The notes beneath the pieces are model-generated. The model worked only from the letters and a program-made list of their open reading frames with translations. It was not told the DNA's origin and did not search any database. This document shows, in pieces, positions 1 through 64,000 of a DNA stretch of 64,000 bases. The position numbers were made by a program, and so were the translations under genes. The stretch is from Anaerovorax odorimutans (lineage in GTDB: Bacteria; Bacillota; Clostridia; Peptostreptococcales; JAAYPU01), in assembly GCA_016841185.1 (NCBI GenBank), contig JAENZQ010000010.1, positions 1-64,000 of the forward strand. Direction: 5' to 3'. Every line of letters starts with the position of its first letter. The first letter of the stretch is position 1.

Positions 1-446
1 AAGCGGCGACATCTAATAATATATCATGTATCCTTCGCTCTGTCAACAACTTTTTTTATTTTTTTCAACATATTTCTCATTGTTGTTTTTCAGGCACGAA
101 TGATATCTTAACAGACAAACATAATGAAGTCAATAAGATTTTTTGTTTTTTTTCAAAATTTATTCATAAAGAATCAAAAATATGAAACTTCCTCCGATTT
201 AAGATGATTTATTTATAATATATAATTTTATAATATATAATGGAAGGAAAATTCAAAATCAATACTCAGGATTAATACTATAATATATTTTAGTACAAAA
301 CACGAGACTGGTAATTCTTAAAAACTATTTATTTTAAAGAAGAATAACGTTATAATATAATAGTAAATAATATAACTTGATATTGTAATTATTGATTCAG
401 ACAGCTAACAAATCCTGCAATATTATTAAAAGGAGTCGGAATAATT
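1..446. other. AT-rich intergenic region before the arginase gene
   Basis: No convincing reading frame is visible. The stretch is very AT-rich and holds two adjacent 13-bp direct copies of TTATAATATATAA (213-225 and 228-240). The only clear signal is the Shine-Dalgarno AAAAGGAGT just before the arginase start at 447. I could not place a sigma-A or sigma-54 promoter with confidence. Confidence 0.5.
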
Positions 447-1364
447 ATGAATCATGTACATTCCCGTATTGTGGATATAATCGGTGTGCAAATCGATCTT
501 GGTGCCAGCAGAAGAGGTGTTGATATGGGGCCAAGTGCTATTCGTTATGCCGATATTATAGAAAAAATAGAAACCCTCGGTTATAAATGCTTGGATAAAG
601 GTGATATTACAACAAATCCATTATCAACAGATACACAATCATTGAATCCCCGACTTAAAAATATTCACATCATTACAAAAGCCAATGAGGAATTATATGA
701 AAAAGTTCGAGCCAGTCTTTTAGATGGTCATTTTCCTCTGGTTTTAGGCGGAGACCACAGTATAGCAGTAGGTTCCGTTTTAGGTGTCCAAAGCATATAT
801 AAAAATATAGGTCTTATCTGGATCGATGCTCATGGAGATTTTAATAATGAAAAAACAACGCCATCAGGAAATCTTCATGGTATGTCTCTGTCAGCTATAA
901 CAGGATATGGTCCAAAAGAAATGGCGATCTTTAAGCCTGACTCTATTCCTTTTGTAAATCCCAATAATACAGTTCTTATCGGAATCAGGTCCATTGACCA
1001 CGAAGAGAAAGAAATGCTGAAAAAAAGCGGTGCTCATGTCTTTACTATGGCTGACATTGATAAATATGGTATGAAAAGTGTCATGAAAATGGCGCTTGAT
1101 ATTGCATCAGATGGAACAAAAGGTTTTCACGCAAGTTTTGACATGGATGCCATAACCCCAAATGAAGCTCCCGGTGTAGGCACTCCCGTTTATGGCGGAT
1201 TGACCATCAGAGAGGCCCATTTGACAGCCGAAATGATCGCTGAAAGTAATCACCTTTTATCGGCTGAAATCGTCGAGCTAAACCCTATATTAGATGATAA
1301 AAACAGAACAGGTGAATTAGCCGTACAGCTGTCTTTGTCTTTTTTGGGAAAAACTATATATTAA
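447..1364 (+). CDS. rocF: Arginase (ureohydrolase family)
   Basis: Predicted cytosolic Mn-dependent arginase, hydrolysing arginine to ornithine and urea. The 305-residue length fits bacterial arginases. The metal-binding motifs are all present: GGDHS (101-105), DAHGD (127-131) and DMD (232-234). The family signature APGVGTPVYGG (241-251) and the active-site HGMSL (from 144) also fit arginase better than agmatinase. The ATG is preceded by AAAAGGAGT at good spacing. The next gene is an NhaC-family transporter read in the same direction but behind its own sigma-54 promoter. In Bacillus, arginine catabolic genes are sigma-54 (SigL) dependent; here I see no -24/-12 box before the arginase itself. 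A related ureohydrolase such as formimidoylglutamase is less likely. Confidence 0.9.
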   Translation: MNHVHSRIVDIIGVQIDLGASRRGVDMGPSAIRYADIIEKIETLGYKCLDKGDITTNPLSTDTQSLNPRLKNIHIITKANEELYEKVRASLLDGHFPLVLGGDHSIAVGSVLGVQSIYKNIGLIWIDAHGDFNNEKTTPSGNLHGMSLSAITGYGPKEMAIFKPDSIPFVNPNNTVLIGIRSIDHEEKEMLKKSGAHVFTMADIDKYGMKSVMKMALDIASDGTKGFHASFDMDAITPNEAPGVGTPVYGGLTIREAHLTAEMIAESNHLLSAEIVELNPILDDKNRTGELAVQLSLSFLGKTIY

Positions 1365-1413
1365 TTTTCATTATTTCATGTGATTATAAAATGCAAAGAC
1401 TTTTTTGCCATTT

Positions 1414-1432
1414 TGTTTCATTTTTGGTTCAT
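1414..1432 (+). promoter_or_regulatory. Possible activator site upstream of nhaC
   Basis: The stretch reads TGTTTCATTTTTGGTTCAT. It matches the proposed activator site at 26365-26382 (TGTATCATTTTGGTGCAT) apart from two substitutions and one inserted T. It lies about 50 bp before the nhaC -24 element, a normal place for a sigma-54 enhancer. Whether the regulator at 24386 binds here is inference. Confidence 0.4.
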
Positions 1433-1480
1433 AAAAACGGCCAAGCCCTTATTCTATAGTATTCTCTCTTTGAAAGATTT

Positions 1481-1496
1481 TGGCACCGATATTGCT
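1481..1496 (+). promoter_or_regulatory. Sigma-54 (-24/-12) promoter of nhaC
   Basis: TGGCACCGATATTGCT matches the sigma-54 consensus TGGCAC-N5-TTGC, with the GG and GC dinucleotides exactly 12 bp apart. Transcription should start near 1507, leaving a leader of about 200 nt before nhaC. Such a promoter needs an AAA+ activator; two candidates are encoded in this window (24386-26362 and 36296-37651). Confidence 0.8.
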
Positions 1497-1708
1497 TTTA
1501 TAATTATATAATGACTTCTATGAATTATTGTTATATATTATAGCTTTATTGGACTAAAATAACTCAGGCATTGTCTCCTGTGGCGAATAATTCTCTGGTC
1601 CAGGTTTTCAGACATGTATGAAAGTGTTTGAGAATTTTGAATTTTCAGCCATTGGAAAACAATTTTCAGGTTATTTTAATCATAAAAATTATTATGAGGA
1701 GGTCAACA

Positions 1709-3148
1709 ATGGAAAATCAAAAAACTATCCCCATCTGGCAAGTTTTACTGGTATTGGTATTTCTTGTCATAGCATTATCTTTCACGATTTTGAGCCTTGA
1801 CGGCTGGGTACACATCCCTATTATTATGACTGCGGTGGTTGCAACTATAGTTGCTGTAGCCAACGGCTATAAGTGGAGCTTCATTGAAAATGGAATTATT
1901 ACTACTATCTCACGCTCCATGCAGGCGATTCTTATACTTCTTACTGTAGGACTATTAATCGGGACATGGATCATATCGGGCATCGTTCCATCAATGATTT
2001 TTTATGGATTGAAAATTCTTAGCCCGGGAATCTTTCTTGTGGCAACATGCTTGATTTGCGCTATCGTTTCTCTTGCTACCGGTAGTTCCTGGACAACTGC
2101 TGCAACAGTCGGTATCGCTTTGATAGGAGTAGGCGCAGGCCTTGGCGTACCTCTGCCGATGGCTGCCGGTGCTATTATCTCAGGTTCATACTTTGGTGAT
2201 AAAATGTCACCTCTTTCTGATACGACAAATCTGGCGCCAGCTATGGCCGGCGCAAAGCTTTTTGATCATGTCAGACACATGATTTTTACCACCGGTCCTT
2301 CTTTGATTATTACACTTATTCTTTTTGGAATTCTGGGTTCTAAATATGCCGGACAGGAACTTGACTATACAGGAATTCAAGAATTGCTGGACGGCTTGTC
2401 ATCAGCCTTTTATATTTCACCCATTCTTTTGATCCCGCCTATTCTGGTTATTTTAATGGTCGTCTTTAAAGTTCCAGCACTTCCGGGATTAATTGGCGGC
2501 GTTGTCCTTGGAGGTATTTTTGCAATGCTGTTCCAGGGCACACCACTCGGAGATCTTTTCTATGTTACTTATGAAGGTTATAAACCTGCTCTGGATAATG
2601 ATTTCCTGAACAGCCTTCTTGAACGTGGCGGGCTCGAATCGATGTACTATACGGTTTCCCTGATACTTTGTGCAATGACTATGGGCGGTGTTATGGATAC
2701 AACCGGCATGCTCAAAACTCTCGCTGAAAAATTAATGAAACTGGCAGTTAATACCGGATCGTTGGTATTGGTCACCGTCGTTTCCTGTATCTTCACTAAC
2801 CTTGTAGCAGGCGACCAGTATCTGTCATTGGTTGTTCCCGGACGTATGTATAAAGAAATATATGAAGACCGTCGTCTGAAACCCAAGAATCTGTCCCGTG
2901 TCCTTGAAGATTCAGGAACTCTTTCATCTCCGCTTGTTCCGTGGAATACTTGCGGATCCTATATGCAAGGTGTCTTAGGTATTCATCCGTTTGCATATTT
3001 ACCCTATGCATTCCTGAACCTGCTGAATCCGTTGGTATCTATCTTCTACGGATTTACAGGTATCACAATGGAAAAAATGAGCGAAGAAGAATATCAAGCA
3101 ATCTTAAAGGAAAGAGAAGCAGCCAAAGCAGCAGCCTTGTCTTCTTAA
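1709..3148 (+). CDS. nhaC: NhaC-family Na+/H+ antiporter or related organic-ion antiporter
   Basis: Integral membrane protein of 479 residues with about a dozen hydrophobic segments. The NhaC-family core is clear: TGSSWTTAATVG followed by GSYFGDKMSPLSDTTNLAPA. The family exchanges Na+ for H+, and some members exchange organic acids (MleN malate/lactate). I chose the ATG at 1709 because AGGAGG sits 6 bp upstream. The frame stays open back to 1628, but that extension has no ribosome site and encodes an unlikely leader. A sigma-54 promoter lies 210 bp upstream, so expression is probably activator-dependent. The location after arginase leaves open transport of an amino acid or amine rather than simple Na+ extrusion. 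A strong terminator follows the stop. Confidence 0.85.
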   Translation: MENQKTIPIWQVLLVLVFLVIALSFTILSLDGWVHIPIIMTAVVATIVAVANGYKWSFIENGIITTISRSMQAILILLTVGLLIGTWIISGIVPSMIFYGLKILSPGIFLVATCLICAIVSLATGSSWTTAATVGIALIGVGAGLGVPLPMAAGAIISGSYFGDKMSPLSDTTNLAPAMAGAKLFDHVRHMIFTTGPSLIITLILFGILGSKYAGQELDYTGIQELLDGLSSAFYISPILLIPPILVILMVVFKVPALPGLIGGVVLGGIFAMLFQGTPLGDLFYVTYEGYKPALDNDFLNSLLERGGLESMYYTVSLILCAMTMGGVMDTTGMLKTLAEKLMKLAVNTGSLVLVTVVSCIFTNLVAGDQYLSLVVPGRMYKEIYEDRRLKPKNLSRVLEDSGTLSSPLVPWNTCGSYMQGVLGIHPFAYLPYAFLNLLNPLVSIFYGFTGITMEKMSEEEYQAILKEREAAKAAALSS

Positions 3149-3159
3149 AAGGAATTATT

Positions 3160-3190
3160 AATAGCGCATGCACAAGCATGCGCTATTTTA
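3160..3190 (+). terminator. Rho-independent terminator after nhaC
   Basis: GCGCATGC-ACAA-GCATGCGC forms a perfect 8-bp GC-rich stem, extended by flanking ATA/TAT, and is followed by TTTTATTT. It begins 12 bp after the nhaC stop codon. Confidence 0.85.
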
Positions 3191-3271
3191 TTTGGGCTCC
3201 AAGACACGGGGACGTTTTGCCTGCCCCGCAAACAAGGGAACAAGAGCATGACAAGCGGAAACGTCCCATGA

Positions 3272-3504
3272 CCCACAAGTGGTTATACGAAAGGTGTAAA
3301 CAACGCGATTAAAGTATTAAAAAGAAATGCATATGGGTGAGAGACTTTAATAGATTTAGAAACAGAATATTACATGTATTGAAATTTTGCTGATGAAGAA
3401 AGATTAGCACTAACGAAAAAATTTGCTAAATTAAGAGGCTGACTCTCGCCAGCCCCATTTGACTTTGTTTTACAAGTGCTCTACCCAACATTTGACATAG
3501 AGCC
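3272..3504 (+). pseudogene. Remnant of an ISL3-family transposase and right IS end
   Basis: From 3272 the frame reads SGYTKGVNNAIKVLKRNAYG, the typical C-terminal part of ISL3 transposases, then hits a stop. One frame over it continues with RDFNRFRNRILHVLKFC and a normal stop at 3391-3393, so one base has been lost near 3338. The tail ending in CATTTGACATAGAGCC (about 3489-3504) resembles an ISL3 right terminal repeat. Everything upstream of the last 40 or so codons is gone. Just before it, GGGACGTTT (3209-3217) and AAACGTCCC (3259-3267) form a 9-bp inverted repeat of unknown origin. The remnant ends within 5 bp of the nifJ stop codon. Confidence 0.7.
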
Positions 3505-3508
3505 TTTA

Positions 3509-7066
<3,558 letters not shown>

Positions 7067-7118
7067 TCAGTTTTAATATGTAGATCGTTATGATGATCAA
7101 ACCTATCAACACAACAAT

Positions 7119-7148
7119 TATACCAAATTCATTAAAACGATTGGTATA
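7119..7148. promoter_or_regulatory. Inverted repeat upstream of nifJ
   Basis: TATACCAA (7119-7126) and TTGGTATA (7141-7148) form an exact 8-bp inverted repeat separated by 14 bp, about 80 bp before the nifJ start. Its position suggests an operator or mRNA leader hairpin for nifJ; no regulator is identified. Confidence 0.4.
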
Positions 7149-7215
7149 TGAGTTAATAATAAAATTATAGATATCATATTAATAAAATACACTTTTTACA
7201 AGTGTAATGGGTCAT

Positions 7216-7337
7216 GTATACAATATACTTTTAAATTGTATGAAACATTACTCTCACTATTACTATTTAATTCTTATATCTATTACATTCTCTCCTCCTA
7301 TTATCATTTTATGACTTGACTTTTGTATACAGTATAC
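7216..7337. promoter_or_regulatory. Two GTATAC-type dyads in the nifJ upstream region
   Basis: GTATACAATATAC (7216-7228) and GTATACAGTATAC (7325-7337) are near-identical 13-bp dyads 109 bp apart between nifJ and the bofA-like gene. Similar TATAC dyads are common operators of GntR-family repressors, so a repressor site is plausible. The rest of the 7043-7475 gap is AT-rich with no gene. On the minus strand there is a GGAGG followed by ATG, but the next codon is TAA. Confidence 0.4.
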
Positions 7338-7475
7338 ATTAATTTAAAGGTGAATCCAATAGTACATCGATATTTAAATAGAGTTTTTTGTAGAGGTGTG
7401 TAGTGTTTTCCGAACAGAAGAGCTTGTCCATTTAATGAGCAAAATATTTAATCCGTTCTTTTCTTGAGTTCAAAT

Positions 7476-7751
7476 CTAAAATAATATTTCTTTCAAAAAA
7501 AGAAGCATTAGAATACCTGGTATTCCTAAAATGCCTGTAATAAGAGCTGTTATCGGATTAATGGGAATAAACAGGTTGATAAAACCGCCGGCAAAATTAA
7601 TAATCAGCAATACGATACCGCCTATTATACCATTTATGATCAGCCTCAGTACTATTTTAATAGGAACCAGCAGTATATAGCCAATAACATATAAAAGCAC
7701 CAATCCAAATGCATAGGCTAAAATAATACTGATCTCTGTCCCAAATCCCAC
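7476..7751 (-). CDS. bofA: BofA-like pro-sigma-K processing inhibitor
   Basis: Small membrane protein of 91 residues, close to BofA of Bacillus subtilis in length. It has two or three hydrophobic segments and the C-terminal pattern INPITALITGILGIPGILMLL typical of the family. BofA holds the SpoIVFB protease inactive in the outer forespore membrane until sigma-K is needed. The start is GTG with GGAGG about 10 bp upstream. Its place at the end of the recR-yaaL-bofA block supports the call and implies a spore former. It is separated from yaaL here by a NERD-like gene. Confidence 0.8.
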   Translation of the reverse strand: MGFGTEISIILAYAFGLVLLYVIGYILLVPIKIVLRLIINGIIGGIVLLIINFAGGFINLFIPINPITALITGILGIPGILMLLFLKEILF

Positions 7752-7819
7752 TTTTGAATTTCCTCCCGTATCGTTTTAATACATTATATGTAATATATCC
7801 CTCTCTTAGACTTTTAAGC

Positions 7820-9496
7820 TTATTTTAATAAATCCGGATCAAAATATTTTACCCTGTACAGTACCAAATTATTATAAGCTTCAATTTCAATAAATGGCTT
7901 TATTAGCTCTTCCGGAAGAATTGATTTGATAATCTCAATCATCCCACGATTGATATATTGAAATGATATGGCCGGTATCTTTTTCAGATCTTCTACTGAA
8001 TAAACATCCTTTATTATAAATTCCATTTTTAAAATACTCAAATCCAATATCTGTGCTAATATTTTAATCGGATACCGCATACACGGATCTATCAGCCGGG
8101 GTATCAACGGTTTTTCCGGAGATTGGAGAACATTGGGATTTTGTACAATGTTTTTCCGCTTGTGAATAATATGTGCATCTTCGACAGATTTTCGGTATTT
8201 CAGTAAATGTTCAAAAGCAATCAACTGGCGGTAAGCCTTTATGATTTTCTTTTCCTCTATACTTATGCAATAGTCCGCCACACATTCATGGACCAGATCA
8301 GCTATTTTAAATAAATTGTAAAGTTTTTCAGCGTTTTTTCCCAATACGGTAGCACTATCCATAACTTCCTCTGTCTTATCTTCAATATTTATTTCCGAAA
8401 GAATTTCTTTAATATCTTTCAGATACTCATTTTCTATCTTTCCGCCTTTAAATAACTGGATATGATTGAATACATTTGATAATTTCTGGACGGGCAGTTC
8501 GCTTTCATTGTTGATCAGGATATTGTCCTCAGCAATAATCACAATGGGATATGCCCTGATATAAGGTGCATCAGTCCCATGTTTTTCTTTTAATTTGTGA
8601 TTCATCAGCTTCTGAAATTGCTGCATATTATTAAAGAACTGAGGTGCCACCGGTTCAATGTAATACCTGTCTCCATTGTCCAGTTCGCCTGTCCACTTCT
8701 CATCTTCATATATGTATATTTTTCCGATTCTTTCCCTGTCTAAATGCTTTATGGTCAAGCAAAACATACCATTTTCCGAAACAACGATATTATCAAAGGA
8801 AATATTGAAATCTTCCCCTGAAAATTTTACATTGGACAGCTGGATCACTTCTTTTTTTAATCGGTCTAATTCCTTATTGAGTCTCTTTCTCCTATCTTCT
8901 GCGGTACAGACAATGTGGTACTTCTTATCTATTTCATTGGTAATTTTTTCGAATTCATTCTGGAAAACAATAGAATCCTTATAGATTTTTTGAACCTCCT
9001 GAATAAAATCAAACCCTGAATCTTTTAGAATGTCAAATAAATAGATGGAATAATCACTTGAAAAGGAATGCCATTTATACAACTTCATAAAAATGGCAGG
9101 TAACCGTAAAACCGAAGGCAGCATATGTGTACGAATATGTTTTATTTTCTCTGTCTGTTCTTCATAAAAAGATTTTTGTTCCTGTAATGTTAGTTCCTTG
9201 CTGTCAAAATCGTAATTCAACTCCTGGGATAAATCTATTTTAGATAAATGTTCCATAATGCTTTTTTCTTTTTTAAGAAAAGAAATTTTTGCAAGCATCG
9301 CAAAAGTCTGTGTATTTTTCTGAATGGTCTCCTGGATAAGGTTTTCCCGTTTTTCTTCTTTTTCCTGTTCCAGTTTAATAGCTCTCTGTATTCTTGCCAT
9401 TCTTCTTTTCTCTGAGCTGAATGAAAAGAAGAGTTTATAAACAATGTATAAAACAATTGCAATGACAAGTTCTACCACCAAAGCTTTTCCAAACAT
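7820..9496 (-). CDS. Membrane-anchored protein with a NERD-like domain
   Basis: Protein of 558 residues without a clear name. Residues 3-22 form one membrane anchor, followed by a highly charged coiled-coil-like stretch (about 28-60). The middle section, roughly 215-290, carries the pattern FDNIVVSENGMFCLTIKH, then a KW..(15-20)..EPVAPQFFNNMQQF segment. This resembles the nuclease-related NERD domain, but the usual E-x-K catalytic pair reads LTIKH, so activity is doubtful. The C-terminal 150 residues look helical and are unassigned. It sits between yaaL and bofA, where Bacillus has no gene, and may be cotranscribed with bofA. NERD assignment is moderate; function is unknown. Confidence 0.5.
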   Translation of the reverse strand: MFGKALVVELVIAIVLYIVYKLFFSFSSEKRRMARIQRAIKLEQEKEEKRENLIQETIQKNTQTFAMLAKISFLKKEKSIMEHLSKIDLSQELNYDFDSKELTLQEQKSFYEEQTEKIKHIRTHMLPSVLRLPAIFMKLYKWHSFSSDYSIYLFDILKDSGFDFIQEVQKIYKDSIVFQNEFEKITNEIDKKYHIVCTAEDRRKRLNKELDRLKKEVIQLSNVKFSGEDFNISFDNIVVSENGMFCLTIKHLDRERIGKIYIYEDEKWTGELDNGDRYYIEPVAPQFFNNMQQFQKLMNHKLKEKHGTDAPYIRAYPIVIIAEDNILINNESELPVQKLSNVFNHIQLFKGGKIENEYLKDIKEILSEINIEDKTEEVMDSATVLGKNAEKLYNLFKIADLVHECVADYCISIEEKKIIKAYRQLIAFEHLLKYRKSVEDAHIIHKRKNIVQNPNVLQSPEKPLIPRLIDPCMRYPIKILAQILDLSILKMEFIIKDVYSVEDLKKIPAISFQYINRGMIEIIKSILPEELIKPFIEIEAYNNLVLYRVKYFDPDLLK

Positions 9497-9570
9497 TCTC
9501 TCACCCCAATTCTGTCAATTGCCCTACTTATTGACATTATATCAGATTATTCGCAAAGTGGAAGTTCAAA

Positions 9571-9617
9571 AATCAAAAAGCTTTTCATTGCATAAAAGCA
9601 ATGAAAAGCTTTTGATT
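9571..9617 (-). terminator. Long hairpin terminator after yaaL
   Basis: A stem of about 20 bp is formed by the arms 9571-9591 and 9598-9617, with the core AAGCTTTTCATTGC against GCAATGAAAAGCTT and a 6-nt loop. It starts 12 bp after the yaaL stop (minus strand) and has T-rich flanks on both sides, so it can act in either direction. Confidence 0.75.
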
Positions 9618-9629
9618 ACTTTTGACAGA

Positions 9630-9908
9630 TCATTGAAAATCACACTTTAGCCCTTTTTCTTTTACCATTTTCAGCAAATAAGAATATCTGGTTTTTGCTG
9701 CCTGTAGATCGTAAATGGTATGATCAATAAGATCCGAATCTGTTACCTCCTGAAAACGTGCCTCTGCTCTTTTCCAATCATCACGTGCTTCCTGAAGCAT
9801 GATTAGCAGTTTCTCATCCTCAGATATCAATCTTTCGGGATTGAAAACTTTAGTATAAATATTTTCTATTTTATGTCGAAATGTCATGGCTTCTTTATTG
9901 TCATTCAA
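9630..9908 (-). CDS. yaaL: YaaL-like protein (DUF2508)
   Basis: Soluble 92-residue helical protein. The pattern LLIMLQEARDDWKRAEARF, followed by EVTDSDLIDHTIYDLQAAKTRYSYLL, is that of the YaaL/DUF2508 family. Function is not established. In Bacillus it lies between recR and bofA; here the order is kept, but an ABC exporter operon on the other strand separates it from recR. A long terminator hairpin follows its stop codon. Confidence 0.75.
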   Translation of the reverse strand: MNDNKEAMTFRHKIENIYTKVFNPERLISEDEKLLIMLQEARDDWKRAEARFQEVTDSDLIDHTIYDLQAAKTRYSYLLKMVKEKGLKCDFQ

Positions 9909-10074
9909 ATAAAATCACCTCTTTATCCGGGCTTTTCATTGTTCCCTATTTAAAATTATTGACAGGACATGTTGTTTTATTCACGGATAATACATTTTTT
10001 TTATACTTAAAATATTTATTCTCATTCTGGCGTAGATATGAATCGTCTTTAATATTTTCTGAATCTTCAATTTA

Positions 10075-10103
10075 TTGACATTTACAATAATTGAAAGTAT
10101 ACT
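10075..10103 (+). promoter_or_regulatory. Sigma-A promoter of the ABC exporter operon
   Basis: TTGACA (10075-10080) and TATACT (10098-10103) are separated by exactly 17 bp, a near-consensus housekeeping promoter. Transcription should start near 10110, giving a 5-prime leader of about 245 nt before the ATG at 10357. That leader shows no gene. Confidence 0.75.
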
Positions 10104-10108
10104 TGGTT

Positions 10109-10129
10109 TGTACTGTGAATCATAGTACA
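10109..10129. promoter_or_regulatory. Operator-like dyad at the exporter start site
   Basis: The arms TGTACTGTG (10109-10117) and CATAGTACA (10121-10129) are complementary except for one position, with a 3-bp centre. The dyad covers the expected transcription start of the promoter just upstream, which fits a repressor site. No adjacent regulator gene is present. Confidence 0.5.
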
Positions 10130-10356
10130 CCGAACACACTCTTATTACATAATGTTTAATCTGTGTCAGCCGTGTGATATAATGCTTAATTTAAAGGATT
10201 CTTTACTGTTAATCGTTTTTTAAAATCAACCGGTCTAAATTAATATTTGTGTATTTTTACATAAGAATTTTTTTAAAGAATCAGGAACTAATATTGATTT
10301 TTTACCGTCTAACTATTTTAGACACACTTCAATACATGAATTATAAGGAGAATACT

Positions 10357-11064
10357 ATGCCACTATTAGAACTTCAGGATATTACCAAGGTTTATCATTT
10401 AGGCGATGTAGAGGTGAATGCACTTGTCGGCGTCAATCTTTCTATTGAAGAGAAAGAATATGTTTCTATTATGGGTCCTTCCGGTTCGGGAAAATCTACT
10501 CTGTTAAATATAATTGGCTGTCTTGACCTTCCTTCTTCAGGGACCTATAAGCTTAATGATAAACATGTTGAATCCATGAACGATATGGAATTATCTTCAT
10601 CACGTAATGCAATGATCGGTTTTGTGTTTCAGGGTTTTCACTTATTATCCAACCTTTCGGCTTTAGGCAATGTAGAATTGCCGTTAATATACAGAGGAAT
10701 TCCCCGTAATCAGCGAAAGGAATTATCCGAAAAAGCTTTGGAAAAGGTCGGCCTTAAAGATCGGACAAAGCATCTTCCAACACAGCTTTCAGGAGGTCAG
10801 CAGCAGAGAGTTGCCATAGCAAGAGCACTGGTAACAGATCCGAAGCTGATTTTAGCCGATGAGCCTACGGGTGCCTTGGATTCCCATACCGGCGAATCCA
10901 TTATGCATTTATTTCAGGAATTAAATAATGATCTTGGCGTAACCATTATTCAGGTAACACATGATGCAAACGTCTCAGAATATGGAAAAAAGACATTTCA
11001 TATGATGGACGGAAAAATAGAAAAAATAGAATCTAACTCAGGTCTGATAGGAGGTAACAGGTAA
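10357..11064 (+). CDS. ABC exporter ATPase, LolD/MacB type
   Basis: ATP-binding subunit of 235 residues for a tripartite-like exporter. It has Walker A (GPSGSGKST, 40-48), the Q-loop FVFQGFHLL (89-97), the signature LSGGQQQRVAIARAL (144-158), Walker B LILADEPTGALD (164-175) and the switch His in VTHD. The pattern, including SSGTYKLNDKHV, is that of the MacB/LolD/YknY group. I chose the ATG at 10357, preceded by AAGGAG; the open frame reaches back to 10249 without a ribosome site. It is followed at once by the adaptor and the permease, forming a three-gene operon. Confidence 0.92.
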   Translation: MPLLELQDITKVYHLGDVEVNALVGVNLSIEEKEYVSIMGPSGSGKSTLLNIIGCLDLPSSGTYKLNDKHVESMNDMELSSSRNAMIGFVFQGFHLLSNLSALGNVELPLIYRGIPRNQRKELSEKALEKVGLKDRTKHLPTQLSGGQQQRVAIARALVTDPKLILADEPTGALDSHTGESIMHLFQELNNDLGVTIIQVTHDANVSEYGKKTFHMMDGKIEKIESNSGLIGGNR

Positions 11065-11065
11065 A

Positions 11066-12751
11066 ATGGATAAAAAGAAGAAAAAACAATTTGCTATCAT
11101 CGGCTTAGTTGTCCTAATCGTCATTATGGGATTGTTCTTGGCTATAAAAGCACTTATCGGAAATAATTCCAAAGAAGCCGATGGGCCTATATATTCAACT
11201 GCAGAAGTGGTCAAAGATGATATTCAGGTAGGCGTAAAAGCCAAGGGTATGCTTCAACCTACATACGGAGGAGAAATTGAAGTTTCTGATAACAGGCGTT
11301 CCTGGAATATGCCTTCAGTAGATTTTGTCGTTGAAGAAGTACTGGTTAAAGAAGGCGATCCTGTCACTCAGGGACAGTTGATCATAAAGCTGGTTTCGCC
11401 CAATCTGGAGGAAACGCTGGAAACCGAAAAAGAAGAATTGGATTCTCTTTTAACGGAGCTTTCTGAAATGTCCGGAAAACCCAAGTCACAGGTAGAAAGC
11501 CTTAATCCTGCCCAGGGAATCGTCCTTCCCGCCCCCATTGACGGACGTGCCATTAATCTGGAAGTCACAGAGGGAAATACCTTAGATGTAGGACATATTA
11601 TTGCAACCATTGTGGACGATTCTAAATTCCGGGTAAAAGCTAAACTAACCACCGGGGAAATAGCTAAAGTAAAACAGGGAGACCAAGTCCTGCTGGACTT
11701 CCCCAATTTTTCCGGAACAATAGAGGGGACTATCACCAGTATCAGCAACGCGCCTATTCCAAGCCAGGAAGAAGGCTCCGAGTATACCTCCGGTTATACG
11801 TATGTCGCCTATATTACCGGAGAGAATCCGGGTTTGGTCCAAAAAGGTATGACCGTTGCCGTAGGGTTGCCTTCCGGTGACATGGGGATATCCTATTTTA
11901 AATATAATGCAACCGTTGACGGTTTTATGAAAGAAGAAAAACTCCTCAACAAAGTAGATGAAACTATTATAACGGAGGTCCATGTTGATAACTATCAGCT
12001 TGTTGAAAAAGGGGACCCCATCGTTACTTTGTCGGGTGACGAGATGCAGGAAAAAATCCGCATGAAGCTGGATCAGATACGTGACCTAAGACATACCATA
12101 TCCCAATTGGAAGAGCAATTCGGTTATCTTGAAGTAAAATCCACAATTAATGGCATTATTTCAAATCTGGATGTTGAAGTGGGCGATACCGTATCTCCAT
12201 GGGATTGGTTGGGCAACATTTATAATACTGATAAAATGCGATTGTATATCCAGGTGGATGATATAGATATTGTCAATGTAGTACAGGGGGCTCCTGTATC
12301 CGTAACGGTAGATGCCATGCCGGGAGTTTCTTATAATGGTACGGTTTTAAATGTGTCCAGTCACGGTGAACAGTCCGGAGGCATTACTAAGTATGATGTA
12401 AATGTAGAGGTTTCCGGAGGTGAGGGCCTTCGGCCGGGCATGCAAGCAACTGCTTATATCGATGCCGGAAGTGCAGAGGATGTACTGATTATTCCTGTAG
12501 AAGCAATATTTGATGAAAATGGAGAGCAAATGGTAGAAGTTCTGAAGGACGGTGTTCCAACGCTTACAAAAGTCACTTTAGGGCTTATGAACGACCGATA
12601 CGCCGAAGTTCTGGAAGGTCTGGAAGAAGGACAACTGGTGATCACCGGCAGCAGTAGTGATATGCTGCCCAGCGAACATATCCAGGCAGATGATTCTTTG
12701 ATGCCTTCAGGAAATGGTTCAGATGATGATAACTCAACAGATGGCGAATAA
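11066..12751 (+). CDS. Membrane-fusion (HlyD/YknX-type) adaptor with duplicated modules
   Basis: Membrane-anchored adaptor of 561 residues, with one N-terminal transmembrane helix (about 9-29) and an extracytoplasmic body. It starts 1 bp after the ATPase stop. It appears to contain two lipoyl/barrel-sandwich modules. One has VKEGDPVTQGQLIIKL and IVDDSKFRVKAKL (about 90-200); the other has VEKGDPIVTL, a short coiled coil (MKLDQIRDLRHTISQLEEQF) and DVEVGDTVSPWDWLGNI (about 310-400). The end holds the usual C-terminal domain (IPVEAIFDENG...VTLGLMNDRYAEVLEGLEEGQLVI) and an acidic tail. Typical adaptors are nearer 370-400 residues. The substrate is unknown. Confidence 0.85.
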   Translation: MDKKKKKQFAIIGLVVLIVIMGLFLAIKALIGNNSKEADGPIYSTAEVVKDDIQVGVKAKGMLQPTYGGEIEVSDNRRSWNMPSVDFVVEEVLVKEGDPVTQGQLIIKLVSPNLEETLETEKEELDSLLTELSEMSGKPKSQVESLNPAQGIVLPAPIDGRAINLEVTEGNTLDVGHIIATIVDDSKFRVKAKLTTGEIAKVKQGDQVLLDFPNFSGTIEGTITSISNAPIPSQEEGSEYTSGYTYVAYITGENPGLVQKGMTVAVGLPSGDMGISYFKYNATVDGFMKEEKLLNKVDETIITEVHVDNYQLVEKGDPIVTLSGDEMQEKIRMKLDQIRDLRHTISQLEEQFGYLEVKSTINGIISNLDVEVGDTVSPWDWLGNIYNTDKMRLYIQVDDIDIVNVVQGAPVSVTVDAMPGVSYNGTVLNVSSHGEQSGGITKYDVNVEVSGGEGLRPGMQATAYIDAGSAEDVLIIPVEAIFDENGEQMVEVLKDGVPTLTKVTLGLMNDRYAEVLEGLEEGQLVITGSSSDMLPSEHIQADDSLMPSGNGSDDDNSTDGE

Positions 12752-12768
12752 CAGCCGGAGGCTAAGGT

Positions 12769-14121
12769 ATGATGGATAAAAAATTAAATCAGACGTTTTT
12801 AATAAAGCTCCTGTTTACTGCCAGAATGGCACTTCAGGGATTGATACTGAATCCTCTCAGAACTACGTTAACAGTTCTGGGCGTTACCATTGGCGTTGCA
12901 TCAGTGGTATCTCTTATGGGGATCGGTGAAGGGGCCAGGGTCGCAGTTATGGAACAATTTGAAAGTCTTGGAACAAATGTTATTAAAATTGCCGCTCATA
13001 ATTCAACTTATGAATTTCATCCTGAAATCATTGAAGAATTGACAGGACGTGTTCAGGGAATGGATTACAGCAGCCCCGTGGTCAATGCGGAAACAAGGAT
13101 GCAGTGGAAACGGAGCCGCGTGGATATCAATGTAATGGGCGTCAACGAACAATTCAGAACTATACGGGATTATGAGATTATTGATGGTGAATTCATCTCG
13201 TCTTATCATGTCAAATTGCGTTCAAATGTAGCTGTAGTAGGATATGCCATAGGAAAAAATTTGATGGGCGGCCGGTCTCCAATAGGTCGGTATATTTCCC
13301 TCGATGGCGAAAGCTACCAGATCATTGGCGTTTTAGGTGAAAAAGGTGCAGGCAAATCCGATGATGTGGATAATAAAATCATCATCCCTTATACATGTGC
13401 TCAAAAGATTGCCGAAAAAAGAACTGTAGAAGAAATTTGGTGCAAAGCCAATTCCCGTGAAGAAGCAAATCTCGCAGTAGTTCAATTAAGCAGAATCGTA
13501 AAGAGGATGTTCAATATCGGAGAAAATAATGCCCCCAGCGGTGGTGCCGCATCCGGCGGGTCTGCCGATCCTTCGGTCACAGAAACGATGTCTGCGGGAA
13601 TGGAAATGCAAGTAACTGAAAAAAGAATGCCTATGGAAAGTGAAGAGCCCTCTATTCCTTCGTCCGGCAGCAGTAAAGATGTCATTACTATCACTAATCT
13701 TAATCAGATGGTACAGGAAGCAGATGAAGCCAACAGGGTCATGACCCTGTTGTTAGGAGGCATCGCTGCTGTTTCATTGCTGGTGGGCGGTCTTGGAATC
13801 ATGAATATCATGCTGGTTGCAGTCACCGAGAGAACCGGAGAAATCGGATTGCGAAGGGCTTTAGGTGCCCAAAAGAATGATCTTCTGATTCAATTCCTTC
13901 TTGAAGCCTTATTCATAAGCCTTATCGGAAGCTTTGCCGGAATTATATTGGGCATTGGAGGTACCATGATCTTTGAAAACTATGGTTTTGACACCGCTAT
14001 CAGTTTAAAGGCTATTTTCATTGCAACCATTGTTGCCCTTTGCTCAGGCACTGTCTTCGGCGTATACCCGGCATTTTCAGCAGCATCCATTCCGCCTGTG
14101 GTAGCTTTACGAAGGCAGTAA
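12769..14121 (+). CDS. MacB/YknZ-type ABC exporter permease
   Basis: Permease of 450 residues: one N-terminal membrane helix (LRTTLTVLGVTIGVASVVSLMGIGEGAR), a large extracytoplasmic MacB-like domain (about 50-300), then three C-terminal helices in an FtsX domain (LLLGGIAAVSLLVGGLGIMNIMLVAVTERTGEIGLRRALGA and onward). A Gly/Ser/Ala-rich, probably flexible insert lies near 245-305. The ATG has GGAGG 7 bp upstream. With the preceding ATPase and adaptor it forms a YknXYZ-like efflux system, likely exporting a peptide, toxin or antibiotic; the substrate cannot be read from the sequence. Confidence 0.9.
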   Translation: MMDKKLNQTFLIKLLFTARMALQGLILNPLRTTLTVLGVTIGVASVVSLMGIGEGARVAVMEQFESLGTNVIKIAAHNSTYEFHPEIIEELTGRVQGMDYSSPVVNAETRMQWKRSRVDINVMGVNEQFRTIRDYEIIDGEFISSYHVKLRSNVAVVGYAIGKNLMGGRSPIGRYISLDGESYQIIGVLGEKGAGKSDDVDNKIIIPYTCAQKIAEKRTVEEIWCKANSREEANLAVVQLSRIVKRMFNIGENNAPSGGAASGGSADPSVTETMSAGMEMQVTEKRMPMESEEPSIPSSGSSKDVITITNLNQMVQEADEANRVMTLLLGGIAAVSLLVGGLGIMNIMLVAVTERTGEIGLRRALGAQKNDLLIQFLLEALFISLIGSFAGIILGIGGTMIFENYGFDTAISLKAIFIATIVALCSGTVFGVYPAFSAASIPPVVALRRQ

Positions 14122-14337
14122 ATAGAAGGTTAAGATCAGCGGCTAAGTGTATAAAATCGCCGCACTTCGCTCGCGATGACATTAATCAAAATTAAGTTAT
14201 ATTTCTGATTCAATAACAACATATACAAATAGAAAGTTCGGTGTGATCACACCGAACTTTTTGATTTCAAATTACTATTTTAATTTAACCCCTAATCCCT
14301 AAGCACTAACCTCTAACCTCTAACCTCTAACCTCTAA
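14122..14337. repeat. Partial composite repeat between the exporter operon and recR
   Basis: Between the convergent genes lies a degenerate copy of the GC-rich module (CACTTCGCTCGCGATGAC, near 14165-14182). A perfect 28-bp palindrome (14233-14260) and then a tract of 7-bp units TAACCTC (four consecutive copies ending near 14336) follow. The tract reaches the recR stop codon. Confidence 0.75.
14233..14262. terminator. Bidirectional terminator between exporter permease and recR
   Basis: AAAGTTCGGTGTGA and its exact complement form a perfect 28-bp palindrome flanked by A- and T-runs. Located between convergent genes, it should stop transcription from both sides. Confidence 0.8.
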
Positions 14338-14937
14338 TTATAGTTCTCTCCGGCCTTCCATTGCCTTGGACAATGTTACTTCATCCGCATACTCCAGATC
14401 TCCTCCTACGGGGATGCCATGAGCAATTCTTGTGACTTTGATTCCTGCAGGCTTGATGAGTCGTGCCAGGTACATAGCTGTGGCCTCTCCTTCAATATTG
14501 GGATTTGTAGCCAAAATAACCTCATTGACTTGTTCTTTTTGAAGACGGACAATAAGGGACTTAAGGTTGATATCTTCAGGACCGATACCATCCATAGGTG
14601 AAATAGCGCCATGAAGCACATGGTATTTTCCATTAAATTCCTTTATACGCTCCATTGCCGCAATATCTTTAGAGCTTTCCACAACACATATTACTGAATT
14701 CTCTCTTTTTTCATCCGAACATATGATACAAGGATCAACATCTGTCAGATTGCCGCAAACAGAACATTTCTTGATCTTCTTTTTTGCATCTATAATGGAA
14801 GAAGCAATCTCAAAAGCAGCCTTTTCATCCATGCTAAGAATGTGAAAAGCCAAGCGCTGAGCACTTTTTCCACCTATTCCCGGCAGCTTGGACAATTCTT
14901 CAATTAGTTTTACAACGGGTCGCGCATAGTATTTCAT
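14338..14937 (-). CDS. recR: Recombination protein RecR
   Basis: Cytosolic DNA-repair protein of 199 residues, the usual length, acting with RecF/RecO to load RecA at gaps. It has the N-terminal HhH region ([20 protein letters not shown]), a four-cysteine zinc site (C58, C61, C70, C73) and a Toprim domain beginning CVVESSKD (84-91). It lies downstream of the YbaB gene and dnaX in the conserved order dnaX-yaaK-recR. About 260 bp of repeat DNA separates it from yaaK, unlike the tight spacing seen in Bacillus. Confidence 0.96.
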
Positions 14938-14944
14938 TGGATTA

Positions 14945-15190
14945 CCTCAATATATGATCTAAGATCTATGGTCTAAGATATAGGATCTATGATTTATGGT
15001 GGAAATTTTCTTTAGAAAATTTCTGTCCATCCCTAACCTCTAACTCCTAACTTACTCCATATTCCATAATCTATAAACTGAACTTAATCACGTTACAAAT
15101 TACAGGTTACAGAGATTGCTTCGCTGTGCTCGCAATGATACAAAAGTGAAAGTTTAAGTAGTTACTTGCTCTTAAACTTATTCATTGTAA
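14945..15190 (+). repeat. Composite heptad/hairpin repeat between recR and yaaK
   Basis: The stretch contains a tract of 7-bp units of the type GATCTAA/GATCTAT (14955-14997), the hairpin GGAAATTTTC...GAAAATTTCT (15001-15024), TAACCTC-like units, a TAATCTA-like tract, and the GC-rich module ATTGCTTCGCTGTGCTCGCAAT (split ATTGC 15116-15120, GCAAT 15133-15137). The modules are those of the element at 23951-24320, but in shuffled order. Confidence 0.8.
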
Positions 15191-15195
15191 TTTTT

Positions 15196-15537
15196 TTACA
15201 GCCCGGGGATATTGAGGCCTCCGGTCAATTTGCCCATTTCTCCTGAAGTTATTTCTTCTACTTTTCTCAATGCTTCATTAACAGCTGCAATAATCAGATC
15301 CTGCAACATCTCAACATCATCAGGATCTACTACATCCGGGCTAATTTTTATCTCAAGAACTTCTTTTTTACCGTTTACTTTCACGGAAACAGCACCGCCT
15401 CCGGCAGTTGCATCTATTTCTTTTTTTTCAAGCTCTTCCTGCATTTGCTGCATTTGTTTCTGCATTTGCTGAACTTGCTTCATCATATTTCCCATATTTC
15501 CGGGCATGCCCATCATTTTATTTTTTCCCTTTCCCAT
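15196..15537 (-). CDS. yaaK: YbaB/EbfC family nucleoid-associated protein
   Basis: Small DNA-binding protein of 113 residues. A Met/Gln/Lys-rich N-terminal region ([20 protein letters not shown]) forms the long helix of the family, followed by [44 protein letters not shown], the YbaB core. I prefer ATG 15537 over the TTG one codon upstream; GAGAGG lies at a good distance. It sits between dnaX and recR, as in most bacteria, where it is usually cotranscribed with them. Confidence 0.93.
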
Positions 15538-15614
15538 CAAGATTACCTCTCTTTCTTCTATATCTTTTCTCTTTTTATCTTCTTTCTTTCATTAACATTA
15601 TAACCAACCTGCTG

Positions 15615-17225
15615 TTATTCTTCAACAATACTGATTTTTTCACTTCCAAAAATAGATTCCAGTTCTTTTCTTATATCTTCATCATTGTCCGGTCCTTCCT
15701 CTGACTGACTTTCATCTTGTCCTTCTACCGTGATGCATTGGAGCCGTAATTTTTTAGAAGTATATTTTTCAAACAATTCTTCAATCAAATCTTTATTCCT
15801 GTCCAAATATTCTCTTTTAGCTTCACTTTCCGAATGAAGCAAGAAAGTATGTTCATCTATTGATTTCAAAGTTATACCCCTGCTGAGCATGGTTAAAGAA
15901 GGTCTTTCTTTTCTGGCATCTGCAATGATTTTCTTCCATAGTTCCTGGCATTCTTTATGATCCTGCTTCAATTCTGATTTAGATTTCTCATTATGGATTT
16001 TTTCAGGTTTTACCTTCTTTTCTTTTTCGGTTTGCTCTTTCGGTGTTTCAGGAGCCGCCGACGGCATACTTTTCACACCTTGCTTCACTGCTTTCTCCAG
16101 CACTTCTATCCTCTCAAGTAATCCCTCCGGTGATTTGTTCATTTCGGGTGCACACAGTTTTACAATTGCAAGTTCCAGAAGTATTTTGGACTGAGAAGAC
16201 CATTTGGCTTCAGCAGAAGTTTTTGAAAGCTCCATAATGGCATTGTTTATTGAAGGCATACTCAGCTTTTCTCCTTGCTCCCTTAGCCTTTCTATGTTTT
16301 CCGAAGACATGGAAACAACTGATTCCAGATCTTTTGTTATTTTACTCATTAATAAATTTCTGTAATGATAAATCCAATCCTTTATTAATTGCTGAATATC
16401 TTTACCCTGGGTCTTGATCTCATTTATTAAAGAGATTGCCTTTAAAGTGTCTCTTTCTGCAATACTGTCTGTCAGTGCCAGCATGAATTCATCATCTGCG
16501 GTACCCAATACATCAACAACAGCTTCCCTAATTACGATGCCCCCTCCCATGGCCAAGCACTGATCCAATATACTTAAAGCATCTCTTACGGAACCCTCTG
16601 CATTTTTTGCAATAAGCGCAAGTGCGCTTGATTCCATTTCAATATGCATATTTTTACAAATATATGCCATCCTTTCGATAATCTCTTGCTCGCTTATCCT
16701 TCTAAAGTCAAATCTCTGACATCTGGAAAGAATAGTAGCAGGCAGTTTATGCACTTCAGTAGTGGCAAGAATAAATTTTATATATGAAGGCGGTTCCTCC
16801 AATGTTTTCAGCAGTGCATTAAAAGCTCCTGTGGAAAGCATATGAACTTCATCTATAATATATACCTTGTATTTTCCTTTTGCAGGTGGATATTTTATAC
16901 TTTCTCTCAGCTCCCTGATATTATCGACTCCATTATTGGAAGCGGCATCCATTTCTATAACATCCATAAAAGTTTCGTCCTGAATACTCCTGCAATTTTC
17001 GCATTTCCCACAGGGCTTTCGGTCTTCAGAAAGGCAATTGACACCTTTGGCCAGTATTTTAGCGGCAGATGTTTTACCTGTTCCTCTTGTACCGCAAAAA
17101 AGGTAAGCATGTCCGGTTTGATTGTTCTGAACCTGGTTCGTTAATATTTTCGTCACATGCTGCTGGCCCACCATTTCTTCAAAATTATTAGGCCGCCATT
17201 GCCTGTATATCGCCTTATAAGTCAT
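15615..17225 (-). CDS. dnaX: DNA polymerase III subunit gamma/tau
   Basis: Clamp-loader ATPase of 536 residues. It has Walker A GTRGTGKT (45-52), the zinc module with cysteines 64, 72, 75 and 78, Walker B/DEVH (125-128), the SRC motif in LSRCQRFDFRRI, and a Lys/Glu-rich linker followed by the tau-type C-terminal domain. The linker DNA has short A-runs (GAAAAAG) but not the A6G slippery heptamer used in E. coli to make gamma, so a gamma form is not predicted. It is the first gene of the dnaX-yaaK-recR block; the SRP RNA and tRNA-Ser lie just upstream on the same strand. Confidence 0.96.
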   Translation of the reverse strand: MTYKAIYRQWRPNNFEEMVGQQHVTKILTNQVQNNQTGHAYLFCGTRGTGKTSAAKILAKGVNCLSEDRKPCGKCENCRSIQDETFMDVIEMDAASNNGVDNIRELRESIKYPPAKGKYKVYIIDEVHMLSTGAFNALLKTLEEPPSYIKFILATTEVHKLPATILSRCQRFDFRRISEQEIIERMAYICKNMHIEMESSALALIAKNAEGSVRDALSILDQCLAMGGGIVIREAVVDVLGTADDEFMLALTDSIAERDTLKAISLINEIKTQGKDIQQLIKDWIYHYRNLLMSKITKDLESVVSMSSENIERLREQGEKLSMPSINNAIMELSKTSAEAKWSSQSKILLELAIVKLCAPEMNKSPEGLLERIEVLEKAVKQGVKSMPSAAPETPKEQTEKEKKVKPEKIHNEKSKSELKQDHKECQELWKKIIADARKERPSLTMLSRGITLKSIDEHTFLLHSESEAKREYLDRNKDLIEELFEKYTSKKLRLQCITVEGQDESQSEEGPDNDEDIRKELESIFGSEKISIVEE

Positions 17226-17261
17226 TCCGGCACCTCCCTCTCCTGCTTATAAGAAAAAGAT

Positions 17262-17440
17262 AATAAATAATAGATAACAGTTCAAGAAGTTTTGTTTGCA
17301 CAAAACCCATTAATTATGTATTATACCATACTTCATATTTTGATTTAAGATTTAAGGTTTAAGATTTTATGAAGCGATTTTGTCCATAGCTTTGCAACAT
17401 CTCCACTATCCAATCTTAAATTTTAATTCTTAAATATGTA
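17262..17440. repeat. Partial heptad-repeat tract upstream of dnaX
   Basis: The tract holds GATAACA-like units, the word GTTTTGTTTGCACAAAAC (a small hairpin) and units of GATTTAA/GGTTTAA (17340-17365). It lies between the dnaX start and the SRP RNA terminator. It resembles parts of the composite element but lacks the GC-rich module. Confidence 0.6.
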
Positions 17441-17445
17441 ATGTA

Positions 17446-17468
17446 AATAAAAAAGGCCTTTCGGCCTC
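17446..17468 (-). terminator. Terminator of the SRP RNA gene
   Basis: On the minus strand AGGCC-GAAA-GGCCT is followed by TTTTTTATT. It begins about 30 nt beyond the 3-prime end of the SRP RNA. Confidence 0.85.
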
Positions 17469-17497
17469 AAAACAAGTAGTTATTTTATAATAATTAA

Positions 17498-17761
17498 GCT
17501 GTGCACCTGCCTTTGACATACTGTTCCAAGCGCTGTTTATGCAAGAAACTCAAATCAGACAAAACTGCGGCACATAGAATAACCCGCTTATCGCTGCTTC
17601 CTTCCGGACCTGACGCGTTCACGGACTTCTATTGCACAGGGCCCAATTCTCAACATCTATTGCATAGGGCTGCCTTACAACAGCAAGCCGCGGGCAGGAA
17701 TTCACCCCTGCTATAGCGGGTTGCAGGTACAGGGCACCGCTGCCTCCCCGGCTAGCACAGC
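17498..17761 (-). ncRNA. ffs: Signal recognition particle RNA (large, Bacillus type)
   Basis: About 264 nt. The ends GCTGTGC and GCACAGC pair to close the molecule. The conserved domain IV hairpin is recognisable as GTCAGGTCCGGAAGGAAGCA, with the GGAA-type loop and the asymmetric internal loop bound by Ffh. The length indicates the long form with an Alu domain, as in Bacillus and Clostridium, rather than the 4.5S form. It is followed by a clear terminator and preceded by tRNA-Ser. Confidence 0.95.
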
Positions 17762-17763
17762 AT

Positions 17764-17851
17764 TGGCGGAGAGGACGGGACTCGAACCCGTGGGGCTGTT
17801 ACACCTTACACGCTTTCCAGGCGTGCCCCTTAGCCACTCGGTCACCTCTCC
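17764..17851 (-). tRNA. tRNA-Ser (anticodon GGA)
   Basis: Class II tRNA of 88 nt with encoded CCA. The acceptor stem is GGAGAGG/CCTCTCC, the anticodon arm CACGC-CTGGAAA-GCGTG gives GGA, the variable arm is long, and the T-arm has GGTTCGAGTCC. It lies 2 bp upstream of the SRP RNA on the same strand and is probably cotranscribed with it. Confidence 0.97.
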
Positions 17852-17964
17852 ACAATGAATAGTGAACTATATTAATTTAACATATCTCAAACACTTTTTC
17901 AAGATGATATTTTTGGATATATTAGGACAACCAAAAAGGTTGCCCATACAATATAAGGAAATGA

Positions 17965-18031
17965 TGGGGATTTTGTGAAACAAAATACTCCTTAACTGTT
18001 ATCTTTTATATATTATCTGTTATCTTTAAGA
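17965..18031. repeat. Short hairpin plus heptad tract after prfB
   Basis: The stretch contains GATTTTGTGAAACAAAATA, a hairpin like the one in the composite element, then 7-bp units TTATCTT, TTATATA, TTATCTG, TTATCTT. It ends at the prfB stop codon. A separate hairpin GGACAACC-AAAAA-GGTTGCCC lies at about 17925-17945 between this tract and the tRNA. Confidence 0.6.
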
Positions 18032-19145
18032 TTAATTCCTGTTTTGCGTGTCCTGCTGAAGCTTTTCATTGATAAATAAATCAATATCACCGTCCATGAC
18101 CGCCTGTACATTACCGACTTCCGCATTGGTCCTGTGGTCTTTTACCATGGTATAGGGATGAAAAACATAGGAACGGATTTGATTTCCCCAGGAGATTTGC
18201 CCATAATCGCCCTTCAGCTCTTCTATTTTTTCTTTCTGCTCTCTTTCTTTTAAATCAAAAAGTTTTGCCATCAGGATTTTCATGGCCGTATCTTTATTCT
18301 GATGCTGAGATCTTTCATTCTGGCATGTTACCACAATATTTGTCGGCAAATGTGTGATTCGGATGGCAGAATCAGTCTTATTGACATGTTGTCCACCTGC
18401 TCCGCTTGAACGAAAAGTATCGATCCGAAGATCATCAGTGTTGATATCGATTTCTATATTATCATCCAACTCCGGCATAACATCCAGGGAAGCAAAGGAA
18501 GTGTGTCTTCTCCCTGAAGAGTCAAAGGGTGATATCCTTACAATCCTGTGTACGCCTTTTTCATTTTTTAAATACCCATATGCATTTTCTCCCTCAATCA
18601 GAAAGTCGGCACTTTTAATGCCCGCTTCTTTGTCAGGGAGGTAATCCAATGTTTTGATCTTGAATCCTCTTCTATCCGCCCATCTTGTATACATCCTCAC
18701 AAGCATTTCTGCCCAGTCCTGAGCGTCAAGGCCTCCTGAGCCTGCATGGATGGAAATGATTGCATTATTTTTATCATATTCGCCCCTTAGAAGGGTATCA
18801 ATCTTCATTTCTTCTATCCGGTCTATAACAAGTCGAAAAGCCTCTTCGATTTCTCCCACCAATGATTCTTCTGATTCTTCCAATGCCAAATCGATCATAA
18901 CGCCAATATCTTCAAAGTCCTGACACATTGACTCATAATCCTTGATTTTCGTTTCAATAGATTTTTTCTTTCTGAGTATTTTCTGGGCGCTTTCATGATC
19001 ATCCCAGAATCCTTCCTGCATAGTTTTCTCTTCCAAGCGTTTTTCTTCTTTTTTTAAGTTAGCAACGTCAAAGGGAAACACCCAATTCTTTTATATCTTT
19101 TCCGACTCCTTCAAGCTCAAACTTTATCTGCTCAAGCTGAATCAT
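18032..19145 (-). CDS. prfB: Peptide chain release factor 2, with programmed +1 frameshift
   Basis: RF2 recognises UGA and UAA stops. Translation starts at ATG 19145 (MIQLEQIKFEL) and runs 25 codons to CTT followed by in-frame TGA at 19070-19068. The classic slippery string CTTTGAC (19073-19067) then shifts into the frame 19069-18032, giving DVANLKKEE and onward. The product is about 370 residues, the family length. The codon-recognition motif SPF and the catalytic GGQ (in GAGGQHVNKTDSAIR) are present. The upstream Shine-Dalgarno-like stimulator is weak (GGGTG, about 5 nt from the CTT). Autoregulation follows: low RF2 favours frameshifting. Confidence 0.95.
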
Positions 19146-19169
19146 ATGATCACATCCTTTTCCTTATTA

Positions 19170-19387
19170 GTGGTTAGAGATTAGAGGTTAGGGATGGACA
19201 GAAATTTAGCTGCAGCTAAATTTCTACCATTTAACACTTACACTTACATTTTTATGTCATTGCGAGCACAGTGAAGAAACCTCGTATTTATATGCAGATT
19301 TTGTTTATCAAAATTTCCATAATCTATAATCCATACTCTATACTCTAAGTATCTTTTATCTGACTTTAACCTGTCCTCTGTTCTCTG
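19170..19387 (-). repeat. Composite heptad/hairpin element between prfB and secA
   Basis: This is a minus-orientation copy of the element. In + order it contains TTAGAGG units, a palindrome with arms AGAAATTTAGC and GCTAAATTTCT, ACTTAC units, the GC-rich module CATTGCGAGCACAGTGAAG, the hairpin GATTTTGTTTATCAAAATTT, TAATCTA/TACTCTA heptads, and the conserved end matching ACAGRTTAAAGTCAGATAAA on the other strand. More heptads (TTATCTT-like) lead into the secA stop codon. Confidence 0.85.
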
Positions 19388-19417
19388 CTCTTATCTTTTA
19401 TTTTTTATCTATTATCT

Positions 19418-22159
19418 TTATTCGGTTTGGTTTTTTCCGCAGCATTTCTTGTATTTTTTCCCGCTTCCGCATGGGCAGGGATCATTTCTGCCGACGGTCT
19501 TTTCCTTCCTTATAGGCTGTTGTTTTTCTTCGGAACGGTTTGGTACAGGTGCGGGCCTTTCCGGCATATCCTGATTTGGTGTATTACCATCAAAAACCTC
19601 TTTCTGGGCATCTCCTATTTCAACGACCTGTTTTCTTTGAGTATTTGTCTGAATGGTAACATTTAGCATATGCTTTACAGTATCTTCCTGAATGCTTCTT
19701 ACCATTCCTTCAAACATATCGAAACCTTCATTCTGATAAGCTCTGGCAGGATCTTCATGTCCAATAGCCCTTAGCCCTATTCCCTGCTTCAGCTGATCCA
19801 TCGCATCAATATGATCCATCCACTTTGTATCAACAACTTTCAGAAGTATCACTCTTTCAAGTTCTCGCATCCTGTCGATGCCAATCTCTTCTTCTTTCGT
19901 TTTATAAGCTTTCTCCGCTATTTCCATTATACTGTTCTTTAAATCTGATATTTCCATATTGTCAAGGTTTTCAAATTCCAGAACGACATCCGGAAGATAA
20001 GGCTTCAAGGCTGTCTCAAGCCCTTCAAGATTCCATTCTTCAGGGTATTTCGCATCCGCCGTATAAGTCTCGATGAATTCATTCACAATGGTCTCAAACA
20101 TTCCGATGATATGTCCTCTGAGATTCTCTCCCTCCAGAACCTTCCTTCTTTCTTTGTAGATAACATCTCTTTGCTTATTCATAACATCGTCGTACTGCAG
20201 AACATATTTTCGTATTGCAAAGTTTCGTCCCTCAACCTTTTTCTGAGCATTCTCAATGGACTTTGTCAACATATTTGCCTCAATGGCCTCATCATCCTGC
20301 ATGCCCATTTTGGCAACAAATCCCTGAATCCTTTCTCCCCCAAAGAGTCTCATGAGTTCATCATCTAAAGCTATAAAGAACTGTGAAGACCCGGGATCGC
20401 CCTGCCTTCCGGAACGTCCCCGAAGCTGGTTATCTATTCTTCTTGATTCATGCCTTTCGGTCCCGATAATATGCAGACCACCCACTGCTACAACCTGATC
20501 ATGCTCTTCTGCCCGCTCTTTTTTATAATGTTCAAAAAGTTCTCTGAATTCTCTTCTTGCTTTCAGAAGTTCTTCGTCTTCTGTGGGCATAAAACTGGCA
20601 GCAAAGGAAATACTCTCATCGTCATAGCCTTTTCGTCTCATCTCCAATTTTGCTTCAAATTCCGGATTCCCCCCTAAGATGATGTCCGTCCCTCTTCCGG
20701 CCATGTTGGTGGCAATGGTAACAGAATGTAACCGCCCTGCTTCAGCGATAATTTCAGCTTCTTTTTCATGGTGTTTGGCATTAAGAACATTGTGTTTGAT
20801 CCCCTGCTTTTTCAGAAGTGCACTGATGAGTTCTGATTTTTCTATGGATATGGTCCCCACTAAGACCGGCTGGCCGGTCTTATGTTTCTCCGCAATCTGA
20901 TTAATAATGGATTTGTATTTGCCAACTTGAGTACCATAAATGGAATCCGGCATGTCATCACGTCTGATGGGTTTATTTGTTGGAATAATCACCACATCCA
21001 TGTTGTATATCTGTTTGAATTCATCTTCTTCGGTTTTAGCAGTTCCTGTCATACCCGCAAGCTTTTGATACATCCTGAAATAATTCTGTAGTGTTATGGT
21101 GGCCAGTGTTTTGGATTCTCTTCTGACCTGAAGACCTTCCTTTGCCTCAATGGCCTGATGCAATCCTTCACTATATCGTCTTCCGAACATTAACCTTCCT
21201 GTGAATTCATCTACAATGACAATCTGGCCTTCGTGGATTACATAATCCACATCTCTTTTCATAAGATTCTGTGCTTTAAGAGCCTGAAGAATATGATGAT
21301 TCAGTTCCATGTTTTCAGGATCCGCCAAATTCTCTACCTTAAAATACTTCTCTGCTTTTTCGACCCCTTCTTCTGTCAATGAAATGGATTTCGCCTTTTC
21401 ATCAATAGTAAAGTCTATTTCATTTTTGAATCTTTTTGCAAAATGATTGGCATCCATATAGAGTTTTGTTGACTCCTGGCCTGCTCCCGAAATAATCAAA
21501 GGCGTTCTGGCTTCATCGATGAGTATACTGTCCACCTCGTCAATTATGGCATAATTAAGCTCTCTCTGAACCATATCATTCTTGTAGATCACCATATTGT
21601 CTCTTAAATAATCAAACCCAAATTCATTATTTGTGCCATAAGTAATATCACAATTATATGCTGCTCTTCTCTGTTCATTGGTCAGACCGTGGACCACACA
21701 TCCCACGCTGAGCCCTAAAAAAGAATAGAGTTTACCCATCCACTCCATATCTCGTTTTGCAAGATAGTCATTTACCGTAACCACATGAACGCCCTTTCCT
21801 TCTAAAGCATTGAGGTAAACCGGAAGTGTGGCAACAAGAGTTTTTCCTTCTCCTGTTTTCATTTCAGCAATCCTGCCCTGGTGAAGGACAATACCTCCCA
21901 AAAGCTGGACCCTGAAATGCTTCATCCCCAGTGATCTCGCCGAAGCTTCTCTGGTTACCGCAAAAGCTTCAGGAAGCAAATCATCCGAAGTTTCCCCTTT
22001 AGATAGTCTTTCTCTAAATTCTGCTGTTTTATTTTTAAGGTCTTCATCACTTAGTTTCTGCATTTCTTCATCTAAAGCTTCAATCATATCTACTGTTTTG
22101 GAAAGTTTTTTTATTTCTTTTTCATTTAGATCTCCAAACAACTTCTCCATAAGACCCAT
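19418..22159 (-). CDS. secA: Preprotein translocase ATPase SecA
   Basis: Peripheral membrane motor of 913 residues that drives export through SecYEG. Seen in order: DEAD-motor Walker A (MKTGEGKT, about 100-107), the DEVD box in [22 protein letters not shown] (near 205-225), the preprotein cross-linking domain, the second motor domain ([25 protein letters not shown]), the helical scaffold, and the C-terminal zinc motif [13 protein letters not shown]. The start follows GGAGATGG. It stands between aspartate kinase and prfB; the secA-prfB order is common in Firmicutes. The C-terminus abuts a repeat element. Confidence 0.97.
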
Positions 22160-22264
22160 TGTTATCCATCTCCTTTAGATCAAAATCATTTATCTTAACC
22201 ATTTTATGTCCGTTAACTCTGTTTATTTTAACACATTTTTGAAAATTAAACCAATAAATCAAAC

Positions 22265-22302
22265 CGGTCCCAATAACATAAAATTCTATGCCAATGGGAC
22301 CG
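22265..22302. repeat. Inverted repeat upstream of secA
   Basis: CGGTCCCA (22265-22272) and TGGGACCG (22295-22302) form an exact 8-bp inverted repeat with a 22-bp loop, 100-140 bp before the secA start. It lacks a T-run, so it is not an obvious terminator and may be a leader structure. Confidence 0.45.
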
Positions 22303-22355
22303 CCTGGATCTTTTGCCATAACGAAACTTTGAATCCGCTTCTTTCCGGTTTGAAT

Positions 22356-22463
22356 CTACCAGAAATTAATGCCGCATCTGGTTAATAATTGCTGAATAAT
22401 AACAGCTAATAAAAAGCCATATGTCCACTTGAGTATTTTCTTTTGTTTTTCCGTTAATTTCAT
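22356..22463 (-). CDS. Putative 35-residue membrane peptide
   Basis: Short open frame starting MKLTEKQKKILKWTYGFLLA and ending CGINFW. It has a basic N-terminus followed by one hydrophobic helix of about 15-18 residues. GAGAGG lies about 10 bp before the ATG. It follows the aspartate kinase stop by 32 bp on the same strand and precedes secA. No family is recognised. The ribosome site and amphipathic-to-hydrophobic layout favour a real small membrane protein, but only conservation in relatives would show it. Confidence 0.4.
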   Translation of the reverse strand: MKLTEKQKKILKWTYGFLLAVIIQQLLTRCGINFW

Positions 22464-22495
22464 TCTTTTGGCCTCTCTTCCAACCCCAAGTTTTT

Positions 22496-23818
22496 TTAGA
22501 GGTGATTTACAAATGAATTATAAATTGCCTGAATTGCCTTTTCGAAATCATCATTTTCAACTCCGGTAATAATATTAATTTCGCTGGATCCCTGATCAAT
22601 CATTCTTATATTGACACCTGCTTCAGATAAAGCTGTAAAAAGCCTGGCTGCAACACCTCTTCTTCTGGACATTCCAGACCCTACAGTAGCAATAAGCGCC
22701 ATGTCCGAATAAACATCAATGGTATCCGGCTGTAGTTTTTTATTCATTTCATCTATAATATCTTCTATAACATTCTCAATATTTGAGTTAGAAATTACAA
22801 CAGACACCGTATCAATCCCAGAAGGAATATGCTCAATGGAAATCTTATAGTCTTCCAGTATGGATAATATCCTTCTTATAAAGCCAACTTCCGAATTCAT
22901 TCTGTTTTTGTAAATAGCAATAACAGTAAAGCCCTTTTTTCCCGCGATTCCCGTTATGACATACTCATCATGGCTTTCATTTGCATCTGAGACTATTATT
23001 GTTCCAGGGTGGTCAGGTTCATTGGTGTTTTTTATATTGATGGGTATATCTACCTGCCTTACCGGAAACACTGCATCTTCATGCAATACCGAAGCGCCCA
23101 TATATGAAAGCTCTCTGAGCTCTTTGTACGTAATAACTTTAATGGGTTTGGGGTCCTCAACGATTCTGGGGTCAGCCATCAAAAATCCCGATACGTCCGT
23201 CCAATTCTCATATACATCTGCCTCAGCAGCTTTTGCCACAAGAGCTCCTGTAATGTCTGAACCTCCCCGGGAGAAAGTTTTTATCCTGCCGTCCGGAAGA
23301 GCTCCGTAAAACCCGGGAATTACTGCCTTTTCATGGTTAAGCAATGCTTTTTTTAAATCATGATTGGTTTCTTCTTCCAGAAAACGTCCCCTTCTATCAA
23401 ATCGTATAACATCCTGGGCGTCAATAAATTCAAAACCCAGATATTCGGAGAGCAGCAGTCCGTTTAAAAATTCACCTCTGCTGGCGATATAATCGACAGC
23501 AGCACCATTTATCATGTTTTCTTTTATTTCATTAAAATAAGGCTGCAATTCAATTTTTAACTTTAAATTGTAAGCAATGGAGATATATCTGTCACAAATT
23601 ACCTGAAAAACCTGATCAAAAGGAACATTATGTTCTATATGAGTTTTGCACAGGTATAACAAATCTGTTACTTTATTATCTTCTGAAAATCTTCTCCCCG
23701 GTGCCGAAGGTACAATAAATCTTCTCTGGGGATCCGATTCTATAATACTTTTAACTTTTTCAAATTGAAAGGAATCAGAAAGAGAGCTCCCTCCAAATTT
23801 AGCTACTTTTAAGCCCAT
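22496..23818 (-). CDS. lysC: Aspartate kinase
   Basis: Monofunctional aspartokinase of 440 residues, phosphorylating aspartate in the first step to lysine, threonine and methionine. It has the N-terminal KFGGSS motif (7-12), the kinase-core pattern PGFYGALPDGRIKTFSRGGSDITGALVA, and two C-terminal ACT domains (ITGIAGKKGFTVIAI; IATVGSGMSRRRGVAARLFTALSEAGVNIRMIDQGSSEINIITGV). The ACT domains suggest feedback control by an amino acid. No lysine riboswitch or T-box is visible upstream. It is the first gene of a run leading to the small peptide and secA. Confidence 0.92.
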   Translation of the reverse strand: MGLKVAKFGGSSLSDSFQFEKVKSIIESDPQRRFIVPSAPGRRFSEDNKVTDLLYLCKTHIEHNVPFDQVFQVICDRYISIAYNLKLKIELQPYFNEIKENMINGAAVDYIASRGEFLNGLLLSEYLGFEFIDAQDVIRFDRRGRFLEEETNHDLKKALLNHEKAVIPGFYGALPDGRIKTFSRGGSDITGALVAKAAEADVYENWTDVSGFLMADPRIVEDPKPIKVITYKELRELSYMGASVLHEDAVFPVRQVDIPINIKNTNEPDHPGTIIVSDANESHDEYVITGIAGKKGFTVIAIYKNRMNSEVGFIRRILSILEDYKISIEHIPSGIDTVSVVISNSNIENVIEDIIDEMNKKLQPDTIDVYSDMALIATVGSGMSRRRGVAARLFTALSEAGVNIRMIDQGSSEINIITGVENDDFEKAIQAIYNSFVNHL

Positions 23819-23950
23819 ATAAACACCTGCCTATTAAATTGTTATCATAAATTATAAAATCTGCAACTCTATCATTATTATATGTGTTCTAAATTACATT
23901 GAAACTATTTTATCATATCCTCCTTTTTTGTAAAGCAAAATTGGCAAGGT

Positions 23951-24320
23951 CACAGGGAACAGATTAAAGTCAGATAACAGATAATAGTTGAAGTTGGTTT
24001 CGTTCCAAAACCTCAATTATTACAGGGCAGGTGGCAGATTAAATGTAGGATAATTAGAGTATAGATATGGATTATAGATTATGCAAATTTTGTTTAACAA
24101 AATTTGCATATAAATACGAAATTGCTTCGCTGTGCTCGCAATGACACAAAAGATAATAAGATTTAAGATTTATGATTTAAGGTAGAAATTTAGCTGCAGC
24201 TAAATTTCTTACCACAACTGTTATCTATTATCCATTATCTTATTACTGCCTCTAACCCCTAACCTCTAATTTAATCTATACTCCATAATCCATAATCCAT
24301 ACTCTATAATCTAATTATAT
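23951..24320 (+). repeat. Most complete copy of the composite heptad/hairpin element
   Basis: About 370 bp without a reading frame. Modules in order: a conserved head (CAGATTAAAGTCAGATAACA); heptads TAATTAGAGTATAG; hairpin 1, GCAAATTTTG-TTTAA-CAAAATTTGC (24083-24107); the GC-rich hairpin module with ATTGC 24121-24125 and GCAAT 24138-24142; GATTTAA/GATTTAT heptads (24158-24180); a perfect 26-bp palindrome (24184-24209); then heptads TTATCTA/TTATCCA, TAACCCC/TAACCTC and TAATCCA/TACTCTA. The same order occurs at 34497-34803 (reverse), 44289-44522, 19170-19387 and 43478-43670 (partly). Confidence 0.9.
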
Positions 24321-24339
24321 ATATTTCTCTTTTCTGTTT

Positions 24340-24356
24340 TGTATCATTATGATACA
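24340..24356. promoter_or_regulatory. Perfect palindrome before the sigma-54 activator gene
   Basis: TGTATCATTATGATACA is a perfect 17-bp dyad 30-46 bp before the start of the activator gene at 24386. Its half-site TGTATCAT recurs at 26365 and 26407, upstream of the Mrp operon promoter. The simplest reading is that the activator binds here and controls its own gene. Confidence 0.6.
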
Positions 24357-24385
24357 ATTAGAATAGAAATATGGGGGTGTGTAAA

Positions 24386-26362
24386 TTGCCGTTTAAAAAT
24401 CCTTTCTTAAACAACAGCATCATACATGATGCCTGGGAACAGTTTGTCTCCGGTTCGCATATAAAAACCGATAAGCTGAAACCTTATGTTTTAGAATCAT
24501 GGAAAAGAAGTGCAGCCTACGGGATAGACCCGCACAGCAGGATCCCGACATTTCATCTGCCTGAAAAAGACATCATTGCAAGACAGGAAAAAAACAAGCA
24601 ACTGCTCGATGTAGCAAAACCATTCATGAGCAGTCTTTATAGTATTGTCGGAAATACTGACTTTATTATCCGCCTTACAGATAAAGACGGATATATTCTG
24701 GACCATATAGGTGAAAAAGGGTTTATCGCAAGGTTCGGAAAAACCTATCTTCAAAACGGTTATAATCTGAAAGAAGAAAGCGCAGGAACAAATGCCATAG
24801 GACTCTCACTTTTACTTAAAAAGCCTGTACAAATTATGGGCTGTGAGCATTTTATGTCCAAATTTCACGACCTGACAACATCTGCAAGTCCCATTAAAGA
24901 TAAATATAATGAAATTATCGGCATTTTAAGTATTACAGGAAATTATTCCATGGTACATCCCCACACGCTGGGAATGACTACTGCTGCTGCAGAAGCGATA
25001 AAGAGGGAACTTCGACTGCAACAGGTTAATCAGTCTCTTCAGTCCATGAACAAGAATTTTTATGAAATAATGGAGACCATCTCCGAAGGCATTATAGCAG
25101 TGAACAGTGAAGGAAATATACTGAACGCCAATGCTTTGGCGCGTGAATTGCTGGAAACCGATAAAAGAAAAATAGAAAAATCCAACCTGAACCGGTTTTT
25201 GCGTAACAAAAAAACTTATGAAAAGATATTTACTTTAAACAACTCCATTTTCGAAGAAGAAATGGAATTTATCACCGGCAAGGGAAGGAAAAAAAAATTT
25301 ATTGTAGATGTCAGTTATCTCAAAACCGATGAAGCGCCAAAACTCATTGTATTTATCATAAATGAAGCAAAAGTCATTCATAAAATGGTTAATAAAATCG
25401 TTGGTGCTTCTGCAATATTCACCTTTGATGATATAGTAGGCAAATCTGAAAAGCTGAAGTCTGCCCTTAATCTGGCAAAAATCTCTTCAGGAATAGATTC
25501 CACTATTTTATTGCAGGGAGAAAGCGGAACCGGAAAGGAAATGTTTGCTCAAGCCATCCACAATGCAAGCAGCAGAAAAGGAAAGCCCTTTGTTTTCTTA
25601 AATTGCGGCGCCATACCCAGAGAACTGGTTGCCAGTGAACTTTTCGGGTATGTAGAAGGAGCCTTTACGGGCGCACGTGTCGGTGGCCATGCAGGTAAAT
25701 TTGAACTTGCCGACGGCGGAACTCTTTTTCTGGATGAAATCGGGGATATGCCTTTTGATGCCCAGGTAAGCCTTTTACGCGTTCTGGAAACAAAAAGAAT
25801 TACCCGTGTTGGAGGAAATGAAGTAATTCCAGTAGATGTAAGGGTTATTGCCGCTACTAATAAAGACTTGCAAAATGAAGCTGCATCCGGAAACTTCAGA
25901 GAAGATCTTTATTATCGGCTTAATGTGTTTCCTATTCAGATTCCTACTTTAAGAGAAAGAAAAGAAGATATCCGCATATTTATCAATTATTTTATAGATA
26001 AATATTCTGCTAAAATAAATAAAAAAATTTCCGGCATCACACCTGAATTCTACAGGGCTTTAGAATTATATTCATGGCCGGGAAATGTCAGAGAACTTCA
26101 GAACACTCTGCAATTGATACTGAATACTGCTAAAGAAAATACAAACCTTTCAGTTTCCAATTTGCCTGAAAATATAACTGACGGCTCCACCGTTTCGGAA
26201 AATTGTCCTGAGGATCTCCCCTCATTAGAAGAAGTCGAAAAGCAAGCCATTATAAAAACTCTGGAGATATCCAGATATAACCTCTCAAAAACTGCCGATA
26301 TTTTAAAAATAGGAAGAAGTACACTATATAGAAAAATAGAAAAATACGATATATCTATTTAA
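24386..26362 (+). CDS. Sigma-54-dependent transcriptional activator, AcoR-like
   Basis: Cytosolic enhancer-binding protein of about 658 residues. N-terminal GAF-like sensor (residues about 50-200, with ESAGTNAIGLSL as in AcoR), a PAS domain (about 220-320, NFYEIMETISEGIIAVNSEG), an AAA+ sigma-54 contact domain with Walker A GESGTGKE, the GAFTGA loop and [11 protein letters not shown], and a Fis-type HTH at the end (SKTADILKIGRSTLYRKIEKY). I prefer TTG at 24386, which has GGGGGTG upstream; ATG 24371 has no ribosome site and would add five residues. It faces the Mrp operon, whose sigma-54 promoter lies 190 bp beyond its stop with matching dyads between, so it is the likely activator. The ligand is unknown. 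Confidence 0.85.
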   Translation: MPFKNPFLNNSIIHDAWEQFVSGSHIKTDKLKPYVLESWKRSAAYGIDPHSRIPTFHLPEKDIIARQEKNKQLLDVAKPFMSSLYSIVGNTDFIIRLTDKDGYILDHIGEKGFIARFGKTYLQNGYNLKEESAGTNAIGLSLLLKKPVQIMGCEHFMSKFHDLTTSASPIKDKYNEIIGILSITGNYSMVHPHTLGMTTAAAEAIKRELRLQQVNQSLQSMNKNFYEIMETISEGIIAVNSEGNILNANALARELLETDKRKIEKSNLNRFLRNKKTYEKIFTLNNSIFEEEMEFITGKGRKKKFIVDVSYLKTDEAPKLIVFIINEAKVIHKMVNKIVGASAIFTFDDIVGKSEKLKSALNLAKISSGIDSTILLQGESGTGKEMFAQAIHNASSRKGKPFVFLNCGAIPRELVASELFGYVEGAFTGARVGGHAGKFELADGGTLFLDEIGDMPFDAQVSLLRVLETKRITRVGGNEVIPVDVRVIAATNKDLQNEAASGNFREDLYYRLNVFPIQIPTLRERKEDIRIFINYFIDKYSAKINKKISGITPEFYRALELYSWPGNVRELQNTLQLILNTAKENTNLSVSNLPENITDGSTVSENCPEDLPSLEEVEKQAIIKTLEISRYNLSKTADILKIGRSTLYRKIEKYDISI

Positions 26363-26364
26363 CA

Positions 26365-26423
26365 TGTATCATTTTGGTGCATGTTTTTCTTTTTTTTTTG
26401 CTATTTTGTATCATATCGAATCA
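26365..26423 (+). promoter_or_regulatory. Two candidate enhancer sites for the Mrp operon
   Basis: TGTATCATTTTGGTGCA (26365-26381) and TGTATCATATCGAATCA (26407-26423) both begin with the half-site of the perfect palindrome at 24340-24356 and are imperfect dyads. They lie about 130-190 bp before the sigma-54 promoter, normal for enhancer sites reached by DNA looping. Confidence 0.6.
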
Positions 26424-26548
26424 TTCTTTCATATTTCTCATCGTTTTCAGTATTTTTTCTTCTTTTAGTTTTTTCTATCCATTATTGAAATTTCAATAAA
26501 CCGCTATTTATCAACCATTATAATTTTCATAATTTTCTGAAATTTTTC

Positions 26549-26565
26549 TTGGCATATATTTTGCT
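26549..26565 (+). promoter_or_regulatory. Sigma-54 (-24/-12) promoter of the Mrp operon
   Basis: TTGGCATATATTTTGCT has GG (26551-26552) and GC (26563-26564) 12 bp apart and fits TGGCA-N6-TTGC. The start should be near 26576. It is the only promoter-like sequence found in the 344-bp gap before the operon. Confidence 0.8.
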
Positions 26566-26608
26566 ATATTAATAATACAGGATGTACCTGTATTTTTATC
26601 TCATTAAA

Positions 26609-26653
26609 CAGCTCTAAGACTCCCACCTCTATAGGCGGCGATATCAGGAGCTG
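26609..26653 (+). promoter_or_regulatory. Stem-loop in the Mrp operon leader
   Basis: CAGCTC (26609-26614) pairs with GAGCTG (26648-26653); inside, CCACCT and AGGCGG can form a second short stem around CTAT. It lies in the roughly 130-nt leader between the predicted start and the first gene. It has no T-run. An RNA element or processing site is possible, and I do not recognise a known riboswitch class. Confidence 0.4.
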
Positions 26654-26706
26654 CTAAAATCCATGATGCATTTTTATATCCTGTTTAAAAAAGAAAGGTG
26701 AGCATT

Positions 26707-26895
26707 ATGATTCAAAAAATGGTTTTTCTGACAATATTATGGGTTGTATTTATAGGAAATTTCTCTTTTGAAACATTGATTATAGGTGCTTGTATCGGTG
26801 TTTTTCTGATTCATTCGGATCTTTCCGATCATTTTAAATTTATACCTATAAAAAAATCACCAGAAATAAGTAAGGGAAATTCTAATGTTAATTAA
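26707..26895 (+). CDS. mrpE: MrpE N-terminal part (split gene)
   Basis: A 62-residue membrane peptide with two hydrophobic helices (MIQKMVFLTILWVVFIGNF; TLIIGACIGVFLI), matching the N-terminal third of MrpE/MnhE subunits of multisubunit cation/proton antiporters. ATG 26707 follows GAAAGGTG. The frame ends at 26895, overlapping by 11 bp the start of the next gene, which encodes the rest of MrpE in another frame. Whole MrpE is about 160 residues, so the two pieces add up to a normal subunit. Translational coupling or frameshifting could make either two chains or one. Confidence 0.75.
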   Translation: MIQKMVFLTILWVVFIGNFSFETLIIGACIGVFLIHSDLSDHFKFIPIKKSPEISKGNSNVN

Positions 26896-27220
26896 ATCAA
26901 GCATTATTACTTTGGTCTATTTTTTATGGTACTTCCTTATTCTATTGGTTAATATCATTACAGCTAATATCCATGTTGCCGCAATCGTATTGTCAAAAAA
27001 AATAAACATCATTCCGGTGATGATTCATTTTGAAACACAGGTCAAATCAAACACTTTGAAGGTATTATTGGCCAATTCCATTACACTTACTCCAGGAACT
27101 TTAACAGTTTCTATTAACGATAATCAACTGAAGATTCACTGTCTGGATCGAAGGTTTGCCATTGTGCCGGAAAATTTTATTTTTGAAAAAATACTCAGAA
27201 AAATCGAGGATGTGATGTGA
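26885..27220 (+). CDS. mrpE: MrpE C-terminal part (MnhE domain)
   Basis: A 111-residue protein holding the conserved MnhE core: a membrane helix, then NIITANIHVAAIVLSKKINIIPVM and LLANSITLTPGTLTVSI. It starts with its own ATG at 26885 inside the end of the N-terminal piece and has AAGGGA a few bases upstream, so independent initiation is plausible. It ends in TGA overlapping the mrpF start by one base, consistent with tight operon coupling. Confidence 0.85.
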   Translation: MLIKSSIITLVYFLWYFLILLVNIITANIHVAAIVLSKKINIIPVMIHFETQVKSNTLKVLLANSITLTPGTLTVSINDNQLKIHCLDRRFAIVPENFIFEKILRKIEDVM

Positions 27221-27483
27221 TGCAGTCTTTCATTAAAATATCAGCTGTTATTCTTTCTGTTTCTGTTATTTTATGCATGATCAGAGCCATTATAGGCCCT
27301 GAAACTGCCGATAGGATTATTGCTGTAAATGTGGTCTGCACCAAGATCATTGTCATTATTACAATGATATCTTTTTTATTAGAAGAATCTTATTTTATTG
27401 ACGTAGCTCTGACCTATGCCATGATAAGCTTCATCGCTTCCATCATTATTTCCAAAACCATTGGAGCCGGAGAAGAAGAATGA
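27220..27483 (+). CDS. mrpF: Mrp antiporter subunit F
   Basis: Small membrane subunit of about 87 residues with three helices and the MrpF signature RAIIGPETADRIIAVNVV. MrpF belongs to the ion-translocating module of Mrp antiporters. ATG 27220 overlaps the previous stop (TGATG); a GTG three bases upstream is an alternative. The stop overlaps the mrpG start (ATGA). Confidence 0.9.
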   Translation: MQSFIKISAVILSVSVILCMIRAIIGPETADRIIAVNVVCTKIIVIITMISFLLEESYFIDVALTYAMISFIASIIISKTIGAGEEE

Positions 27484-27776
27484 GAGATATAGTATGTATC
27501 CTATTACTTACAGGGGGCCTGTTTTTTCTACTTGTCGGCACGATCGGAATTCTTCGGCTGCCGGATATCCTTACACGTGCCCACAGCGCAGCAAAATGTG
27601 ATACTTTAGGAGCTCTGTTATCATTGGCTTCTTTGATTATCATGCAAGGCATGACTTTAACCAGTATAAAGATCATCACCATCATCATCTTTATCTGGAT
27701 CACAAGCCCCACTGCAACCCATTTGATTGCAGAAGCATACGTTAGAAAAAACGAGGGAGAAAATTCAGATCTATGA
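27480..27776 (+). CDS. mrpG: Mrp antiporter subunit G
   Basis: Membrane subunit of 98 residues with three helices and the family motif GTIGILRLPDILTRAHSAAKCDTLG. It overlaps mrpF by 4 bp. The E-F-G order is the same as in archaeal and clostridial Mrp modules. A short heptad-like tract (GATCTAA, GATTTAA and ACTTAT units, 27775-27830) separates it from the next subunit. Confidence 0.92.
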   Translation: MRDIVCILLLTGGLFFLLVGTIGILRLPDILTRAHSAAKCDTLGALLSLASLIIMQGMTLTSIKIITIIIFIWITSPTATHLIAEAYVRKNEGENSDL

Positions 27777-27843
27777 TCTAAGGATTTAAGAAGATTTATA
27801 CTTATACTTTTACTTTTACTTACACTTATAAGGAGTGCTTTAT

Positions 27844-28101
27844 ATGGCGGTTTTCAGCATCATCATGCTTATTTCATTAATGATTTTTTCCGTATCCATA
27901 TCGGTTATCAAAAGCCTTTTAGGCAGTATCATCGTTTTTGCTGTCTACAGTTTGGTTATGGCCATCCTCTGGCAGCAATTAAATGCCCCCGATCTTGCGA
28001 TAACGGAAGCTTCCGTTGGCGCCGGTATTACAACGATTTTATTTATATTTACTTTAAAGAGAATGCGTAAGCATACACCTTCAAAAAATGATGAGGAGTA
28101 A
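27844..28101 (+). CDS. DUF4040/MbhD-like antiporter subunit
   Basis: Membrane protein of 85 residues. The segment GSIIVFAVYSLVMAILWQQLNAPDLAITEASVGAGITTILF is the DUF4040 signature, found at the C-terminal end of MrpA or as the separate MbhD subunit of membrane-bound hydrogenase and archaeal Mrp systems. Here it is a separate gene, so this is the Mbh-like layout. ATG 27844 follows AAGGAG. Confidence 0.85.
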   Translation: MAVFSIIMLISLMIFSVSISVIKSLLGSIIVFAVYSLVMAILWQQLNAPDLAITEASVGAGITTILFIFTLKRMRKHTPSKNDEE

Positions 28102-28103
28102 AA

Positions 28104-28376
28104 ATGAAAAATCTTGTATGTATCATCATTACGGTATTAATAATCGGCGTTCTGCTTATAGGTGCATCGGAACTTCCTGAATTCGGAAATCCTGATAATC
28201 CGGAACATAACTCATTGAGCAAAGGCTATATTGCTAATGCCATGGCGGATACAGGTGCTAAAAATATCGTTGCTGCCGTTATATTGGATTACAGGGCATT
28301 AGACACCTTAGTAGAAGCTACGGTGCTTTTTTCTGGAGTTATTGCAGTCATAACTGTTTTAAAGGGCCTTAATTGA
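28104..28376 (+). CDS. MbhE-like antiporter subunit
   Basis: Protein of 90 residues with an N-terminal helix, a polar loop (GNPDNPEHNSLSKGYIANAMADTGAKNIVAAVILDYRALDTLVEATVLF) and a C-terminal helix. This matches MbhE-type subunits, equivalent to a C-terminal portion of fused MrpA. Spacing to the DUF4040 gene is 2 bp, and its ATG follows GGAG. Confidence 0.8.
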   Translation: MKNLVCIIITVLIIGVLLIGASELPEFGNPDNPEHNSLSKGYIANAMADTGAKNIVAAVILDYRALDTLVEATVLFSGVIAVITVLKGLN

Positions 28377-28401
28377 ACATAATGGCAAAAAGGAGATGGG
28401 C

Positions 28402-28809
28402 ATGAACGATCTGATATTAAAAAATATTGTAAAGTTTATAACTCCTTGTATTCAACTTTTTGGGATATATATTATCCTGTATGGGCATATTTCCCCCGGA
28501 GGAGGTTTTTCCGGAGGTACCATCATAGCATCCAGTTTGATCCTTCAACATATCACTTTCGGCCGCAGCAGCGTCCATACAATTTTCAGAAAAGACAGGG
28601 CATTGAAGCTTATTGGGTTTTCACTGATTTTATACAGCTTAATGAAAGGATACAGCTTTTTGAGCAGTCAGTTTCATTTTCCTCACCCTCCAACCGGCGT
28701 ACCGGGAAGCCTTTTAAGCGGTGGGTTTATTTTGCCTCTTAATATTCTTATAGGCATTATTGTATCTTGTACGATCTATATTATATTTACGTTATTCGCA
28801 AATGAGTAA
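28402..28809 (+). CDS. mrpB: Mrp antiporter subunit B
   Basis: Membrane subunit of 135 residues with four helices and the MnhB signature GHISPGGGFSGGTIIASSLIL. I chose ATG 28402, correctly spaced from AAGGAG; the ATG at 28396 overlaps the ribosome site. Confidence 0.9.
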   Translation: MNDLILKNIVKFITPCIQLFGIYIILYGHISPGGGFSGGTIIASSLILQHITFGRSSVHTIFRKDRALKLIGFSLILYSLMKGYSFLSSQFHFPHPPTGVPGSLLSGGFILPLNILIGIIVSCTIYIIFTLFANE

Positions 28810-28820
28810 AGGAGAATGTA

Positions 28821-29213
28821 ATGGCTCTGTTTCATAATTATTACGATTCTGCATCTATTGTTTTGTTCGGAATCGGTCTTGCCACGCTAATGCTGAACAA
28901 AAATCTCATAAAAAAAATAATCGGCATGAATATTATGGACACATCCGTTTTCCTGTTTTTAGTCTCAAAAGGATATATTGCAGGCCGGAATGCTCCTATT
29001 ATTACCGATAGATATGAAGGCGTAACCGCCTATGTGAATCCTATTCCCTCTGCTCTGATTCTAACAGGGATCGTGGTGGCAGTCAGTGTTACTGCTTTTT
29101 TACTGGCTCTCACGATAAAATTATATGAAACCTACGGAACTGTTGATTTAGAAGAAATATTGAAAGTGAAAGGAGATGACCATGAAGTTAATAACCAGTC
29201 TTCCCTTGATTGA
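28821..29213 (+). CDS. mrpC: Mrp antiporter subunit C (NuoK-like)
   Basis: Membrane subunit of 130 residues with three helices, homologous to NuoK of complex I (LMLNKNLIKKIIGMNIMDTSVFLFLV; ALILTGIVVAVSVTAFLLALTIKLYETYGT). The 3-prime end overlaps the following large subunit by about 32 bp. Confidence 0.9.
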   Translation: MALFHNYYDSASIVLFGIGLATLMLNKNLIKKIIGMNIMDTSVFLFLVSKGYIAGRNAPIITDRYEGVTAYVNPIPSALILTGIVVAVSVTAFLLALTIKLYETYGTVDLEEILKVKGDDHEVNNQSSLD

Positions 29214-30654
29214 AATCCTAATTTTATTCATTTCTGCCTTCTTGATGCCATTTGTCAGAAAGAATAAAAACATCAAAATCGTATCTGTTACTGCTTTAAC
29301 ATTTTCTTTCATTCTGTCCGTCGTTATTGTGATAAATGTATTGCAAAACGGTGCCTTCTATTTCAATACGGGTTATATCGATACTATTTTAGGGATTCAA
29401 TTATATATCGGTCCGGTTGAGTCTCTGCTGAACTCATTATTTCTTTTTGTCATTATTTTGGTTGCATGTTTTTCCTTTTTCACCATAGATTCAGAAATCC
29501 GTGAAAACCGGATTAAGTTATTTTATATCATGGTCAATCTATTATCCGCTTCTATATTGGGGGTTATCTTTACCAATGACATTTTTAACGGTTATGTTTT
29601 TATAGAAGTGGCTGCTTTAACCTCCTGCGGTATTGTAGTGGTGAAAGAAACACAGGATAATATAAAAGCAGCTCTAAAATATTTGATCATGAGCACCATT
29701 GGCTCCGGTTTGATACTTATGGGGATTGCTTTCATTTATTCATTTACGGGACACTTGAACATCGATTTGATCCATCAGGCTATTTTGGAAGATTATACTC
29801 AATATCAGAAAGCGTTACTTATTACCATCGCCCTTTTTACATCCGGTTTGGGTGTGAAAAGTGCTATGTTTCCACTGCATACATGGCTGCCGGACGCGCA
29901 TTCCACTGCTCCCACTGCATCCAGTGCGCTTCTTTCTGCAATTGTATTAAAACCCTTTGCCTTCTTTTTAATAAAAATTATGTACCGAATGATTGGCTTT
30001 GACCTTGTAAATCAGTTTAACATTATTACGATTATTCTTACTCTTGGCTGCTGCGGCATGCTTTTTGGTTCGTTAGCTGCTATTTTTCAAAAAAATATAA
30101 AAAGACTAATTGCCTATTCCAGCATTGCCCAGATGGGTTATATCTTCTTTGGTATCGGTTTAGGAAGTCCCTTTGGGGCAGCAATTGCTGTCTATCATAT
30201 GATCGGGCATGCAGTGACAAAATCTGCCCTTTTTATGTGCTCAGGCCTGATGATCGAAAAAACCGGTTATAAGACCATCGACAATTACAAAGGACTGGGG
30301 CATGAAATGCCCATCACTTTTGCTCTGTTTACACTGGGGGCATTCTCAATGATCGGCATTCCAATATTTCCGGGCTTTATTAGCAAATGGTATCTGTCTA
30401 TAGAATGCATCCATCTGAACCAATTGCTGCTTATATTCGTTGTATTGGCCAGCAGCTTATTAAATGCTGTTTATTATTTTCCAATCATTATCAACGGTTT
30501 CTTTGGAATAGAAAACCTTAAGAATAAAGAATATCACTCAAAAAAAGTTGAAACACAAAAATTATTACCCATAGCAGCACTTATTTTGGCAATGGTTTTA
30601 TTAGGAGCTTTTTCAAAAAATATTCTGGATTTTATTTCACCGGAACTTCATTAG
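29182..30654 (+). CDS. mrpD: Mrp antiporter subunit D (NuoN/L-like)
   Basis: Proton/cation-translocating subunit of about 490 residues with 14 or so membrane helices. The conserved Glu region (FIEVAALTSCGIVVV) and the Lys-bearing helix (GVKSAMFPLHTWLPDAHSTAPTASSALLSA) typical of NuoL/M/N and MrpA/D are present. Start at ATG 29182 fits AAAGGAG better than ATG 29176. It is the first of three such large subunits in the operon. Confidence 0.9.
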   Translation: MKLITSLPLIEILILFISAFLMPFVRKNKNIKIVSVTALTFSFILSVVIVINVLQNGAFYFNTGYIDTILGIQLYIGPVESLLNSLFLFVIILVACFSFFTIDSEIRENRIKLFYIMVNLLSASILGVIFTNDIFNGYVFIEVAALTSCGIVVVKETQDNIKAALKYLIMSTIGSGLILMGIAFIYSFTGHLNIDLIHQAILEDYTQYQKALLITIALFTSGLGVKSAMFPLHTWLPDAHSTAPTASSALLSAIVLKPFAFFLIKIMYRMIGFDLVNQFNIITIILTLGCCGMLFGSLAAIFQKNIKRLIAYSSIAQMGYIFFGIGLGSPFGAAIAVYHMIGHAVTKSALFMCSGLMIEKTGYKTIDNYKGLGHEMPITFALFTLGAFSMIGIPIFPGFISKWYLSIECIHLNQLLLIFVVLASSLLNAVYYFPIIINGFFGIENLKNKEYHSKKVETQKLLPIAALILAMVLLGAFSKNILDFISPELH

Positions 30655-30660
30655 AAGGAT

Positions 30661-30759
30661 AGCAAATTTGACGAAGGTAATCACTACCCTCTACCCTTTA
30701 TTATAAACTTATACTTGTAGGGACAGCCGCAAGGGCTATCCCTACGAAGGAGTCGCTCT
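30661..30759. repeat. Heptad-like tract and dyad between two large antiporter genes
   Basis: CTACCCT units and ACTTAT-like units are followed by an inverted repeat, GTAGGGA...TCCCTAC (about 30717-30745, with CAGCCGCAAGGGCTA between). The dyad ends just before the AAGGAG of the next gene, so it could influence translation of the downstream subunit. Confidence 0.6.
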
Positions 30760-32208
30760 ATGCAATATTTATTATTAGCACCCATATTATTTCCTTTTAT
30801 TTTATCCATCGTACTTCTTTTTAATAAATGGGAAGAGAAAATCAGAAACCGATGGGTTTTATGCGGTATTATCATCAATTTCCTCCTTTTAATTCATAAT
30901 GTTTTTATATTAAAGGAAAATCGGATTCATGTATTAAAGCTTAATGAATTTATAGATATATATATAAAAATGGATACGGCAGGTATTGTTTTCTGCTTTC
31001 TGGTTTCTTTTTTGTGGATTTTGACTTCTTTTTATTCTATAGGTTATATGCATGATGAAAGAAAGCAAACCAGATTCTTCATTTTCTTTACTGCTACTTT
31101 AGGTGTAACCAACGGAATCGCATTATCCGGAAATCTGATCACACTTTATTTGTTTTATGAACTGCTGACTTTATTCACCTTTCCATTGGTGATACATGCC
31201 GGAAATGAAACAGCTTTGAAAGCAGGATATAAATACCTTATATATTCCTTTGGAGGTGCCGCACTTTCATTATTTGGTATGTTCATGATCTTTAGCAAGA
31301 CACAAAGCCTGGATTTTATTCCCGGCGGTATAATACAACCTGTTTTCACAAAGGAATTATCTTATTACTTTATGGCATATGTATTGACATTCTGCGGATT
31401 CGGTGTAAAGGCGGGCCTGGTTCCTTTTCATTCCTGGCTGCCCTCCGCAATGGTTGCTCCTACTCCGGTGAGCGCATTGCTCCATGCAGTAGCCGTGGTG
31501 AAATCCGGTATTTTTTCTCTTATAAGAATGTCTTATTTCATATTCGGCCCGACAGTCATCATGTTGATAAAAGGAAATGATTTTGCTTTAGTATTTATTC
31601 TGATCACCATACTCACCGGGTCGTTTTTAGCCATACATCAAAAAAATCTTAAAAAACGCCTGGCATATTCTACCATCAGCCAATTGGGCTATATTATGCT
31701 GGGCCTGGTGGTTTTCAATCCGGACTCTTTTGCCGGAGGAATGCTGCACATGATTTTTCATGCATTCATTAAAATTACACTCTTTTTCTGTGTAGGTGCC
31801 ATCATGCATATTACCGGAAAAACTGAAATACAGGAAATCCAAGGGCTCGGGAAACAACTGCCGATACTCATGTGGTGCTTTTCGCTTTCAGCCATTTCCC
31901 TTGTAGGAATTCCGCCGACAAACGGATTTGTAAGTAAATGGTTTTTAGCCATAGGGAGCCTTCAAACCGGAAGCTTTGTTATCCCCATCGTACTGCTTTT
32001 AAGTGCGCTACTGACTGCAGGATATCTACTTCCGATTATTACAACAGCTTTTTTCAAGCCCATACCCGCAGGGGAATCTGTTTACACGGAACCTTCTCCT
32101 TTTATGCTGATCCCGATTATTATTCTGACGGGTATTGTGCTGTTAACAGGGCTTTTCCCGAATCCTATAATCAACATACTGGACACCATTGCAATCTCAG
32201 TAATTTAG
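30760..32208 (+). CDS. Second large antiporter-like subunit (NuoL/M type)
   Basis: Membrane protein of 482 residues with about 14 helices. The key patterns are YLFYELLTLFTFPLVIHAG and GVKAGLVPFHSWLPSAMVAPTPVSALLHAVAVVKSG; the HAVAVVKSG helix resembles NuoL/MrpA more than MrpD. It probably forms a second ion channel of the complex. It begins after AAGGAG, 105 bp beyond the previous stop. Confidence 0.88.
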   Translation: MQYLLLAPILFPFILSIVLLFNKWEEKIRNRWVLCGIIINFLLLIHNVFILKENRIHVLKLNEFIDIYIKMDTAGIVFCFLVSFLWILTSFYSIGYMHDERKQTRFFIFFTATLGVTNGIALSGNLITLYLFYELLTLFTFPLVIHAGNETALKAGYKYLIYSFGGAALSLFGMFMIFSKTQSLDFIPGGIIQPVFTKELSYYFMAYVLTFCGFGVKAGLVPFHSWLPSAMVAPTPVSALLHAVAVVKSGIFSLIRMSYFIFGPTVIMLIKGNDFALVFILITILTGSFLAIHQKNLKKRLAYSTISQLGYIMLGLVVFNPDSFAGGMLHMIFHAFIKITLFFCVGAIMHITGKTEIQEIQGLGKQLPILMWCFSLSAISLVGIPPTNGFVSKWFLAIGSLQTGSFVIPIVLLLSALLTAGYLLPIITTAFFKPIPAGESVYTEPSPFMLIPIIILTGIVLLTGLFPNPIINILDTIAISVI

Positions 32209-32235
32209 AATGGGTCAAGGAAAGAAGGAACCTGA

Positions 32236-34353
32236 ATGATTTTATCTGCAGAAAATCTTTTATTTTTAATTATATTGATTCCGGCAATCTCAGCTTTTAT
32301 CGGTTTATATATCGGAATGAATAGTGAGCCTGCCAGGAATGCCTTCTATACGGGAACAATCATTATTGTCTTTGCTCTCGTATGCTTTTTATACCCTTAT
32401 GCCAAAAGCAGCTCTCTGCATTATCATATGGCGGGAATTATGGGAACAGGCCTTTACCTGAAGCTTGACATGCTAAGATATGTCATGATATTTTTAACTT
32501 CTTTTTTATGGCTTTTGGCACATATTTTTTCAACACATTATCTTTTGAAATATAAACACAGAAATCGCTATTATATGTTTTTCATACTGACTTTTTCCAG
32601 TACCCTTGGTGTATTTCTTTCGGAGCATATACTAAATTTGTTTACCTTCTTTGAATTGATGACTGTAACATCCTATTTTCTTGTTATTCATGATGAAGAT
32701 GAATTTACACATAAAGCCGGATATATTTATATCGCTATGTCCATTGCAGGCGGGCTTATCCAACTCATGGGAATTTTTCTGTTATATAATTACACCTCGA
32801 CTCTGCTTATTAACCAACTCCCTCTGGAGATAGAAAACATAGGGAACATCAAGTATCTTATTGCCATACTGATCATGATAGGATTCGGAGTCAAAGCCTG
32901 TATGTTTCCACTTCATATATGGCTGCCAAAAGTATATCCCCCCGTACCTTCACCGGCAACAGCGCTTTTTTCAGCTGTTCTGACTAAAACAGGTGTATTC
33001 GGGGTGTTTGTTACACTGCAATTGATGAATTTTGACAGGGCCCTATCCGCCATAGTGCTTTTTATTGCCCTGATTAATATGTTTTTAGGCGGTCTTTTAG
33101 CCATCCACCATAGGAATATAAAAAAAGTTTTTGCCTACAGCAGTATGAGCCAATTAGGGTATATTCTTCTGGGTATCGGACTTATCGGTCTGCTAAAAGA
33201 TCATTCCCGTCATATTTATTTTGCAAGTGTCTTCCATATGATCAATCATGGGTTGTTAAAAACGCTTTTATTCTTTGGAAGCGGTGTGGTTTTTATGGAA
33301 CTTCAGAAATTAAGTCTTAATGAAATCAAAGGTTTCGGAAAAAATATGCCATTTTTTAAGTTTACGCTTGCAGTGGGATTTATGGGAACCGCAGGAATAC
33401 CTGGTTTCAACGGATTTGCCAGTAAAACCATGCTTCACCATGCCCTTTATGAAGGCACCGGTATCCTCAACGGCCCTTTTGTCACGTTTATAGAGGTCAT
33501 ATTTTTTATCAGTAGTGCTTTTACCGCTGCTTATCTGATAAAGATATATTCTGCTCTTTTCTGTGAGGAAAACAGAGCATACAACAGCATCTATAAAAAA
33601 GATGTAACAAATAAATACGCTATTGCCCCCATGTTACTATTATCCGGCATGATTATCCTTATCGGTATCAACCCCGGGTTCCTGTTAACCATACTCGGTT
33701 TTTCAGATGCTTACAACTTGCATCTTTTTACACTGAAAAATATTGAAAATGCCCTTGTGATTGCAGCCTGCGGCTATGGCATATATCACTTTTATATCAT
33801 GAAACGGCTAAGAGTCAAGACAAGTTCTGATTATGAATATATCAATCCCACTTATGAATGGTTCGATCTGGAAAAAAATCTGTATGTACCTGTATTATTC
33901 TTCTTATTTAAAGTGATCTCTTTTATTCTATATGCTTTCGATAACATACTGGTATTTATTGCAGGCAAACTGTCATCTTTTGCAAAGTACCTTTTTTCAA
34001 TAGAATTCTATAGGGATATTTCTTATTACAACCGGCTTATTAATTTATATTTTAAGATGAAAACACGAAGATTAAATCAAAAAGAAAGAACCAGAAACTT
34101 GTTTCAAAACAGCAGAAACAATATTGAAGGTCTATTAAATAAAAAAGAGGAAAATACCAGAAATCTGATTCAAAACAGCAGAGAAAATATTGAAAGTTTG
34201 ATACAAAATGAGTTCAAAGTAAATGAGGACCAAAAAATCAACTTAAAAAGAAAGATACAGGATTTAAGCTTCAGTTTATCCAGTATCACTTATTCCATTA
34301 TCGTATTTGCTTTTATTCTTGCTGTTTTGATGGTTTCCATGCTGATTATATAA
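32236..34353 (+). CDS. Third large antiporter-like subunit with a C-terminal extension
   Basis: Protein of 705 residues. The first 480 or so form the NuoL/M-type channel (LNLFTFFELMTVTSYFLVIHDEDEF; GVKACMFPLHIWLPKVYPPVPSPATALFSAVLTKTG). The extension contains further helices, then a charged, probably cytoplasmic stretch with a direct repeat: TRNLFQNSRNNIEGLL followed by TRNLIQNSRENIESLI. One last membrane helix ends the protein. The extension recalls the lateral-helix tails of NuoL-like subunits, but the repeat is unexplained. It is the last gene of the operon and is followed by a strong terminator. Confidence 0.85.
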   Translation: MILSAENLLFLIILIPAISAFIGLYIGMNSEPARNAFYTGTIIIVFALVCFLYPYAKSSSLHYHMAGIMGTGLYLKLDMLRYVMIFLTSFLWLLAHIFSTHYLLKYKHRNRYYMFFILTFSSTLGVFLSEHILNLFTFFELMTVTSYFLVIHDEDEFTHKAGYIYIAMSIAGGLIQLMGIFLLYNYTSTLLINQLPLEIENIGNIKYLIAILIMIGFGVKACMFPLHIWLPKVYPPVPSPATALFSAVLTKTGVFGVFVTLQLMNFDRALSAIVLFIALINMFLGGLLAIHHRNIKKVFAYSSMSQLGYILLGIGLIGLLKDHSRHIYFASVFHMINHGLLKTLLFFGSGVVFMELQKLSLNEIKGFGKNMPFFKFTLAVGFMGTAGIPGFNGFASKTMLHHALYEGTGILNGPFVTFIEVIFFISSAFTAAYLIKIYSALFCEENRAYNSIYKKDVTNKYAIAPMLLLSGMIILIGINPGFLLTILGFSDAYNLHLFTLKNIENALVIAACGYGIYHFYIMKRLRVKTSSDYEYINPTYEWFDLEKNLYVPVLFFLFKVISFILYAFDNILVFIAGKLSSFAKYLFSIEFYRDISYYNRLINLYFKMKTRRLNQKERTRNLFQNSRNNIEGLLNKKEENTRNLIQNSRENIESLIQNEFKVNEDQKINLKRKIQDLSFSLSSITYSIIVFAFILAVLMVSMLII

Positions 34354-34449
34354 AAAGGCAAATACCCTTTAAACCCGTTATCTTGAATGTACCGGATGTC
34401 AAGTACATTCGGTCATTTAAAGATATATATCATCTTTTTTCCATGATTT

Positions 34450-34480
34450 GGGAGGCTTTAATGCCTCCTCCTTTTTTTTC
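34450..34480 (+). terminator. Terminator of the Mrp operon
   Basis: GGAGGC (34451-34456) and GCCTCC (34463-34468) form the stem with a 6-nt loop and are followed by a run of eight T. Confidence 0.9.
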
Positions 34481-34496
34481 AGAGGGAAGGATTTAG

Positions 34497-34803
34497 GTTA
34501 AAGAGTATAGATTATAGAGTATGGATTATGGATTAAATTAGGATTAGGGGTTAGAGGCAGTAATAAGATAATGGATAATGGATAATAGATAACAGTTGCG
34601 GTAAGAAATTTAGATGAAGCTAAATCTCTACCATTTTAAACTTACACTTATACTTATACTTACACTTACACTTTCACTTTTGTGTCATTGCGAGCACAGC
34701 AAAGCACTTTCGTATTTATATGCAGATTTTGTTTAGCAAAATTTCCATAATCTATAATCCATACTCTATACTCTAATTATCTTTTATCTGACTTTAATCT
34801 GTC
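34497..34803 (-). repeat. Composite heptad/hairpin element overlapping the permease 3-prime end
   Basis: Near-complete minus-orientation copy of the element at 23951-24320, with all modules in the same order: heptads, the AGAAATTTAG-type hairpin (about 34602-34627), ACTTAC/ACTTAT units, the GC-rich module CATTGCGAGCACAGCAAAGC, hairpin GATTTTGTTTAGCAAAATTT, TAATCTA/TACTCTA heptads, and the conserved head. The head lies inside the permease reading frame and encodes its last residues. Confidence 0.9.
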
Positions 34804-36240
34804 CCCTGTAACCTGTACAATTTCCTGCCTTGCGTATTCTTCTCCGAACATCAATACTTCTCTTTCTGAATCGGAAATATTTGAATATGAGTTCTTTGTC
34901 AACGCTGCAAGAACAGCACCTATTGTAAACCAAACAAATACCAATCCCCATTCTTGAGGCCATACAAGCCCGCCGCTTGGAGCAATGGGAGAATACATAA
35001 ATAAAAAAAACAAACCGGTAAATATTGCTCCGCCACCGACAAAAACACTTTTTTTAACTTTATAAGGTCTTGCCAAATCAGGTTCTTTCTTTCTCACCAT
35101 AATAAAAGATACCGATACCATCAGATAGGCTACGACTGTTCCGAATGCACCAGCATTGACGAACCAAACCAAAGCATTTTTACCTAGTAGCGGAGATAAA
35201 GCACAGAGAAGCCCGACCAGAATGATAGCTGCAGTTGGCGTGTGATATTTCGGATGTACTTTTCCAAACACCGGAGGAAGCATTTTAGCTCTGCCCATCG
35301 CAAATAAAATTCGGGTCCCTCCTAACATAAATCCGTTCCAGCTGGTCAGTACGCCGCACAATCCCCCGGCAATCATGATTTTTCCGAAAGTAGGAGAATT
35401 AAATGCATAAGCCAGGGAATCGGCAACAGGAATTGCAGCAGAATTTCTGACTTCAGGCGGTGCGTTAAGGGCTATACCTATGATCATGATAATATACCAT
35501 GATACTGCCATGATAATAGAAATAATCAAAACATTTGCAATCTGTCTCAGGGGAATATTCATTTCCTCCGCTGATTGTGGGATAACGTCAAATCCAACAA
35601 ACATTGAAGGAACAGCCAACAAAACAGCTACCATTCCGGCCCCGCCGGTAAAAGCCGGTACCATGTTTTTAACACTTCCAAATGCAAGGCCTCCAAATAT
35701 AAAAATCAGTCCCGCCAAGATCAGTCCTACGGTAGCCATGACCTGAAATATGGCAGATGTCTTTACCCCAAAATGATTGACAATGGATAAAATCAGTGCT
35801 CCGGCAATTCCTATTACCGCCCAAGAAAAATATACCGGATATCCTGCAACATCCCATAAATAACCTATCTGAGGAATAGGAAAAACATAATTGATAGCAG
35901 TTGCAACAGCAATGGATTCCCACGCTGCGACAGAAACGTACGCAAATGAAATGGCCCATCCCGCGATCCATGACCAGGTATAACCCAATCCCCGGTATGC
36001 AAATACCAGTTCTCCTCCTGCCAAAGGAAGAGCAGGTGTTAATTCAGCATATACGGTTCCTACAAATATACACATGATCGCTCCTATTAAGAAAGCGCCT
36101 ATTGCTCCAAGAACACCGGCCTGATCGACCCAATAACCGGCAAGCATGACCCATCCCCAGCCGACCATTGATCCAAAGGCTAAAGCGAGTACATCGGTAC
36201 GTCCCATTACTTTTACCAGTTCTTGTCTTTCGTTACTCAT
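34777..36240 (-). CDS. APC-superfamily amino-acid permease
   Basis: Integral membrane transporter of 487 residues with about 12 helices. The first helix carries GSMVGWGWVMLAGYWVDQAG, and the second region PALPLAGGELVFAYRGLGYTWSWIAGW is typical of APC transporters. It likely takes up or exchanges an amino acid. It lies 55 bp downstream of an NtrC-type regulator and its sensor kinase, on the same strand, so it may be their target or part of the same operon. The last eleven residues (VTGDRLKSDKR) are encoded by the conserved head of a repeat element. Confidence 0.88.
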   Translation of the reverse strand: MSNERQELVKVMGRTDVLALAFGSMVGWGWVMLAGYWVDQAGVLGAIGAFLIGAIMCIFVGTVYAELTPALPLAGGELVFAYRGLGYTWSWIAGWAISFAYVSVAAWESIAVATAINYVFPIPQIGYLWDVAGYPVYFSWAVIGIAGALILSIVNHFGVKTSAIFQVMATVGLILAGLIFIFGGLAFGSVKNMVPAFTGGAGMVAVLLAVPSMFVGFDVIPQSAEEMNIPLRQIANVLIISIIMAVSWYIIMIIGIALNAPPEVRNSAAIPVADSLAYAFNSPTFGKIMIAGGLCGVLTSWNGFMLGGTRILFAMGRAKMLPPVFGKVHPKYHTPTAAIILVGLLCALSPLLGKNALVWFVNAGAFGTVVAYLMVSVSFIMVRKKEPDLARPYKVKKSVFVGGGAIFTGLFFLFMYSPIAPSGGLVWPQEWGLVFVWFTIGAVLAALTKNSYSNISDSEREVLMFGEEYARQEIVQVTGDRLKSDKR

Positions 36241-36295
36241 ATCATTTCGATCCCCTTTGTCAATTTACCGCTCGGCTTTTTCAAGCTTCTTTGTC

Positions 36296-37651
36296 CTATT
36301 TTAATCCGTATTCTGTCATCTTATTGAATAACTGCCGCCTGCTGATCCCTAATTTCTCTGCTGTCTTGCCATAATTATTACCACAGGTTCTTAAAGTGTT
36401 TTTAATGTGTTTGATCTCTATTTCTCTCCGTACATCTTTTAAGGAGCGGTCTTGATCCAGATTCACTTCTACATCCTCGCATTTTGCCCGTAATGTAGGG
36501 AGACTGGTCTTTCTGATGATTCCGTCTTCCGACAGGACTACAAGCCGCTCAATAAAATTCTTAAGTTCTCTGATATTTCCCGGATAACCATAATTCTCCA
36601 AAAAATTAAGCACCGGTTTTTCAATTTTTTTGATGTCTTTTTTCATTTCACTTTGGCAATTCTGTAAAAAATAATCTACCAATAGAGGAATATCTTCCTT
36701 CCTCTGACGCAAAGGAGGTACTTCAAGAACGATGGTGCTGATTCTGTAGAATAAATCCTCCCGGAAATTACCTTGTTTTATCTCCTCTTCAATATTTTTA
36801 TTAGTTGCCGATATCAGCCTGAAATCCACATCAATAGGATCGTTTTTACCAATTCTGTAGATTTGTTTCGTTTCCAGCGATCTGAGGAGCTTGGCCTGAG
36901 TTTCAAGAGAAACATCGCCTATCTCGTCCAGAAACAACGTTCCGCCGTTCGCTGCTTCAAAACGGCCAACTCTTTTATTTATAGCACCGGTAAATGCACC
37001 TTTTTCATGACCGAACAATTCGGACTCCAGCAAATGGTCGGAAAAAGCATGACAGTTGATATCCATAAACATATTATTGCTTCTGGGACTGGAGGCATGA
37101 ATATGCCGGGCTATAACCTCTTTACCGGCACCGGATTCTCCTAAAATCAAAATATTCACATCACTATTGGCAGCCTTTTCTGCAATCTTTAATAAATGAT
37201 TATACTCGGGATTCTTGCTGTTCAGCATATATTCATTTAAACAGCATTTTTCTTTCATGTATTTGTTTTCAGACATGATTGTTTTTAACTGACTGATTTT
37301 TTCAATCTCTATTAATAATTCTTCCGGTTTATTGCCTTTTATAAAATACGTATAAGCACCCTTTTTCATTGCATCAACTGCATTTTCAATAGTCCCGAAA
37401 GCTGTCATTATAATGACATAAGTATCATCATATTTCCTTTTTACGATTTCAAGAAATTCAACACCATTCATTTCCGGCATAAACAAATCAGAAATAATCA
37501 CGTCGAAAGTATTCTTTTCCAAAACCGTTAAAGCATCTATAGCACTCAAACATGTGGTGACTTGATACTCTTTCGCACTTAAAATCATCTCCAGCACATC
37601 ACAATAATCTTTCTCATCATCTACAACAAGAATTCTAAGGTTATTCTTCAT
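36296..37651 (-). CDS. NtrC-family response regulator
   Basis: Sigma-54 activator of 451 residues. Receiver domain with phosphoacceptor Asp in [14 protein letters not shown] (about residue 55), AAA+ domain with Walker A GESGAGKE and GAFTGA loop, [11 protein letters not shown], and a Fis-type HTH end ([19 protein letters not shown]). ATG 37651 has the best spacing to AAAGGAG; the upstream in-frame ATG 37657 touches it. It overlaps the end of the sensor kinase gene, a typical two-component pair. I found no clear -24/-12 sequence before the adjacent permease, so its target promoter is not known. Confidence 0.92.
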
Positions 37652-39665
37652 TTTCATCTCCTTTCTGATTGGGAAGTGTCATGGTAAAGCAAGTCCCCTT
37701 ATTGATTTCGCTTTCAACCTGAATATCTCCTCGAAGCTTCTGAACCTCACTATAAACAATATACAAACCTAACCCGGTTCCCTCTCCACTTTTTTTAGTA
37801 GTAAAAAACGGATTAAAAATATTATCGATAATCTCTTTTGGTATACCTTTTCCTGTATCCTGAAATTTAAAAAATATGATATCTCTTTCCGCATAACATG
37901 AAATACGGATTTCGCCTCCGTCGTTCATGGCATCCACCGCATTGGAGATAAGATTTACAATAATGATTTCGAGAGATTCTGTAATTGTATACAGCTTTAT
38001 ACTGGATTGGCAATCCAAGCTGACATGAATATTAGACGTTTTAAGCAAATCGTTTTCAAGAGAAGTAATTGAAGAAAGAAAATCACACAATATGACTTCC
38101 TCCCATTTATTGCTGGAAATCCTTGAGAAATTCAGCAGATTGTTTATAATATTTCCCGATTTTTCTACTGATTTTTCGATGACGTCCAACGCCTTATTTC
38201 TGATTTCTTCATTATTAATACCATCGTTTTTTAATATATAAGAGTAATTTCGTATCAGCCCCAAAGGGTTTCTGATCTCATGCGCAACGCCTGCTGCCAG
38301 TTGCCCTACCGCGATCATTTTGTTATCTTGGAGCATTTGTCTTTCCGCCGCTTTGGCACGGCTCACGTCATTTAACATAATCAAAATTTTGGTTACCCTG
38401 TCTCTGGCGTCCTTAAGAGGGAAGGTAGACATTTCAAATATACGTCCATCATAATTGATTTCTGTCTTTCCTTCCTTTTCCACATCAAAAGTTGCTCTGA
38501 TAACGCTATCCACTATTTTTTTTATGTTGTTATTGATTTTTAACACTTCAAATAATTTCTTGCCGATTGCATTTCTCTTATGCACCTCTAATTTTTGGCT
38601 GAATGCTTTATTAACATTTAAAATCTGATAATCTCTATCCAGCTCTATCATAAGATAAGACACACCGTCAAAAGTTGTCTGAAGATCATTCTTGCTGATG
38701 GTGAGCTGTTCCATTCTTTTTTCCAGTTCAGAATACAGACTTTTATTGGATTCATAAAAATAGTAGAATAAAATAGCAGCTGCCGCAAACATAATAAATA
38801 CCATAATAGCAATCCTGTCCGAAATATTCTCATGAACAAGAGAAGAAGAAAAACCAAACCATTTTAGCTGCAAAGATCCTATATAACCTTCCAATGCTAT
38901 ATTCTGAACAGTTTTATTCAGAATGCTCCATAGTTTTTCATTTTGATCAGATACGCCAAAAACATAATTTTTTTCATACACCGGTACCGGAGACAGGTAA
39001 TAGGAATCAAAAATCTGCTTTTCCTTCAGATAATAACTAATGACAGTTTCTTCGCCTATTATGGCATCTGCTGCATTTATTTCTACCAGATCAATGGCCT
39101 TCGAATAATTGCCTGCCATCATATATTGAATAGATCTTTGTTTTCCTGACTTGGGAATTTTTTGTTCTTCATGGATAATTACGATTGTTTCCCCATTAAG
39201 ATTGTTTATATTTTCTAAATGATCTTTTTTTCTGGAACAAAGTACTCCCCGCGCTTTTATAATCGGAAATGTAAACTTCGCGTATGCCTCCCTTTCCAGA
39301 GAATGTGTCATGATTGCAAAGTCAATTTTTCCTTCATACAAATGTTTCTCTATTTCTTTTTCATTTTCAAAAAACTGGATTTCAACTTGTTTTCCAAGCT
39401 TTTTCGATACTTCACCAATAAAATCCGCAAAAAAGCCTTTGTAGTAATTCTTATCCTCAAATCCTAAAGGTGCAAAATGCGAATTAGCACCGAATACCAG
39501 TCTCTCCTGCCCTATGAGCCATTGCTTTTCTTCTTCTGTCAGTTGTTTGGCAGGTCTGAAATACTCACCATATCCTTCATGATAACTTTTCTGAGATTGT
39601 TGATACAAAAGCATGACAGCAATTGCACATATTAGAAAGCATATAAAAATGACTCTATTTCTCAT
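37641..39665 (-). CDS. Sensor histidine kinase with periplasmic-binding-protein input domain
   Basis: Membrane sensor of 674 residues. N-terminal helix (about 4-20), an extracytoplasmic SBP_bac_3-like domain (about 50-270; [49 protein letters not shown]), a second helix (about 287-305), a PAS domain, HisKA with phosphoacceptor His in [16 protein letters not shown] (near residue 461) and an HATPase domain ([31 protein letters not shown]). The binding domain belongs to the amino-acid-binding family, so the signal is probably an amino acid or similar small molecule, matching the permease next door. Confidence 0.92.
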
Positions 39666-39835
39666 AAGCTTTTCCCCGTTTCGGAAACTTTGAATCCTTT
39701 AAATCCTCAATATTTTTTAAATATTCAATTAAATCGCAAGATGAGCCTATCAAAAAACACATTATTTTAATTATAACACAAATCAGAAGGTATAACAGTC
39801 TATATAATCAGGACATAAATCCAGCAACAGGAAAT

Positions 39836-39864
39836 GAAAAAAGGATTTTGCATCTGCAAAACCC
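39836..39864 (-). terminator. Terminator of metK
   Basis: On the minus strand GGGTTTTGCA-GA-TGCAAAATCC is followed by seven T. It lies about 40 bp after the metK stop codon. Confidence 0.85.
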
Positions 39865-39902
39865 TCTTCGTCATAATTGTCAATTTTCAATTATCAGTTT
39901 AA

Positions 39903-41096
39903 TTAAAATCCTGCCTCTTTTCTGAGGTATTCAGCTTTATCTGTCTTTTCCCAAGGCAGGTCGATATCTGTTCTTCCAAAATGACCATAAGCAGCTACCT
40001 GTCTGTAAATAGGCTGTCTCAGATTGAGATCTCTGATAATGGCTGCCGGCCTTAAATCAAAGTGTTTCATTATAAGTTCTGATAATTTTTCTTCCTCAAC
40101 TTTTCCGGTCCCAAAAGTCTCCACTAAAACAGACACCGGTTTAGCAACGCCGATGGCATAGGCCAATTCTATTTCGCATTTGTCTGCCAGCCCTGCTGCT
40201 ACAATATTTTTTGCCACATATCTTGCCGCATAAGCTGCTGAACGGTCTACCTTTGTAGGATCTTTACCGGAAAAAGCGCCGCCTCCATGTCTGGCATATC
40301 CGCCGTAGGTATCCACAATGATTTTCCTTCCGGTCAATCCTGCATCGCCTTTTGGTCCTCCTATAACAAATCTGCCGGTAGGATTGACATAATACTTGGT
40401 GTTTTCATCCAAAAGCTCAGCGGGAATCACTCCTTTTATTACTTTATCAATAATGTCCTTTTTTATCTGGCTCTGCTGAACCTTCGGACTATGCTGAGTG
40501 GAAACAAGGACAGTATCCACCCGAACAGGCTTGTCATCTTCATATTCAACCGTAACCTGCGTTTTCCCATCTGGTCTCAGATAGGGAAGTGTTTTGTTCT
40601 TTCTGACTTCCGATAATTTTCTTGCCAGCTTGTGGGCCAGTGAAATGGGCATCGGCATCAATTCAGGTGTTTCGTTACAGGCAAATCCGAACATGATTCC
40701 CTGGTCTCCTGCACCAATGGTATCTAAATCTATATGATCCTTAAACTCACCGGTTTTATATTCAAGAGCCGAATCAACACCCATTGCGATATCTGATGAT
40801 TGTTCGTCTATTGAAGTAAGCACCGCACAATTTTCCGCATCAAATCCATACTTGCCTCTTGTATATCCTATATCACTTATCACTTTTCTGATCAGTTTCT
40901 GAATATCTACATAACAATTGGTTGTGATTTCGCCCGCCACCAGAACATATCCGGTGGATACGCTTGTTTCTGCAGCGACTCTGGCATATGGATCTTTTGA
41001 AAATATCTCATCCAAAATGGCGTCTGATATCTGGTCACATATTTTATCCGGATGTCCTTCCGTAACAGATTCTGAAGTAAATAGCCTCTTATTCAT
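39903..41096 (-). CDS. metK: S-adenosylmethionine synthetase
   Basis: Cytosolic enzyme of 397 residues making SAM from methionine and ATP. Diagnostic motifs: [22 protein letters not shown] near the N-terminus, the family signature [12 protein letters not shown], and [21 protein letters not shown]...[16 protein letters not shown]. Length is typical. The start follows GGAGGTAA. A SAM-I riboswitch with its own terminator lies directly upstream, so the gene is switched off when SAM is plentiful. Confidence 0.97.
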
Positions 41097-41160
41097 TACT
41101 TTACCTCCTAATGCGATGAATGGTTAATAATTTATATATTGTATTCCCTTAAAATTTCAT

Positions 41161-41300
41161 AAAAAAACCTCTTTCTTAGAAGAGGTACATAATACCCTCA
41201 TCTACCAGAAAATTCATTCTGTAGGACTTAGCACCTTGACATATACATATCAGGTTGCCGGGCTTCACCGGGCCTATTCCCTCTGCCTCTCTTGATAAGG
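41161..41300 (-). promoter_or_regulatory. SAM-I (S-box) riboswitch with terminator
   Basis: On the minus strand the leader begins CTTATCAAGAGAGGCAGAGGGA (41299 downwards), then holds the S-box segments GGCCCGGTGAAGCCCGGCAACC and AAGGTGCTAAGTCCTACAGA, and a closing helix. An intrinsic terminator, CCTCTTCTAAGAAAGAGG plus T-run, ends at 41161. It lies 65 bp before metK and fits SAM-dependent termination. Confidence 0.95.
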
Positions 41301-41398
41301 TAATACAATATGAATTTCACATTTATTCTATCATAGTAAACTGAAATGTCAATATTTACACTTTTTCAGTTTTAATCCTCTTCTCTTTCTATAATGAT

Positions 41399-42244
41399 TT
41401 ACACTTCTATTGTAACATTGTCGATCAATCTTATTGAATCAAAAAGAACCGCTACCGCAACAAGAACTTTCCCTTGTATCTTTTTTACTTCTTTCAGAGA
41501 TTCCGCTTCAACGATTGAAATGTATTCTACTTCTGCATTTGCTTGATTAGTCAGGATCTGTTCCATTTCAGATTTGATCCTGCAGCAATCAGAAATACCT
41601 TTATTAACCAATTCTATTGCCTTTTTCAATGATCTGTACATAACCGCAGCATTTGATCTCTGTAGTTCCGATAAAAGAATGTTTCTGGAACTCATGGCAA
41701 GCCCATCATTTTCCCGTATTGTAGGACTGACAATAATTTCAGGATCCATATTCAAATCCCTGACCATTTGCTTAATGATAACTGCCTGTTGAGCATCTTT
41801 CTGACCAAAATAGGCTCTGTCAGGATGAACAATATTTAGAAGCTTCAATACAACTGTAGCAACGCCAATAAAATGCCCCTTTCTTTTTACCCCACAGAGC
41901 ACATCTGATATTTCCTTTACTTCTATATAGGTTTTATACCCTTCGGGATACATCTCCATAACATCCGGATGGAAAATAACATGTGTCCCTGCACTTTCCG
42001 CCGACTTTAAATCTTTTTCCATATTTGCCGGATATCTATCCGCTTCTTCCGGCTTTCCGAATTGCAAAGGATTTACAAAAATACTAACGACTACAATATT
42101 ATTCTCTTTTGCCGCTCTTTTAACCATAGAAAGATGGCCTTCATGAAGAGCGCCCATGGTTGGAATGAATCCCACGGCATTTCCTGAAGCCTGCTGCTCT
42201 CTTATAAATGCTTTCATTTCACTGATTTGATTAAAGATTTTCAT
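41399..42244 (-). CDS. panC: Pantothenate synthetase
   Basis: Cytosolic enzyme of 281 residues joining pantoate and beta-alanine with ATP. It carries the HIGH-type motif in PTMGALHEGH (28-37), VVVSIFVNPLQFG, YFGQKDAQQ and the KMSKS-like AMSSRN. The start follows AAGGAGG. panB and panD are not adjacent. A terminator hairpin ends only about 25 bp before the start codon, leaving no room for a promoter between them, so panC is probably read from an attenuated leader or by readthrough. Confidence 0.95.
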   Translation of the reverse strand: MKIFNQISEMKAFIREQQASGNAVGFIPTMGALHEGHLSMVKRAAKENNIVVVSIFVNPLQFGKPEEADRYPANMEKDLKSAESAGTHVIFHPDVMEMYPEGYKTYIEVKEISDVLCGVKRKGHFIGVATVVLKLLNIVHPDRAYFGQKDAQQAVIIKQMVRDLNMDPEIIVSPTIRENDGLAMSSRNILLSELQRSNAAVMYRSLKKAIELVNKGISDCCRIKSEMEQILTNQANAEVEYISIVEAESLKEVKKIQGKVLVAVAVLFDSIRLIDNVTIEV

Positions 42245-42268
42245 ACTGCCTCCTTATATGCTTTGCAT

Positions 42269-42349
42269 CAAAAAACCTTCCTGACAAAATCAAGAAGGTT
42301 TTACTTACTACTTTTCCCTGATTCTGTCTCTGTCATCTGATCAAAGCAG
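42269..42349 (-). promoter_or_regulatory. Leader with terminator directly before panC
   Basis: A terminator-like hairpin (arms ACCTTCTTG and CAGGAAGGT on the minus strand, then TTTTTT; 42269-42303) is preceded by a second possible stem-loop at 42308-42349 (CTGCTTT...AAAGTAG, with inner GAT/ATC pairing). The position suggests attenuation of panC. RNA elements called pan motifs are known upstream of pantothenate genes, but I cannot confirm a match. It may instead only end the DUF4349 transcript. Confidence 0.5.
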
Positions 42350-42474
42350 AAATCAATTTTATTTTGTGTAAAATGATATTATGTGTGTGATTCTTACGAT
42401 ATCACCACTTATATATAATCATACAAGTTTAATCGGATTTTTCAACTATTTTCTACAATAGTTCATTTTTCATC

Positions 42475-43398
42475 TTAATCCTTTTTTCTTCTTATTCTAC
42501 TCCATACGGACCGGAAAGGAAATACTATATATTTGAAAGCTTTTTTTCTCAGCAATATAATCAAAATAATCAACAGGACCAGATAAGGCATAATATAGAT
42601 CAGGGAAATAACTGCATTCTGAACAAAATCCGCAAATAATTTTCCTGACTCTTTGACAGCTTCTTTCATTTCCTTAGAAAAAGTATCCGGAACAATGGTT
42701 ACCTCTTCCACCTCATATACATTGACGGTAATGGTAGAATAATCAATTAGAGAATCCATTTTTTTTAAGGTTACCGTATTATTCTCGATCTGATACCTTA
42801 CTTCCTGAAGTTCTCTTTCCAATGCAATAATGTCTTCTAATTTATCTGCCTTTTTTAACAGTTCAAGAAGCCTTTCTTCTTGAATATATTTCGTTTCCAA
42901 CTTGGCCTCGATATCATAATACGCTTCGGTTACATCTTCACTGTTGGTATGAATGGAGCTGATATTACCCCAGTTTTCTGCTGTCTTTTTGATATATTCA
43001 AACTTTTCCTTGGGGATTCGGAGAACGTAATACGCATATCTGGGATCCTTTTCTTGGATTCCTCTTCCTTCGATTGACGAGCTCTCTATATACCCTCCTA
43101 CCTCGTTTACTTTGTTTTCTATACTTTGGGTAGTCTCATCAAAATCTTTTGTCTGTAAAGAGATCTCAGCTTTATAAATAATTTTGTTGTTAGCTGTACG
43201 AATTATTTGTTTTCCTGCATAATCAACTGCCGATTCCCCTCCGTCTTCTTCAGTACGACTCATATCCTGATCCATATTCTCATCAGGTGCCATAGCGGAT
43301 TCTTCTATTGCAGCCCTATCCTGAGATACGCCACAGCCAGAAATCAATGATAGGATCATTATGATGATAACGGTTAAAACCCCTGCTCTTTTTATCAT
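42475..43398 (-). CDS. DUF4349 lipoprotein
   Basis: Predicted lipoprotein of 307 residues. The signal peptide ends in the lipobox LISGC (Cys22). The body has the DUF4349 pattern (IRTANNKIIYKAEISLQTKDFDETTQSIENKVNEVGGYIESSSIEG) and a coiled-coil-like section near 195-225. It ends with a membrane helix (YLVLLIILIILLRKKAF) and a basic tail, so it is anchored at both ends on the outer face of the membrane. The function of the family is not known. It is transcribed alone after GGAGG. Confidence 0.85.
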   Translation of the reverse strand: MIKRAGVLTVIIIMILSLISGCGVSQDRAAIEESAMAPDENMDQDMSRTEEDGGESAVDYAGKQIIRTANNKIIYKAEISLQTKDFDETTQSIENKVNEVGGYIESSSIEGRGIQEKDPRYAYYVLRIPKEKFEYIKKTAENWGNISSIHTNSEDVTEAYYDIEAKLETKYIQEERLLELLKKADKLEDIIALERELQEVRYQIENNTVTLKKMDSLIDYSTITVNVYEVEEVTIVPDTFSKEMKEAVKESGKLFADFVQNAVISLIYIMPYLVLLIILIILLRKKAFKYIVFPFRSVWSRIRRKKD

Positions 43399-43477
43399 TT
43401 TTAAACCTCCGTAAGTTTATTCTTATACCTTATACCTCAATAGACTCAAAAAAAAAGAAAAAGTTCCAAAGTAAAAT

Positions 43478-43670
43478 TTAGGGGTTAGAGGTTAGAGGCA
43501 GTAATAAGATAATGGATAATGGATTAAATTAGAGGTTAGAGGTTAGGGGTTAAGGGTAGACAGAAATTTTCTAAAAGAAAATTTCTACCTTAAATCTTAT
43601 TTCCTTTTATGTCATTGCGAGCATATCGAAGCAATCTCTATTTTATAGATTATGGATTATAGAGTATGGA
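43478..43670 (-). repeat. Composite heptad/hairpin element downstream of the COG2426 gene
   Basis: Shows TTAGAGG and GATAATG heptads, a palindrome with arms AGAAATTTTCT and AGAAAATTTCT (43564-43588), the GC-rich module CATTGCGAGCATATCGAAGCAAT and TATAGAT/TATGGAT heptads. It lacks hairpin 1. It fills most of the 324-bp gap between the COG2426 gene stop and the DUF4349 start. Confidence 0.85.
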
Positions 43671-43705
43671 AGAATTGTAAATTTTCCATTATCAATTGTT
43701 AATTG

Positions 43706-43726
43706 CTAAAGTCCATAGGACTTTAG
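43706..43726. terminator. Hairpin overlapping the stop codon of the COG2426 gene
   Basis: CTAAAGTCC (43706-43714) and GGACTTTAG (43718-43726) form a perfect 9-bp stem with a 3-nt loop. It overlaps the stop codon (43723-43725) and has no T-run, so a role in mRNA end protection is as likely as termination. Confidence 0.5.
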
Positions 43727-44208
43727 CTGAAGCTCGTTATCGCCGTATGGCTTACAAACATCATGATCGCCGCAGCGCAGCAGTTTCCAAAGAAAATGGA
43801 CATCAACGCATTCCGAATCCTCATATTTAATAGCGCTGCTATGGCAGAGCCTGTCCACACACCGGTAGTAGGTAATGGTATCGCTACAAAGATAAATAAC
43901 CCGAATATTCTGTATTTCTTTACTTTACTGCTTTTACCCATGACTCTATTTGTTATTTTGTCTGCTATAATGGTACCGAAAACTGTTTTTCTGAACCATG
44001 CTATAACCGGCCTTAATAATAACAATATAAATGGCACCGGGACCATGCTCCCAACAATTCCCAAAGCTGCAGCATGTAAGGGGCTCATACCCATTGAAAC
44101 ACCATAAGGAATTGCAAGCTTTAACTCCGCCAAAGGCAGCATTGCAATCAGGAAAACAGCCATTTCTCTTGATACAATATCTATAAGATATGCAATCATA
44201 TCGTGCAT
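43723..44208 (-). CDS. COG2426 small multidrug export-like membrane protein
   Basis: Membrane protein of 161 residues with about four or five helices. The pattern ELKLAIPYGVSMGMSPLHAAALGIVGSMVPVPFILLL, then IFVAIPLPTTGVWTGSAIAALLNM, is that of the COG2426 (small multi-drug export, SNARE-associated-like) family. Substrate and role are not established. The GTG/ATG context shows GGGGAA upstream of ATG 44208. The gene is divergent from the TtcA-like gene, separated by a composite repeat. Confidence 0.8.
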   Translation of the reverse strand: MHDMIAYLIDIVSREMAVFLIAMLPLAELKLAIPYGVSMGMSPLHAAALGIVGSMVPVPFILLLLRPVIAWFRKTVFGTIIADKITNRVMGKSSKVKKYRIFGLFIFVAIPLPTTGVWTGSAIAALLNMRIRNALMSIFFGNCCAAAIMMFVSHTAITSFS

Positions 44209-44288
44209 AAGAATTCCCCGTCTCTTTACAAATCATCTAATAAAGATTATATTCTATTAGTAACAAGGATACAATAGGAATTACAGAA

Positions 44289-44522
44289 CAGGGAACAGGT
44301 TAAAGTCAGATAAAAGATACTTAGAGTATAGAGTATGGAATATAGATTATGGAAATTTTGCTAAACAAAATCTACATATAAATACGAGATTGCTTCGCTG
44401 TGCTCGCAATGACATAAAAGTGTGAGTGTAAGTATAAGTGTTAAATGGTAGAAATTTTCTTTAGAAAATTTCTGTCCACCCCTAACCACTAATTAATCAC
44501 TAACCTCTAACCTCTATTACAG
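44289..44522 (+). repeat. Composite heptad/hairpin element upstream of the TtcA-like gene
   Basis: Plus-orientation copy: head (AGGTTAAAGTCAGATAAAAG), TAGAGTA heptads, hairpin GAAATTTTGCTAAACAAAAT, GC-rich module ATTGCTTCGCTGTGCTCGCAAT (as ATTGC...GCAAT, 44389-44410), GTGTAA units, palindrome with arms AGAAATTTTCT and AGAAAATTTCT (44450-44473), and TAACCTC heptads. It ends within 10 bp of the TtcA-like start codon, so any promoter for that gene must lie inside or before the element. Confidence 0.9.
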
Positions 44523-44531
44523 GTGGTTCTT

Positions 44532-45242
44532 ATGAAAAAAATAATGGGATGCCTTAAAAAGGCAGTGGAAACTTATAAAATGATAAACGATGGAGATATC
44601 GTTGGTGTCGGGCTTTCAGGAGGAAAGGACAGCATGGTATTGCTTCATGCTCTAAGACTTTACCAGAACTTCTCTCCGATAAAATATGATATAAAAGCAT
44701 TTTCTCTGACCATGGGTTTTGATGATTTTAACCTGTCTTCTGTTTCAAGTTATTGTCATGCCCATAGCATCGAACATATTATTGAAGCGACAAATATCGG
44801 AAAAGTGATCTTTGATGAAAGAAAAGAAAAACACCCTTGCGGTATGTGTTCAAGGATGAAAAGAGCACGGCTCAGTAAAGTCTGCACCTCTCATGGTGTT
44901 TTTAAGCTGGCTTTAGGCCATCATGGGGATGATGCCATCGAATCTTTGTTGATGAGCATGTTTTTTGAGGGAAGAATCCGGACTTTTAAACCTGTTTCTT
45001 TTATGAACCGCTCATCGATTACTGTAATCCGCCCATTGATATATGCTTTTGAATCCGATATTTCAAAGGCCCTTACGGACTCAAACCTGCCTGTTGTGAA
45101 AAACCCCTGCCCTGTTGATAAAAAAACAAAAAGAGAATTCATGAAAAAGATTTTAGACAGCTTGTCAACAGACATCCCCCATGTCAGAAAAAGACTGTTG
45201 CACGCTCTGGAAAATAAAGAGCAGCTGGAAATCTGGAAATAA
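44532..45242 (+). CDS. TtcA/TilS-like PP-loop ATPase (tRNA thiolation family)
   Basis: Cytosolic enzyme of 236 residues. PP-loop SGGKDS (29-34), the CxxC pair CGMC (103-106), the later Cys in NPCPVDK and the GHHGDD motif are those of TtcA, which thiolates C32 of certain tRNAs using an Fe-S cluster. Start at ATG 44532 follows AGGTGG; GTG 44523 is an in-frame alternative. It is shorter than E. coli TtcA (about 310), as in many Firmicutes homologues. It stands alone after a repeat element. Confidence 0.85.
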   Translation: MKKIMGCLKKAVETYKMINDGDIVGVGLSGGKDSMVLLHALRLYQNFSPIKYDIKAFSLTMGFDDFNLSSVSSYCHAHSIEHIIEATNIGKVIFDERKEKHPCGMCSRMKRARLSKVCTSHGVFKLALGHHGDDAIESLLMSMFFEGRIRTFKPVSFMNRSSITVIRPLIYAFESDISKALTDSNLPVVKNPCPVDKKTKREFMKKILDSLSTDIPHVRKRLLHALENKEQLEIWK

Positions 45243-45296
45243 GTATATTTTTTAGCATTTTTCTTCATAATACTGATAAAGAAAGGATGAAGAAAA

Positions 45297-45686
45297 ATGA
45301 AAAAGAAATTTTATTTGGTGTCTGTACTTCTGCTGACTTTGTTTACCACAGGCTGGATCCTGTTTAACGGTACTGACGATCCCGTCGAAGTGCCGGAAGC
45401 CAGTATCGATGAAACATCGTATATAGACGATATTACTCTGGATACTTTTATAAGAGTGTATGCAAAAGAAATCCTGCAAAATGATGATTATGAACTGACC
45501 GCTGAAAATAGAGAAGAAATCCGTAAAATACTCTCCGTCATGGGAGAAGTCAATATTAAAATACTGAAAAAATCTATTTTTGAGGGTACACAGCAGAAAA
45601 TATCCGATACTGTAAAAGACTTTGTCCAGGAAAATTTCATGTGGGAAGAGAAAATTTTAATGAAACAATACATATTAGAAAATTAA
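45297..45686 (+). CDS. Small membrane-anchored or secreted protein of unknown function
   Basis: Protein of 129 residues. A basic start and one hydrophobic helix (KKKFYLVSVLLLTLFTTGWILF) form a signal or anchor, followed by an acidic, mainly helical outer domain (DDPVEVPEASIDETSYIDDITLDTF and onward). No family is recognised. ATG 45297 has GAAAGGATG upstream. It follows the TtcA-like gene by 54 bp and may be cotranscribed. Confidence 0.6.
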   Translation: MKKKFYLVSVLLLTLFTTGWILFNGTDDPVEVPEASIDETSYIDDITLDTFIRVYAKEILQNDDYELTAENREEIRKILSVMGEVNIKILKKSIFEGTQQKISDTVKDFVQENFMWEEKILMKQYILEN

Positions 45687-45699
45687 TGTTTAGGCAAAG

Positions 45700-45785
45700 A
45701 TAAAAGATTAGAGATAACAGATAATAGTTCAAGTTGATTTTTCCTATTAAGGCAAAATCTCTTTTTTTATCTCTTATCTTTACAG
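45700..45785. repeat. Short heptad tract between convergent genes
   Basis: GATAAAA, GATTAGA, GATAACA and GATAATA units, then a T-rich stretch and TTATCTC/TTATCTT units. It matches the flanks of the larger composite elements without the hairpins. Confidence 0.6.
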
Positions 45786-45790
45786 CCTTA

Positions 45791-46960
45791 TCAGAAGTCT
45801 GTCAGGAAATCAAAGAAGTCTTCGTACCCGCTGTTGACAAATTCATACAGGATGGATTCTTTGAATTCTAATTTTTCTACAAGGGAGATATAATATCTGA
45901 AATCTCCTTTTGACAAATAATTTTCCATCCTTTGCATTTTATCCAGATTATAGCCGGCAACTATAAATTGTCCTGCTTCCGAGATACAATAAACACCGTA
46001 GATATCCCCATTCAACATATAGACCTTTTCCTTCACATGACTGTTATTGAAATTGAATTCTGTAAATAAGTATACAGACGAATGGATATTAAAGAGTGCA
46101 TTGGGCTTTTTTTTCTTGAAAAATTCTATAAAGTCTACATCTTCATCAATATTGTAAATATTGATGTATTCCGGCCGGCTCAGCATAAGTGCGGCTTCTG
46201 CGGCAGAAACATTCAAAGCAGATCTTTTTTGAGCATCGAAAATATAAATTCTCCCATTATCTTTTTTTAACAGGATCTCAGTTATTTCAAGCCTATACTT
46301 CAATTTTTCCTCGATCAAAGATTCACATACATAAGATACCCCGTTTTCATTATCGTGCTCTTCCTCAATGGTGTTTTTTAACAGTGTGGCAGGATGTTTC
46401 CCTTCGTAAAGGAGAAACTCCCTGTTTTCCGATAAATAGGCAACTCCTTCAAAGTCTTTAGCAAAAGCCCGCATGAGAAAATAATTTATCGCTTGGTATT
46501 CCGACTCTATGGGTTCACAAATTTTATTCATAACAGAGTTTTTTTCTTCATTACTAAATCCTATTCTTTTTTTATACAGGAATGTATATTCGCTCCTTGG
46601 TTCCGGTAGGGAAAGATTATTTTTAATATTCATATTCATGTATATTTGAAAAAGGTATCTTGCTTCATTTTCCCTCAAACTTATAAACCGGCCGCCTAAT
46701 CCGCCCATCATAGCCTCTCTTTCTATGGCAAACCGTTCCTTATGATCGCCGTATACGCTGATATAATTGTCAAACCCATATTCTTCAGCATCAAAATGAA
46801 ATAATTGATAATAATCTTCGTCATTCATTTTCCAGTGAATGTACATGCCGATAACACCCATAAGACGGGTATTTGTCACATAAGCAGATATGAATCTCCT
46901 TGAAGCCTGATTCTTCTCTTTATTGTTTCCTTCAATAATTTTTAATTTAGTTTTGTTCAT
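45791..46960 (-). CDS. Hypothetical soluble protein
   Basis: Protein of about 389 residues that I do not recognise. There is no signal peptide or membrane helix. It is rich in Glu, Asp, Tyr and Phe, with the pattern MGVIGMYIHWKMNDEDYYQLFHFDAEEYGFDNY near the N-terminus and an aromatic, acidic C-terminus (GYEDFFDFLTDF). Composition and lack of cysteines suggest an intracellular structural or regulatory protein. I chose ATG 46960, six bases after AGG; two upstream in-frame ATG codons exist. It is divergent from galU. Confidence 0.6.
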   Translation of the reverse strand: MNKTKLKIIEGNNKEKNQASRRFISAYVTNTRLMGVIGMYIHWKMNDEDYYQLFHFDAEEYGFDNYISVYGDHKERFAIEREAMMGGLGGRFISLRENEARYLFQIYMNMNIKNNLSLPEPRSEYTFLYKKRIGFSNEEKNSVMNKICEPIESEYQAINYFLMRAFAKDFEGVAYLSENREFLLYEGKHPATLLKNTIEEEHDNENGVSYVCESLIEEKLKYRLEITEILLKKDNGRIYIFDAQKRSALNVSAAEAALMLSRPEYINIYNIDEDVDFIEFFKKKKPNALFNIHSSVYLFTEFNFNNSHVKEKVYMLNGDIYGVYCISEAGQFIVAGYNLDKMQRMENYLSKGDFRYYISLVEKLEFKESILYEFVNSGYEDFFDFLTDF

Positions 46961-47071
46961 CATAAACCTCATAAGTATTCTTGTTTCTTCATTTAATTTT
47001 TACAATAATTTAATGAAAATACAAGTATTTATTTGATAAAATAAATATAAATAATTTATAGGAGGTGCTTC

Positions 47072-47935
47072 ATGAAAGTAAGAAAAGCTGTTATTCCTGC
47101 AGCAGGACTGGGAACAAGGTTCTTGCCTGCAACGAAAGCGCAGCCAAAAGAAATGCTCCCTATCGTAGACAAGCCTGCTATACAATATATTGTGGAGGAG
47201 ATTATAGCATCGGGAATAACCGATATTCTGATTATTACCGGAAGAAACAAGCGCCCTCTTGAAGACCATTTTGACAGGTCCGTTGAATTGGAGCATGAAT
47301 TGCTCCAAAAAGGCAAGGATGATTTGCTCCGGATCGTCAGTGATATTTCTGAAATGGTCAATATTCATTATGTCCGCCAGAAGCAGGCAAACGGTCTGGG
47401 ACATGCCATACATTGCGCAAAAACGTTTATCGGCGATGAACCTTTTGCTGTTTTATTGGCCGATGATATCATCTCTTCGCAAAAGCCTTGTATAGAACAA
47501 TTGACTGACATATATGACAAACACCGCTGCTCTGTATTAGGTGTACAGAAAGTACCGCTCGAGCATGTAAGCCGCTACGGTATTGTGGGCGGACAGCCCA
47601 TGGATAATAATTTGTATGCCATCGATTCATTGGTAGAAAAACCGCCTGTTGACAAAGCCCCTTCCGATGTCGCCATTATCGGCAGATATATCATTACACC
47701 GGAAATTTTTGATATCCTGGAAAACACTCAGCCGGGAGCAGGCGGAGAGATTCAGCTGACGGATGCGTTAAAGACTCTATTGAAAACACAAAAGATGATT
47801 GCTTATCAGTTTGAAGGAAAACGGTATGATGTTGGAGACAAGTTGGGATTCCTGAAAGCGACCGTAGAATTTGCCCTTGAGCGAAATGACCTTAACTCCG
47901 AATTTCAACAATACCTTAAAAGTTTGAAACTATGA
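47072..47935 (+). CDS. galU: UTP-glucose-1-phosphate uridylyltransferase
   Basis: Cytosolic nucleotidyltransferase of 287 residues making UDP-glucose. The signature IPAAGLGTRFLPATKAQPKEMLPIVDKP is at 8-35, and VEKP and PGAGGEIQLTDAL follow. A strong AGGAGG lies before the ATG. It opens the polysaccharide region; with pgi it supplies sugar nucleotides from glycolytic intermediates. Confidence 0.96.
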   Translation: MKVRKAVIPAAGLGTRFLPATKAQPKEMLPIVDKPAIQYIVEEIIASGITDILIITGRNKRPLEDHFDRSVELEHELLQKGKDDLLRIVSDISEMVNIHYVRQKQANGLGHAIHCAKTFIGDEPFAVLLADDIISSQKPCIEQLTDIYDKHRCSVLGVQKVPLEHVSRYGIVGGQPMDNNLYAIDSLVEKPPVDKAPSDVAIIGRYIITPEIFDILENTQPGAGGEIQLTDALKTLLKTQKMIAYQFEGKRYDVGDKLGFLKATVEFALERNDLNSEFQQYLKSLKL

Positions 47936-47937
47936 AG

Positions 47938-48040
47938 ATATTTATGATCTAAGATTGATGGTTAAAGTATAGAAAAACAGCTTTGCTTAAGCTGCTTTTT
48001 ACCTCAACTATTATCTATTATTCATTATCTTTTATCTATA
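47938..48040. repeat. Heptad tracts flanking a bidirectional terminator (galU/pgi)
   Basis: GATCTAA/GATTGAT units, then a hairpin with arms AAAAACAGCTT and AAGCTGCTTTTT (47973-48000), then TTATCTA/TTATTCA/TTATCTT units. The layout heptad, hairpin, heptad is that of the larger elements. Here the hairpin plainly works as a terminator for both convergent genes. Confidence 0.8.
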
Positions 48041-48042
48041 GT

Positions 48043-49308
48043 TTACTTTATCAGTTTTCTCATGCTCTTTTTATATTTCTCCACGCCCGGTTGGTCAAAG
48101 GGATTAACGCCGAGTAAATACCCGCTCAAAGCACAAGATTTCTCGAAAAAATAAACCATCTGCCCGAAATAATAAGACGACAGACCGGGAATATCTATCC
48201 TCAGATTGGGAATCCCGTCTTCCAGATGTGCTAAAAGAACACCTTCCATGGCTTTAGCATTGATATCGTTCATACTTTTTCCCTGAAAAACCTCGAGAGA
48301 ACCTTCAGGAATGATGATATCCCTGTCCGGATTCTCTACGTTCAGCACCGTTTCAAAAAAGATCTGGTTGCCTTCCTGCAATAATTGGCCCATGGAATGT
48401 AAATCTGTACTGAACTGTAAATAAACAGGAAATATACCTTTCCCCTCTTTGCCTTCACTTTCACCAAATAGTTGTTTTATCCATTCTGCAAAATACCGGA
48501 GCTTGGGCTCATAAGCCTCGAAAACTTCTATTAATTTTCCTCTCTTATATAAAATGTTGCGGACCGCAGCGTATTGGAAACAGGGGTTGCTTAAATCCGA
48601 ATGGTTATACTCACAGTATGCATCCCCGGCACCTTTCAGCATTTCTATAATGTCAATACCAAAAACCGCAATAGGCAGCAGTCCAACAGGTGTCAGTACG
48701 GAATACCGCCCACCGATATCATCCGGCACGATGAAATCCGTATATCCTTTTTCATTGGTTTCTTCTCTCAGGATGCCCTTTTCTTTGTCAGTAATGACAT
48801 AGATCCTCTCAGACCCCTTGTCTCCATATTTATCCTGTAAAAGCTTTTTAAAAAGCGAAAAAGCAATGTTTGATTCTGTAGTGGTTCCTGATTTAGAAAT
48901 CACACAGATACTGATTTCCTTTTCTTTTACCTTTTCTATAAGTTCATTATGATAAGTACCGCTTATATTGTTGCCTGCAAAAAATATCCTTGGATATTTT
49001 TCTTCCTTCAGATTCGATAAATTGTTAAAAGAATGGTTCAACATTTCTACGGCAGCCTTTGTCCCTAAATACGAGCCACCTATTCCAATGACAATAAAAA
49101 CCTCACATTGATTACGGATTTTTTCTGCAGTCTGCAGAATCCTCTCCAATTCATTTTGATCATATCGAATGGGATAATCCACCCAACCCGTATAATCATC
49201 TTCACCGGAATGAAGCCTTCTATTTGCCGCTTTTAATCTGTCCTCATACCCCTTTAATTCATCTTGGTTTACCAAGGCATTTTTGATATTCACCTGCAAA
49301 GGTTTCAC
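48043..49308 (-). CDS. pgi: Glucose-6-phosphate isomerase
   Basis: Cytosolic enzyme of 421 residues interconverting glucose-6-phosphate and fructose-6-phosphate. Motifs: GIGGSYLGTKAAVEML, VISKSGTTTESNIAF, DIGGRYSVLTPVGLLP and QLFGESEGKEGKGIFPV. It is slightly shorter than the roughly 450-residue Bacillus enzyme but has all family blocks. It provides hexose phosphates at the head of the polysaccharide genes. Confidence 0.95.
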   Translation of the reverse strand: MKPLQVNIKNALVNQDELKGYEDRLKAANRRLHSGEDDYTGWVDYPIRYDQNELERILQTAEKIRNQCEVFIVIGIGGSYLGTKAAVEMLNHSFNNLSNLKEEKYPRIFFAGNNISGTYHNELIEKVKEKEISICVISKSGTTTESNIAFSLFKKLLQDKYGDKGSERIYVITDKEKGILREETNEKGYTDFIVPDDIGGRYSVLTPVGLLPIAVFGIDIIEMLKGAGDAYCEYNHSDLSNPCFQYAAVRNILYKRGKLIEVFEAYEPKLRYFAEWIKQLFGESEGKEGKGIFPVYLQFSTDLHSMGQLLQEGNQIFFETVLNVENPDRDIIIPEGSLEVFQGKSMNDINAKAMEGVLLAHLEDGIPNLRIDIPGLSSYYFGQMVYFFEKSCALSGYLLGVNPFDQPGVEKYKKSMRKLIK

Positions 49309-49390
49309 TGAATCACCTTCCTCTTTTCCCTTTTCCCCCTATTTATTTTGAAATAACAAAATTTTATTACTATATTAAATGAATGGTTTT

Positions 49391-51238
49391 TTACTCGTTC
49401 TGAAGTTTATAATTCGGAATGATTTCCTGTAGATACTCTTTTATCTGCCGGTCATCCGCATCCATCATATCTGCTAATCTTTCGATCTGTTGTGAAAGCT
49501 TTTTACTGTCAATCTTCAGCGGTTTGCCAATATATATTTTTTCATGGACCGTTTTTCGAATGCCTTCCTCTTCTAACATCAATTCCTCGAAAAGCTTTTC
49601 ACCCGGTCGTAAGCCAACAATCTTTATATCGATATCCTCATAAGGCTTGAAGCCTGACAGTTTGATTATATTCTCAGCCAGCTCTATGATCTTGACAGGT
49701 TGTCCCATGTCCAGGATAAAAATTTCTCCTCCGGCCGCCATTGCACCTGCCTGTATTACCAACTGAACAGCTTCCGGGATGGTCATAAAATATCTGGTCA
49801 CATCCGGGTGGGTCACTGTAACCGGCCCTCCGGCTTCGATCTGCTGCCTGAAAATGGGTATAACGCTTCCATTGCTGCCCAGTACGTTGCCAAATCTTAC
49901 TGCAGAAAACTGTGTTTTGGATTCTTTGCTCTTTGCCTGCAAAATCATTTCGGCACCTCGTTTTGTTGCCCCCATGACATTGCAGGGATTTACCGCCTTA
50001 TCCGTTGAAATGAGCACAAACTTTTCTATACCATAGTCATCTGATAAATCTACCAGTGTACTGGTTCCGAATATGTTATTTTTAACCGCTTCTTTCGGGT
50101 CCAGCTCCATTAAAGGAACATGCTTATGGGCTGCAGCATGAAATACCACATGCGGCATATACTTTTCAAATATTTCTTTCATCCTCAAGCCATCTCTTAC
50201 AGAAGCAATAACCGGCGTAAAATCCAAATCAGGATACTTGCCTATGATTTCATTTTGTATTTCAAACAAACTGTTCTCATAAATATCTAAAGCGATGAGT
50301 TTCTTCGGGTTGAACCCCGCGATCTGCCTGCATAATTCAGATCCGATGGAGCCTCCTCCCCCTGTAATCAAAACTATTTTGTTGTTCAGATAGCTGCTTA
50401 TTTCATCAAGATCTACCTGAACAGATTCTCTGCCCAATAAATCTTCTATATCCACGTCTCTCAGCTTGCTTATACTTACCTCTTCGTTGATCAACTCATA
50501 TAATCCCGGCAGGATTTTAAGCTTACAATTGGTTTTATTGCACTGCTGAACGATCTCCCGGATATCTTTTCTCTTTGCTGACGGAATAGCTATGATAATT
50601 TCATCGATCTTATATTTTTTTGATAGGTGTGGAATATCCGCCCGTGTTCCCAATATGGGCACGCCTACAATACGCTTTTTTAATTTTGATGTATCATCAT
50701 CAACTACAGCCACCGGAACGCTGTTGAGTTCGCCATGGTTTTTAAGCTCTTTTATAATGACAGCACCTGCATCCCCGGCACCTACCACCATGACTTTTCG
50801 GACATTTCGCCGTATCCCCGTAACCATCGGATTGCTCTTGATTCCCCTGAAAAACCTGTAGCTCAGCCTTAAGCCGCCAATGGTAAAGATATCAAAGACA
50901 AAGGTCATAATATGAATACTTCGCGGCAGGTATTCCTGAATCAGAACCAGATAACAGATCACTGCTGCCACTGAAACGAAAGAAGCAGCAACTGTTTTTA
51001 ACAGTTCTTCAATGCCGGCATATTTCCACAGGCTGTTATACATTCCGAAAAAAAAGAGTACAATGACTTTAATAGCGATAATAACTAAAAAATGATTCAG
51101 ATACACACTGAAAAAGGCCTCAAAAACAGGTGTACTCACATTGAATTCAAACCGGATCAAAAATGCGGCAACATATGAAACATTGATAAAGAAAATATCT
51201 AAAAATAATAGAAAAAACATTCTTGTCATTTTAACCAT
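49391..51238 (-). CDS. Membrane nucleotide-sugar 4,6-dehydratase (PglF/CapD/FlaA1 type)
   Basis: Protein of 615 residues with four N-terminal membrane helices, a CoA-binding-like Rossmann domain (VVGAGDAGAVIIKEL) and a C-terminal SDR domain (TGGGGSIGSELCRQ). In the SDR active site the usual Tyr of YxxxK is Met (NVMGATKRGAE), which is normal for PglF/CapD dehydratases acting on UDP-GlcNAc. It likely makes the UDP-4-keto-6-deoxy sugar that begins synthesis of rare amino sugars in surface glycans. It is transcribed alone, divergently from the ligase-like gene. Confidence 0.93.
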   Translation of the reverse strand: MVKMTRMFFLLFLDIFFINVSYVAAFLIRFEFNVSTPVFEAFFSVYLNHFLVIIAIKVIVLFFFGMYNSLWKYAGIEELLKTVAASFVSVAAVICYLVLIQEYLPRSIHIMTFVFDIFTIGGLRLSYRFFRGIKSNPMVTGIRRNVRKVMVVGAGDAGAVIIKELKNHGELNSVPVAVVDDDTSKLKKRIVGVPILGTRADIPHLSKKYKIDEIIIAIPSAKRKDIREIVQQCNKTNCKLKILPGLYELINEEVSISKLRDVDIEDLLGRESVQVDLDEISSYLNNKIVLITGGGGSIGSELCRQIAGFNPKKLIALDIYENSLFEIQNEIIGKYPDLDFTPVIASVRDGLRMKEIFEKYMPHVVFHAAAHKHVPLMELDPKEAVKNNIFGTSTLVDLSDDYGIEKFVLISTDKAVNPCNVMGATKRGAEMILQAKSKESKTQFSAVRFGNVLGSNGSVIPIFRQQIEAGGPVTVTHPDVTRYFMTIPEAVQLVIQAGAMAAGGEIFILDMGQPVKIIELAENIIKLSGFKPYEDIDIKIVGLRPGEKLFEELMLEEEGIRKTVHEKIYIGKPLKIDSKKLSQQIERLADMMDADDRQIKEYLQEIIPNYKLQNE

Positions 51239-51254
51239 TTCAGCACCCCATTTT

Positions 51255-51335
51255 TAGTGATTAGAGGTTAATCACTAACCCTTAACCTCTATCCTGTCAC
51301 CTGTCACCTGTCACCTGTCACCTGTCACCTATTTA
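51255..51335. repeat. 7-bp tandem repeat CCTGTCA between divergent polysaccharide genes
   Basis: TTAGAGG/TAATCAC-like units are followed by about five exact copies of the 7-mer CCTGTCA (51294-51330). The unit length is the same as in the composite elements, but the unit sequence is different and nearly perfect, so it may vary in copy number between strains. Confidence 0.8.
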
Positions 51336-51471
51336 TTCTACCACATCCATTTTTTTCTGCAATACAGTGTAATTACGATTAGATTTAGTAAAATAAATAG
51401 TGGTCTTTTTCCTTTTTCTTTATATTTAAATCGTGTATAATATTATATTATTGCTCTTAGGAGGTTTTCTT

Positions 51472-53331
51472 ATGGGGAAAAATAAAAATAAAGATATAAA
51501 AAATAAAAAACATAAAGGGAGAAATACTGACTCTGTATGGTTCATGAGCCATGCCCCTTCATTGGACAAAGGTTACCACTGGACACAGAATATTCCCGTC
51601 ATTATTTTTACTGCTGTCATCATCATGATCACTTTCATGAAAACATATCATTCGCCAATGGAAGGATATTATTGGCATTCGGATACAACTATCTTCAATG
51701 ATTTTTTCAGTTACTATAAAAGTATTTTTATCATTCTGATGGGCACATTGGCAATTCTGATGGCTCTTTACAGATTGATGACACAAACCCTTATTATCAA
51801 AAAGACAAAGCTATACATTCCAATGACGGTTTACGTCATATTTGTCATTTTATCATGGTTCTTTTCTGAATATCCTTATTTTGCTCTTCGCGGGTTCAAT
51901 GATCGATTTGAAGGATCATTGGTTTTAATCTCCTATATAATTATGCTCTTTTTTACAATCAACACTATAAATACAGAAAGAACTGTTAAGTGGACGATTT
52001 ATGCTGCAGGCATATCATCGTCCGTATTAGGAATTCTTGGAATAACCCAATTTCTCCGCCATGATTTTTTTCAGACTGAAATAGGGAAAAAATTAATTAC
52101 ACCAAGCACTTATACTAACCTTGATAAACTAAAATTTCATTTCACTAAAGGAGAAATCTATCAGACAGTCTATAATATTAACTATGTTTCCTTTTATCTG
52201 ACGCTCTTAATTCCTGTTTTTGGACTCTTATTTATAACAGAAAAAAATATAAAGAAAAAATTAATCTTTGGCGCCGTTTCCGCTCTTTTGATTTTCAACC
52301 TCATCGGTTCCAAATCCAGCGGGGGCATATTGGGCATCGGCATTGCATTTATTGTCGCTTTGATTATTCTAAATAAAAAGCTTTTAAAATGGTGGAAATC
52401 CATTGCACTTGTACTGGCAGCCGTCATATTGGTCTTTGCCATGACTTTCAATGTGCTCATGCCGGAAATCACGAGATCCATCAGGAGTGCTTTTACAGAG
52501 GATGCTGATATCATCCATAAACAGTTCATTGACTATTTCGATACGGATTATGACAAGTTAACCATAAGCTGTAATAACGAACCCTTAACCATTAACGTAA
52601 ATTTAGACAATCCAAATCGAAACCTTTCTTTTGAAGATAAAGAAGGTAATGAACTCACTTTAACAAAAGAAGATGATGCTTACAGAATTAATGAAGATTC
52701 AAGATTTTCCATGTATTCTTTTAAATTTGTGAGAGAAGAAGATGACCGTAATTTTATTGTAGTTTATATTGAAGACTCAAAATGGCCGTTTGAAATCACA
52801 GGAGATGGCATTCTATTTTATAACGCTCTTGATAAGCATGTAGAACTTCACCCTGTTCCCGGTATAGGGTTTGAAAATCAACTGGATTTTGGTAGCGGTC
52901 GAGGTCTTATCTGGTCCAGGAGTTTGCCCCTTATAAAAGATCATATTTTCATAGGCTCCGGAGCTGATACTTATGTCTTTGAATTTCCTCAAAACGACTA
53001 TGCTGCCAAATATAATGCCGATTGGCCTATTTATAATATTGTGGACAAACCTCACAATATGTACATCGGCATTGCCGTAAACACCGGCTTAATTTCCTTG
53101 ATATCATTACTGGTTCTTTTCGGTGCTTATATCATCTCGAGTATAAAAATATACCGGAAAAACGAATATGAAGACTTCATTTCAATCGTAGGTGCAGGTA
53201 TTTTCATCGGTATCTGCGGATTCCTCGTAGCCGGCCTGGTAAACGACAGCTCAGTCTCCGTTATGCCTCTGTTCTACGGACTACTTGGAGTTGGAATAGC
53301 TATCAATTTCAAACTTGAAAAACAAGTTTGA
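51472..53331 (+). CDS. O-antigen ligase/polymerase-like membrane protein
   Basis: Membrane protein of 619 residues with about 12 helices. A cytoplasmic Lys-rich N-terminus comes first. The Wzy_C core is seen in GSKSSGGILGIGIAFIVAL, and there is a large extracytoplasmic loop (about 355-480) before PHNMYIGIAVNTGLISLISLLVLFG. Proteins of this type polymerise or attach polysaccharide repeat units outside the membrane. ATG 51472 follows AGGAGG; the frame reaches back to 51433 without a ribosome site. It is followed by a heptad tract and a terminator. Confidence 0.85.
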   Translation: MGKNKNKDIKNKKHKGRNTDSVWFMSHAPSLDKGYHWTQNIPVIIFTAVIIMITFMKTYHSPMEGYYWHSDTTIFNDFFSYYKSIFIILMGTLAILMALYRLMTQTLIIKKTKLYIPMTVYVIFVILSWFFSEYPYFALRGFNDRFEGSLVLISYIIMLFFTINTINTERTVKWTIYAAGISSSVLGILGITQFLRHDFFQTEIGKKLITPSTYTNLDKLKFHFTKGEIYQTVYNINYVSFYLTLLIPVFGLLFITEKNIKKKLIFGAVSALLIFNLIGSKSSGGILGIGIAFIVALIILNKKLLKWWKSIALVLAAVILVFAMTFNVLMPEITRSIRSAFTEDADIIHKQFIDYFDTDYDKLTISCNNEPLTINVNLDNPNRNLSFEDKEGNELTLTKEDDAYRINEDSRFSMYSFKFVREEDDRNFIVVYIEDSKWPFEITGDGILFYNALDKHVELHPVPGIGFENQLDFGSGRGLIWSRSLPLIKDHIFIGSGADTYVFEFPQNDYAAKYNADWPIYNIVDKPHNMYIGIAVNTGLISLISLLVLFGAYIISSIKIYRKNEYEDFISIVGAGIFIGICGFLVAGLVNDSSVSVMPLFYGLLGVGIAINFKLEKQV

Positions 53332-53334
53332 AAT

Positions 53335-53406
53335 TGATCTAAGAGTTAGGATTTAAGATTTATGATTGAAAGTGAAAAGCCCATATCATGTCAGGGCTTT
53401 TCTTTA
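53335..53406 (+). terminator. Heptad tract plus terminator after the ligase-like gene
   Basis: GATCTAA, GAGTTAG, GATTTAA, GATTTAT units (53337-53364) lead into a hairpin with arms GAAAAGCCC (53374-53382) and GGGCTTTTC (53394-53402), followed by TTTATTT. Confidence 0.8.
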
Positions 53407-53407
53407 T

Positions 53408-53746
53408 TTAACTTTCTCTTGTAGTTTTTACAATTGAAACAAGAATTCTACGCATAACTTTGCAATCAGCAAGTAATTTACTTACCTCCATCTGGTCAAG
53501 CATATTTGACTCTAAAATTAATTCAAGCCAATACTCTGTTTCATACTCTTCCTTTAGTGCAATGCTCATTTTAGATAAAAAATCTTTCTTACTTTGAGCA
53601 TATTTAGCTTCTCGCAAGTTAGAACCAATACTTGTGCCTGACTTCAGCAATTAATTAGAAAAAATAAATTCATTTTTCTTCTTTAATTTTTTACAAATCG
53701 TAATGATTTCTAAAGCAAACCTAAATGAATATTCATAAACATTCAT
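53408..53746 (-). pseudogene. Four-helix-bundle (23S intervening-sequence family) protein with an in-frame stop
   Basis: From ATG 53746 (GGAAT upstream) the frame reads MNVYEYSFRFALEIITICKK, then reaches TAA at codon 32 (53653-53651), and continues in the same frame as LLKSGTSIGSNLREAKYAQS, the strongly conserved heart of the family. Relatives have Gln at the stop position (QLLRSGTSIGAN), so a single CAA-to-TAA change explains it. A shorter protein could start at TTG 53650, but it lacks helix one. The role of the family in chromosomal loci is not established. It is flanked by repeat tracts. Confidence 0.75.
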
Positions 53747-53867
53747 CTCTCATATTCCTTTCACTTTGTCTATTATGATACCATAAATGTAAATATATGT
53801 ATATTGGATAGAAAAAAATTAAGAGCTCTTGCTTATCTTTATCTTTCAAAAACCCTTAATATAATTG

Positions 53868-53938
53868 AGATTTTGCTTCAACAAAATCATCTTTCAATCT
53901 TAAATCTTAAATCTTAAATCTTAAATCTTAAAAATATC
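53868..53938. repeat. 7-bp tandem repeat ATCTTAA and small hairpin
   Basis: GATTTTGCTTCAACAAAATC, the hairpin word of the composite element, is followed by five copies of the heptamer ATCTTAA (53896-53932). It lies just after the stop of the sugar transferase gene (minus strand). Confidence 0.8.
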
Positions 53939-53942
53939 TGGT

Positions 53943-55409
53943 TTACGCTATACTTTCCTTCCTAACTCTCCCCTTAGTCTTACCAGAAGGCTTGGAATAG
54001 TATTCAACGATCTCGCCTTTGTCTTTTTCTCTCAGGTTATATTTTTGAAGAAGTTCTTTATAAGAGTAGTCTTTATTTTCTCCCCTCTTGAGAGTTCCCA
54101 TAATAATTTTTTTGACGGTCTCCAAGATGATCTTAATATCAAAGATAATGCCGTAATTCTGGATATATAATAGATCAAATTTGATTTTATGTTCCGCACT
54201 TGTGGTGTATTTTCCCATTACCTGTGCATAGCCTGTAACTCCTGCTTTTACCGCTAACCGATACTTGAAGTCCGGTATCTCTTTGGAAAACTCTTCAATA
54301 AACACAGGTCTTTCAGGTCTCGGACCTACAAGAGACATATCTCCCTTTAAAACATTAAACAACTGAGGCAGTTCATCCAGCCAGAAACGCCTTAAAGTTT
54401 TTCCTATCTGTGTAATCCGAGGATCATCTTCGCTGGCCAAAACAGCCCCCGTTGATTTCTCTGCATCCTGTACCATGGATCTAAATTTGTAAAGCTTAAA
54501 AACTTTATTGTTTCTGGTAACCCTTTCCTGAGAATAAATAACCGGCACACCGTCCGATATAAGGATTGCCAGCGCCACGACGATATATACAGGAGATAGA
54601 ATCATCAATGCCACAAGGCTGAAAAATATGTCAAAAACCCGCTTAATAATCATCTTTTCCCATGATAAAACAATATTATCTACCTTGAAAAACGGTACAT
54701 CCGACATAAACAACAATTCAGAGTGAAAAATCGCAATCTCATAAGTCTTAGGTATAATATATACCGGTATATGATTTGAAATACAGAGGTTGATTATCCT
54801 ATCTAAAACAGTTCTTTCTACAGAGTCACTGATATAGACTTTGTCAACACCTGTTAGATATCCGGCAATCAAATTTGCATCCGGTATAATAAAGTACTTA
54901 ATAAAGTCCTTGAACTTCGGGTTTGATAAAACTTTTGAAACCATTGTTTCTTTCTCTTCTTTATTACCAATTAACAGTATATTCTTCTTTCTTGTTGTTT
55001 TTTTAATAAAAGATATAATTACGATTTTAATAAAAGTAAAACCAAAAAACTGAATGATAAAGGCAATCATGATTGCCGATCTTGGCAATGCAAATTCCCG
55101 GTTTAAGAATGCTATGGCCATAGTGAAAACACCGATCATGAGAGCAGAAATACTCATGATAATAATATTTTCAGCCCATGATTTATCTGCAGTATCAAAA
55201 GTTCCGTTTAATAAAAGAACTACCAATGCTGCAGCAGATATCAATATTGCAGAATTATAATAGGCTTGAAAATTTCGTACGTCGTACTGGCTGGTAATAT
55301 TTAAAACCAAAGCACCATAAAAACTCAGATTGATTAACATAATATATAGAAAACATTCAAATATCTTTAAAAATGTTCCGTCTTTCTTTTGTTTTGGCAA
55401 TGTAATCAC
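53943..55409 (-). CDS. Polyprenyl-phosphate sugar phosphotransferase (initiating, WcaJ-like)
   Basis: Membrane enzyme of about 488 residues: four or five N-terminal helices, a Rossmann-like middle, and the C-terminal bacterial sugar transferase domain. That domain shows KRVFDIFFSLVALMILSP, KFRSM, FWLDELPQLFNVLKGDMSLVGPRPE and YAQVMGKYTTSAEHKIKFDLLYI. It transfers a sugar-1-phosphate to undecaprenyl phosphate, the first step of repeat-unit assembly. The start is unclear (GTG 55409 or TTG 55412). Confidence 0.92.
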   Translation of the reverse strand: MITLPKQKKDGTFLKIFECFLYIMLINLSFYGALVLNITSQYDVRNFQAYYNSAILISAAALVVLLLNGTFDTADKSWAENIIIMSISALMIGVFTMAIAFLNREFALPRSAIMIAFIIQFFGFTFIKIVIISFIKKTTRKKNILLIGNKEEKETMVSKVLSNPKFKDFIKYFIIPDANLIAGYLTGVDKVYISDSVERTVLDRIINLCISNHIPVYIIPKTYEIAIFHSELLFMSDVPFFKVDNIVLSWEKMIIKRVFDIFFSLVALMILSPVYIVVALAILISDGVPVIYSQERVTRNNKVFKLYKFRSMVQDAEKSTGAVLASEDDPRITQIGKTLRRFWLDELPQLFNVLKGDMSLVGPRPERPVFIEEFSKEIPDFKYRLAVKAGVTGYAQVMGKYTTSAEHKIKFDLLYIQNYGIIFDIKIILETVKKIIMGTLKRGENKDYSYKELLQKYNLREKDKGEIVEYYSKPSGKTKGRVRKESIA

Positions 55410-55599
55410 CAACTTTCTAATTAGCGAATAGGAAGCAAGTACTCCTCTTTCTCTAAATCATTATATCAGAATTCTTGTATTTTAAGAATTAACTTTTCAT
55501 TACATCTTCTATAACTAATAAAAACACAGACTTTGTTTAAAATCTGTGTTTCTTATAATATCATCATAGACTATCTTTATAGACTTTTATTTATGAATG

Positions 55600-55914
55600 C
55601 TATTTAGATACTCTTTCAAAAATGATTCTTCCCACCCTGTCAATATGTTCTTTCAGTTTAATATGGTTGAGGTGTGTATAATCTACAATATCAAAACAAT
55701 ATGGTAAAGGTCCTTTGTCTTCCAGCATAGAATGAAGCCTTGATACGATGTCAAAAGATACCTGCTCACCGAAAATGGCTATATCCACATCGGATTCCGG
55801 ATTATGATTGCCTTTTGCCCTTGAACCAAATATGGCTGCTTTTTCAATCTCATTAAAATTCTTTATAGAAGAAATAATATACTCTAAATCAGATTCTGTC
55901 AGCCCATACTTCAT
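55600..55914 (-). CDS. MNT-type nucleotidyltransferase
   Basis: Minimal nucleotidyltransferase of 104 residues with the GSRAKGNHNPESDVDIAIFG motif (G-S-x(9-12)-D-x-D). Such proteins pair with HEPN proteins in two-gene systems, several of which act as toxin-antitoxin modules where the MNT protein modifies and silences the HEPN partner. It overlaps the HEPN gene by 4 bp. Confidence 0.88.
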   Translation of the reverse strand: MKYGLTESDLEYIISSIKNFNEIEKAAIFGSRAKGNHNPESDVDIAIFGEQVSFDIVSRLHSMLEDKGPLPYCFDIVDYTHLNHIKLKEHIDRVGRIIFERVSK

Positions 55915-56306
55915 AACAACTCACCCAGCTTAGTATTCAACTCTTTCATTATAAAGAAATATTTATTTCTTATAAGTTTTTCTGATTCTAAAGTTTTATT
56001 CTCATCATATGTATGCGCCATAAGATTTCTTTTTTCCAAAGCATCGATCCATGCATGTCCATCCGTAATAAGCTGTGTTTGGAAAGCTGTCTGTATTGTT
56101 GCCCTAGGGCTCTTTACATCAAACCCCTCATTATTCAGATAATCTTTCATTGTCTTCCAGGCTAATTCAAAAGTATATTCGAAACATTGTATTAACCCTT
56201 GGACTTCAAATTTATTTAACTCCTCTTTTTCTATGAACTCTGTCAATTGAATTGTTGCCTTATTAAAATTTTCATATCTTTGCTTCCATCTGATATCAGT
56301 GCCCAT
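55911..56306 (-). CDS. HEPN-domain partner (HI0074 type)
   Basis: Helical protein of 131 residues, with GLIQCFEYTFELAWKTMKDYL and the HEPN motif RNLMAH (R-x4-H), which in active HEPN ribonucleases forms the catalytic pair. It is paired with the overlapping MNT gene. A second copy of this pair, only moderately similar, lies at 58299-59002. Confidence 0.88.
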   Translation of the reverse strand: MGTDIRWKQRYENFNKATIQLTEFIEKEELNKFEVQGLIQCFEYTFELAWKTMKDYLNNEGFDVKSPRATIQTAFQTQLITDGHAWIDALEKRNLMAHTYDENKTLESEKLIRNKYFFIMKELNTKLGELL

Positions 56307-56374
56307 CTCCCATCAACTCCCCATAATTAATATTAAATATAGTATAGCATGGTTATATTCTTTTCAACAAACAA

Positions 56375-57274
56375 TCATTTTAAATTACTCAGACGATAAA
56401 TATAAATATCTGTTATATCTGTTTTGTATTTTTCTTTTGCCGCGTCATCTGCTATAATGTTTGATATTGCCGGCTGCGATAGGTTTAATATTTGAGCCAG
56501 TTCTTTGTTCGATACTTCAGAATATTTTTTAGCCAGAAAAACAACCGTCTTCCTTGCTTCAACAAATCTGCTCGTCCTGACTTTTAAACTTATCTCTCCC
56601 CTTGTAATATTATAGTACTCACATACAGCGTCCACTATATCAACTAATGGATAATTATAATTATTCTTTTCTTTAACCTGATTATCCTCGATATCAATCA
56701 TCAATTCTTCATCTTTAAGATTCTTTATTCCATTTTCTTTTATGCCGATAAATTCATTATATCCTTCCAGTTGCTGTTCTAAGCTTTTTCCAAATAAACT
56801 TAAAGGAAACTGTCTATCAACCAAACTGTCAAGGTTGTCCCCAATATAATTCTTATGACTGCAATATGTATAATTTAAACCTTCTTTTATTCCTGCTCTT
56901 TGAGGGTTTTGGTGTATATATCGGATCAATGACAATAAGTAATGATCTCTATTGCATAATATTGCTTTATGTCTTTGCTGAAACACATGCCCGCTTCTGT
57001 TATTCTTCTTGTTATAATAATATGTGTAGACTTGCTGTACTCCTTGCATAATCTTAGACAGTGGAATCTCGCCGACTTCTATCAGCATATGTGCATGATT
57101 CCCCATAATGCAGTAGGCATAGAGTTTAAACCGATATCGTTTTTTATATGTTCTAAGCAGTTCTAAATACTTTGCTTTTTCATGCTCCTTTTCAAAAATG
57201 TAATCTCTGTTATTTCCACGGCAGATCACATGATATAAAGCACCTTCATAATGGATCCTCTCTTTTCTTGCCAT
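56375..57274 (-). CDS. REP-associated tyrosine transposase (Y1/RAYT) with DnaA-C-like domain
   Basis: Single-strand DNA nuclease-type transposase of 299 residues, apparently intact. HUH motif HAH at 60-62 (GNHAHMLIEV) and the catalytic Tyr in LIRYIHQNPQRAG (Tyr119). The C-terminal third (DIVDAVCEYYNITRGEISLK through NKELAQILNLSQPAISNII) resembles the DnaA DNA-binding domain, as in other Firmicutes members. RAYTs act on short palindromic repeats. Five copies of a 21-bp repeat lie within 2.4 kb downstream of its start region (57431-59635). ATG follows AAGGAG. Confidence 0.9.
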   Translation of the reverse strand: MARKERIHYEGALYHVICRGNNRDYIFEKEHEKAKYLELLRTYKKRYRFKLYAYCIMGNHAHMLIEVGEIPLSKIMQGVQQVYTYYYNKKNNRSGHVFQQRHKAILCNRDHYLLSLIRYIHQNPQRAGIKEGLNYTYCSHKNYIGDNLDSLVDRQFPLSLFGKSLEQQLEGYNEFIGIKENGIKNLKDEELMIDIEDNQVKEKNNYNYPLVDIVDAVCEYYNITRGEISLKVRTSRFVEARKTVVFLAKKYSEVSNKELAQILNLSQPAISNIIADDAAKEKYKTDITDIYIYRLSNLK

Positions 57275-57430
57275 TATACTATCTCCTTATATAATACTCT
57301 GTCGCTTTACCCATGCCGTCTATTGTTAAGGATTTTTACGCCCGTTAATATTGAACATTTACATTTCCATTTGAAATTTTAGCAAACTACGGACTTCGAG
57401 CTTTGAACTATATACGAACTATATAATTTA

Positions 57431-57455
57431 ATTATGAAAGCCTGACCTGACCCCA
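57431..57455 (+). repeat. RAYT-adjacent repeat, divergent copy
   Basis: Reads TTATGAAAGCCTGACCTGACCCC, an altered form of GAATTATAAAAGCCTGACCCC. It begins 157 bp upstream of the RAYT start and lies 8 bp beyond the end of the glycosyltransferase fragment. Confidence 0.7.
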
Positions 57456-57462
57456 ATTATTA

Positions 57463-58257
57463 CTACAATTTGTTGAGAAACACCCTAAAACTCTTGCTTC
57501 TATCAAAGTTTTTACTTACATATTCCGAATTGTTCTGAGCCTTCTTTAAATAGCTCTCATAATCATTATTTATTTTATATAATGCTTTTATAAGACTGTC
57601 TTCTTGGTGTGCGTCAAAATATTCTCCGCAATGAAGTTCATCCAATATTTCTTTGCCTTCACCTTCTATACCATATACAATGGGCTTGTTTACTTAAATA
57701 ATCAAATACCTTGGAAGGTATTGTCTTCTCAAAAGATTCTTTCTTTTCTAATGCCAGAAATAGTATATCTGCAGTTTTCTTTACTGATCTAATGGTTTCG
57801 TCTTTTGGCATACTTCCATAATACTGAATATTAACTCCGTCTTTTTTTGCCTCTGTTAATAACTTGTCTCTAAAGGCTCCATCCCCTATAACATGAAAAT
57901 CAAATCTATTTTTTAATGATTTATCTATATTGAATGCCTTAATTAATACATCTAATTTTTGTGCCCGTCCTATATTCCCCGCATAAAAGATTGTGCGTTT
58001 TGCCTTATTCACAGCAATTCCTTCACTCTCCTTTATAGTCGGAATAATATGTATATCTTTTTCTGATACCCCATTGTAAATTACATGAATTCTTTCTTTA
58101 TTTGTATATTGACATATATAATTATACATCTTGCCTGAAACGCATATAATTTGATCTGCTTTCTTATACATAAAAGTTTCAAGTTTTTTCGTCATCTTAT
58201 AAATAATTGATTTATCAGATATCATACCGGCATCAACTGCAGAATCAGTTGTTAATG
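57463..58257 (-). pseudogene. Glycosyltransferase family 4 fragment with a frameshift
   Basis: C-terminal GT-B half of a WbuB/CapM-like glycosyltransferase. The open frame enters from the repeat at 58258 with TTDSAVDAG, then MISDKSIIYKMTKKLETFMYKKADQIICVSG, and VIYNGVS...IFYAGNIGRAQKLDVLIKAF. Near 57690 the frame breaks (DYLSKQAHCIWYRR then stop), while the next frame continues KPIVYGIEGEGKEILDELHCGEYFDAHQED to the stop at 57463; one base is missing. The N-terminal acceptor domain is absent. Both ends of the fragment lie at GCCTGACCCC repeats. Confidence 0.85.
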
Positions 58258-58278
58258 AATTATAAAAGCCTGACCCCT
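58258..58278 (+). repeat. RAYT-adjacent 21-bp repeat, copy 2
   Basis: Exact GAATTATAAAAGCCTGACCCC (21 bp, cited in two parts GAATTATAAAA and GCCTGACCCC). It marks the break point of the glycosyltransferase fragment and lies 20 bp beyond the MNT stop codon at 58299. Confidence 0.85.
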
Positions 58279-58298
58279 TCTTTAACTAAAAAATTTAA

Positions 58299-58604
58299 CT
58301 ACCTTTGATAAAAAACTACCCCAAAATCTTCAATATGTTTTCTTAAACCGTCATGTTTCAATGAATCATAATGTACTATATCAAAATAATATGGTATAGG
58401 TAATTTTTCATTTAATTCAACACTCAGATTATTTACTGTTTCTTCGGTAATAAAGGACCCATAAATAGCTAAATCAATATCAGAACCGTTCTTATAATTC
58501 CCTATAGCACGACTTCCAAAAATAGCTGCTTTCTCTATTTCTTCTCTTTTCATAAGAGCATGTACGATCATATCTTTACTTCTTGGTGTTATTCCAAATT
58601 TCAT
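58299..58604 (-). CDS. MNT-type nucleotidyltransferase, second pair
   Basis: Protein of 101 residues with GSRAIGNYKNGSDIDLAIYG, the nucleotidyltransferase motif, paired by a 4-bp overlap with the HEPN gene upstream. It lies in the stretch bounded by two GCCTGACCCC repeats (58258 and 59160). Likely antitoxin or modifier of the partner; function is inferred from family context. Confidence 0.88.
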   Translation of the reverse strand: MKFGITPRSKDMIVHALMKREEIEKAAIFGSRAIGNYKNGSDIDLAIYGSFITEETVNNLSVELNEKLPIPYYFDIVHYDSLKHDGLRKHIEDFGVVFYQR

Positions 58605-59002
58605 ATTTCTCTTCCTAACAAACTATGGACTTGTGATATTGCAGAATAGTATTCTTGCTTTATTTTATTTACAGCTAAATCAAATCTTTTTTCATCATAT
58701 GTATGGGCTAAAATATTTCTTTTCTCTAACATATCCATCCATATTTCTCCGTCTTGTATTAACTCATAATGGTACGCTGCTTTAATGACTTCTCTTGGGA
58801 ATTTGACATCTACTTCTTTGGATTCCAAATAATCTTTCAGTGTCTTCCATGCCAATTCAAAAGTATACTCAAATCTTTGAATCAATCCCTCTTTTTCAAG
58901 TTTGCTCAATTTATCGAAATCTGATATTGCAGAATCTAGTTGATCATAAGCTTTATTAAAGTTCTCAAATCTTTGACGCCATCTGATTTCTTTCGCATTC
59001 AA
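58601..59002 (-). CDS. HEPN-domain partner, second pair
   Basis: Helical protein of 133 residues, HI0074 type (GLIQRFEYTFELAWKTLKDYLESKEVDVKFPREVIKAAYHYE), with the HEPN motif RNILAH. Its first 80 or so codons and about 150 bp of upstream DNA are repeated almost exactly 437 bp further on (59131-59590). Confidence 0.88.
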   Translation of the reverse strand: MNAKEIRWRQRFENFNKAYDQLDSAISDFDKLSKLEKEGLIQRFEYTFELAWKTLKDYLESKEVDVKFPREVIKAAYHYELIQDGEIWMDMLEKRNILAHTYDEKRFDLAVNKIKQEYYSAISQVHSLLGREI

Positions 59003-59130
59003 TCAATCATCTCTCCTCGCCAATAATCCTTCCATAATATAATTTATAAACTATTTTATCATATTATATTTGACCTGTATATGACTTCCATTTCCGAACT
59101 CCGAACCTCTAATGAATTATATAAAGTGAA

Positions 59131-59439
59131 TTATAAATGAATTATAAATGAATTATAAAATGAATTATAAAAGCCTGACCCCTTTTCTTCCTCCATTAGT
59201 TCATAATGATAGGCTGCTTTAATTACTTCTCTTGGGAATTTGACATCTACTTCTTTGGATTCCAAATAATCTTTCAGTGTCTTCCATGCCAATTCAAAAG
59301 TATACTCAAATCTTTGAATCAATCCCTCTTTTTCAAGTTTGCTCAATTTATCGAAATCTGATATTGCAGAATCTAGTTGATCATAAGCTTTATTAAAGTT
59401 CTCAAATCTTTGACGCCATCTGATTTCTTTCGCATTCAA
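59131..59439 (-). pseudogene. Truncated duplicate of the HEPN gene
   Basis: Residues 1-81 are identical to the HEPN protein at 58601-59002, then the frame runs into a GCCTGACCCC repeat and ends with the repeat-encoded tail EEEKGSGFYNSFYNSF. The RNxxxH motif and the MNT partner are missing, so it is probably inactive. The duplication includes the promoter region of the gene. Confidence 0.85.
59160..59180 (+). repeat. RAYT-adjacent 21-bp repeat, copy 3
   Basis: Copy of GAATTATAAAA-GCCTGACCCC followed by TTTTCTTCCTCCA. It is preceded by three tandem TGAATTATAAA units and lies at the junction where the duplicated HEPN fragment breaks off. Confidence 0.85.
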
Positions 59440-59576
59440 TCAATCATCTCTCCTCGCCAATAATCCTTCCATAATATAATTTATAAACTATTTTATCATA
59501 TTATATTTGACCTGTATATGACTTCCATTTCCGAACTCCGAACCTCTAATGAATTATATAAAGTGAATTATAAATG

Positions 59577-59647
59577 AATTATAAAAGCCTGACCCCTTTT
59601 CTTCCTCCATAAATGAATTATAAAAGCCTGACCCCTTTTCTTCCTCC
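59577..59647 (+). repeat. RAYT-adjacent repeats, copies 4 and 5 in tandem
   Basis: Two copies of GAATTATAAAA-GCCTGACCCC-TTTTCTTCCTCCA occur 38 bp apart (59577-59609 and 59615-59647), the last just before the 3-prime end of the glycosyltransferase at 59684. Confidence 0.85.
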
Positions 59648-59683
59648 AAACGATTTGCCTATTAAATTTTGCAGCAGAAACAA

Positions 59684-60688
59684 TTAATTTTCTTTTGTTG
59701 TAGCTATTTCCTCTAATAAGTAAGCACTTTTTTCGTTCATTTCTTTAAATGCATCGTACTCAATTCTTTTGACTCTATATAATAATTCATCATTTATTTT
59801 CCTGTTTGCTGCAATAGCATCAGCAAGTAATCCGGTCATCCATGCCTGAACTCCTGACAACATTAAAACAGCTGCTAAGATAAGAGACTGAACATGTCCG
59901 GCAGAACTGTCCTGAATAAGGAAATAAATATATCTGACTCCTAATAAAACCCCTGCTAAAAAAAGAAGGGTTCCTATTATTAAAAACACTTTTAAAGGTC
60001 TATACATAGAATATGTTCTAATAATGGTACTGGCAGACCGCTGCATGTACTTCCACATACTCTTAAAAAGTCTCGAATCTCTTAATTTATCATTTGTCCC
60101 TATTTTTACATTGGATATGGCTTCTTTTCGTCTGCCTGCCTCAATAATGGTCTCTAAAGTATAAGTATATTCTGAAATAACATTTAATTTCATGGCTGCG
60201 GCTCTGCTGTATGCTCTAAAACCGCTCGTTGTATCCTGCACATTGCTTTTAGATGCAACCCTTACTGTCCAACTTCCCAGTTTTTGAAATAGCTTTTTAG
60301 AAGCAGAAAAATGTTCAATAGTATCTGTCTCTCTATCTCCTACGACAAATTCTGCTTTTTTATCTATGATAGGTTGAACAAGTTTTTCAATATCTTGTCC
60401 TTTATATTGGTTGTCGCCGTCTGTATTAACAATAATATCAGCACCAAGCTTTAAGCACGCATCGATTCCTGCCATAAAGCCCTTTGCTAACCCTCTATTA
60501 TTAGGAAATCTCACGATATGATGTACCCCTAATTCTTTAGCAACTTCAACCGTCCTGTCTTTACTTCCGTCATCTATTATAAGATACTCAATAGTATCAA
60601 TACCTTCAATTTCTTTTGGCAAACCATTAAAGGTTACAGGTAGTGTTTTTTCTTCATTGTAGCATGGTATTTGAATTAGTAATTTCAT
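59684..60688 (-). CDS. Family 2 glycosyltransferase (DPM1/GtrB-like)
   Basis: Protein of 334 residues. GT-A domain with IPCYNEEKTLPVTF, IIDDGSKDRT and NTDGDNQY (DxD-like), then two C-terminal membrane helices (about 240-300). This fits polyprenyl-phosphate mannose/glucose synthases or related surface-glycan transferases. Start ATG 60688 follows AAGGAGAGG; the longer frame from 60724 lacks a ribosome site. Confidence 0.9.
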   Translation of the reverse strand: MKLLIQIPCYNEEKTLPVTFNGLPKEIEGIDTIEYLIIDDGSKDRTVEVAKELGVHHIVRFPNNRGLAKGFMAGIDACLKLGADIIVNTDGDNQYKGQDIEKLVQPIIDKKAEFVVGDRETDTIEHFSASKKLFQKLGSWTVRVASKSNVQDTTSGFRAYSRAAAMKLNVISEYTYTLETIIEAGRRKEAISNVKIGTNDKLRDSRLFKSMWKYMQRSASTIIRTYSMYRPLKVFLIIGTLLFLAGVLLGVRYIYFLIQDSSAGHVQSLILAAVLMLSGVQAWMTGLLADAIAANRKINDELLYRVKRIEYDAFKEMNEKSAYLLEEIATTKEN

Positions 60689-60701
60689 ATAATTCCTCTC
60701 C

Positions 60702-61352
60702 TTAATTAGTAAATTTCTTTTCAAACCTATCAGCTATTTTTCTAACTAACCTATTCTTAGGAATCCTCAAATACAAAAATCTTGCTATAGTCCTTGCTTT
60801 TAACTTAAACGAAAGTAAAAATTTGTGCTTGTTATAATAATCATCATTAAATTCATTCTCATATAGAATGTCTTTAATATCATATTTCCTACTAATAGGT
60901 TTGGGGGTATTCTCATAATATCCTAATGACACTATTGCAATTGGATCAAATTCATTTGGTATATTAAATAGTTTACGTATATTCCTTTTTAAGGGCAAAT
61001 TGCATATCCAGCAAGTTCCAATATCTATCGAATGTGCTTTTAATAACATGTTTTGTATAATTGCAGCCCCACTTTGAATATTGTCCCTGTATTCAATATT
61101 ATCTGTCCTGTTGCTATATAATACAAGAATCGCCTGATTACAAGATTCTAAAAAATGTGCACTTCCTAACAACTTAATTTTTTGTAATTTTTCTTTATTG
61201 TTAATATATATAAATTTATATTCTTGCTTATTGCATGCAGTAGGTGCCCACATTCCTGCTTCAATAATTTCATGTATTTTTGTCAACTCTACTAATTTAT
61301 CATTATATTTTCTTATACTTCTTCTGTCTTTTATGGCTTCATCTAAATTCAT
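60702..61352 (-). CDS. Nitroreductase-family flavoprotein
   Basis: FMN-dependent oxidoreductase of 216 residues: DRRSIRKYNDKLVELTKIHEIIEAGMWAPTACNKQEYKF, and later GAAIIQNMLLKAHSIDIGTCWI, the family pattern. It overlaps the flippase-like gene by 14 bp and precedes the family 2 glycosyltransferase by 13 bp. The substrate is unknown; the position suggests a role in glycan or lipid-carrier chemistry. Confidence 0.85.
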   Translation of the reverse strand: MNLDEAIKDRRSIRKYNDKLVELTKIHEIIEAGMWAPTACNKQEYKFIYINNKEKLQKIKLLGSAHFLESCNQAILVLYSNRTDNIEYRDNIQSGAAIIQNMLLKAHSIDIGTCWICNLPLKRNIRKLFNIPNEFDPIAIVSLGYYENTPKPISRKYDIKDILYENEFNDDYYNKHKFLLSFKLKARTIARFLYLRIPKNRLVRKIADRFEKKFTN

Positions 61353-62283
61353 TTTTTTTCATCCTCATTCTTTTTATTTTCATATAAGAATATCCAATAA
61401 CACCTAATAATACTGTACTACTAAATGTAAATACATTAACAGAAAACCCACTTATTATCGCCTGATCCTTTTCATGCCCAACCATCAGTAATATTGCAAC
61501 CCAACCTGTTTCCATTGTACCAAAGTTACCTATACTGCTTAAAGGTAATATTGAAGAAATATTTGAAAAACTTCCTGCTAAAACTACATGCATTAACTTA
61601 ATTAATAAATTAAAATCATTTATTAATTCTTTAAAAATAATAAACATAATAAACCAATTAATCCCTGAAATAAAAAAGACTATTAATGTCTTTTTTATGC
61701 TAATATTCTCCTGAAAATATTTCTTTAGCAAATCTAACTGATTACTAAATCTTTGCAGATGGCGAATTTGGCTTAAATTATTTAATAGCAAAGGTATTAG
61801 CTTATACATACTTATAAAAGCTAACCCTATAACTATAATAACAAATAATACTATCTTTAAAATGCTATTTTTAAAGATAGTCAAAATACATACAAAGGCA
61901 AAAATTGTTGATGTAGATAATAAATCAAAAATTCTCGCAAGAATAATTAAAAGCCCGCTTTCAGTATAAGAAATATCAAATTTTTGCTTCATTAATAACG
62001 GAAAAGCTCCTTCACCAAGTCTTAAAGGCAATACTCGATTGTAAAGACCATGAACTAATACAATATCTAAAATCTGTAATGGTCGTAGTTTAGTTCGGGC
62101 CAATACTGAAAATCTTAGGCTTCGTAAAAAATAGATTATAAAATGAAAAAAAATACATGTTATTATTGTATTAATTTTCAACTTGGAATATAGAGTTATT
62201 ATATCCTCAATGTTAATTAATTTATAAAGGAGATATATAAAAATAACTGTAAAACAAATTTTTAAAATATCTTTATTCTTCAT
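61339..62283 (-). CDS. Flippase-like integral membrane protein (LPG synthase TM / UPF0104 family)
   Basis: Membrane protein of 314 residues with about eight helices and the family pattern (FFHFIIYFLRSLRFSVLARTKLRPLQILDIVLVHGLYNRVLPLRLGEGAFPLLMK; ILPLSSIGNFGTMETGWVAILLM). The GEGAFP and GNFGTxE motifs are characteristic. Such proteins often accompany glycosyltransferases and may move polyprenyl-linked sugars across the membrane. Confidence 0.85.
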   Translation of the reverse strand: MKNKDILKICFTVIFIYLLYKLINIEDIITLYSKLKINTIITCIFFHFIIYFLRSLRFSVLARTKLRPLQILDIVLVHGLYNRVLPLRLGEGAFPLLMKQKFDISYTESGLLIILARIFDLLSTSTIFAFVCILTIFKNSILKIVLFVIIVIGLAFISMYKLIPLLLNNLSQIRHLQRFSNQLDLLKKYFQENISIKKTLIVFFISGINWFIMFIIFKELINDFNLLIKLMHVVLAGSFSNISSILPLSSIGNFGTMETGWVAILLMVGHEKDQAIISGFSVNVFTFSSTVLLGVIGYSYMKIKRMRMKKNEFR

Positions 62284-62331
62284 TATCTCTCCCCTAAATT
62301 GACTTAATTATTATGATAAAACTATTCATGC

Positions 62332-63936
62332 TTATCCATTACTATTACTTATATTTATTACACTTTCTTGTGTTTTCAAACTTACTGTTTTAGCTATTGA
62401 GATATTCTGAACATTTTTTAAATCTATTTTACTTGGTACAAGAAGATCACTGGTTTTAAAAAATTTTCCTGATGCAACATGCCTCAAAGAAAAAGAATTT
62501 GCTTCTTTCAAGTCTATTTTATTTTTTGATTCTATATTATCATTTATTTGAATCAAATCTTCACTGATAATAATCTCCCTTTTAAACTTCACATCTATAT
62601 TATTATCAATAAAAATAAGTTTTCTCTTCAAAAGACTGATAATTGATTTTCCTAGGGTAAAAGATAATATTCTTAGCGCCAAATGCTTTAACGGTGATGA
62701 TAGCTGTTGTTTTATTGCATTAAATTTTCCACTTACTTTTAATATATTATTTATATCATCGTATTCTATTGTATATTTGTGGTCCAGCCAGTTAGTGGAA
62801 GCTGTGTATTTTGGAGTTTTAACCCTATAGCCAAAATCAACAAAATATTCTTTTTCTTTGTCAAATACTTTAAGAATCCCTCCTTTTTTAAGAGAACAAA
62901 CTAAAAATAAATCCTCTTTCTTAGATACAAATAATCCTGCCTCATTGAAAAATCTTTTATATAAAGTGTCTTGTATTTGCTGTTTATTCATTTCTACATT
63001 TTCTTTTTCAACTGCTCTTAAATAAGAATGCATTACATAATGAGACAAATACCTATCATCAACAGCATTCATAAAATTATATTTATCACCACTATAAATC
63101 TTTTTCTTTATATATAGTGCATCTTTATTTCCTTCATTAATAAGCACTTCTAATCCATTTGGCAAAAAATAAATCGTATTTCTCGACCCGTATTCTCCAC
63201 CTATGGTTCCATCGGGATGAACAAAATGTTTAATAAACTCAACAATCTTATTTAATGGTCCTTTTACTCTTTCATCATTACTCATATAGTAGTATTCTGC
63301 CAACATGTCCAATGATACACTAAGATAACCAAAATCAGCACCCCCATATTCAGGAAACCAACCTTCATTTGATTGCGTTTTTAAAATTCTACTTAATTTT
63401 GTTTCAATAGCATTAAAAATCCATTCTTCCTTTTCTATTTCATAAAGAGAGTATAACGCAGTAATTGAAGCTATTTCTTGATTAGATGCTTGTCTTTCAA
63501 TATTTTTCGATAAAAATCTCGCCGTTTTTATCAAATGCAATTTAATATTTTCATCATTGACACCCAATCGCTTATAAATTTCACATGCTGAGTAAAGTGA
63601 AAATGCCGTAGGAGGAAATCCATGTTCATTTGGATAATATTCATTAAAAGAACCGTCTTTTAATTGAATTTTACACCAATAATCTAAAGTCCCAAGAGCC
63701 CACTTCTTAACATTTTCATTTTTATAATATATATTTCCATAAAAATCTAATGAATATAATAATGTTAAAACTAATCCAGATTGCTGCAATATTGCAGATG
63801 AAAAATCTCTTATTTTTAAATGCCAAAAATTACGGTCACAACACCCAAATGTCATAGAATCTTCATCTCTATCTATTTGGGTTATTACTTGTGGTGCAAC
63901 CGTTTTAATAAAGTCTACATAGTATTTTCCTTGCAT
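62332..63936 (-). CDS. Alpha/alpha-toroid glycan-locus protein of unknown activity
   Basis: Protein of 534 residues without signal peptide. The first 330 residues contain repeated helical patterns such as LDYWCKIQLKDGSFNEYYPNEHGFPPTAFSLYSACEIY and ILKTQSNEGWFPEYGGADFGYLSVSLDMLAEYY, typical of alpha/alpha toroid folds (terpene cyclase, glycoside hydrolase and heparinase-like proteins). The last 200 residues are beta-rich. A role in processing a polysaccharide is plausible. Start ATG 63936 follows AAAGGGGA. Beyond it (63937-64000) nothing is seen. Confidence 0.6.
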   Translation of the reverse strand: MQGKYYVDFIKTVAPQVITQIDRDEDSMTFGCCDRNFWHLKIRDFSSAILQQSGLVLTLLYSLDFYGNIYYKNENVKKWALGTLDYWCKIQLKDGSFNEYYPNEHGFPPTAFSLYSACEIYKRLGVNDENIKLHLIKTARFLSKNIERQASNQEIASITALYSLYEIEKEEWIFNAIETKLSRILKTQSNEGWFPEYGGADFGYLSVSLDMLAEYYYMSNDERVKGPLNKIVEFIKHFVHPDGTIGGEYGSRNTIYFLPNGLEVLINEGNKDALYIKKKIYSGDKYNFMNAVDDRYLSHYVMHSYLRAVEKENVEMNKQQIQDTLYKRFFNEAGLFVSKKEDLFLVCSLKKGGILKVFDKEKEYFVDFGYRVKTPKYTASTNWLDHKYTIEYDDINNILKVSGKFNAIKQQLSSPLKHLALRILSFTLGKSIISLLKRKLIFIDNNIDVKFKREIIISEDLIQINDNIESKNKIDLKEANSFSLRHVASGKFFKTSDLLVPSKIDLKNVQNISIAKTVSLKTQESVINISNSNG

Positions 63937-64000
63937 TTTGGAGTCCCCTTTGTAATAAAAATATCATATGTTAATACCATTTATTAATTTTAAAGATTAT

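Follow-up and report, generated by a model that had tools for sequence, protein, structure and literature searches.

Heptad-armed palindromic repeats and their mosaics in the intergenic regions of a Clostridia genome

The stretch of DNA examined here (the window: 64,000 nucleotides, contig C84, 36% G+C, part of the 3.56-Mb Clostridia MAG G000) carries several long intergenic composites of tandem tracts and hairpins, and the question is whether such a composite, that at 23951-24311 for instance, is one mobile element or an assembly of smaller ones. A sequence-only reading had taken it for a copied, composite, non-coding element, possibly mobile, with at least six large copies throughout the window.

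Three genomes represent the GTDB family of G000 here, the other two being G002 (Soudan_22) and G001 (AS22ysBPME_288). All genomes are MAGs, with a single genome per species, and the statistics come from samples, of which those of G002 (564 kb) and G000 (464 kb) are the largest. The G002 sample was partly picked for the presence of caps (a heptad tract with its tag), and the other samples partly for matches; thresholds were set by hand and the same data were inspected several times.

Composite copies in the window

The ingredients are imperfect 7-nt tandem arms, A/T palindromes and a REP-like hairpin of the form ATTGCGAGC...GCAAT. Five heptad types can be written as A, GA[T/G]TAT[A/G]; B, GGTTAGN; C, GATAANA; D, GATTTAA; and H, GAANAAT. 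Each has one or two free positions, A having two freer ones. Four composites keep one module order, and two more are partial or rearranged:

44284-44319 (+): outer head, F-type (ACAGGGAACAGG) then C-type (TTAAAGTCAGATAAAAGATA) heptad-like arm
44324-44352 (+): A-type heptad arm GA[T/G]TAT[A/G], G-rich strand inward, TTATGG end
44353-44372 (+): TTTTG/CAAAA palindrome
44389-44414 (+): REP-like hairpin ATTGCTTCGCTGTGCTCGCAATGACA
44420-44441 (+): hexad tract (AAGTGT)n
44447-44477 (+): A/T palindrome GGTAGAAATTT..AAATTTCTGTCC, CTTTAG allele
44481-44516 (-): B-type heptad arm (GGTTAGN), the facing arm
19172-19193 (+): B-type heptad arm, reversed copy
19196-19228 (-): A/T palindrome, GCTGCAGC allele
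19255-19283 (-): REP-like hairpin
19297-19316 (-): TTTTG/CAAAA palindrome
19317-19387 (-): A-type heptad arm, then C + F head
34503-34601 (+): A, B and C heptad arms in succession, GTTGCGG end
34604-34629 (-): A/T palindrome
34640-34681 (-): hexad tract
34683-34711 (-): REP-like hairpin TGTCATTGCGAGC...
34725-34744 (-): TTTTG/CAAAA palindrome
34745-34816 (-): A, C and F arms; gene 34777-36240 takes its stop (34777-34779) and some 12 final codons from here
23951-24012 (+): F/C arm with its own TTTTG-like palindrome GGTTTCGTTCCAAAACC
24022-24083 (+): F arm then A arm
24084-24106 (+): CAAATTTTG/CAAAATTTG palindrome
24121-24146 (+): REP-like hairpin
24160-24213 (+): D heptads GATTTAA, TTTAAGG end, then A/T palindrome (GCTGCAGC allele)
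24218-24311 (-): facing arms C, B, A
43481-43669 (-): partial copy with B, C, B arms, A/T palindrome and REP, without the TTTTG palindrome
14953-15160 (+): rearranged copy: arm, A/T palindrome, B/A arms, then F, REP, hexads
17247-17310 (+): single C-type cap (GATAANA)n-GTT..-TTTTG palindrome; G002 has a cap at the same place too
17971-18024 (-): single C-type cap and TTTTG palindrome
45700-45785 (no strand): C-type facing pair; G002 has a pair there too

Read in one direction, the order is F - C (AAAGTCAGATAA) - A heptads - TTTTG/CAAAA hairpin - ATAAATACGA - REP hairpin - hexads or D heptads - A/T palindrome - C/B/A heptads, and it is the same in 23951-24311 and, reversed, in 34503-34816, just as had been claimed. 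About 150 nt are common to 44284-44516 (+), 19172-19387 (-) and 34503-34816 (-) at 91-93% identity, and the core of 23951-24311 (+) is common to all three, which bears out a copied, composite, non-coding element. The count of six large copies stands for the four that share the order; 43481-43669 has no TTTTG hairpin, and 14953-15160 is not a regular copy, its palindrome/B part lying on the opposite side of the REP. Repetition is intergenic, but clustered rather than throughout the window, with the four good copies packed into about 25 kb. As far as examined the copies hold no reading frame, except that gene 34777-36240 (-) ends within 34503-34816, its stop and about 12 last residues (QVTGDRLKSDKR) being copy-derived.

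The conserved head was confirmed: the word AAAGTCAGATAA occurs seven times in the 3.56-Mb genome and not at all in a reversed control. Four occurrences are the window copies and a fifth lies in a similar repeat on contig C14; the remaining two seem unrelated. When a 246-nt copy was used as a BLASTN query, at least 45 places in the genome matched (40 of 156 candidates scored). One of them, C23:36276-36468, is a near full-length copy outside the window, while the other listed matches are mostly single modules or pairs, with partial copies on C36, C13, C35, C33 and C45. Neither relative, G001 or G002, holds the full chain.

The whole assembly, which the sequence-only reading had thought might be new as such, is not the unit: modules and sub-chains are found alone, and alleles of successive modules are shuffled. 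Copies have swapped modules with one another: in the alignment all four combinations are found of hexads or D heptads with the A/T palindrome allele, and likewise of this allele with a B or C tail. Modules scattered independently had been named as the outcome that would speak against a composite; the result lies in between, for scattered they are, yet the order REP - D/x - palindrome - B (or C) recurs on C23, C13 and C35, and the orientation rule set out below is general.

Arms, tag and predicted fold

Seven (and 14) is the dominant tandem period in G000. Its 464 kb hold 53 strict tracts of period 7, 48 of them non-coding, against 0-9 tracts (at most 7 non-coding) for each other period from 4 to 13; a shuffled window gave no heptad tract.

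If tracts are oriented by their G-rich strand (G over C), a general rule emerges: a G-rich heptad arm points inward, often ends in TTRNGG and meets a palindrome, and a second arm faces it. Neighbouring tracts within 300 nt face inward rather than outward in a ratio of 52:4 in G002 and 15:1 in G000, and in a first pass at 250 nt the only exception in G002 spanned a gene. The C-type cap neighbours of G002 are inverted in 25:0 cases, that is, two inverted ends round a spacer, and the unrelated genomes G269 and G697 give 6:0 and 5:0. Palindromes (stem of at least 7 within 60 nt of the tract end) sit at the inner versus outer end in 125 versus 11 of 194 tracts in G002 and 34 versus 8 of 80 in G000. 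The tag TTRNGG is likewise an inner feature (100 versus 6 in G002, 36 versus 3 in G000, 11 versus 0 in G790, 11 versus 1 in G697 and 8 versus 0 in G269). G001 fits poorly, with weak polarity (5:2) and no tag signal (3 versus 3). A typical G002 element reads (GATAANA)n-GTTAAGG-(GATTTTG hairpin)-spacer-(AGTTTTGC hairpin)-CCTTAAC-(TNTTATC)n.

One should also look at the letters within the arms. For the C arms of G002 the sixth base is free and the other six are 93-99% fixed; adjacent units differ at the free base with a frequency of 0.72, as independent letters of that composition would, and elsewhere with 0.02-0.09. Identity at the free position is 0.246 at lag 1, against 0.284 expected, and slightly above expectation at lag 2. 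We found no excess of shared 5-letter words of free bases in G002. G790 is the exception, its units being all alike.

Arms of one element are predicted to pair. In G002 an outer stem formed from the arms in 22 of the 22 cap pairs tested, with a mean z of -8.9 relative to mononucleotide shuffles, and in G697 a unit of about 66-118 nt is predicted to form an imperfect outer stem round hairpins. Across the stem, with arms picked out by short heptad regexes, the free bases form Watson-Crick pairs in 20 of 77 cases in G002 (0.35 expected from permuted partners, p 0.043), 3 of 17 in G697 (0.42, p 0.019) and 1 of 13 in G269 (0.40, p 0.066), which Fisher's method combines to about 0.003. The free position is thus mispaired above chance in two genomes and borderline in the third. 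In a small G697 alignment 17-33% of cells are paired in the free columns, compared with 93% in the remainder of the outer stem; covariation in it did not exceed that of shuffles. Arm lengths within G002 pairs are independent (r = -0.13) and the spacers unrelated. Facing arms in G000 are often of unlike type and should therefore pair poorly.

These observations lend no support to several simple origins. Against copying of an arm by fold-back from its partner stand the free letters, which match less than chance, and the uncorrelated lengths; against single-unit slippage in G002, the lag-1 identity below expectation; and against dispersal of arms as exact copies, the free-base words of G002, though cores are copied there and the G000 composites are true copies. 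Tandem stop codons do not account for the arms either: all frames of the G-rich strand contain stops in 167 of 194 tracts in G002 but only 44 of 80 in G000, and the arrangement is found at gene starts too.

Copying, spread and possible explanations

The suggestion of mobility gains from a difference between genera. Composite 34503-34816 is present in G000 and missing at the orthologous site of G002, its nearest relative (338 versus 30 nt between anchors), a difference that may be gain or loss, and a target-site duplication is unreadable at this pair because the flanks have diverged too far. Among 28 orthologous intergenic gaps of G000 and G002, about 16 hold tracts in both genera, mostly of different types. 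Cores are copied elsewhere as well: G002 has 57 homologous core pairs, with identity up to 89%, and G790 has near-identical core copies of up to 100%. Strings of free bases are not common to homologous cores in G002 (51/173), and since such cores carry unrelated arms, arms would appear to be remade or replaced faster than cores.

The heptad-arm plan also turns up in unrelated Clostridia, and its spread is patchy. The H-type cap, with the same tag, was found in 21 of 391 sampled Clostridia genomes, against 2 matches for the reversed control; the C-type cap had no match in 195 further genomes of the order. Of 30 H-cap loci, some of which resemble chance matches, 18 have a stem of at least 6 on the inner side and 5 on the outer, the palindromes being unrelated in sequence. 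Two genomes add further repeats: in G790, of an unrelated family, heptad caps accompany a different composite chain (TAAATTTTGGTTTAGCGTACC ... GTAG REP ... inverted end), and G269 has GTAG-REP-like palindromes inside heptad arms, often two inverted, which suggests nested repeats. Carriage by plasmids or phages was set aside, there being no match in PLSDB or INPHARED; viral contigs gave 15 pattern matches, with the facing-arm architecture in none of the flanks read.

The enzymatic side of the mobility claim fared less well, as no enzyme was found. Y1 transposase genes occur in all carriers tested, but heptad arms flank just one of 24 Y1/RAYT loci, from nine genomes, and that locus carries its own GTAG REPs; RAYT was rejected as the mobiliser, no RAYT gene carrying heptad-arm ends. 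Wherever flanks were read beside the Y1 transposase genes of the window's family, the end repeats proved to be of another kind, and the GC-hairpin REP motif is absent from the Y1_Tnp flanks read. A reverse-transcriptase origin was likewise dropped, RVT_1 being absent from G000. We know of no enzyme that spreads the heptad-arm plan.

Some neighbouring features deserve to be recorded. A RAYT/Y1_Tnp gene lies at 56375-57274 (-) of the window, and the repeats at 58249-59659 contain AATGAATTATAAAAGCCTGACCCC, which resembles the GGGGTCAGGCTTTCATAATTCATT end repeats beside other Y1_Tnp genes of the window's family. A 300-nt direct duplication (58758-59057 and 59195-59494, 98% identical, starts 437 nt apart) runs over short reading frames. 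At G002:C101, about 12130-12880, two facing heptad arms enclose a small RAYT gene that is itself flanked on each side by GTAG REPs; the orthologous place in G000 has an apparent remnant of that gene only. Rfam 15 matched only SRP, SAM, pan and tRNA in the window, the pan motif and SAM riboswitch lying at 42320-42408 (-) and 41195-41301 (-).

We give about even odds (roughly 0.5) to the composites being mosaics of short extragenic repeats built on an imperfect palindrome with heptad arms, a non-autonomous, REPIN-like DNA processed in trans. Its basic unit would read [7-nt unit]n - TTRNGG - palindrome - variable core - palindrome - CCNYAA - [7-nt unit]n, and the arms of one strand would fold into helices of about 6 bp with a mismatch at every seventh position and small hairpins at the tip; in the window, the core would hold the REP-like hairpin, with nested arms of several heptad types. 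An enzyme of the host or of a transposon may process the folded single strand in trans and so spread the units, the fixed heptad letters and the tag perhaps being its recognition signals, and an assembled chain could have been copied to a few places and reshuffled between copies by gene conversion or template switching. Long palindromes are unstable in DNA, and the periodic mismatch might spare this one the perfect duplex that nucleases would cleave or replication destroy. Trans-mobility, recognition and protection by mismatch are suggested by analogy to REPINs and by what is known of palindrome instability. A bolder version, which we advance tentatively and at rather less than even odds, would make these elements a separate class across many Clostridia families, with facing 7-nt arms, one position free and kept mispaired so that every seventh base is a mismatch, and many heptads and palindromes on one plan, recognised by structure rather than sequence.

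The arms might instead be kept by selection on RNA, folds transcribed in either direction stabilising or terminating the flanking mRNAs to the benefit of the host more than of a selfish element. The outer stem in all 22 G002 elements (mean z -8.9 against mononucleotide shuffles) and their position next to genes suit this, as does the link of E. coli BIMEs to Rho-dependent attenuation and of REPs to mRNA stabilisation; but the elements occur in intergenic regions of all three kinds, divergent, convergent and tandem, match no Rfam family and turn over in site between genera, and we regard a role in RNA as unlikely. If the tracts were ordinary heptameric microsatellites that arose next to hairpins by replication slippage, this would explain the dominance of period 7 (and 14), the slight excess at lag 2 and the uniform units of G790, and heptameric SSRs are over-represented in many bacteria (PMC4692102). 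Adjacent units of G002, however, are independent at the free position and near-invariant elsewhere, heptad types recur at many loci, and inward polarity, tag and mispairing tell against slippage too, so that this origin is already disfavoured and, in our judgement, improbable.

Mere accumulation, in which independent REPs, hairpins and heptad runs gather in permissive gaps and the window composites arise by local segmental duplication, accords with scattered modules, with the roughly 16 of 28 orthologous gaps filled in both genera by mostly different types, and with four good copies within 25 kb. It is hard to square with polarity, tag and inner-side hairpins in unrelated families too, or with an order that recurs on other contigs, and we give it little credence. 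Slightest of all is the chance of de novo synthesis of the arms, a telomerase-like addition to DNA ends, templated but degenerate, before two ends are joined: the free letter independent in each unit, the independent arm lengths (r = -0.13) with unrelated spacers and the inward-pointing G-rich strands would follow, whereas RVT_1 was not found in G000, cores are copied in several genomes and the preference for mispairing is unpredicted.

Comparison with known systems

The heptad-arm plan is little described. In the openly accessible literature searched, we found no description of the facing architecture, and words of the element sequence gave only unrelated matches among the matches listed. The nearest known systems are REPINs and BIMEs. 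BIMEs are mosaics of palindromic repeats in recurring combinations; so are the composites here, albeit with other units and with heptad arms in addition. REPINs are inverted REP doublets thought to be mobilised by RAYTs (Bertels & Rainey 2011, PMC3116915). Both they and our elements have two inverted conserved ends round a less conserved spacer, form hairpins, and are extragenic and dispersed within the genome; the ends here, however, are a TTRNGG tag and arrays of a 7-nt unit with a free, mostly mispaired position, and no RAYT flanked by heptad-arm ends was found among the 24 Y1/RAYT loci of nine genomes.

The suspicion that the GC-rich part might not be new proved sound, as it resembles a REP class known from other bacteria: the module TGTCATTGCGAGC..GCAATC is presumably akin to the CGTC class, although it reads TGTC and not CGTC. 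GTAG- and CGTC-tagged REPs have a short unpaired tag beside the palindrome, and the CGTC class is without a dedicated transposase (Di Nocera et al. 2013, PMC3733652). Our elements too pair a short tag with a palindrome, but their tag is TTRNGG and the heptad arms lie outside it; if our reading is right, they would join the GTAG and CGTC palindromic repeats as a third tag class.

MITEs are also short, non-coding and dispersed, with inverted ends, but here the arms are inverted repeat arrays, independent in length and in free letters, and the analysis turned up neither a target duplication, unreadable at the one occupied/empty pair, nor a parent transposon. Known heptameric simple repeats (cyanobacterial heptanucleotides and GGGNATC/GGGGATT, PMC4692102; TAACTGA, PMC4679880) are, like ours, intergenic 7-nt direct repeats, described mainly as single arrays, with some GGGAATC arrays in inverted pairs. 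Here, by contrast, the arrays as a rule face each other in pairs that show polarity, a tag, palindromes and a free position, and the likeness of neighbouring units that slippage brings to microsatellites is seen in uniform G790 but not in G002. Should this hold, some bacterial intergenic heptameric repeats would be the arms of folded elements and not microsatellites, and a testable structural rule, about one mismatch per seven bases, would serve to locate more of them and to trace the enzyme that acts on them.

Follow-up and report, generated by a model that had tools for sequence, protein, structure and literature searches.

Directly upstream of panC, the gene for pantoate--beta-alanine ligase, Anaerovorax odorimutans carries an intrinsic terminator, and this raises the question of whether panC is controlled by transcription attenuation and, if so, which signal its leader RNA reports. 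An initial annotation had proposed exactly such an arrangement, i.e., a terminator that panC transcripts must pass within a leader sensing pantothenate or coenzyme A (CoA). The window examined here is the whole stretch of DNA that was analysed, namely 64,000 nt of assembly GCA_016841185.1 (contig JAENZQ010000010.1, positions 1 to 64,000), and the features of the locus, from upstream to downstream, are as follows:

43398..42475, minus strand: DUF4349 gene, upstream of the pan motif and on the same strand as panC
42418..42445, minus strand: promoter-like TTGAAA-16-TATGAT (10 of 12 matches to the consensus), which would place the transcription start roughly where the pan motif begins
42408-42320, minus strand: pan motif RNA (RF01749), two bulged-A hairpins and an A/U-rich linker (Rfam cmscan)
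42408..42383, minus strand: pan hairpin 1 (Rfam alignment and folds)
42349..42324, minus strand: pan hairpin 2, with the geometry of hairpin 1 (Rfam alignment and fold)
42302-42270, minus strand: intrinsic terminator, a 13-14 bp hairpin with a T-run (fold energy and strict scan)
42254-42249, minus strand: Shine-Dalgarno-like AGGAGG of panC, 3' of the terminator
42244..41399, minus strand: panC, pantoate--beta-alanine ligase, 281 aa (open reading frame and profile matches)

The identity of the gene is clear from its product, which scores 330.1 bits against TIGR00018 (cut-off 212.75) and 343 bits against PF02569. Its leader RNA would thus run from the promoter-like site through pan hairpin 1, hairpin 2, the terminator and AGGAGG to the panC ATG at 42244, and the fold of positions 42410-42245 beats 200 of 200 shuffles (z -4.21). 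A covariance search for the pan motif, as the initial annotation had recommended, gave a match above the Rfam threshold (56.4 bits, with a gathering score of 36.2; E 3.7e-7; model positions 1-92 of 92). The 'second stem-loop' seen just upstream of the terminator is pan hairpin 2 (42349-42324 in the Rfam alignment). The interval that had been singled out begins at the panC ATG and reaches only as far as the first base of that hairpin, and hairpin 1 (42408..42383) thus lies outside it. Two other Rfam families were tried and rejected: the Phe leader (22.3 versus 55 bits) and the PyrR leader (22.1 versus 54 bits).

Each pan hairpin in this leader is 26 nt in size. Hairpin 1 consists of 3 bp, a bulged A on the 3' strand, 5 bp, a bulged A on the 5' strand and 2 bp (UC/GA), and it is kept in the minimum-free-energy fold as well as in the terminator-forced and antiterminator-forced folds; the two hairpins stand in tandem with two bulged A's each and with no non-standard pairs in the Rfam alignment, and the next gene after the motif is panC. 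The motif was described in 2010 by Weinberg et al. (PMC2864571), who, in the part of that article considered here, regarded it as suggestive of a dimeric protein site; in the corresponding parts of PMC5670726, PMC4342826 and PMC4634765 it is merely listed. The present element resembles the RNA as described in those passages of PMC2864571 in its whole-model match, its tandem bulged-A hairpins and its position directly before a pantothenate synthesis gene; it differs in standing before a lone panC, panB-panE being encoded at another place in a genome that has no further pan match.

Indeed, this is the single pan match in the whole genome at E 0.001; the Bacillus subtilis genome, searched as a control, also has a pan match. 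The panB gene lies on another contig and is followed by a PanE/ApbA gene (G000:C68, L188 49-3279), and the pan motif is absent there; this apparent operon follows genes for an IclR-type regulator and a formate/nitrite transporter, and could be a set that is separately regulated and even catabolic. Because the sole pan match precedes panC, only panC among the synthesis genes found is under predicted pan control. Neither a panD of the PF02261 type nor a DUF2520 gene was found in this genome, which is rated 100% complete (88 contigs). Thus panB and panC are present, but no aspartate decarboxylase of the PF02261 type, which would supply beta-alanine, was found.

The terminator's arms occupy 42302..42290 and 42284..42272, its T-run occupies 42275..42270, and its hairpin has a predicted energy of -16.3 kcal/mol (z -5.77; 0 of 200 shuffles as good). 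A strict scan, for which a stem of at least 10 bp and at least 6 T were demanded, returned two minus-strand terminators for the 64 kb of the window and 0 for 30 shuffled windows. (The other lies at 39842, minus strand, just 3' of metK, which ends at 39903.) The panC-leader terminator is absent from the stock scanner's listing, likely because part of the T-run pairs with A in the stem. Exactly as had been noted, 25 bp separate the end of the T-run at 42270 from the ATG at 42244.

A stable hairpin with a T-run thus lies between panC and a promoter that is predicted only: the scanned 4 kb contains 16 promoter-like sites against a shuffle mean of 15.4, so that the match by itself is weak and constitutes no evidence. 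Among the 107 pan leaders surveyed below, however, 38 have a TATAAT-like hexamer at -11 relative to the pan start, where such hexamers peak, which implies that in this order the motif tends to form the extreme 5' end of the transcript; the corresponding hexamer of the window's panC leader begins at -15. Transcription of panC therefore probably starts near the first pan base, and the promoter scan listed no promoter-like site on the minus strand between the terminator and panC.

What makes this terminator a candidate attenuator, rather than a mere terminator, is an alternative helix that it is predicted to form with the pan motif:

42328-42315, minus strand: predicted antiterminator strand A, the 3' strand of pan hairpin 2 plus the tail, GACAGAAUCAGGGA (duplex prediction)
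42296-42283, minus strand: predicted antiterminator strand B, UUCUUGAUUUUGUC, which takes in a stretch of the terminator's 5' arm, the loop and two bases at the start of the 3' arm

These strands form a predicted 14-bp duplex of -18.5 kcal/mol (p 0.015; 200 dinucleotide shuffles). None of the pan tails from 39 other non-redundant leaders (0/39) pairs as well with the window's panC terminator, and of 42,616 24-mers sampled across the window 66 pair with it as well or better. Pan hairpin 2 and the terminator are compatible with one another, and the predicted antiterminator excludes both; by prediction, in other words, the leader has an exclusive antiterminator with a strand common to the sensor. 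The antiterminator segment folded alone is unexceptional (z -1.34; 20 of 200 shuffles as good).

The two alternatives are nearly equal in energy: the antiterminator-forced fold has -41.9 and the terminator-forced fold -41.1 kcal/mol, and core-pair probabilities in the full leader are 0.25 for the antiterminator and 0.75 for the terminator. As the transcript grows, its best fold alternates: the antiterminator is favoured when the RNA ends at 42283 and again at 42259, the terminator at ends from 42277 to 42265 (including 42271) and at 42253 and 42247, and the full leader returns to the antiterminator. Because this succession is no single clean switch, energies alone leave the outcome undecided; so close a balance could be tipped, in this model, by a binding event on pan hairpin 2.

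In terminator/antiterminator riboswitches a strand of the sensor hairpin doubles in the antiterminator, and the terminator follows. One such system lies next to panC:

41301..41195, minus strand: SAM riboswitch (S-box, RF00162), 83.4 bits (Rfam)
41186..41167, minus strand: terminator-like site after the S-box (terminator scan)

Since the S-box and its terminator-like site lie between panC and metK, two attenuator-type leaders follow one another on one strand. As in the S-box, a strand of the sensor hairpin would be common to the antiterminator, with a terminator behind it, this being a prediction in the case of pan; the difference is that pan consists of two small modules of the same geometry and is not a known aptamer. 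If pan binds a protein, the likeness would instead be to the PyrR-binding pyr leaders, in which attenuation is governed by a protein; the difference is that the panC leader scores only 22.1 bits against that model, whose threshold is 54. (Elsewhere in the window, a large bacterial SRP RNA at 17499-17851 on the minus strand, with 196 bits, adjoins a tRNA.)

From this layout one may infer how the leader would work in the cell. Transcription would start near the first base of the pan motif. An effector, i.e., a protein or metabolite reporting that there is enough pantothenate or CoA, would hold pan hairpin 2 closed; with hairpin 2 closed, the nascent RNA would form the terminator at 42302-42270, and transcription would stop before panC. 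Without the effector, 42328-42315 would pair with 42296-42283, the terminator would be blocked, and panC would be made. The polarity, in which the bound state is the off state, is deduced from the geometry of hairpin 2, terminator and antiterminator. The panC leader is thus quite probably a transcription attenuator with a pan-motif RNA as its sensor, which is off when the effector is present. The attenuating leader proposed in the initial annotation accordingly stands as far as sequence goes, given the pan motif, the terminator and the predicted 14-bp antiterminator, and ligand sensing stands as a candidate property.

If strand exchange of this kind is a general feature of pan leaders, then other terminators should likewise be complementary to their own pan tails. 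At E 0.001 the survey gave 107 matches to the motif, spread over 89 of the 393 genomes sampled from the same order (102 of the matches, in 84 genomes, exceed the curated cut-off); owing to the strict filters used in this survey, these counts are lower bounds. The first recognised gene after each match was identified by tblastn with ten query proteins, and representatives were checked against Pfam and NCBIfam:

Rossmann/DUF2520 protein, presumably the ketopantoate reductase PanG: 69
DUF997 (YhdT-like) protein, whose gene is taken here to belong with PanF: 11
ECF S-component, assumed here to carry pantothenate: 11
panC: 6
panD: 6
OPT-family transporter: 2
panF-like symporter: 1
panB: 1

All 107 matches precede a gene type of pantothenate synthesis or (in part by inference) uptake, a count that is partly circular inasmuch as eight of the ten queries came from these same loci; in 4 of the 107 the recognised gene is more than 300 nt from pan. 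Pfam and NCBIfam name panC, panD and panF, the last from a fragment below the curated cut-off.

By rule, a terminator-like hairpin is present in 65 of the 107 leaders, and in 63 of these it precedes the recognised gene, the hairpin being 3' of the gene start at the remaining two loci (L126 and L148). The pairing test drew on these 65 loci, 40 of them non-redundant, under a rule that admits a T-run lying partly in the stem. When terminators were permuted among the 40 leaders, with kinship handled by the removal of similar leaders only, 22 of 20,000 permutations matched the observed sum of own-terminator pairing (57 of 20,000 without the window's leader); with one leader dropped and hairpins before the gene start only, which leaves 39 leaders, the figures are 9 and 27 of 20,000, respectively. 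The same terminators pair with the pan tail at -11.67, with hairpin 1 at -8.39 and with the linker at -4.88 kcal/mol. Taken singly, 10 of the 40 leaders reach p 0.05 and 30 do not, and covariation counted in a fixed register over 36 distinct rows is weak, its total being reached in 334 of 5,000 permutations. Judged by sequence, the complementarity of terminator to pan tail is locus-specific across the family.

Rfam models were also run on 40 of 80 panC loci, comprising the 20 best-ranked and 20 chosen from the rest, mostly Firmicutes and Chloroflexi. The pan motif was found at 5 of these 40; in three (L045, L055 and L091) it ends about 75-130 nt before panC, and by eye the tail complements the terminator in L045 and L055 and not clearly in L091. 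In another panC leader with pan (L158) no terminator was seen. The two same-family genomes in the survey (G008 and G020) have no pan match, and hence no close relative confirms the panC leader.

Other pan leaders appear to act on translation. In 10 of the 107, all of them before ECF S-components, the pan match closes with the Shine-Dalgarno sequence, and L165 has the same layout outside the rule; in these ECF S-component leaders (L129, L138, L156, L164, L165, L169, L170, L171, L175, L179 and L180) the pan tail itself is the Shine-Dalgarno sequence (ACGGAGG or CCGGAG), for which reason the family seems to have a translational form in which the ribosome site is set against hairpin 2. The remaining 32 of the 107 have, by rule, neither a terminator nor an end-of-pan Shine-Dalgarno. 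In 18 of these 32 a DUF2520 start codon follows pan by 20-60 nt; UAUCAC precedes the Shine-Dalgarno in 13 of the 18, and in 12 of the 13 it is followed by GUGAUA or GUGGUA, with which it can pair (several rows being near copies). In L028, L117, L118, L125, L127 and other leaders lacking a terminator, UAUCAC has two possible partners, the flank of the Shine-Dalgarno and the 5' strand of hairpin 1, a pattern of sequence from which a translational switch working via hairpin 1 instead of hairpin 2 appears possible. Termination and Shine-Dalgarno masking would have equal polarity.

The survey also bears on the nature of the signal. There are 16 genomes whose pan matches, as far as found, stand solely before genes of transporter type. 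Three of them, G178, G106 and G139, have both panC (PF02569) and panB (PF02548); in the other 13 neither gene was found. Of the 16, 13 reach a completeness of at least 90% with contamination no higher than 5%, and in 11 of these neither gene was found. Because pan precedes transporter-type genes where panB and panC were not found, pantoate, ketopantoate and the PanB and PanC proteins are unlikely as the general signal. Provided that the family as a whole uses one kind of signal, it is probably pantothenate, a later compound of the CoA pathway, or a protein sensing one of these. Two genomes of a single genus, in neither of which panB or panC was found, carry pan before an OPT-family transporter (L115 and L122), which suggests that this transporter imports pantothenate or a peptide-like derivative such as pantetheine, the substrate being a guess.

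How, then, might the leader be read otherwise? The terminator could be constitutive, ending read-through from the DUF4349 gene or fixing the level of panC, with pan acting in another way, e.g., on RNA stability. In keeping with this, the DUF4349 gene lies upstream on the same strand, the interval separating it from the pan motif is free of listed terminators in both scans, and the full leader at equilibrium favours the terminator, 0.75 to 0.25. Against it, complementarity to the pan tail is specific to the locus throughout the family; moreover, any panC transcript begun near pan has to run through the terminator, which is 3' of pan and 5' of the panC ribosome site, and this reading is accordingly considered improbable. 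Ribosome stalling on a leader peptide, as in amino-acid operons, is more improbable by far: an 11-codon frame, read by hand, does begin at ATG 42336, and there is the sub-threshold Phe_leader match (22.3 bits), but by eye no Shine-Dalgarno precedes the frame, the frame has no run of regulatory codons, and the match falls far below its threshold of 55.

Within the attenuator reading, the sensor could work in either of two ways. The pan motif may be bound by a dimeric protein that monitors the pantothenate/CoA pool and that, by closing pan hairpin 2, would favour the terminator. This is what passages of Weinberg et al. (PMC2864571) suggest, and it fits the presence of one small bulged-A module twice in this leader; against it, no candidate protein was found, though no systematic search was made, and autoregulation by PanB or PanC is unlikely, as pan occurs in genomes where neither was found. 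The chances of a protein sensor appear evenly balanced. Alternatively, pan may be a metabolite-binding riboswitch, i.e., a tandem aptamer for pantothenate or a CoA-pathway compound, as would suit its occurrence in this order before both synthesis and uptake-type genes, the absence of detected panB and panC in 13 of 16 transporter-only genomes (the signal then probably lying at or after pantothenate) and, by analogy, the predicted strand exchange of the riboswitch kind. The 26-nt size of the hairpins here and the discoverers' view, in passages of PMC2864571, of a dimeric protein site speak against it, as does a 2022 review, the relevant part of which (PMC10043782) reports CoA and its acyl derivatives to have no validated riboswitch; this form of the attenuator is possible but somewhat doubtful.

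In the part of the open-licence PMC literature covered, preprints aside, neither a validated ligand or effector of pan nor a description of pan before transporters was found. Passages of PMC10393543, PMC6593275, PMC11487621 and PMC8247775 do not treat pan RNA, pan-related words are absent from PMC7266159, PMC12570885, PMC3766115 and PMC11477304 and occur in PMC8632094 in a reference only, the passages of PMC2864571 considered here do not mention an antiterminator, and PMC9971707, in the part covered, discusses CoA riboswitches as lacking. What this analysis adds is the strand-exchange model and the constraint on the signal; the pan motif itself was already known as an orphan RNA.

The best reading of this locus is feedback attenuation of panC by that known orphan RNA, with panC, under the model proposed, most likely off when vitamin B5 or coenzyme A is sufficient. 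As a single-gene leader with an explicit attenuator model that can be tested by mutation, it offers a short template for such tests, and the occurrence of pan before transporter-type genes without panB or panC narrows the signal to pantothenate, later compounds or a sensing protein. A broader and rather unlikely view is that the pan RNA family serves in general to shut down vitamin B5 supply by reading the pantothenate-to-CoA pool itself, through direct binding of pantothenate or a CoA-pathway metabolite, the output being, as part of that same tentative view, a terminator, a Shine-Dalgarno-masking hairpin, or a Shine-Dalgarno set directly against hairpin 2. Should direct binding nevertheless prove true, pan would be the missing natural riboswitch of this pathway, filling the gap named in the relevant part of PMC10043782.

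Follow-up and report, generated by a model that had tools for sequence, protein, structure and literature searches.

Same-direction ends beside a TIRtron-type RAYT gene and a possible accretion of genes at such ends in Clostridia

RAYTs are widespread and are usually treated as domesticated enzymes, and we know of no benefit that they bring to the host. The closest described systems are the TIRtrons, which Di Nocera et al. (2013; PMC3733652) named together with their enzymes, the TIRYTs; in the parts of that paper used here, TIRtrons carry GGGGWSAS inverted repeats, and the repeats occur singly, as dimers and in groups. According to the sections of Quentin et al. (2018; PMC6006769) that we used, most TIRYTs belong to subclass 2.1, whose C-terminus resembles Bac_DnaA_C.

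We analyzed a window of 64,000 nucleotides from Anaerovorax odorimutans (contig JAENZQ010000010.1, positions 1 to 64,000), in which several short genes and gene fragments lie between copies of a repeat next to a RAYT gene. The element shares with the TIRtrons, as portrayed in those sections, a RAYT-like Y1 transposase and a tail of the HTH/DnaA-C type, and GGGGTCAG in its repeat fits the GGGGWSAS motif; here, too, the repeats occur singly, as dimers and in groups. In contrast to them, the window RAYT has no right repeat, and the same sections describe neither gain or loss of genes between the repeats nor units made of an end, a local copy and cargo. That is, to judge from its sequence, the window element is of the TIRtron type with a left end only, and the accretion of genes at TIRtron ends appears to be undescribed in the literature searched.

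The locus also resembles three other systems. As in an integron array, a row of genes lies between short sites of the same direction next to an enzyme gene, single genes have been gained or lost (between the two related species compared below, G006 and G017), and the cargo includes defence and toxin-antitoxin genes. In contrast to integrons, the enzyme belongs to the HUH/Y1 family, there are many ends and no single attI, and the cargo adjoins a copied local stretch at a variable junction; the integron integrase model TIGR02249 exceeded its cut-off in none of the six genomes searched with it, and inspection of the repeat by eye found no likeness to attC. As in REPtrons with their REPs and REPINs, non-autonomous short repeats are dispersed by a Y1 transposase of the same superfamily, and inverted dimers occur; here, however, the repeat starts with GGGG instead of GTAG and belongs to the transposase element as its terminal inverted repeat. 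The repeated element beside the RAYTs is not a GTAG-tagged palindromic REP but starts with GGGGTCAGG. Finally, the rolling-circle elements IS91 and ISCR use an HUH enzyme, have one fixed and one variable end, and capture neighbouring genes. These features are shared, but the enzyme family differs, and the units described here stack beside the end with local copies.

The features of the locus are collected in Table 1. The 10-mer core of the repeat, GCCTGACCCC, occurs exactly on the plus strand at 58268, 59173, 59587 and 59626, and a fifth plus-strand copy, at 57445 in front of the RAYT, has one mismatch because of a 5-bp CTGAC duplication within it. The five repeats of one direction that the first-pass annotation had reported are thus present, four of them exact. 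Six matches with at most one mismatch were found in the window against 1.25 expected, a number reached in none of 100 shuffles. Repeats were also found outside the window, and the genome as a whole has 13 exact copies of the 10-mer and two of the reversed string. The full repeat is longer than the core and reads GGGGTCAGGCTTTTATAATTCATT(TATAATTCA) on the minus strand. A copied 13-bp flank is common to the repeats at 59173, 59587 and 59626, which are therefore products of tandem duplication.

Table 1. Positions of the RAYT gene, the end repeats and the units between them in the window
Feature	Position	Strand	Remarks
RAYT/TIRYT, 299 aa	56375..57274	-	Pfam Y1_Tnp + Bac_DnaA_C; HUH NHAH, catalytic-type YIHQNP
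RAYT's own left end GGGGTCAGGTCAGGCTTTCATAATTAAATTA, with 5-bp internal duplication	57424..57454	-	matching left end upstream of sister RAYT (L038)
Unit 1: glycosyltransferase (GT) fragment, 5'-truncated, frame-broken	57455..58253	-	ORFs 57659-58225, 57463-57645
End repeat GGGGTCAGGCTTTTATAATTCATT, then direct junction to GT fragment	58250..58277	-	
Unit 2: HEPN 58601-59002 + MNT 58299-58604	58299..59002	-	Pfam
13-bp copied flank TGGAGGAAGAAAA + end repeat, before full HEPN	59143..59195	-	
Unit 3: truncated HEPN copy (HEPN')	59196..59439	-	5 differences from HEPN
Copied flank + end repeat, before truncated HEPN	59557..59609	-	
Unit 4: 39-bp tandem unit, flank TGGAGGAAGAAAA + GGGGTCAGGCTTTTATAATTCATTTA, outermost end	59610..59648	-	beside GT2 gene stop (59684)

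A scan of contigs with the single RAYT protein returned no relatives, and a profile of two sequences found 80 in named genomes. A sister of the window RAYT has 73% protein identity (G001, locus L038). Y1_Tnp was present in all 43 aligned relatives and Bac_DnaA_C (E<=0.001) in 24 of the 43; in the window RAYT the latter domain scored 37.9 bits against a cut-off of 31.5, in agreement with the earlier description of an intact RAYT with a DnaA-C-like domain adjoining the repeats. The motif NHxH was found in 40 and Y[IVL]xxNP in all 41 of the relatives checked, and the window RAYT has both. In a search of the PDB with the RAYT profile, DnaA alone was matched, over profile positions 169-280.

We surveyed the surroundings of the best 41 of the 80 relatives (L038-L078). 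In 36 of these loci, GGGTCA precedes the RAYT at a distance of at most 150 bp; an inverted copy lies at or just after the RAYT stop codon in 34, and both sides carry the motif in 30. As controls, the reversed string was found at one locus upstream and at none downstream, and the opposite orientation at two and two. Within one element, left and right ends agree over as much as 27 bp, and the sequences differ between elements. The position and orientation of GGGTCA around the RAYTs identify GGGGTCAGGC... as the inverted repeat at the termini of the RAYT element, hereafter called the end. The window repeats continue as TTTTATAATTCATT, close to the left end GGGGTCAGGCTTTCATAATTCATT of the sister L038, and are therefore cognate ends of the window RAYT. 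The sister, like the window RAYT, has the left repeat only. A second RAYT of the same genome (C67, L031) has perfect 27-bp inverted repeats on both sides, beginning TGGGGTCAGGCTTGACAAATTGAC. L031 also contains (at 5542-5961) a RAYT copy that is truncated at its 3' side and whose left end has decayed; it bears a copy of the 7-bp flank (GTAAAAT) found at the intact element, 1.7 kb away.

The genes reported between the window repeats were borne out by Pfam and by their positions. The innermost unit contains a 5'-truncated group-1 glycosyltransferase (57463-58225) with a frame break near 57650. Its junction lies about 14 bp past the GGGGTCAGGC core of one repeat, and its stop codon is a few bases away from the GGGG that follows; a DNA search of the same genome found no second copy or donor. 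In the next unit, Pfam assigned Polbeta NTase to the MNT gene and NTase_sub_bind (PF08780), which we take to be a HEPN family, to its partner. Relatives of this pair, with 74-78% identity, occur in G034, G023, G044, G031 and G007, where the homology spans about the gene pair only. Among 60 genomes searched with its 2.2-kb DNA, none carried the window locus itself, and Rfam gave no RNA family there. Three side observations may be added. A second, diverged MNT/HEPN pair without an adjoining end repeat lies just downstream of the RAYT (55600-56306). A lone gene for a 23S rRNA intervening-sequence (S23) protein lies inside the polysaccharide cluster (53408-53650). In G034, a genome without the 12-mer repeat described below, several HEPN/MNT-like matches stand in a row (G034:C1, 572450-574696).

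The truncated HEPN copy is a 77-residue piece of the same PF08780 family (ORF 59131-59439). The unit consists of an end and about 400 bp of HEPN and reaches to a copy of the 13-bp flank with the following GGGG. The break of the HEPN copy is found 13 bp to the outside of a GGGG. Together with the glycosyltransferase junction, this bears out the earlier remark that the breaks of both fragments coincide with repeats. The copy is 98% identical to the full HEPN over 300 bp. The five differences all lie within 30 bp of the break and, with the codons read by eye, are all synonymous. The patch is nearer than the full HEPN to the HEPN genes at eight of nine other loci and equally near at the ninth, which suggests that HEPN' is a diverged copy later partly homogenized by the neighbouring HEPN. 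We also considered plain error-prone synthesis and dropped it, since five exclusively synonymous differences fit a diverged, later homogenized copy. HEPN' and the 39-bp unit are local tandem duplications and not captures.

We then asked how the ends are spread. The 12-mer GGGGTCAGGCTT occurs 131 times in 60 relatives, against three for the control, and was present in nine of the ten genomes whose RAYT homologue is full-length (identity of 39% or more) and in eight of the 50 that lack such a homologue (Fisher p 1.4e-5). The ends are about 30 bp long and near-identical inside one genome. Inverted, MITE-like dimers of them are present in the genome of the window and common in G020. In the former, one such pair of 82 bp has stacked copies of the flank and GGGGTCA at its left (C27, L032, about 4777-4889), and another of 79 bp belongs to a different subfamily, GGGGTCTGGCCTGACATT...AATGTCAGGCCTGACCCC (C43, L035, about 4196-4274). 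A single end at C22 (L034, about 5367) edges an apparent transposase or integrase gene on the minus strand and possibly disrupts it. Some ends sit without a cassette between native-looking core genes, presumably hydrogenase and Nuo genes.

Genes bounded by ends were also seen in other genomes, where we viewed eight named loci beside RAYTs and ran Pfam on ten ORFs. Ends of one direction bound a DUF1287 gene (L049), a Fic gene (L057), HicA with a small partner that looks to us like HicB (L051), a gene of 546 aa without a family (L044), two genes including one for a MORN protein (L078), and a fragment of an IS transposase (G053, L187). Among 40 loci with an end of their own, extra similar ends more than 300 bp from the RAYT pointed inward in 13 cases and outward in five, a bias that is suggestive without being decisive and that we do not count as proof.

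To follow single genes at the ends, we compared G006 and G017, two species of one genus that is independent of the genus of the window. At their orthologous RAYT loci (G006:C11 and G017:C9; about 83-94% DNA identity), many ends face the RAYT from both sides. With the RAYT's own ends excluded, the ends with the exact core pointed inward in 10 of 10 cases in the first 34 kb compared in G006 and in five of five in 28 kb of G017, two sets that are not independent. Between successive ends, G006 has additional genes: a PLD/helicase/DUF3427 protein with a NUDIX gene, an AAA_14/DUF4143 gene, a 242-aa protein of unknown family, a Gate-domain protein and a GNAT protein. PADLOC assigned the first three to mREase_IV, PDC-S07 and PDC-S01, so that the predicted cargo includes a type IV restriction enzyme and NUDIX and AAA defence candidates. 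Neither G017 nor G046 has the GNAT protein, and G055 has a 78% match to it at the end of a contig; G046 and G055 have too few ends for comparison.

At a second pair of loci (G006:C8 and G017:C7), extra blocks between ends include a BspA-type repeat protein, a CBASS-cyclase-like ORF and others. This ORF (L181, 2151-2582; 143 aa, PADLOC 6.5e-46) is apparently truncated. No RAYT lies within the stretch of the G006:C8 array that we read. At a third pair (G006:C1 and G017:C1), G006 has an ion-channel gene and G017 an EamA transporter at the same place beside an orthologous end, and the likeness of the two sequences starts exactly at the end. An aminotransferase gene common to both arrays has a counterpart with 87% DNA identity in G038, inside an unrelated operon, and the likeness covers the ribosome site to the stop codon and nothing beyond. 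This looks like the capture of a single gene, whose direction we infer. G038 had been tried as an outgroup for the G006 array; it was not collinear and gave this donor-like context instead.

In order to clarify the link between break points and ends, we took the G006-specific segments of at least 250 bp (n=10, from four of six locus pairs; two pairs had none). For six of the ten, a boundary is no more than 50 bp from an end; random intergenic positions gave a mean of 1.82, and six was reached in 9 of 5000 permutations. With a limit of 20 bp the number was three (267 of 5000), and with 100 bp it was seven (28 of 5000). Three of the ten segments, and likewise several specific to G017, have no end at or inside them; thus other processes also act. 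The first-pass annotation had set against its own reading the case of relatives with the same gene content and repeats unlinked to break points; in the relatives compared, the gene content differs, and the break points are linked to ends.

The anatomy of the units is an end, a variable local copy and foreign cargo. In G006:C11, the local copies behind paired ends measure 304 bp (97%), 265 bp (95%, with one end degenerate) and 106 bp (84%). In the 265-bp and 106-bp pairs it is the outer copy that leads into foreign cargo, and in the 304-bp pair it is the inner, truncated one. The row in the window shows the same unit logic in its HEPN' unit and its outermost 39-bp unit. Small tandem duplications across the flank/GGGG border were counted, without a control, at 32 of 209 unique core sites (18 loci, several genomes), and they could be ordinary slippage.

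The fixed GGGG side and the variable copied side fit an HUH enzyme that would nick between the flank and GGGG. We think it somewhat probable that the window repeats are left ends of a TIRtron that act as growth points, beside which units are added in the same direction by RAYT-based extension and switching. The RAYT would nick at the border and stay on the 5' end, while the free 3' end of the flank would be extended, copying the end and some of the sequence behind it. The growing strand may then switch to another template, and the new 3' end would be rejoined to the held GGGG. Each unit would consist of an end and a variable stretch copied from behind that end or a neighbouring one, often followed by foreign DNA, and would stop right at the next end's GGGG or close to it. 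Without a switch, tandem copies such as the 39-bp unit and the HEPN copy would result; with a switch, cassettes such as the glycosyltransferase fragment and probably the MNT/HEPN pair. The RAYT may be the agent of gene accretion at the ends.

The units could also have formed with the ends as inert dispersed repeats, which the RAYT only spread and at which RecA-type homologous or microhomology recombination duplicates and exchanges DNA. The length and near-identity of the ends in each genome, the G006:C8 array with no RAYT in the stretch read, and the apparent homogenization of HEPN' by HEPN all agree with this. Such recombination, however, predicts neither the precise GGGG boundary with unrelated outer DNA seen at G006:C1 and G017:C1 nor units in which an end and a local copy are joined to foreign cargo, and we consider it unlikely. 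The latter units also bear on one-ended transposition, in which the RAYT would cut out single-stranded circles that start at an end and stop anywhere downstream, and reinsertion before another end would move whatever cargo lay behind the first. This accounts for insertion in one direction and for units with GGGG at one boundary and a variable second boundary, a pattern shown by truncated copies at C67 of the same genome and in G053; yet local sequence and foreign cargo would have to be joined beforehand elsewhere, and no such intermediate was found among the ends examined. We judge this course of events to be rather improbable as well.

It may further be asked whether the row is a coincidence, that is, an ordinary variable intergenic spot where the HEPN copy goes back to a single tandem duplication and the remaining genes came independently. 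Regions of polysaccharide and toxin-antitoxin genes are variable in general, indels away from ends exist, and units 3 and 4 of the window are plain tandem duplications. Against this, both fragments break at repeats, boundaries are enriched at ends in relatives, and genes lie between ends beside RAYTs in several other genomes. Coincidence therefore seems to us very improbable.

Returning to growth at the ends by RAYT-based extension, the first-pass annotation had read the row as the capture or shuffling of genes in a cassette-like array. This reading stands in part: genes are gained, lost and exchanged at cognate ends in relatives, whereas HEPN' and the 39-bp unit are local duplications, some ends have no cassette, and some indels lie away from ends. 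The partial support for cassettes comes from comparison of relatives, outside the window. In its widest form, we put forward only tentatively that TIRtron ends are an integrase-free gene-capture system, in which nicking by the Y1/HUH enzyme at the flank/GGGG border, extension, template switching and rejoining would stack single genes (notably restriction, CBASS-like, Fic, HicA and MNT/HEPN genes) as cassettes of one direction in Clostridia, and perhaps beyond. If this is true, it makes an exact and easily assayed prediction, namely junctions at GGGG. If RAYT ends do accrete genes, cassette-like arrays would have a second route of origin that needs no integrase, and this would help to explain the build-up of small toxin-antitoxin and defence genes between the core genes of Clostridia.
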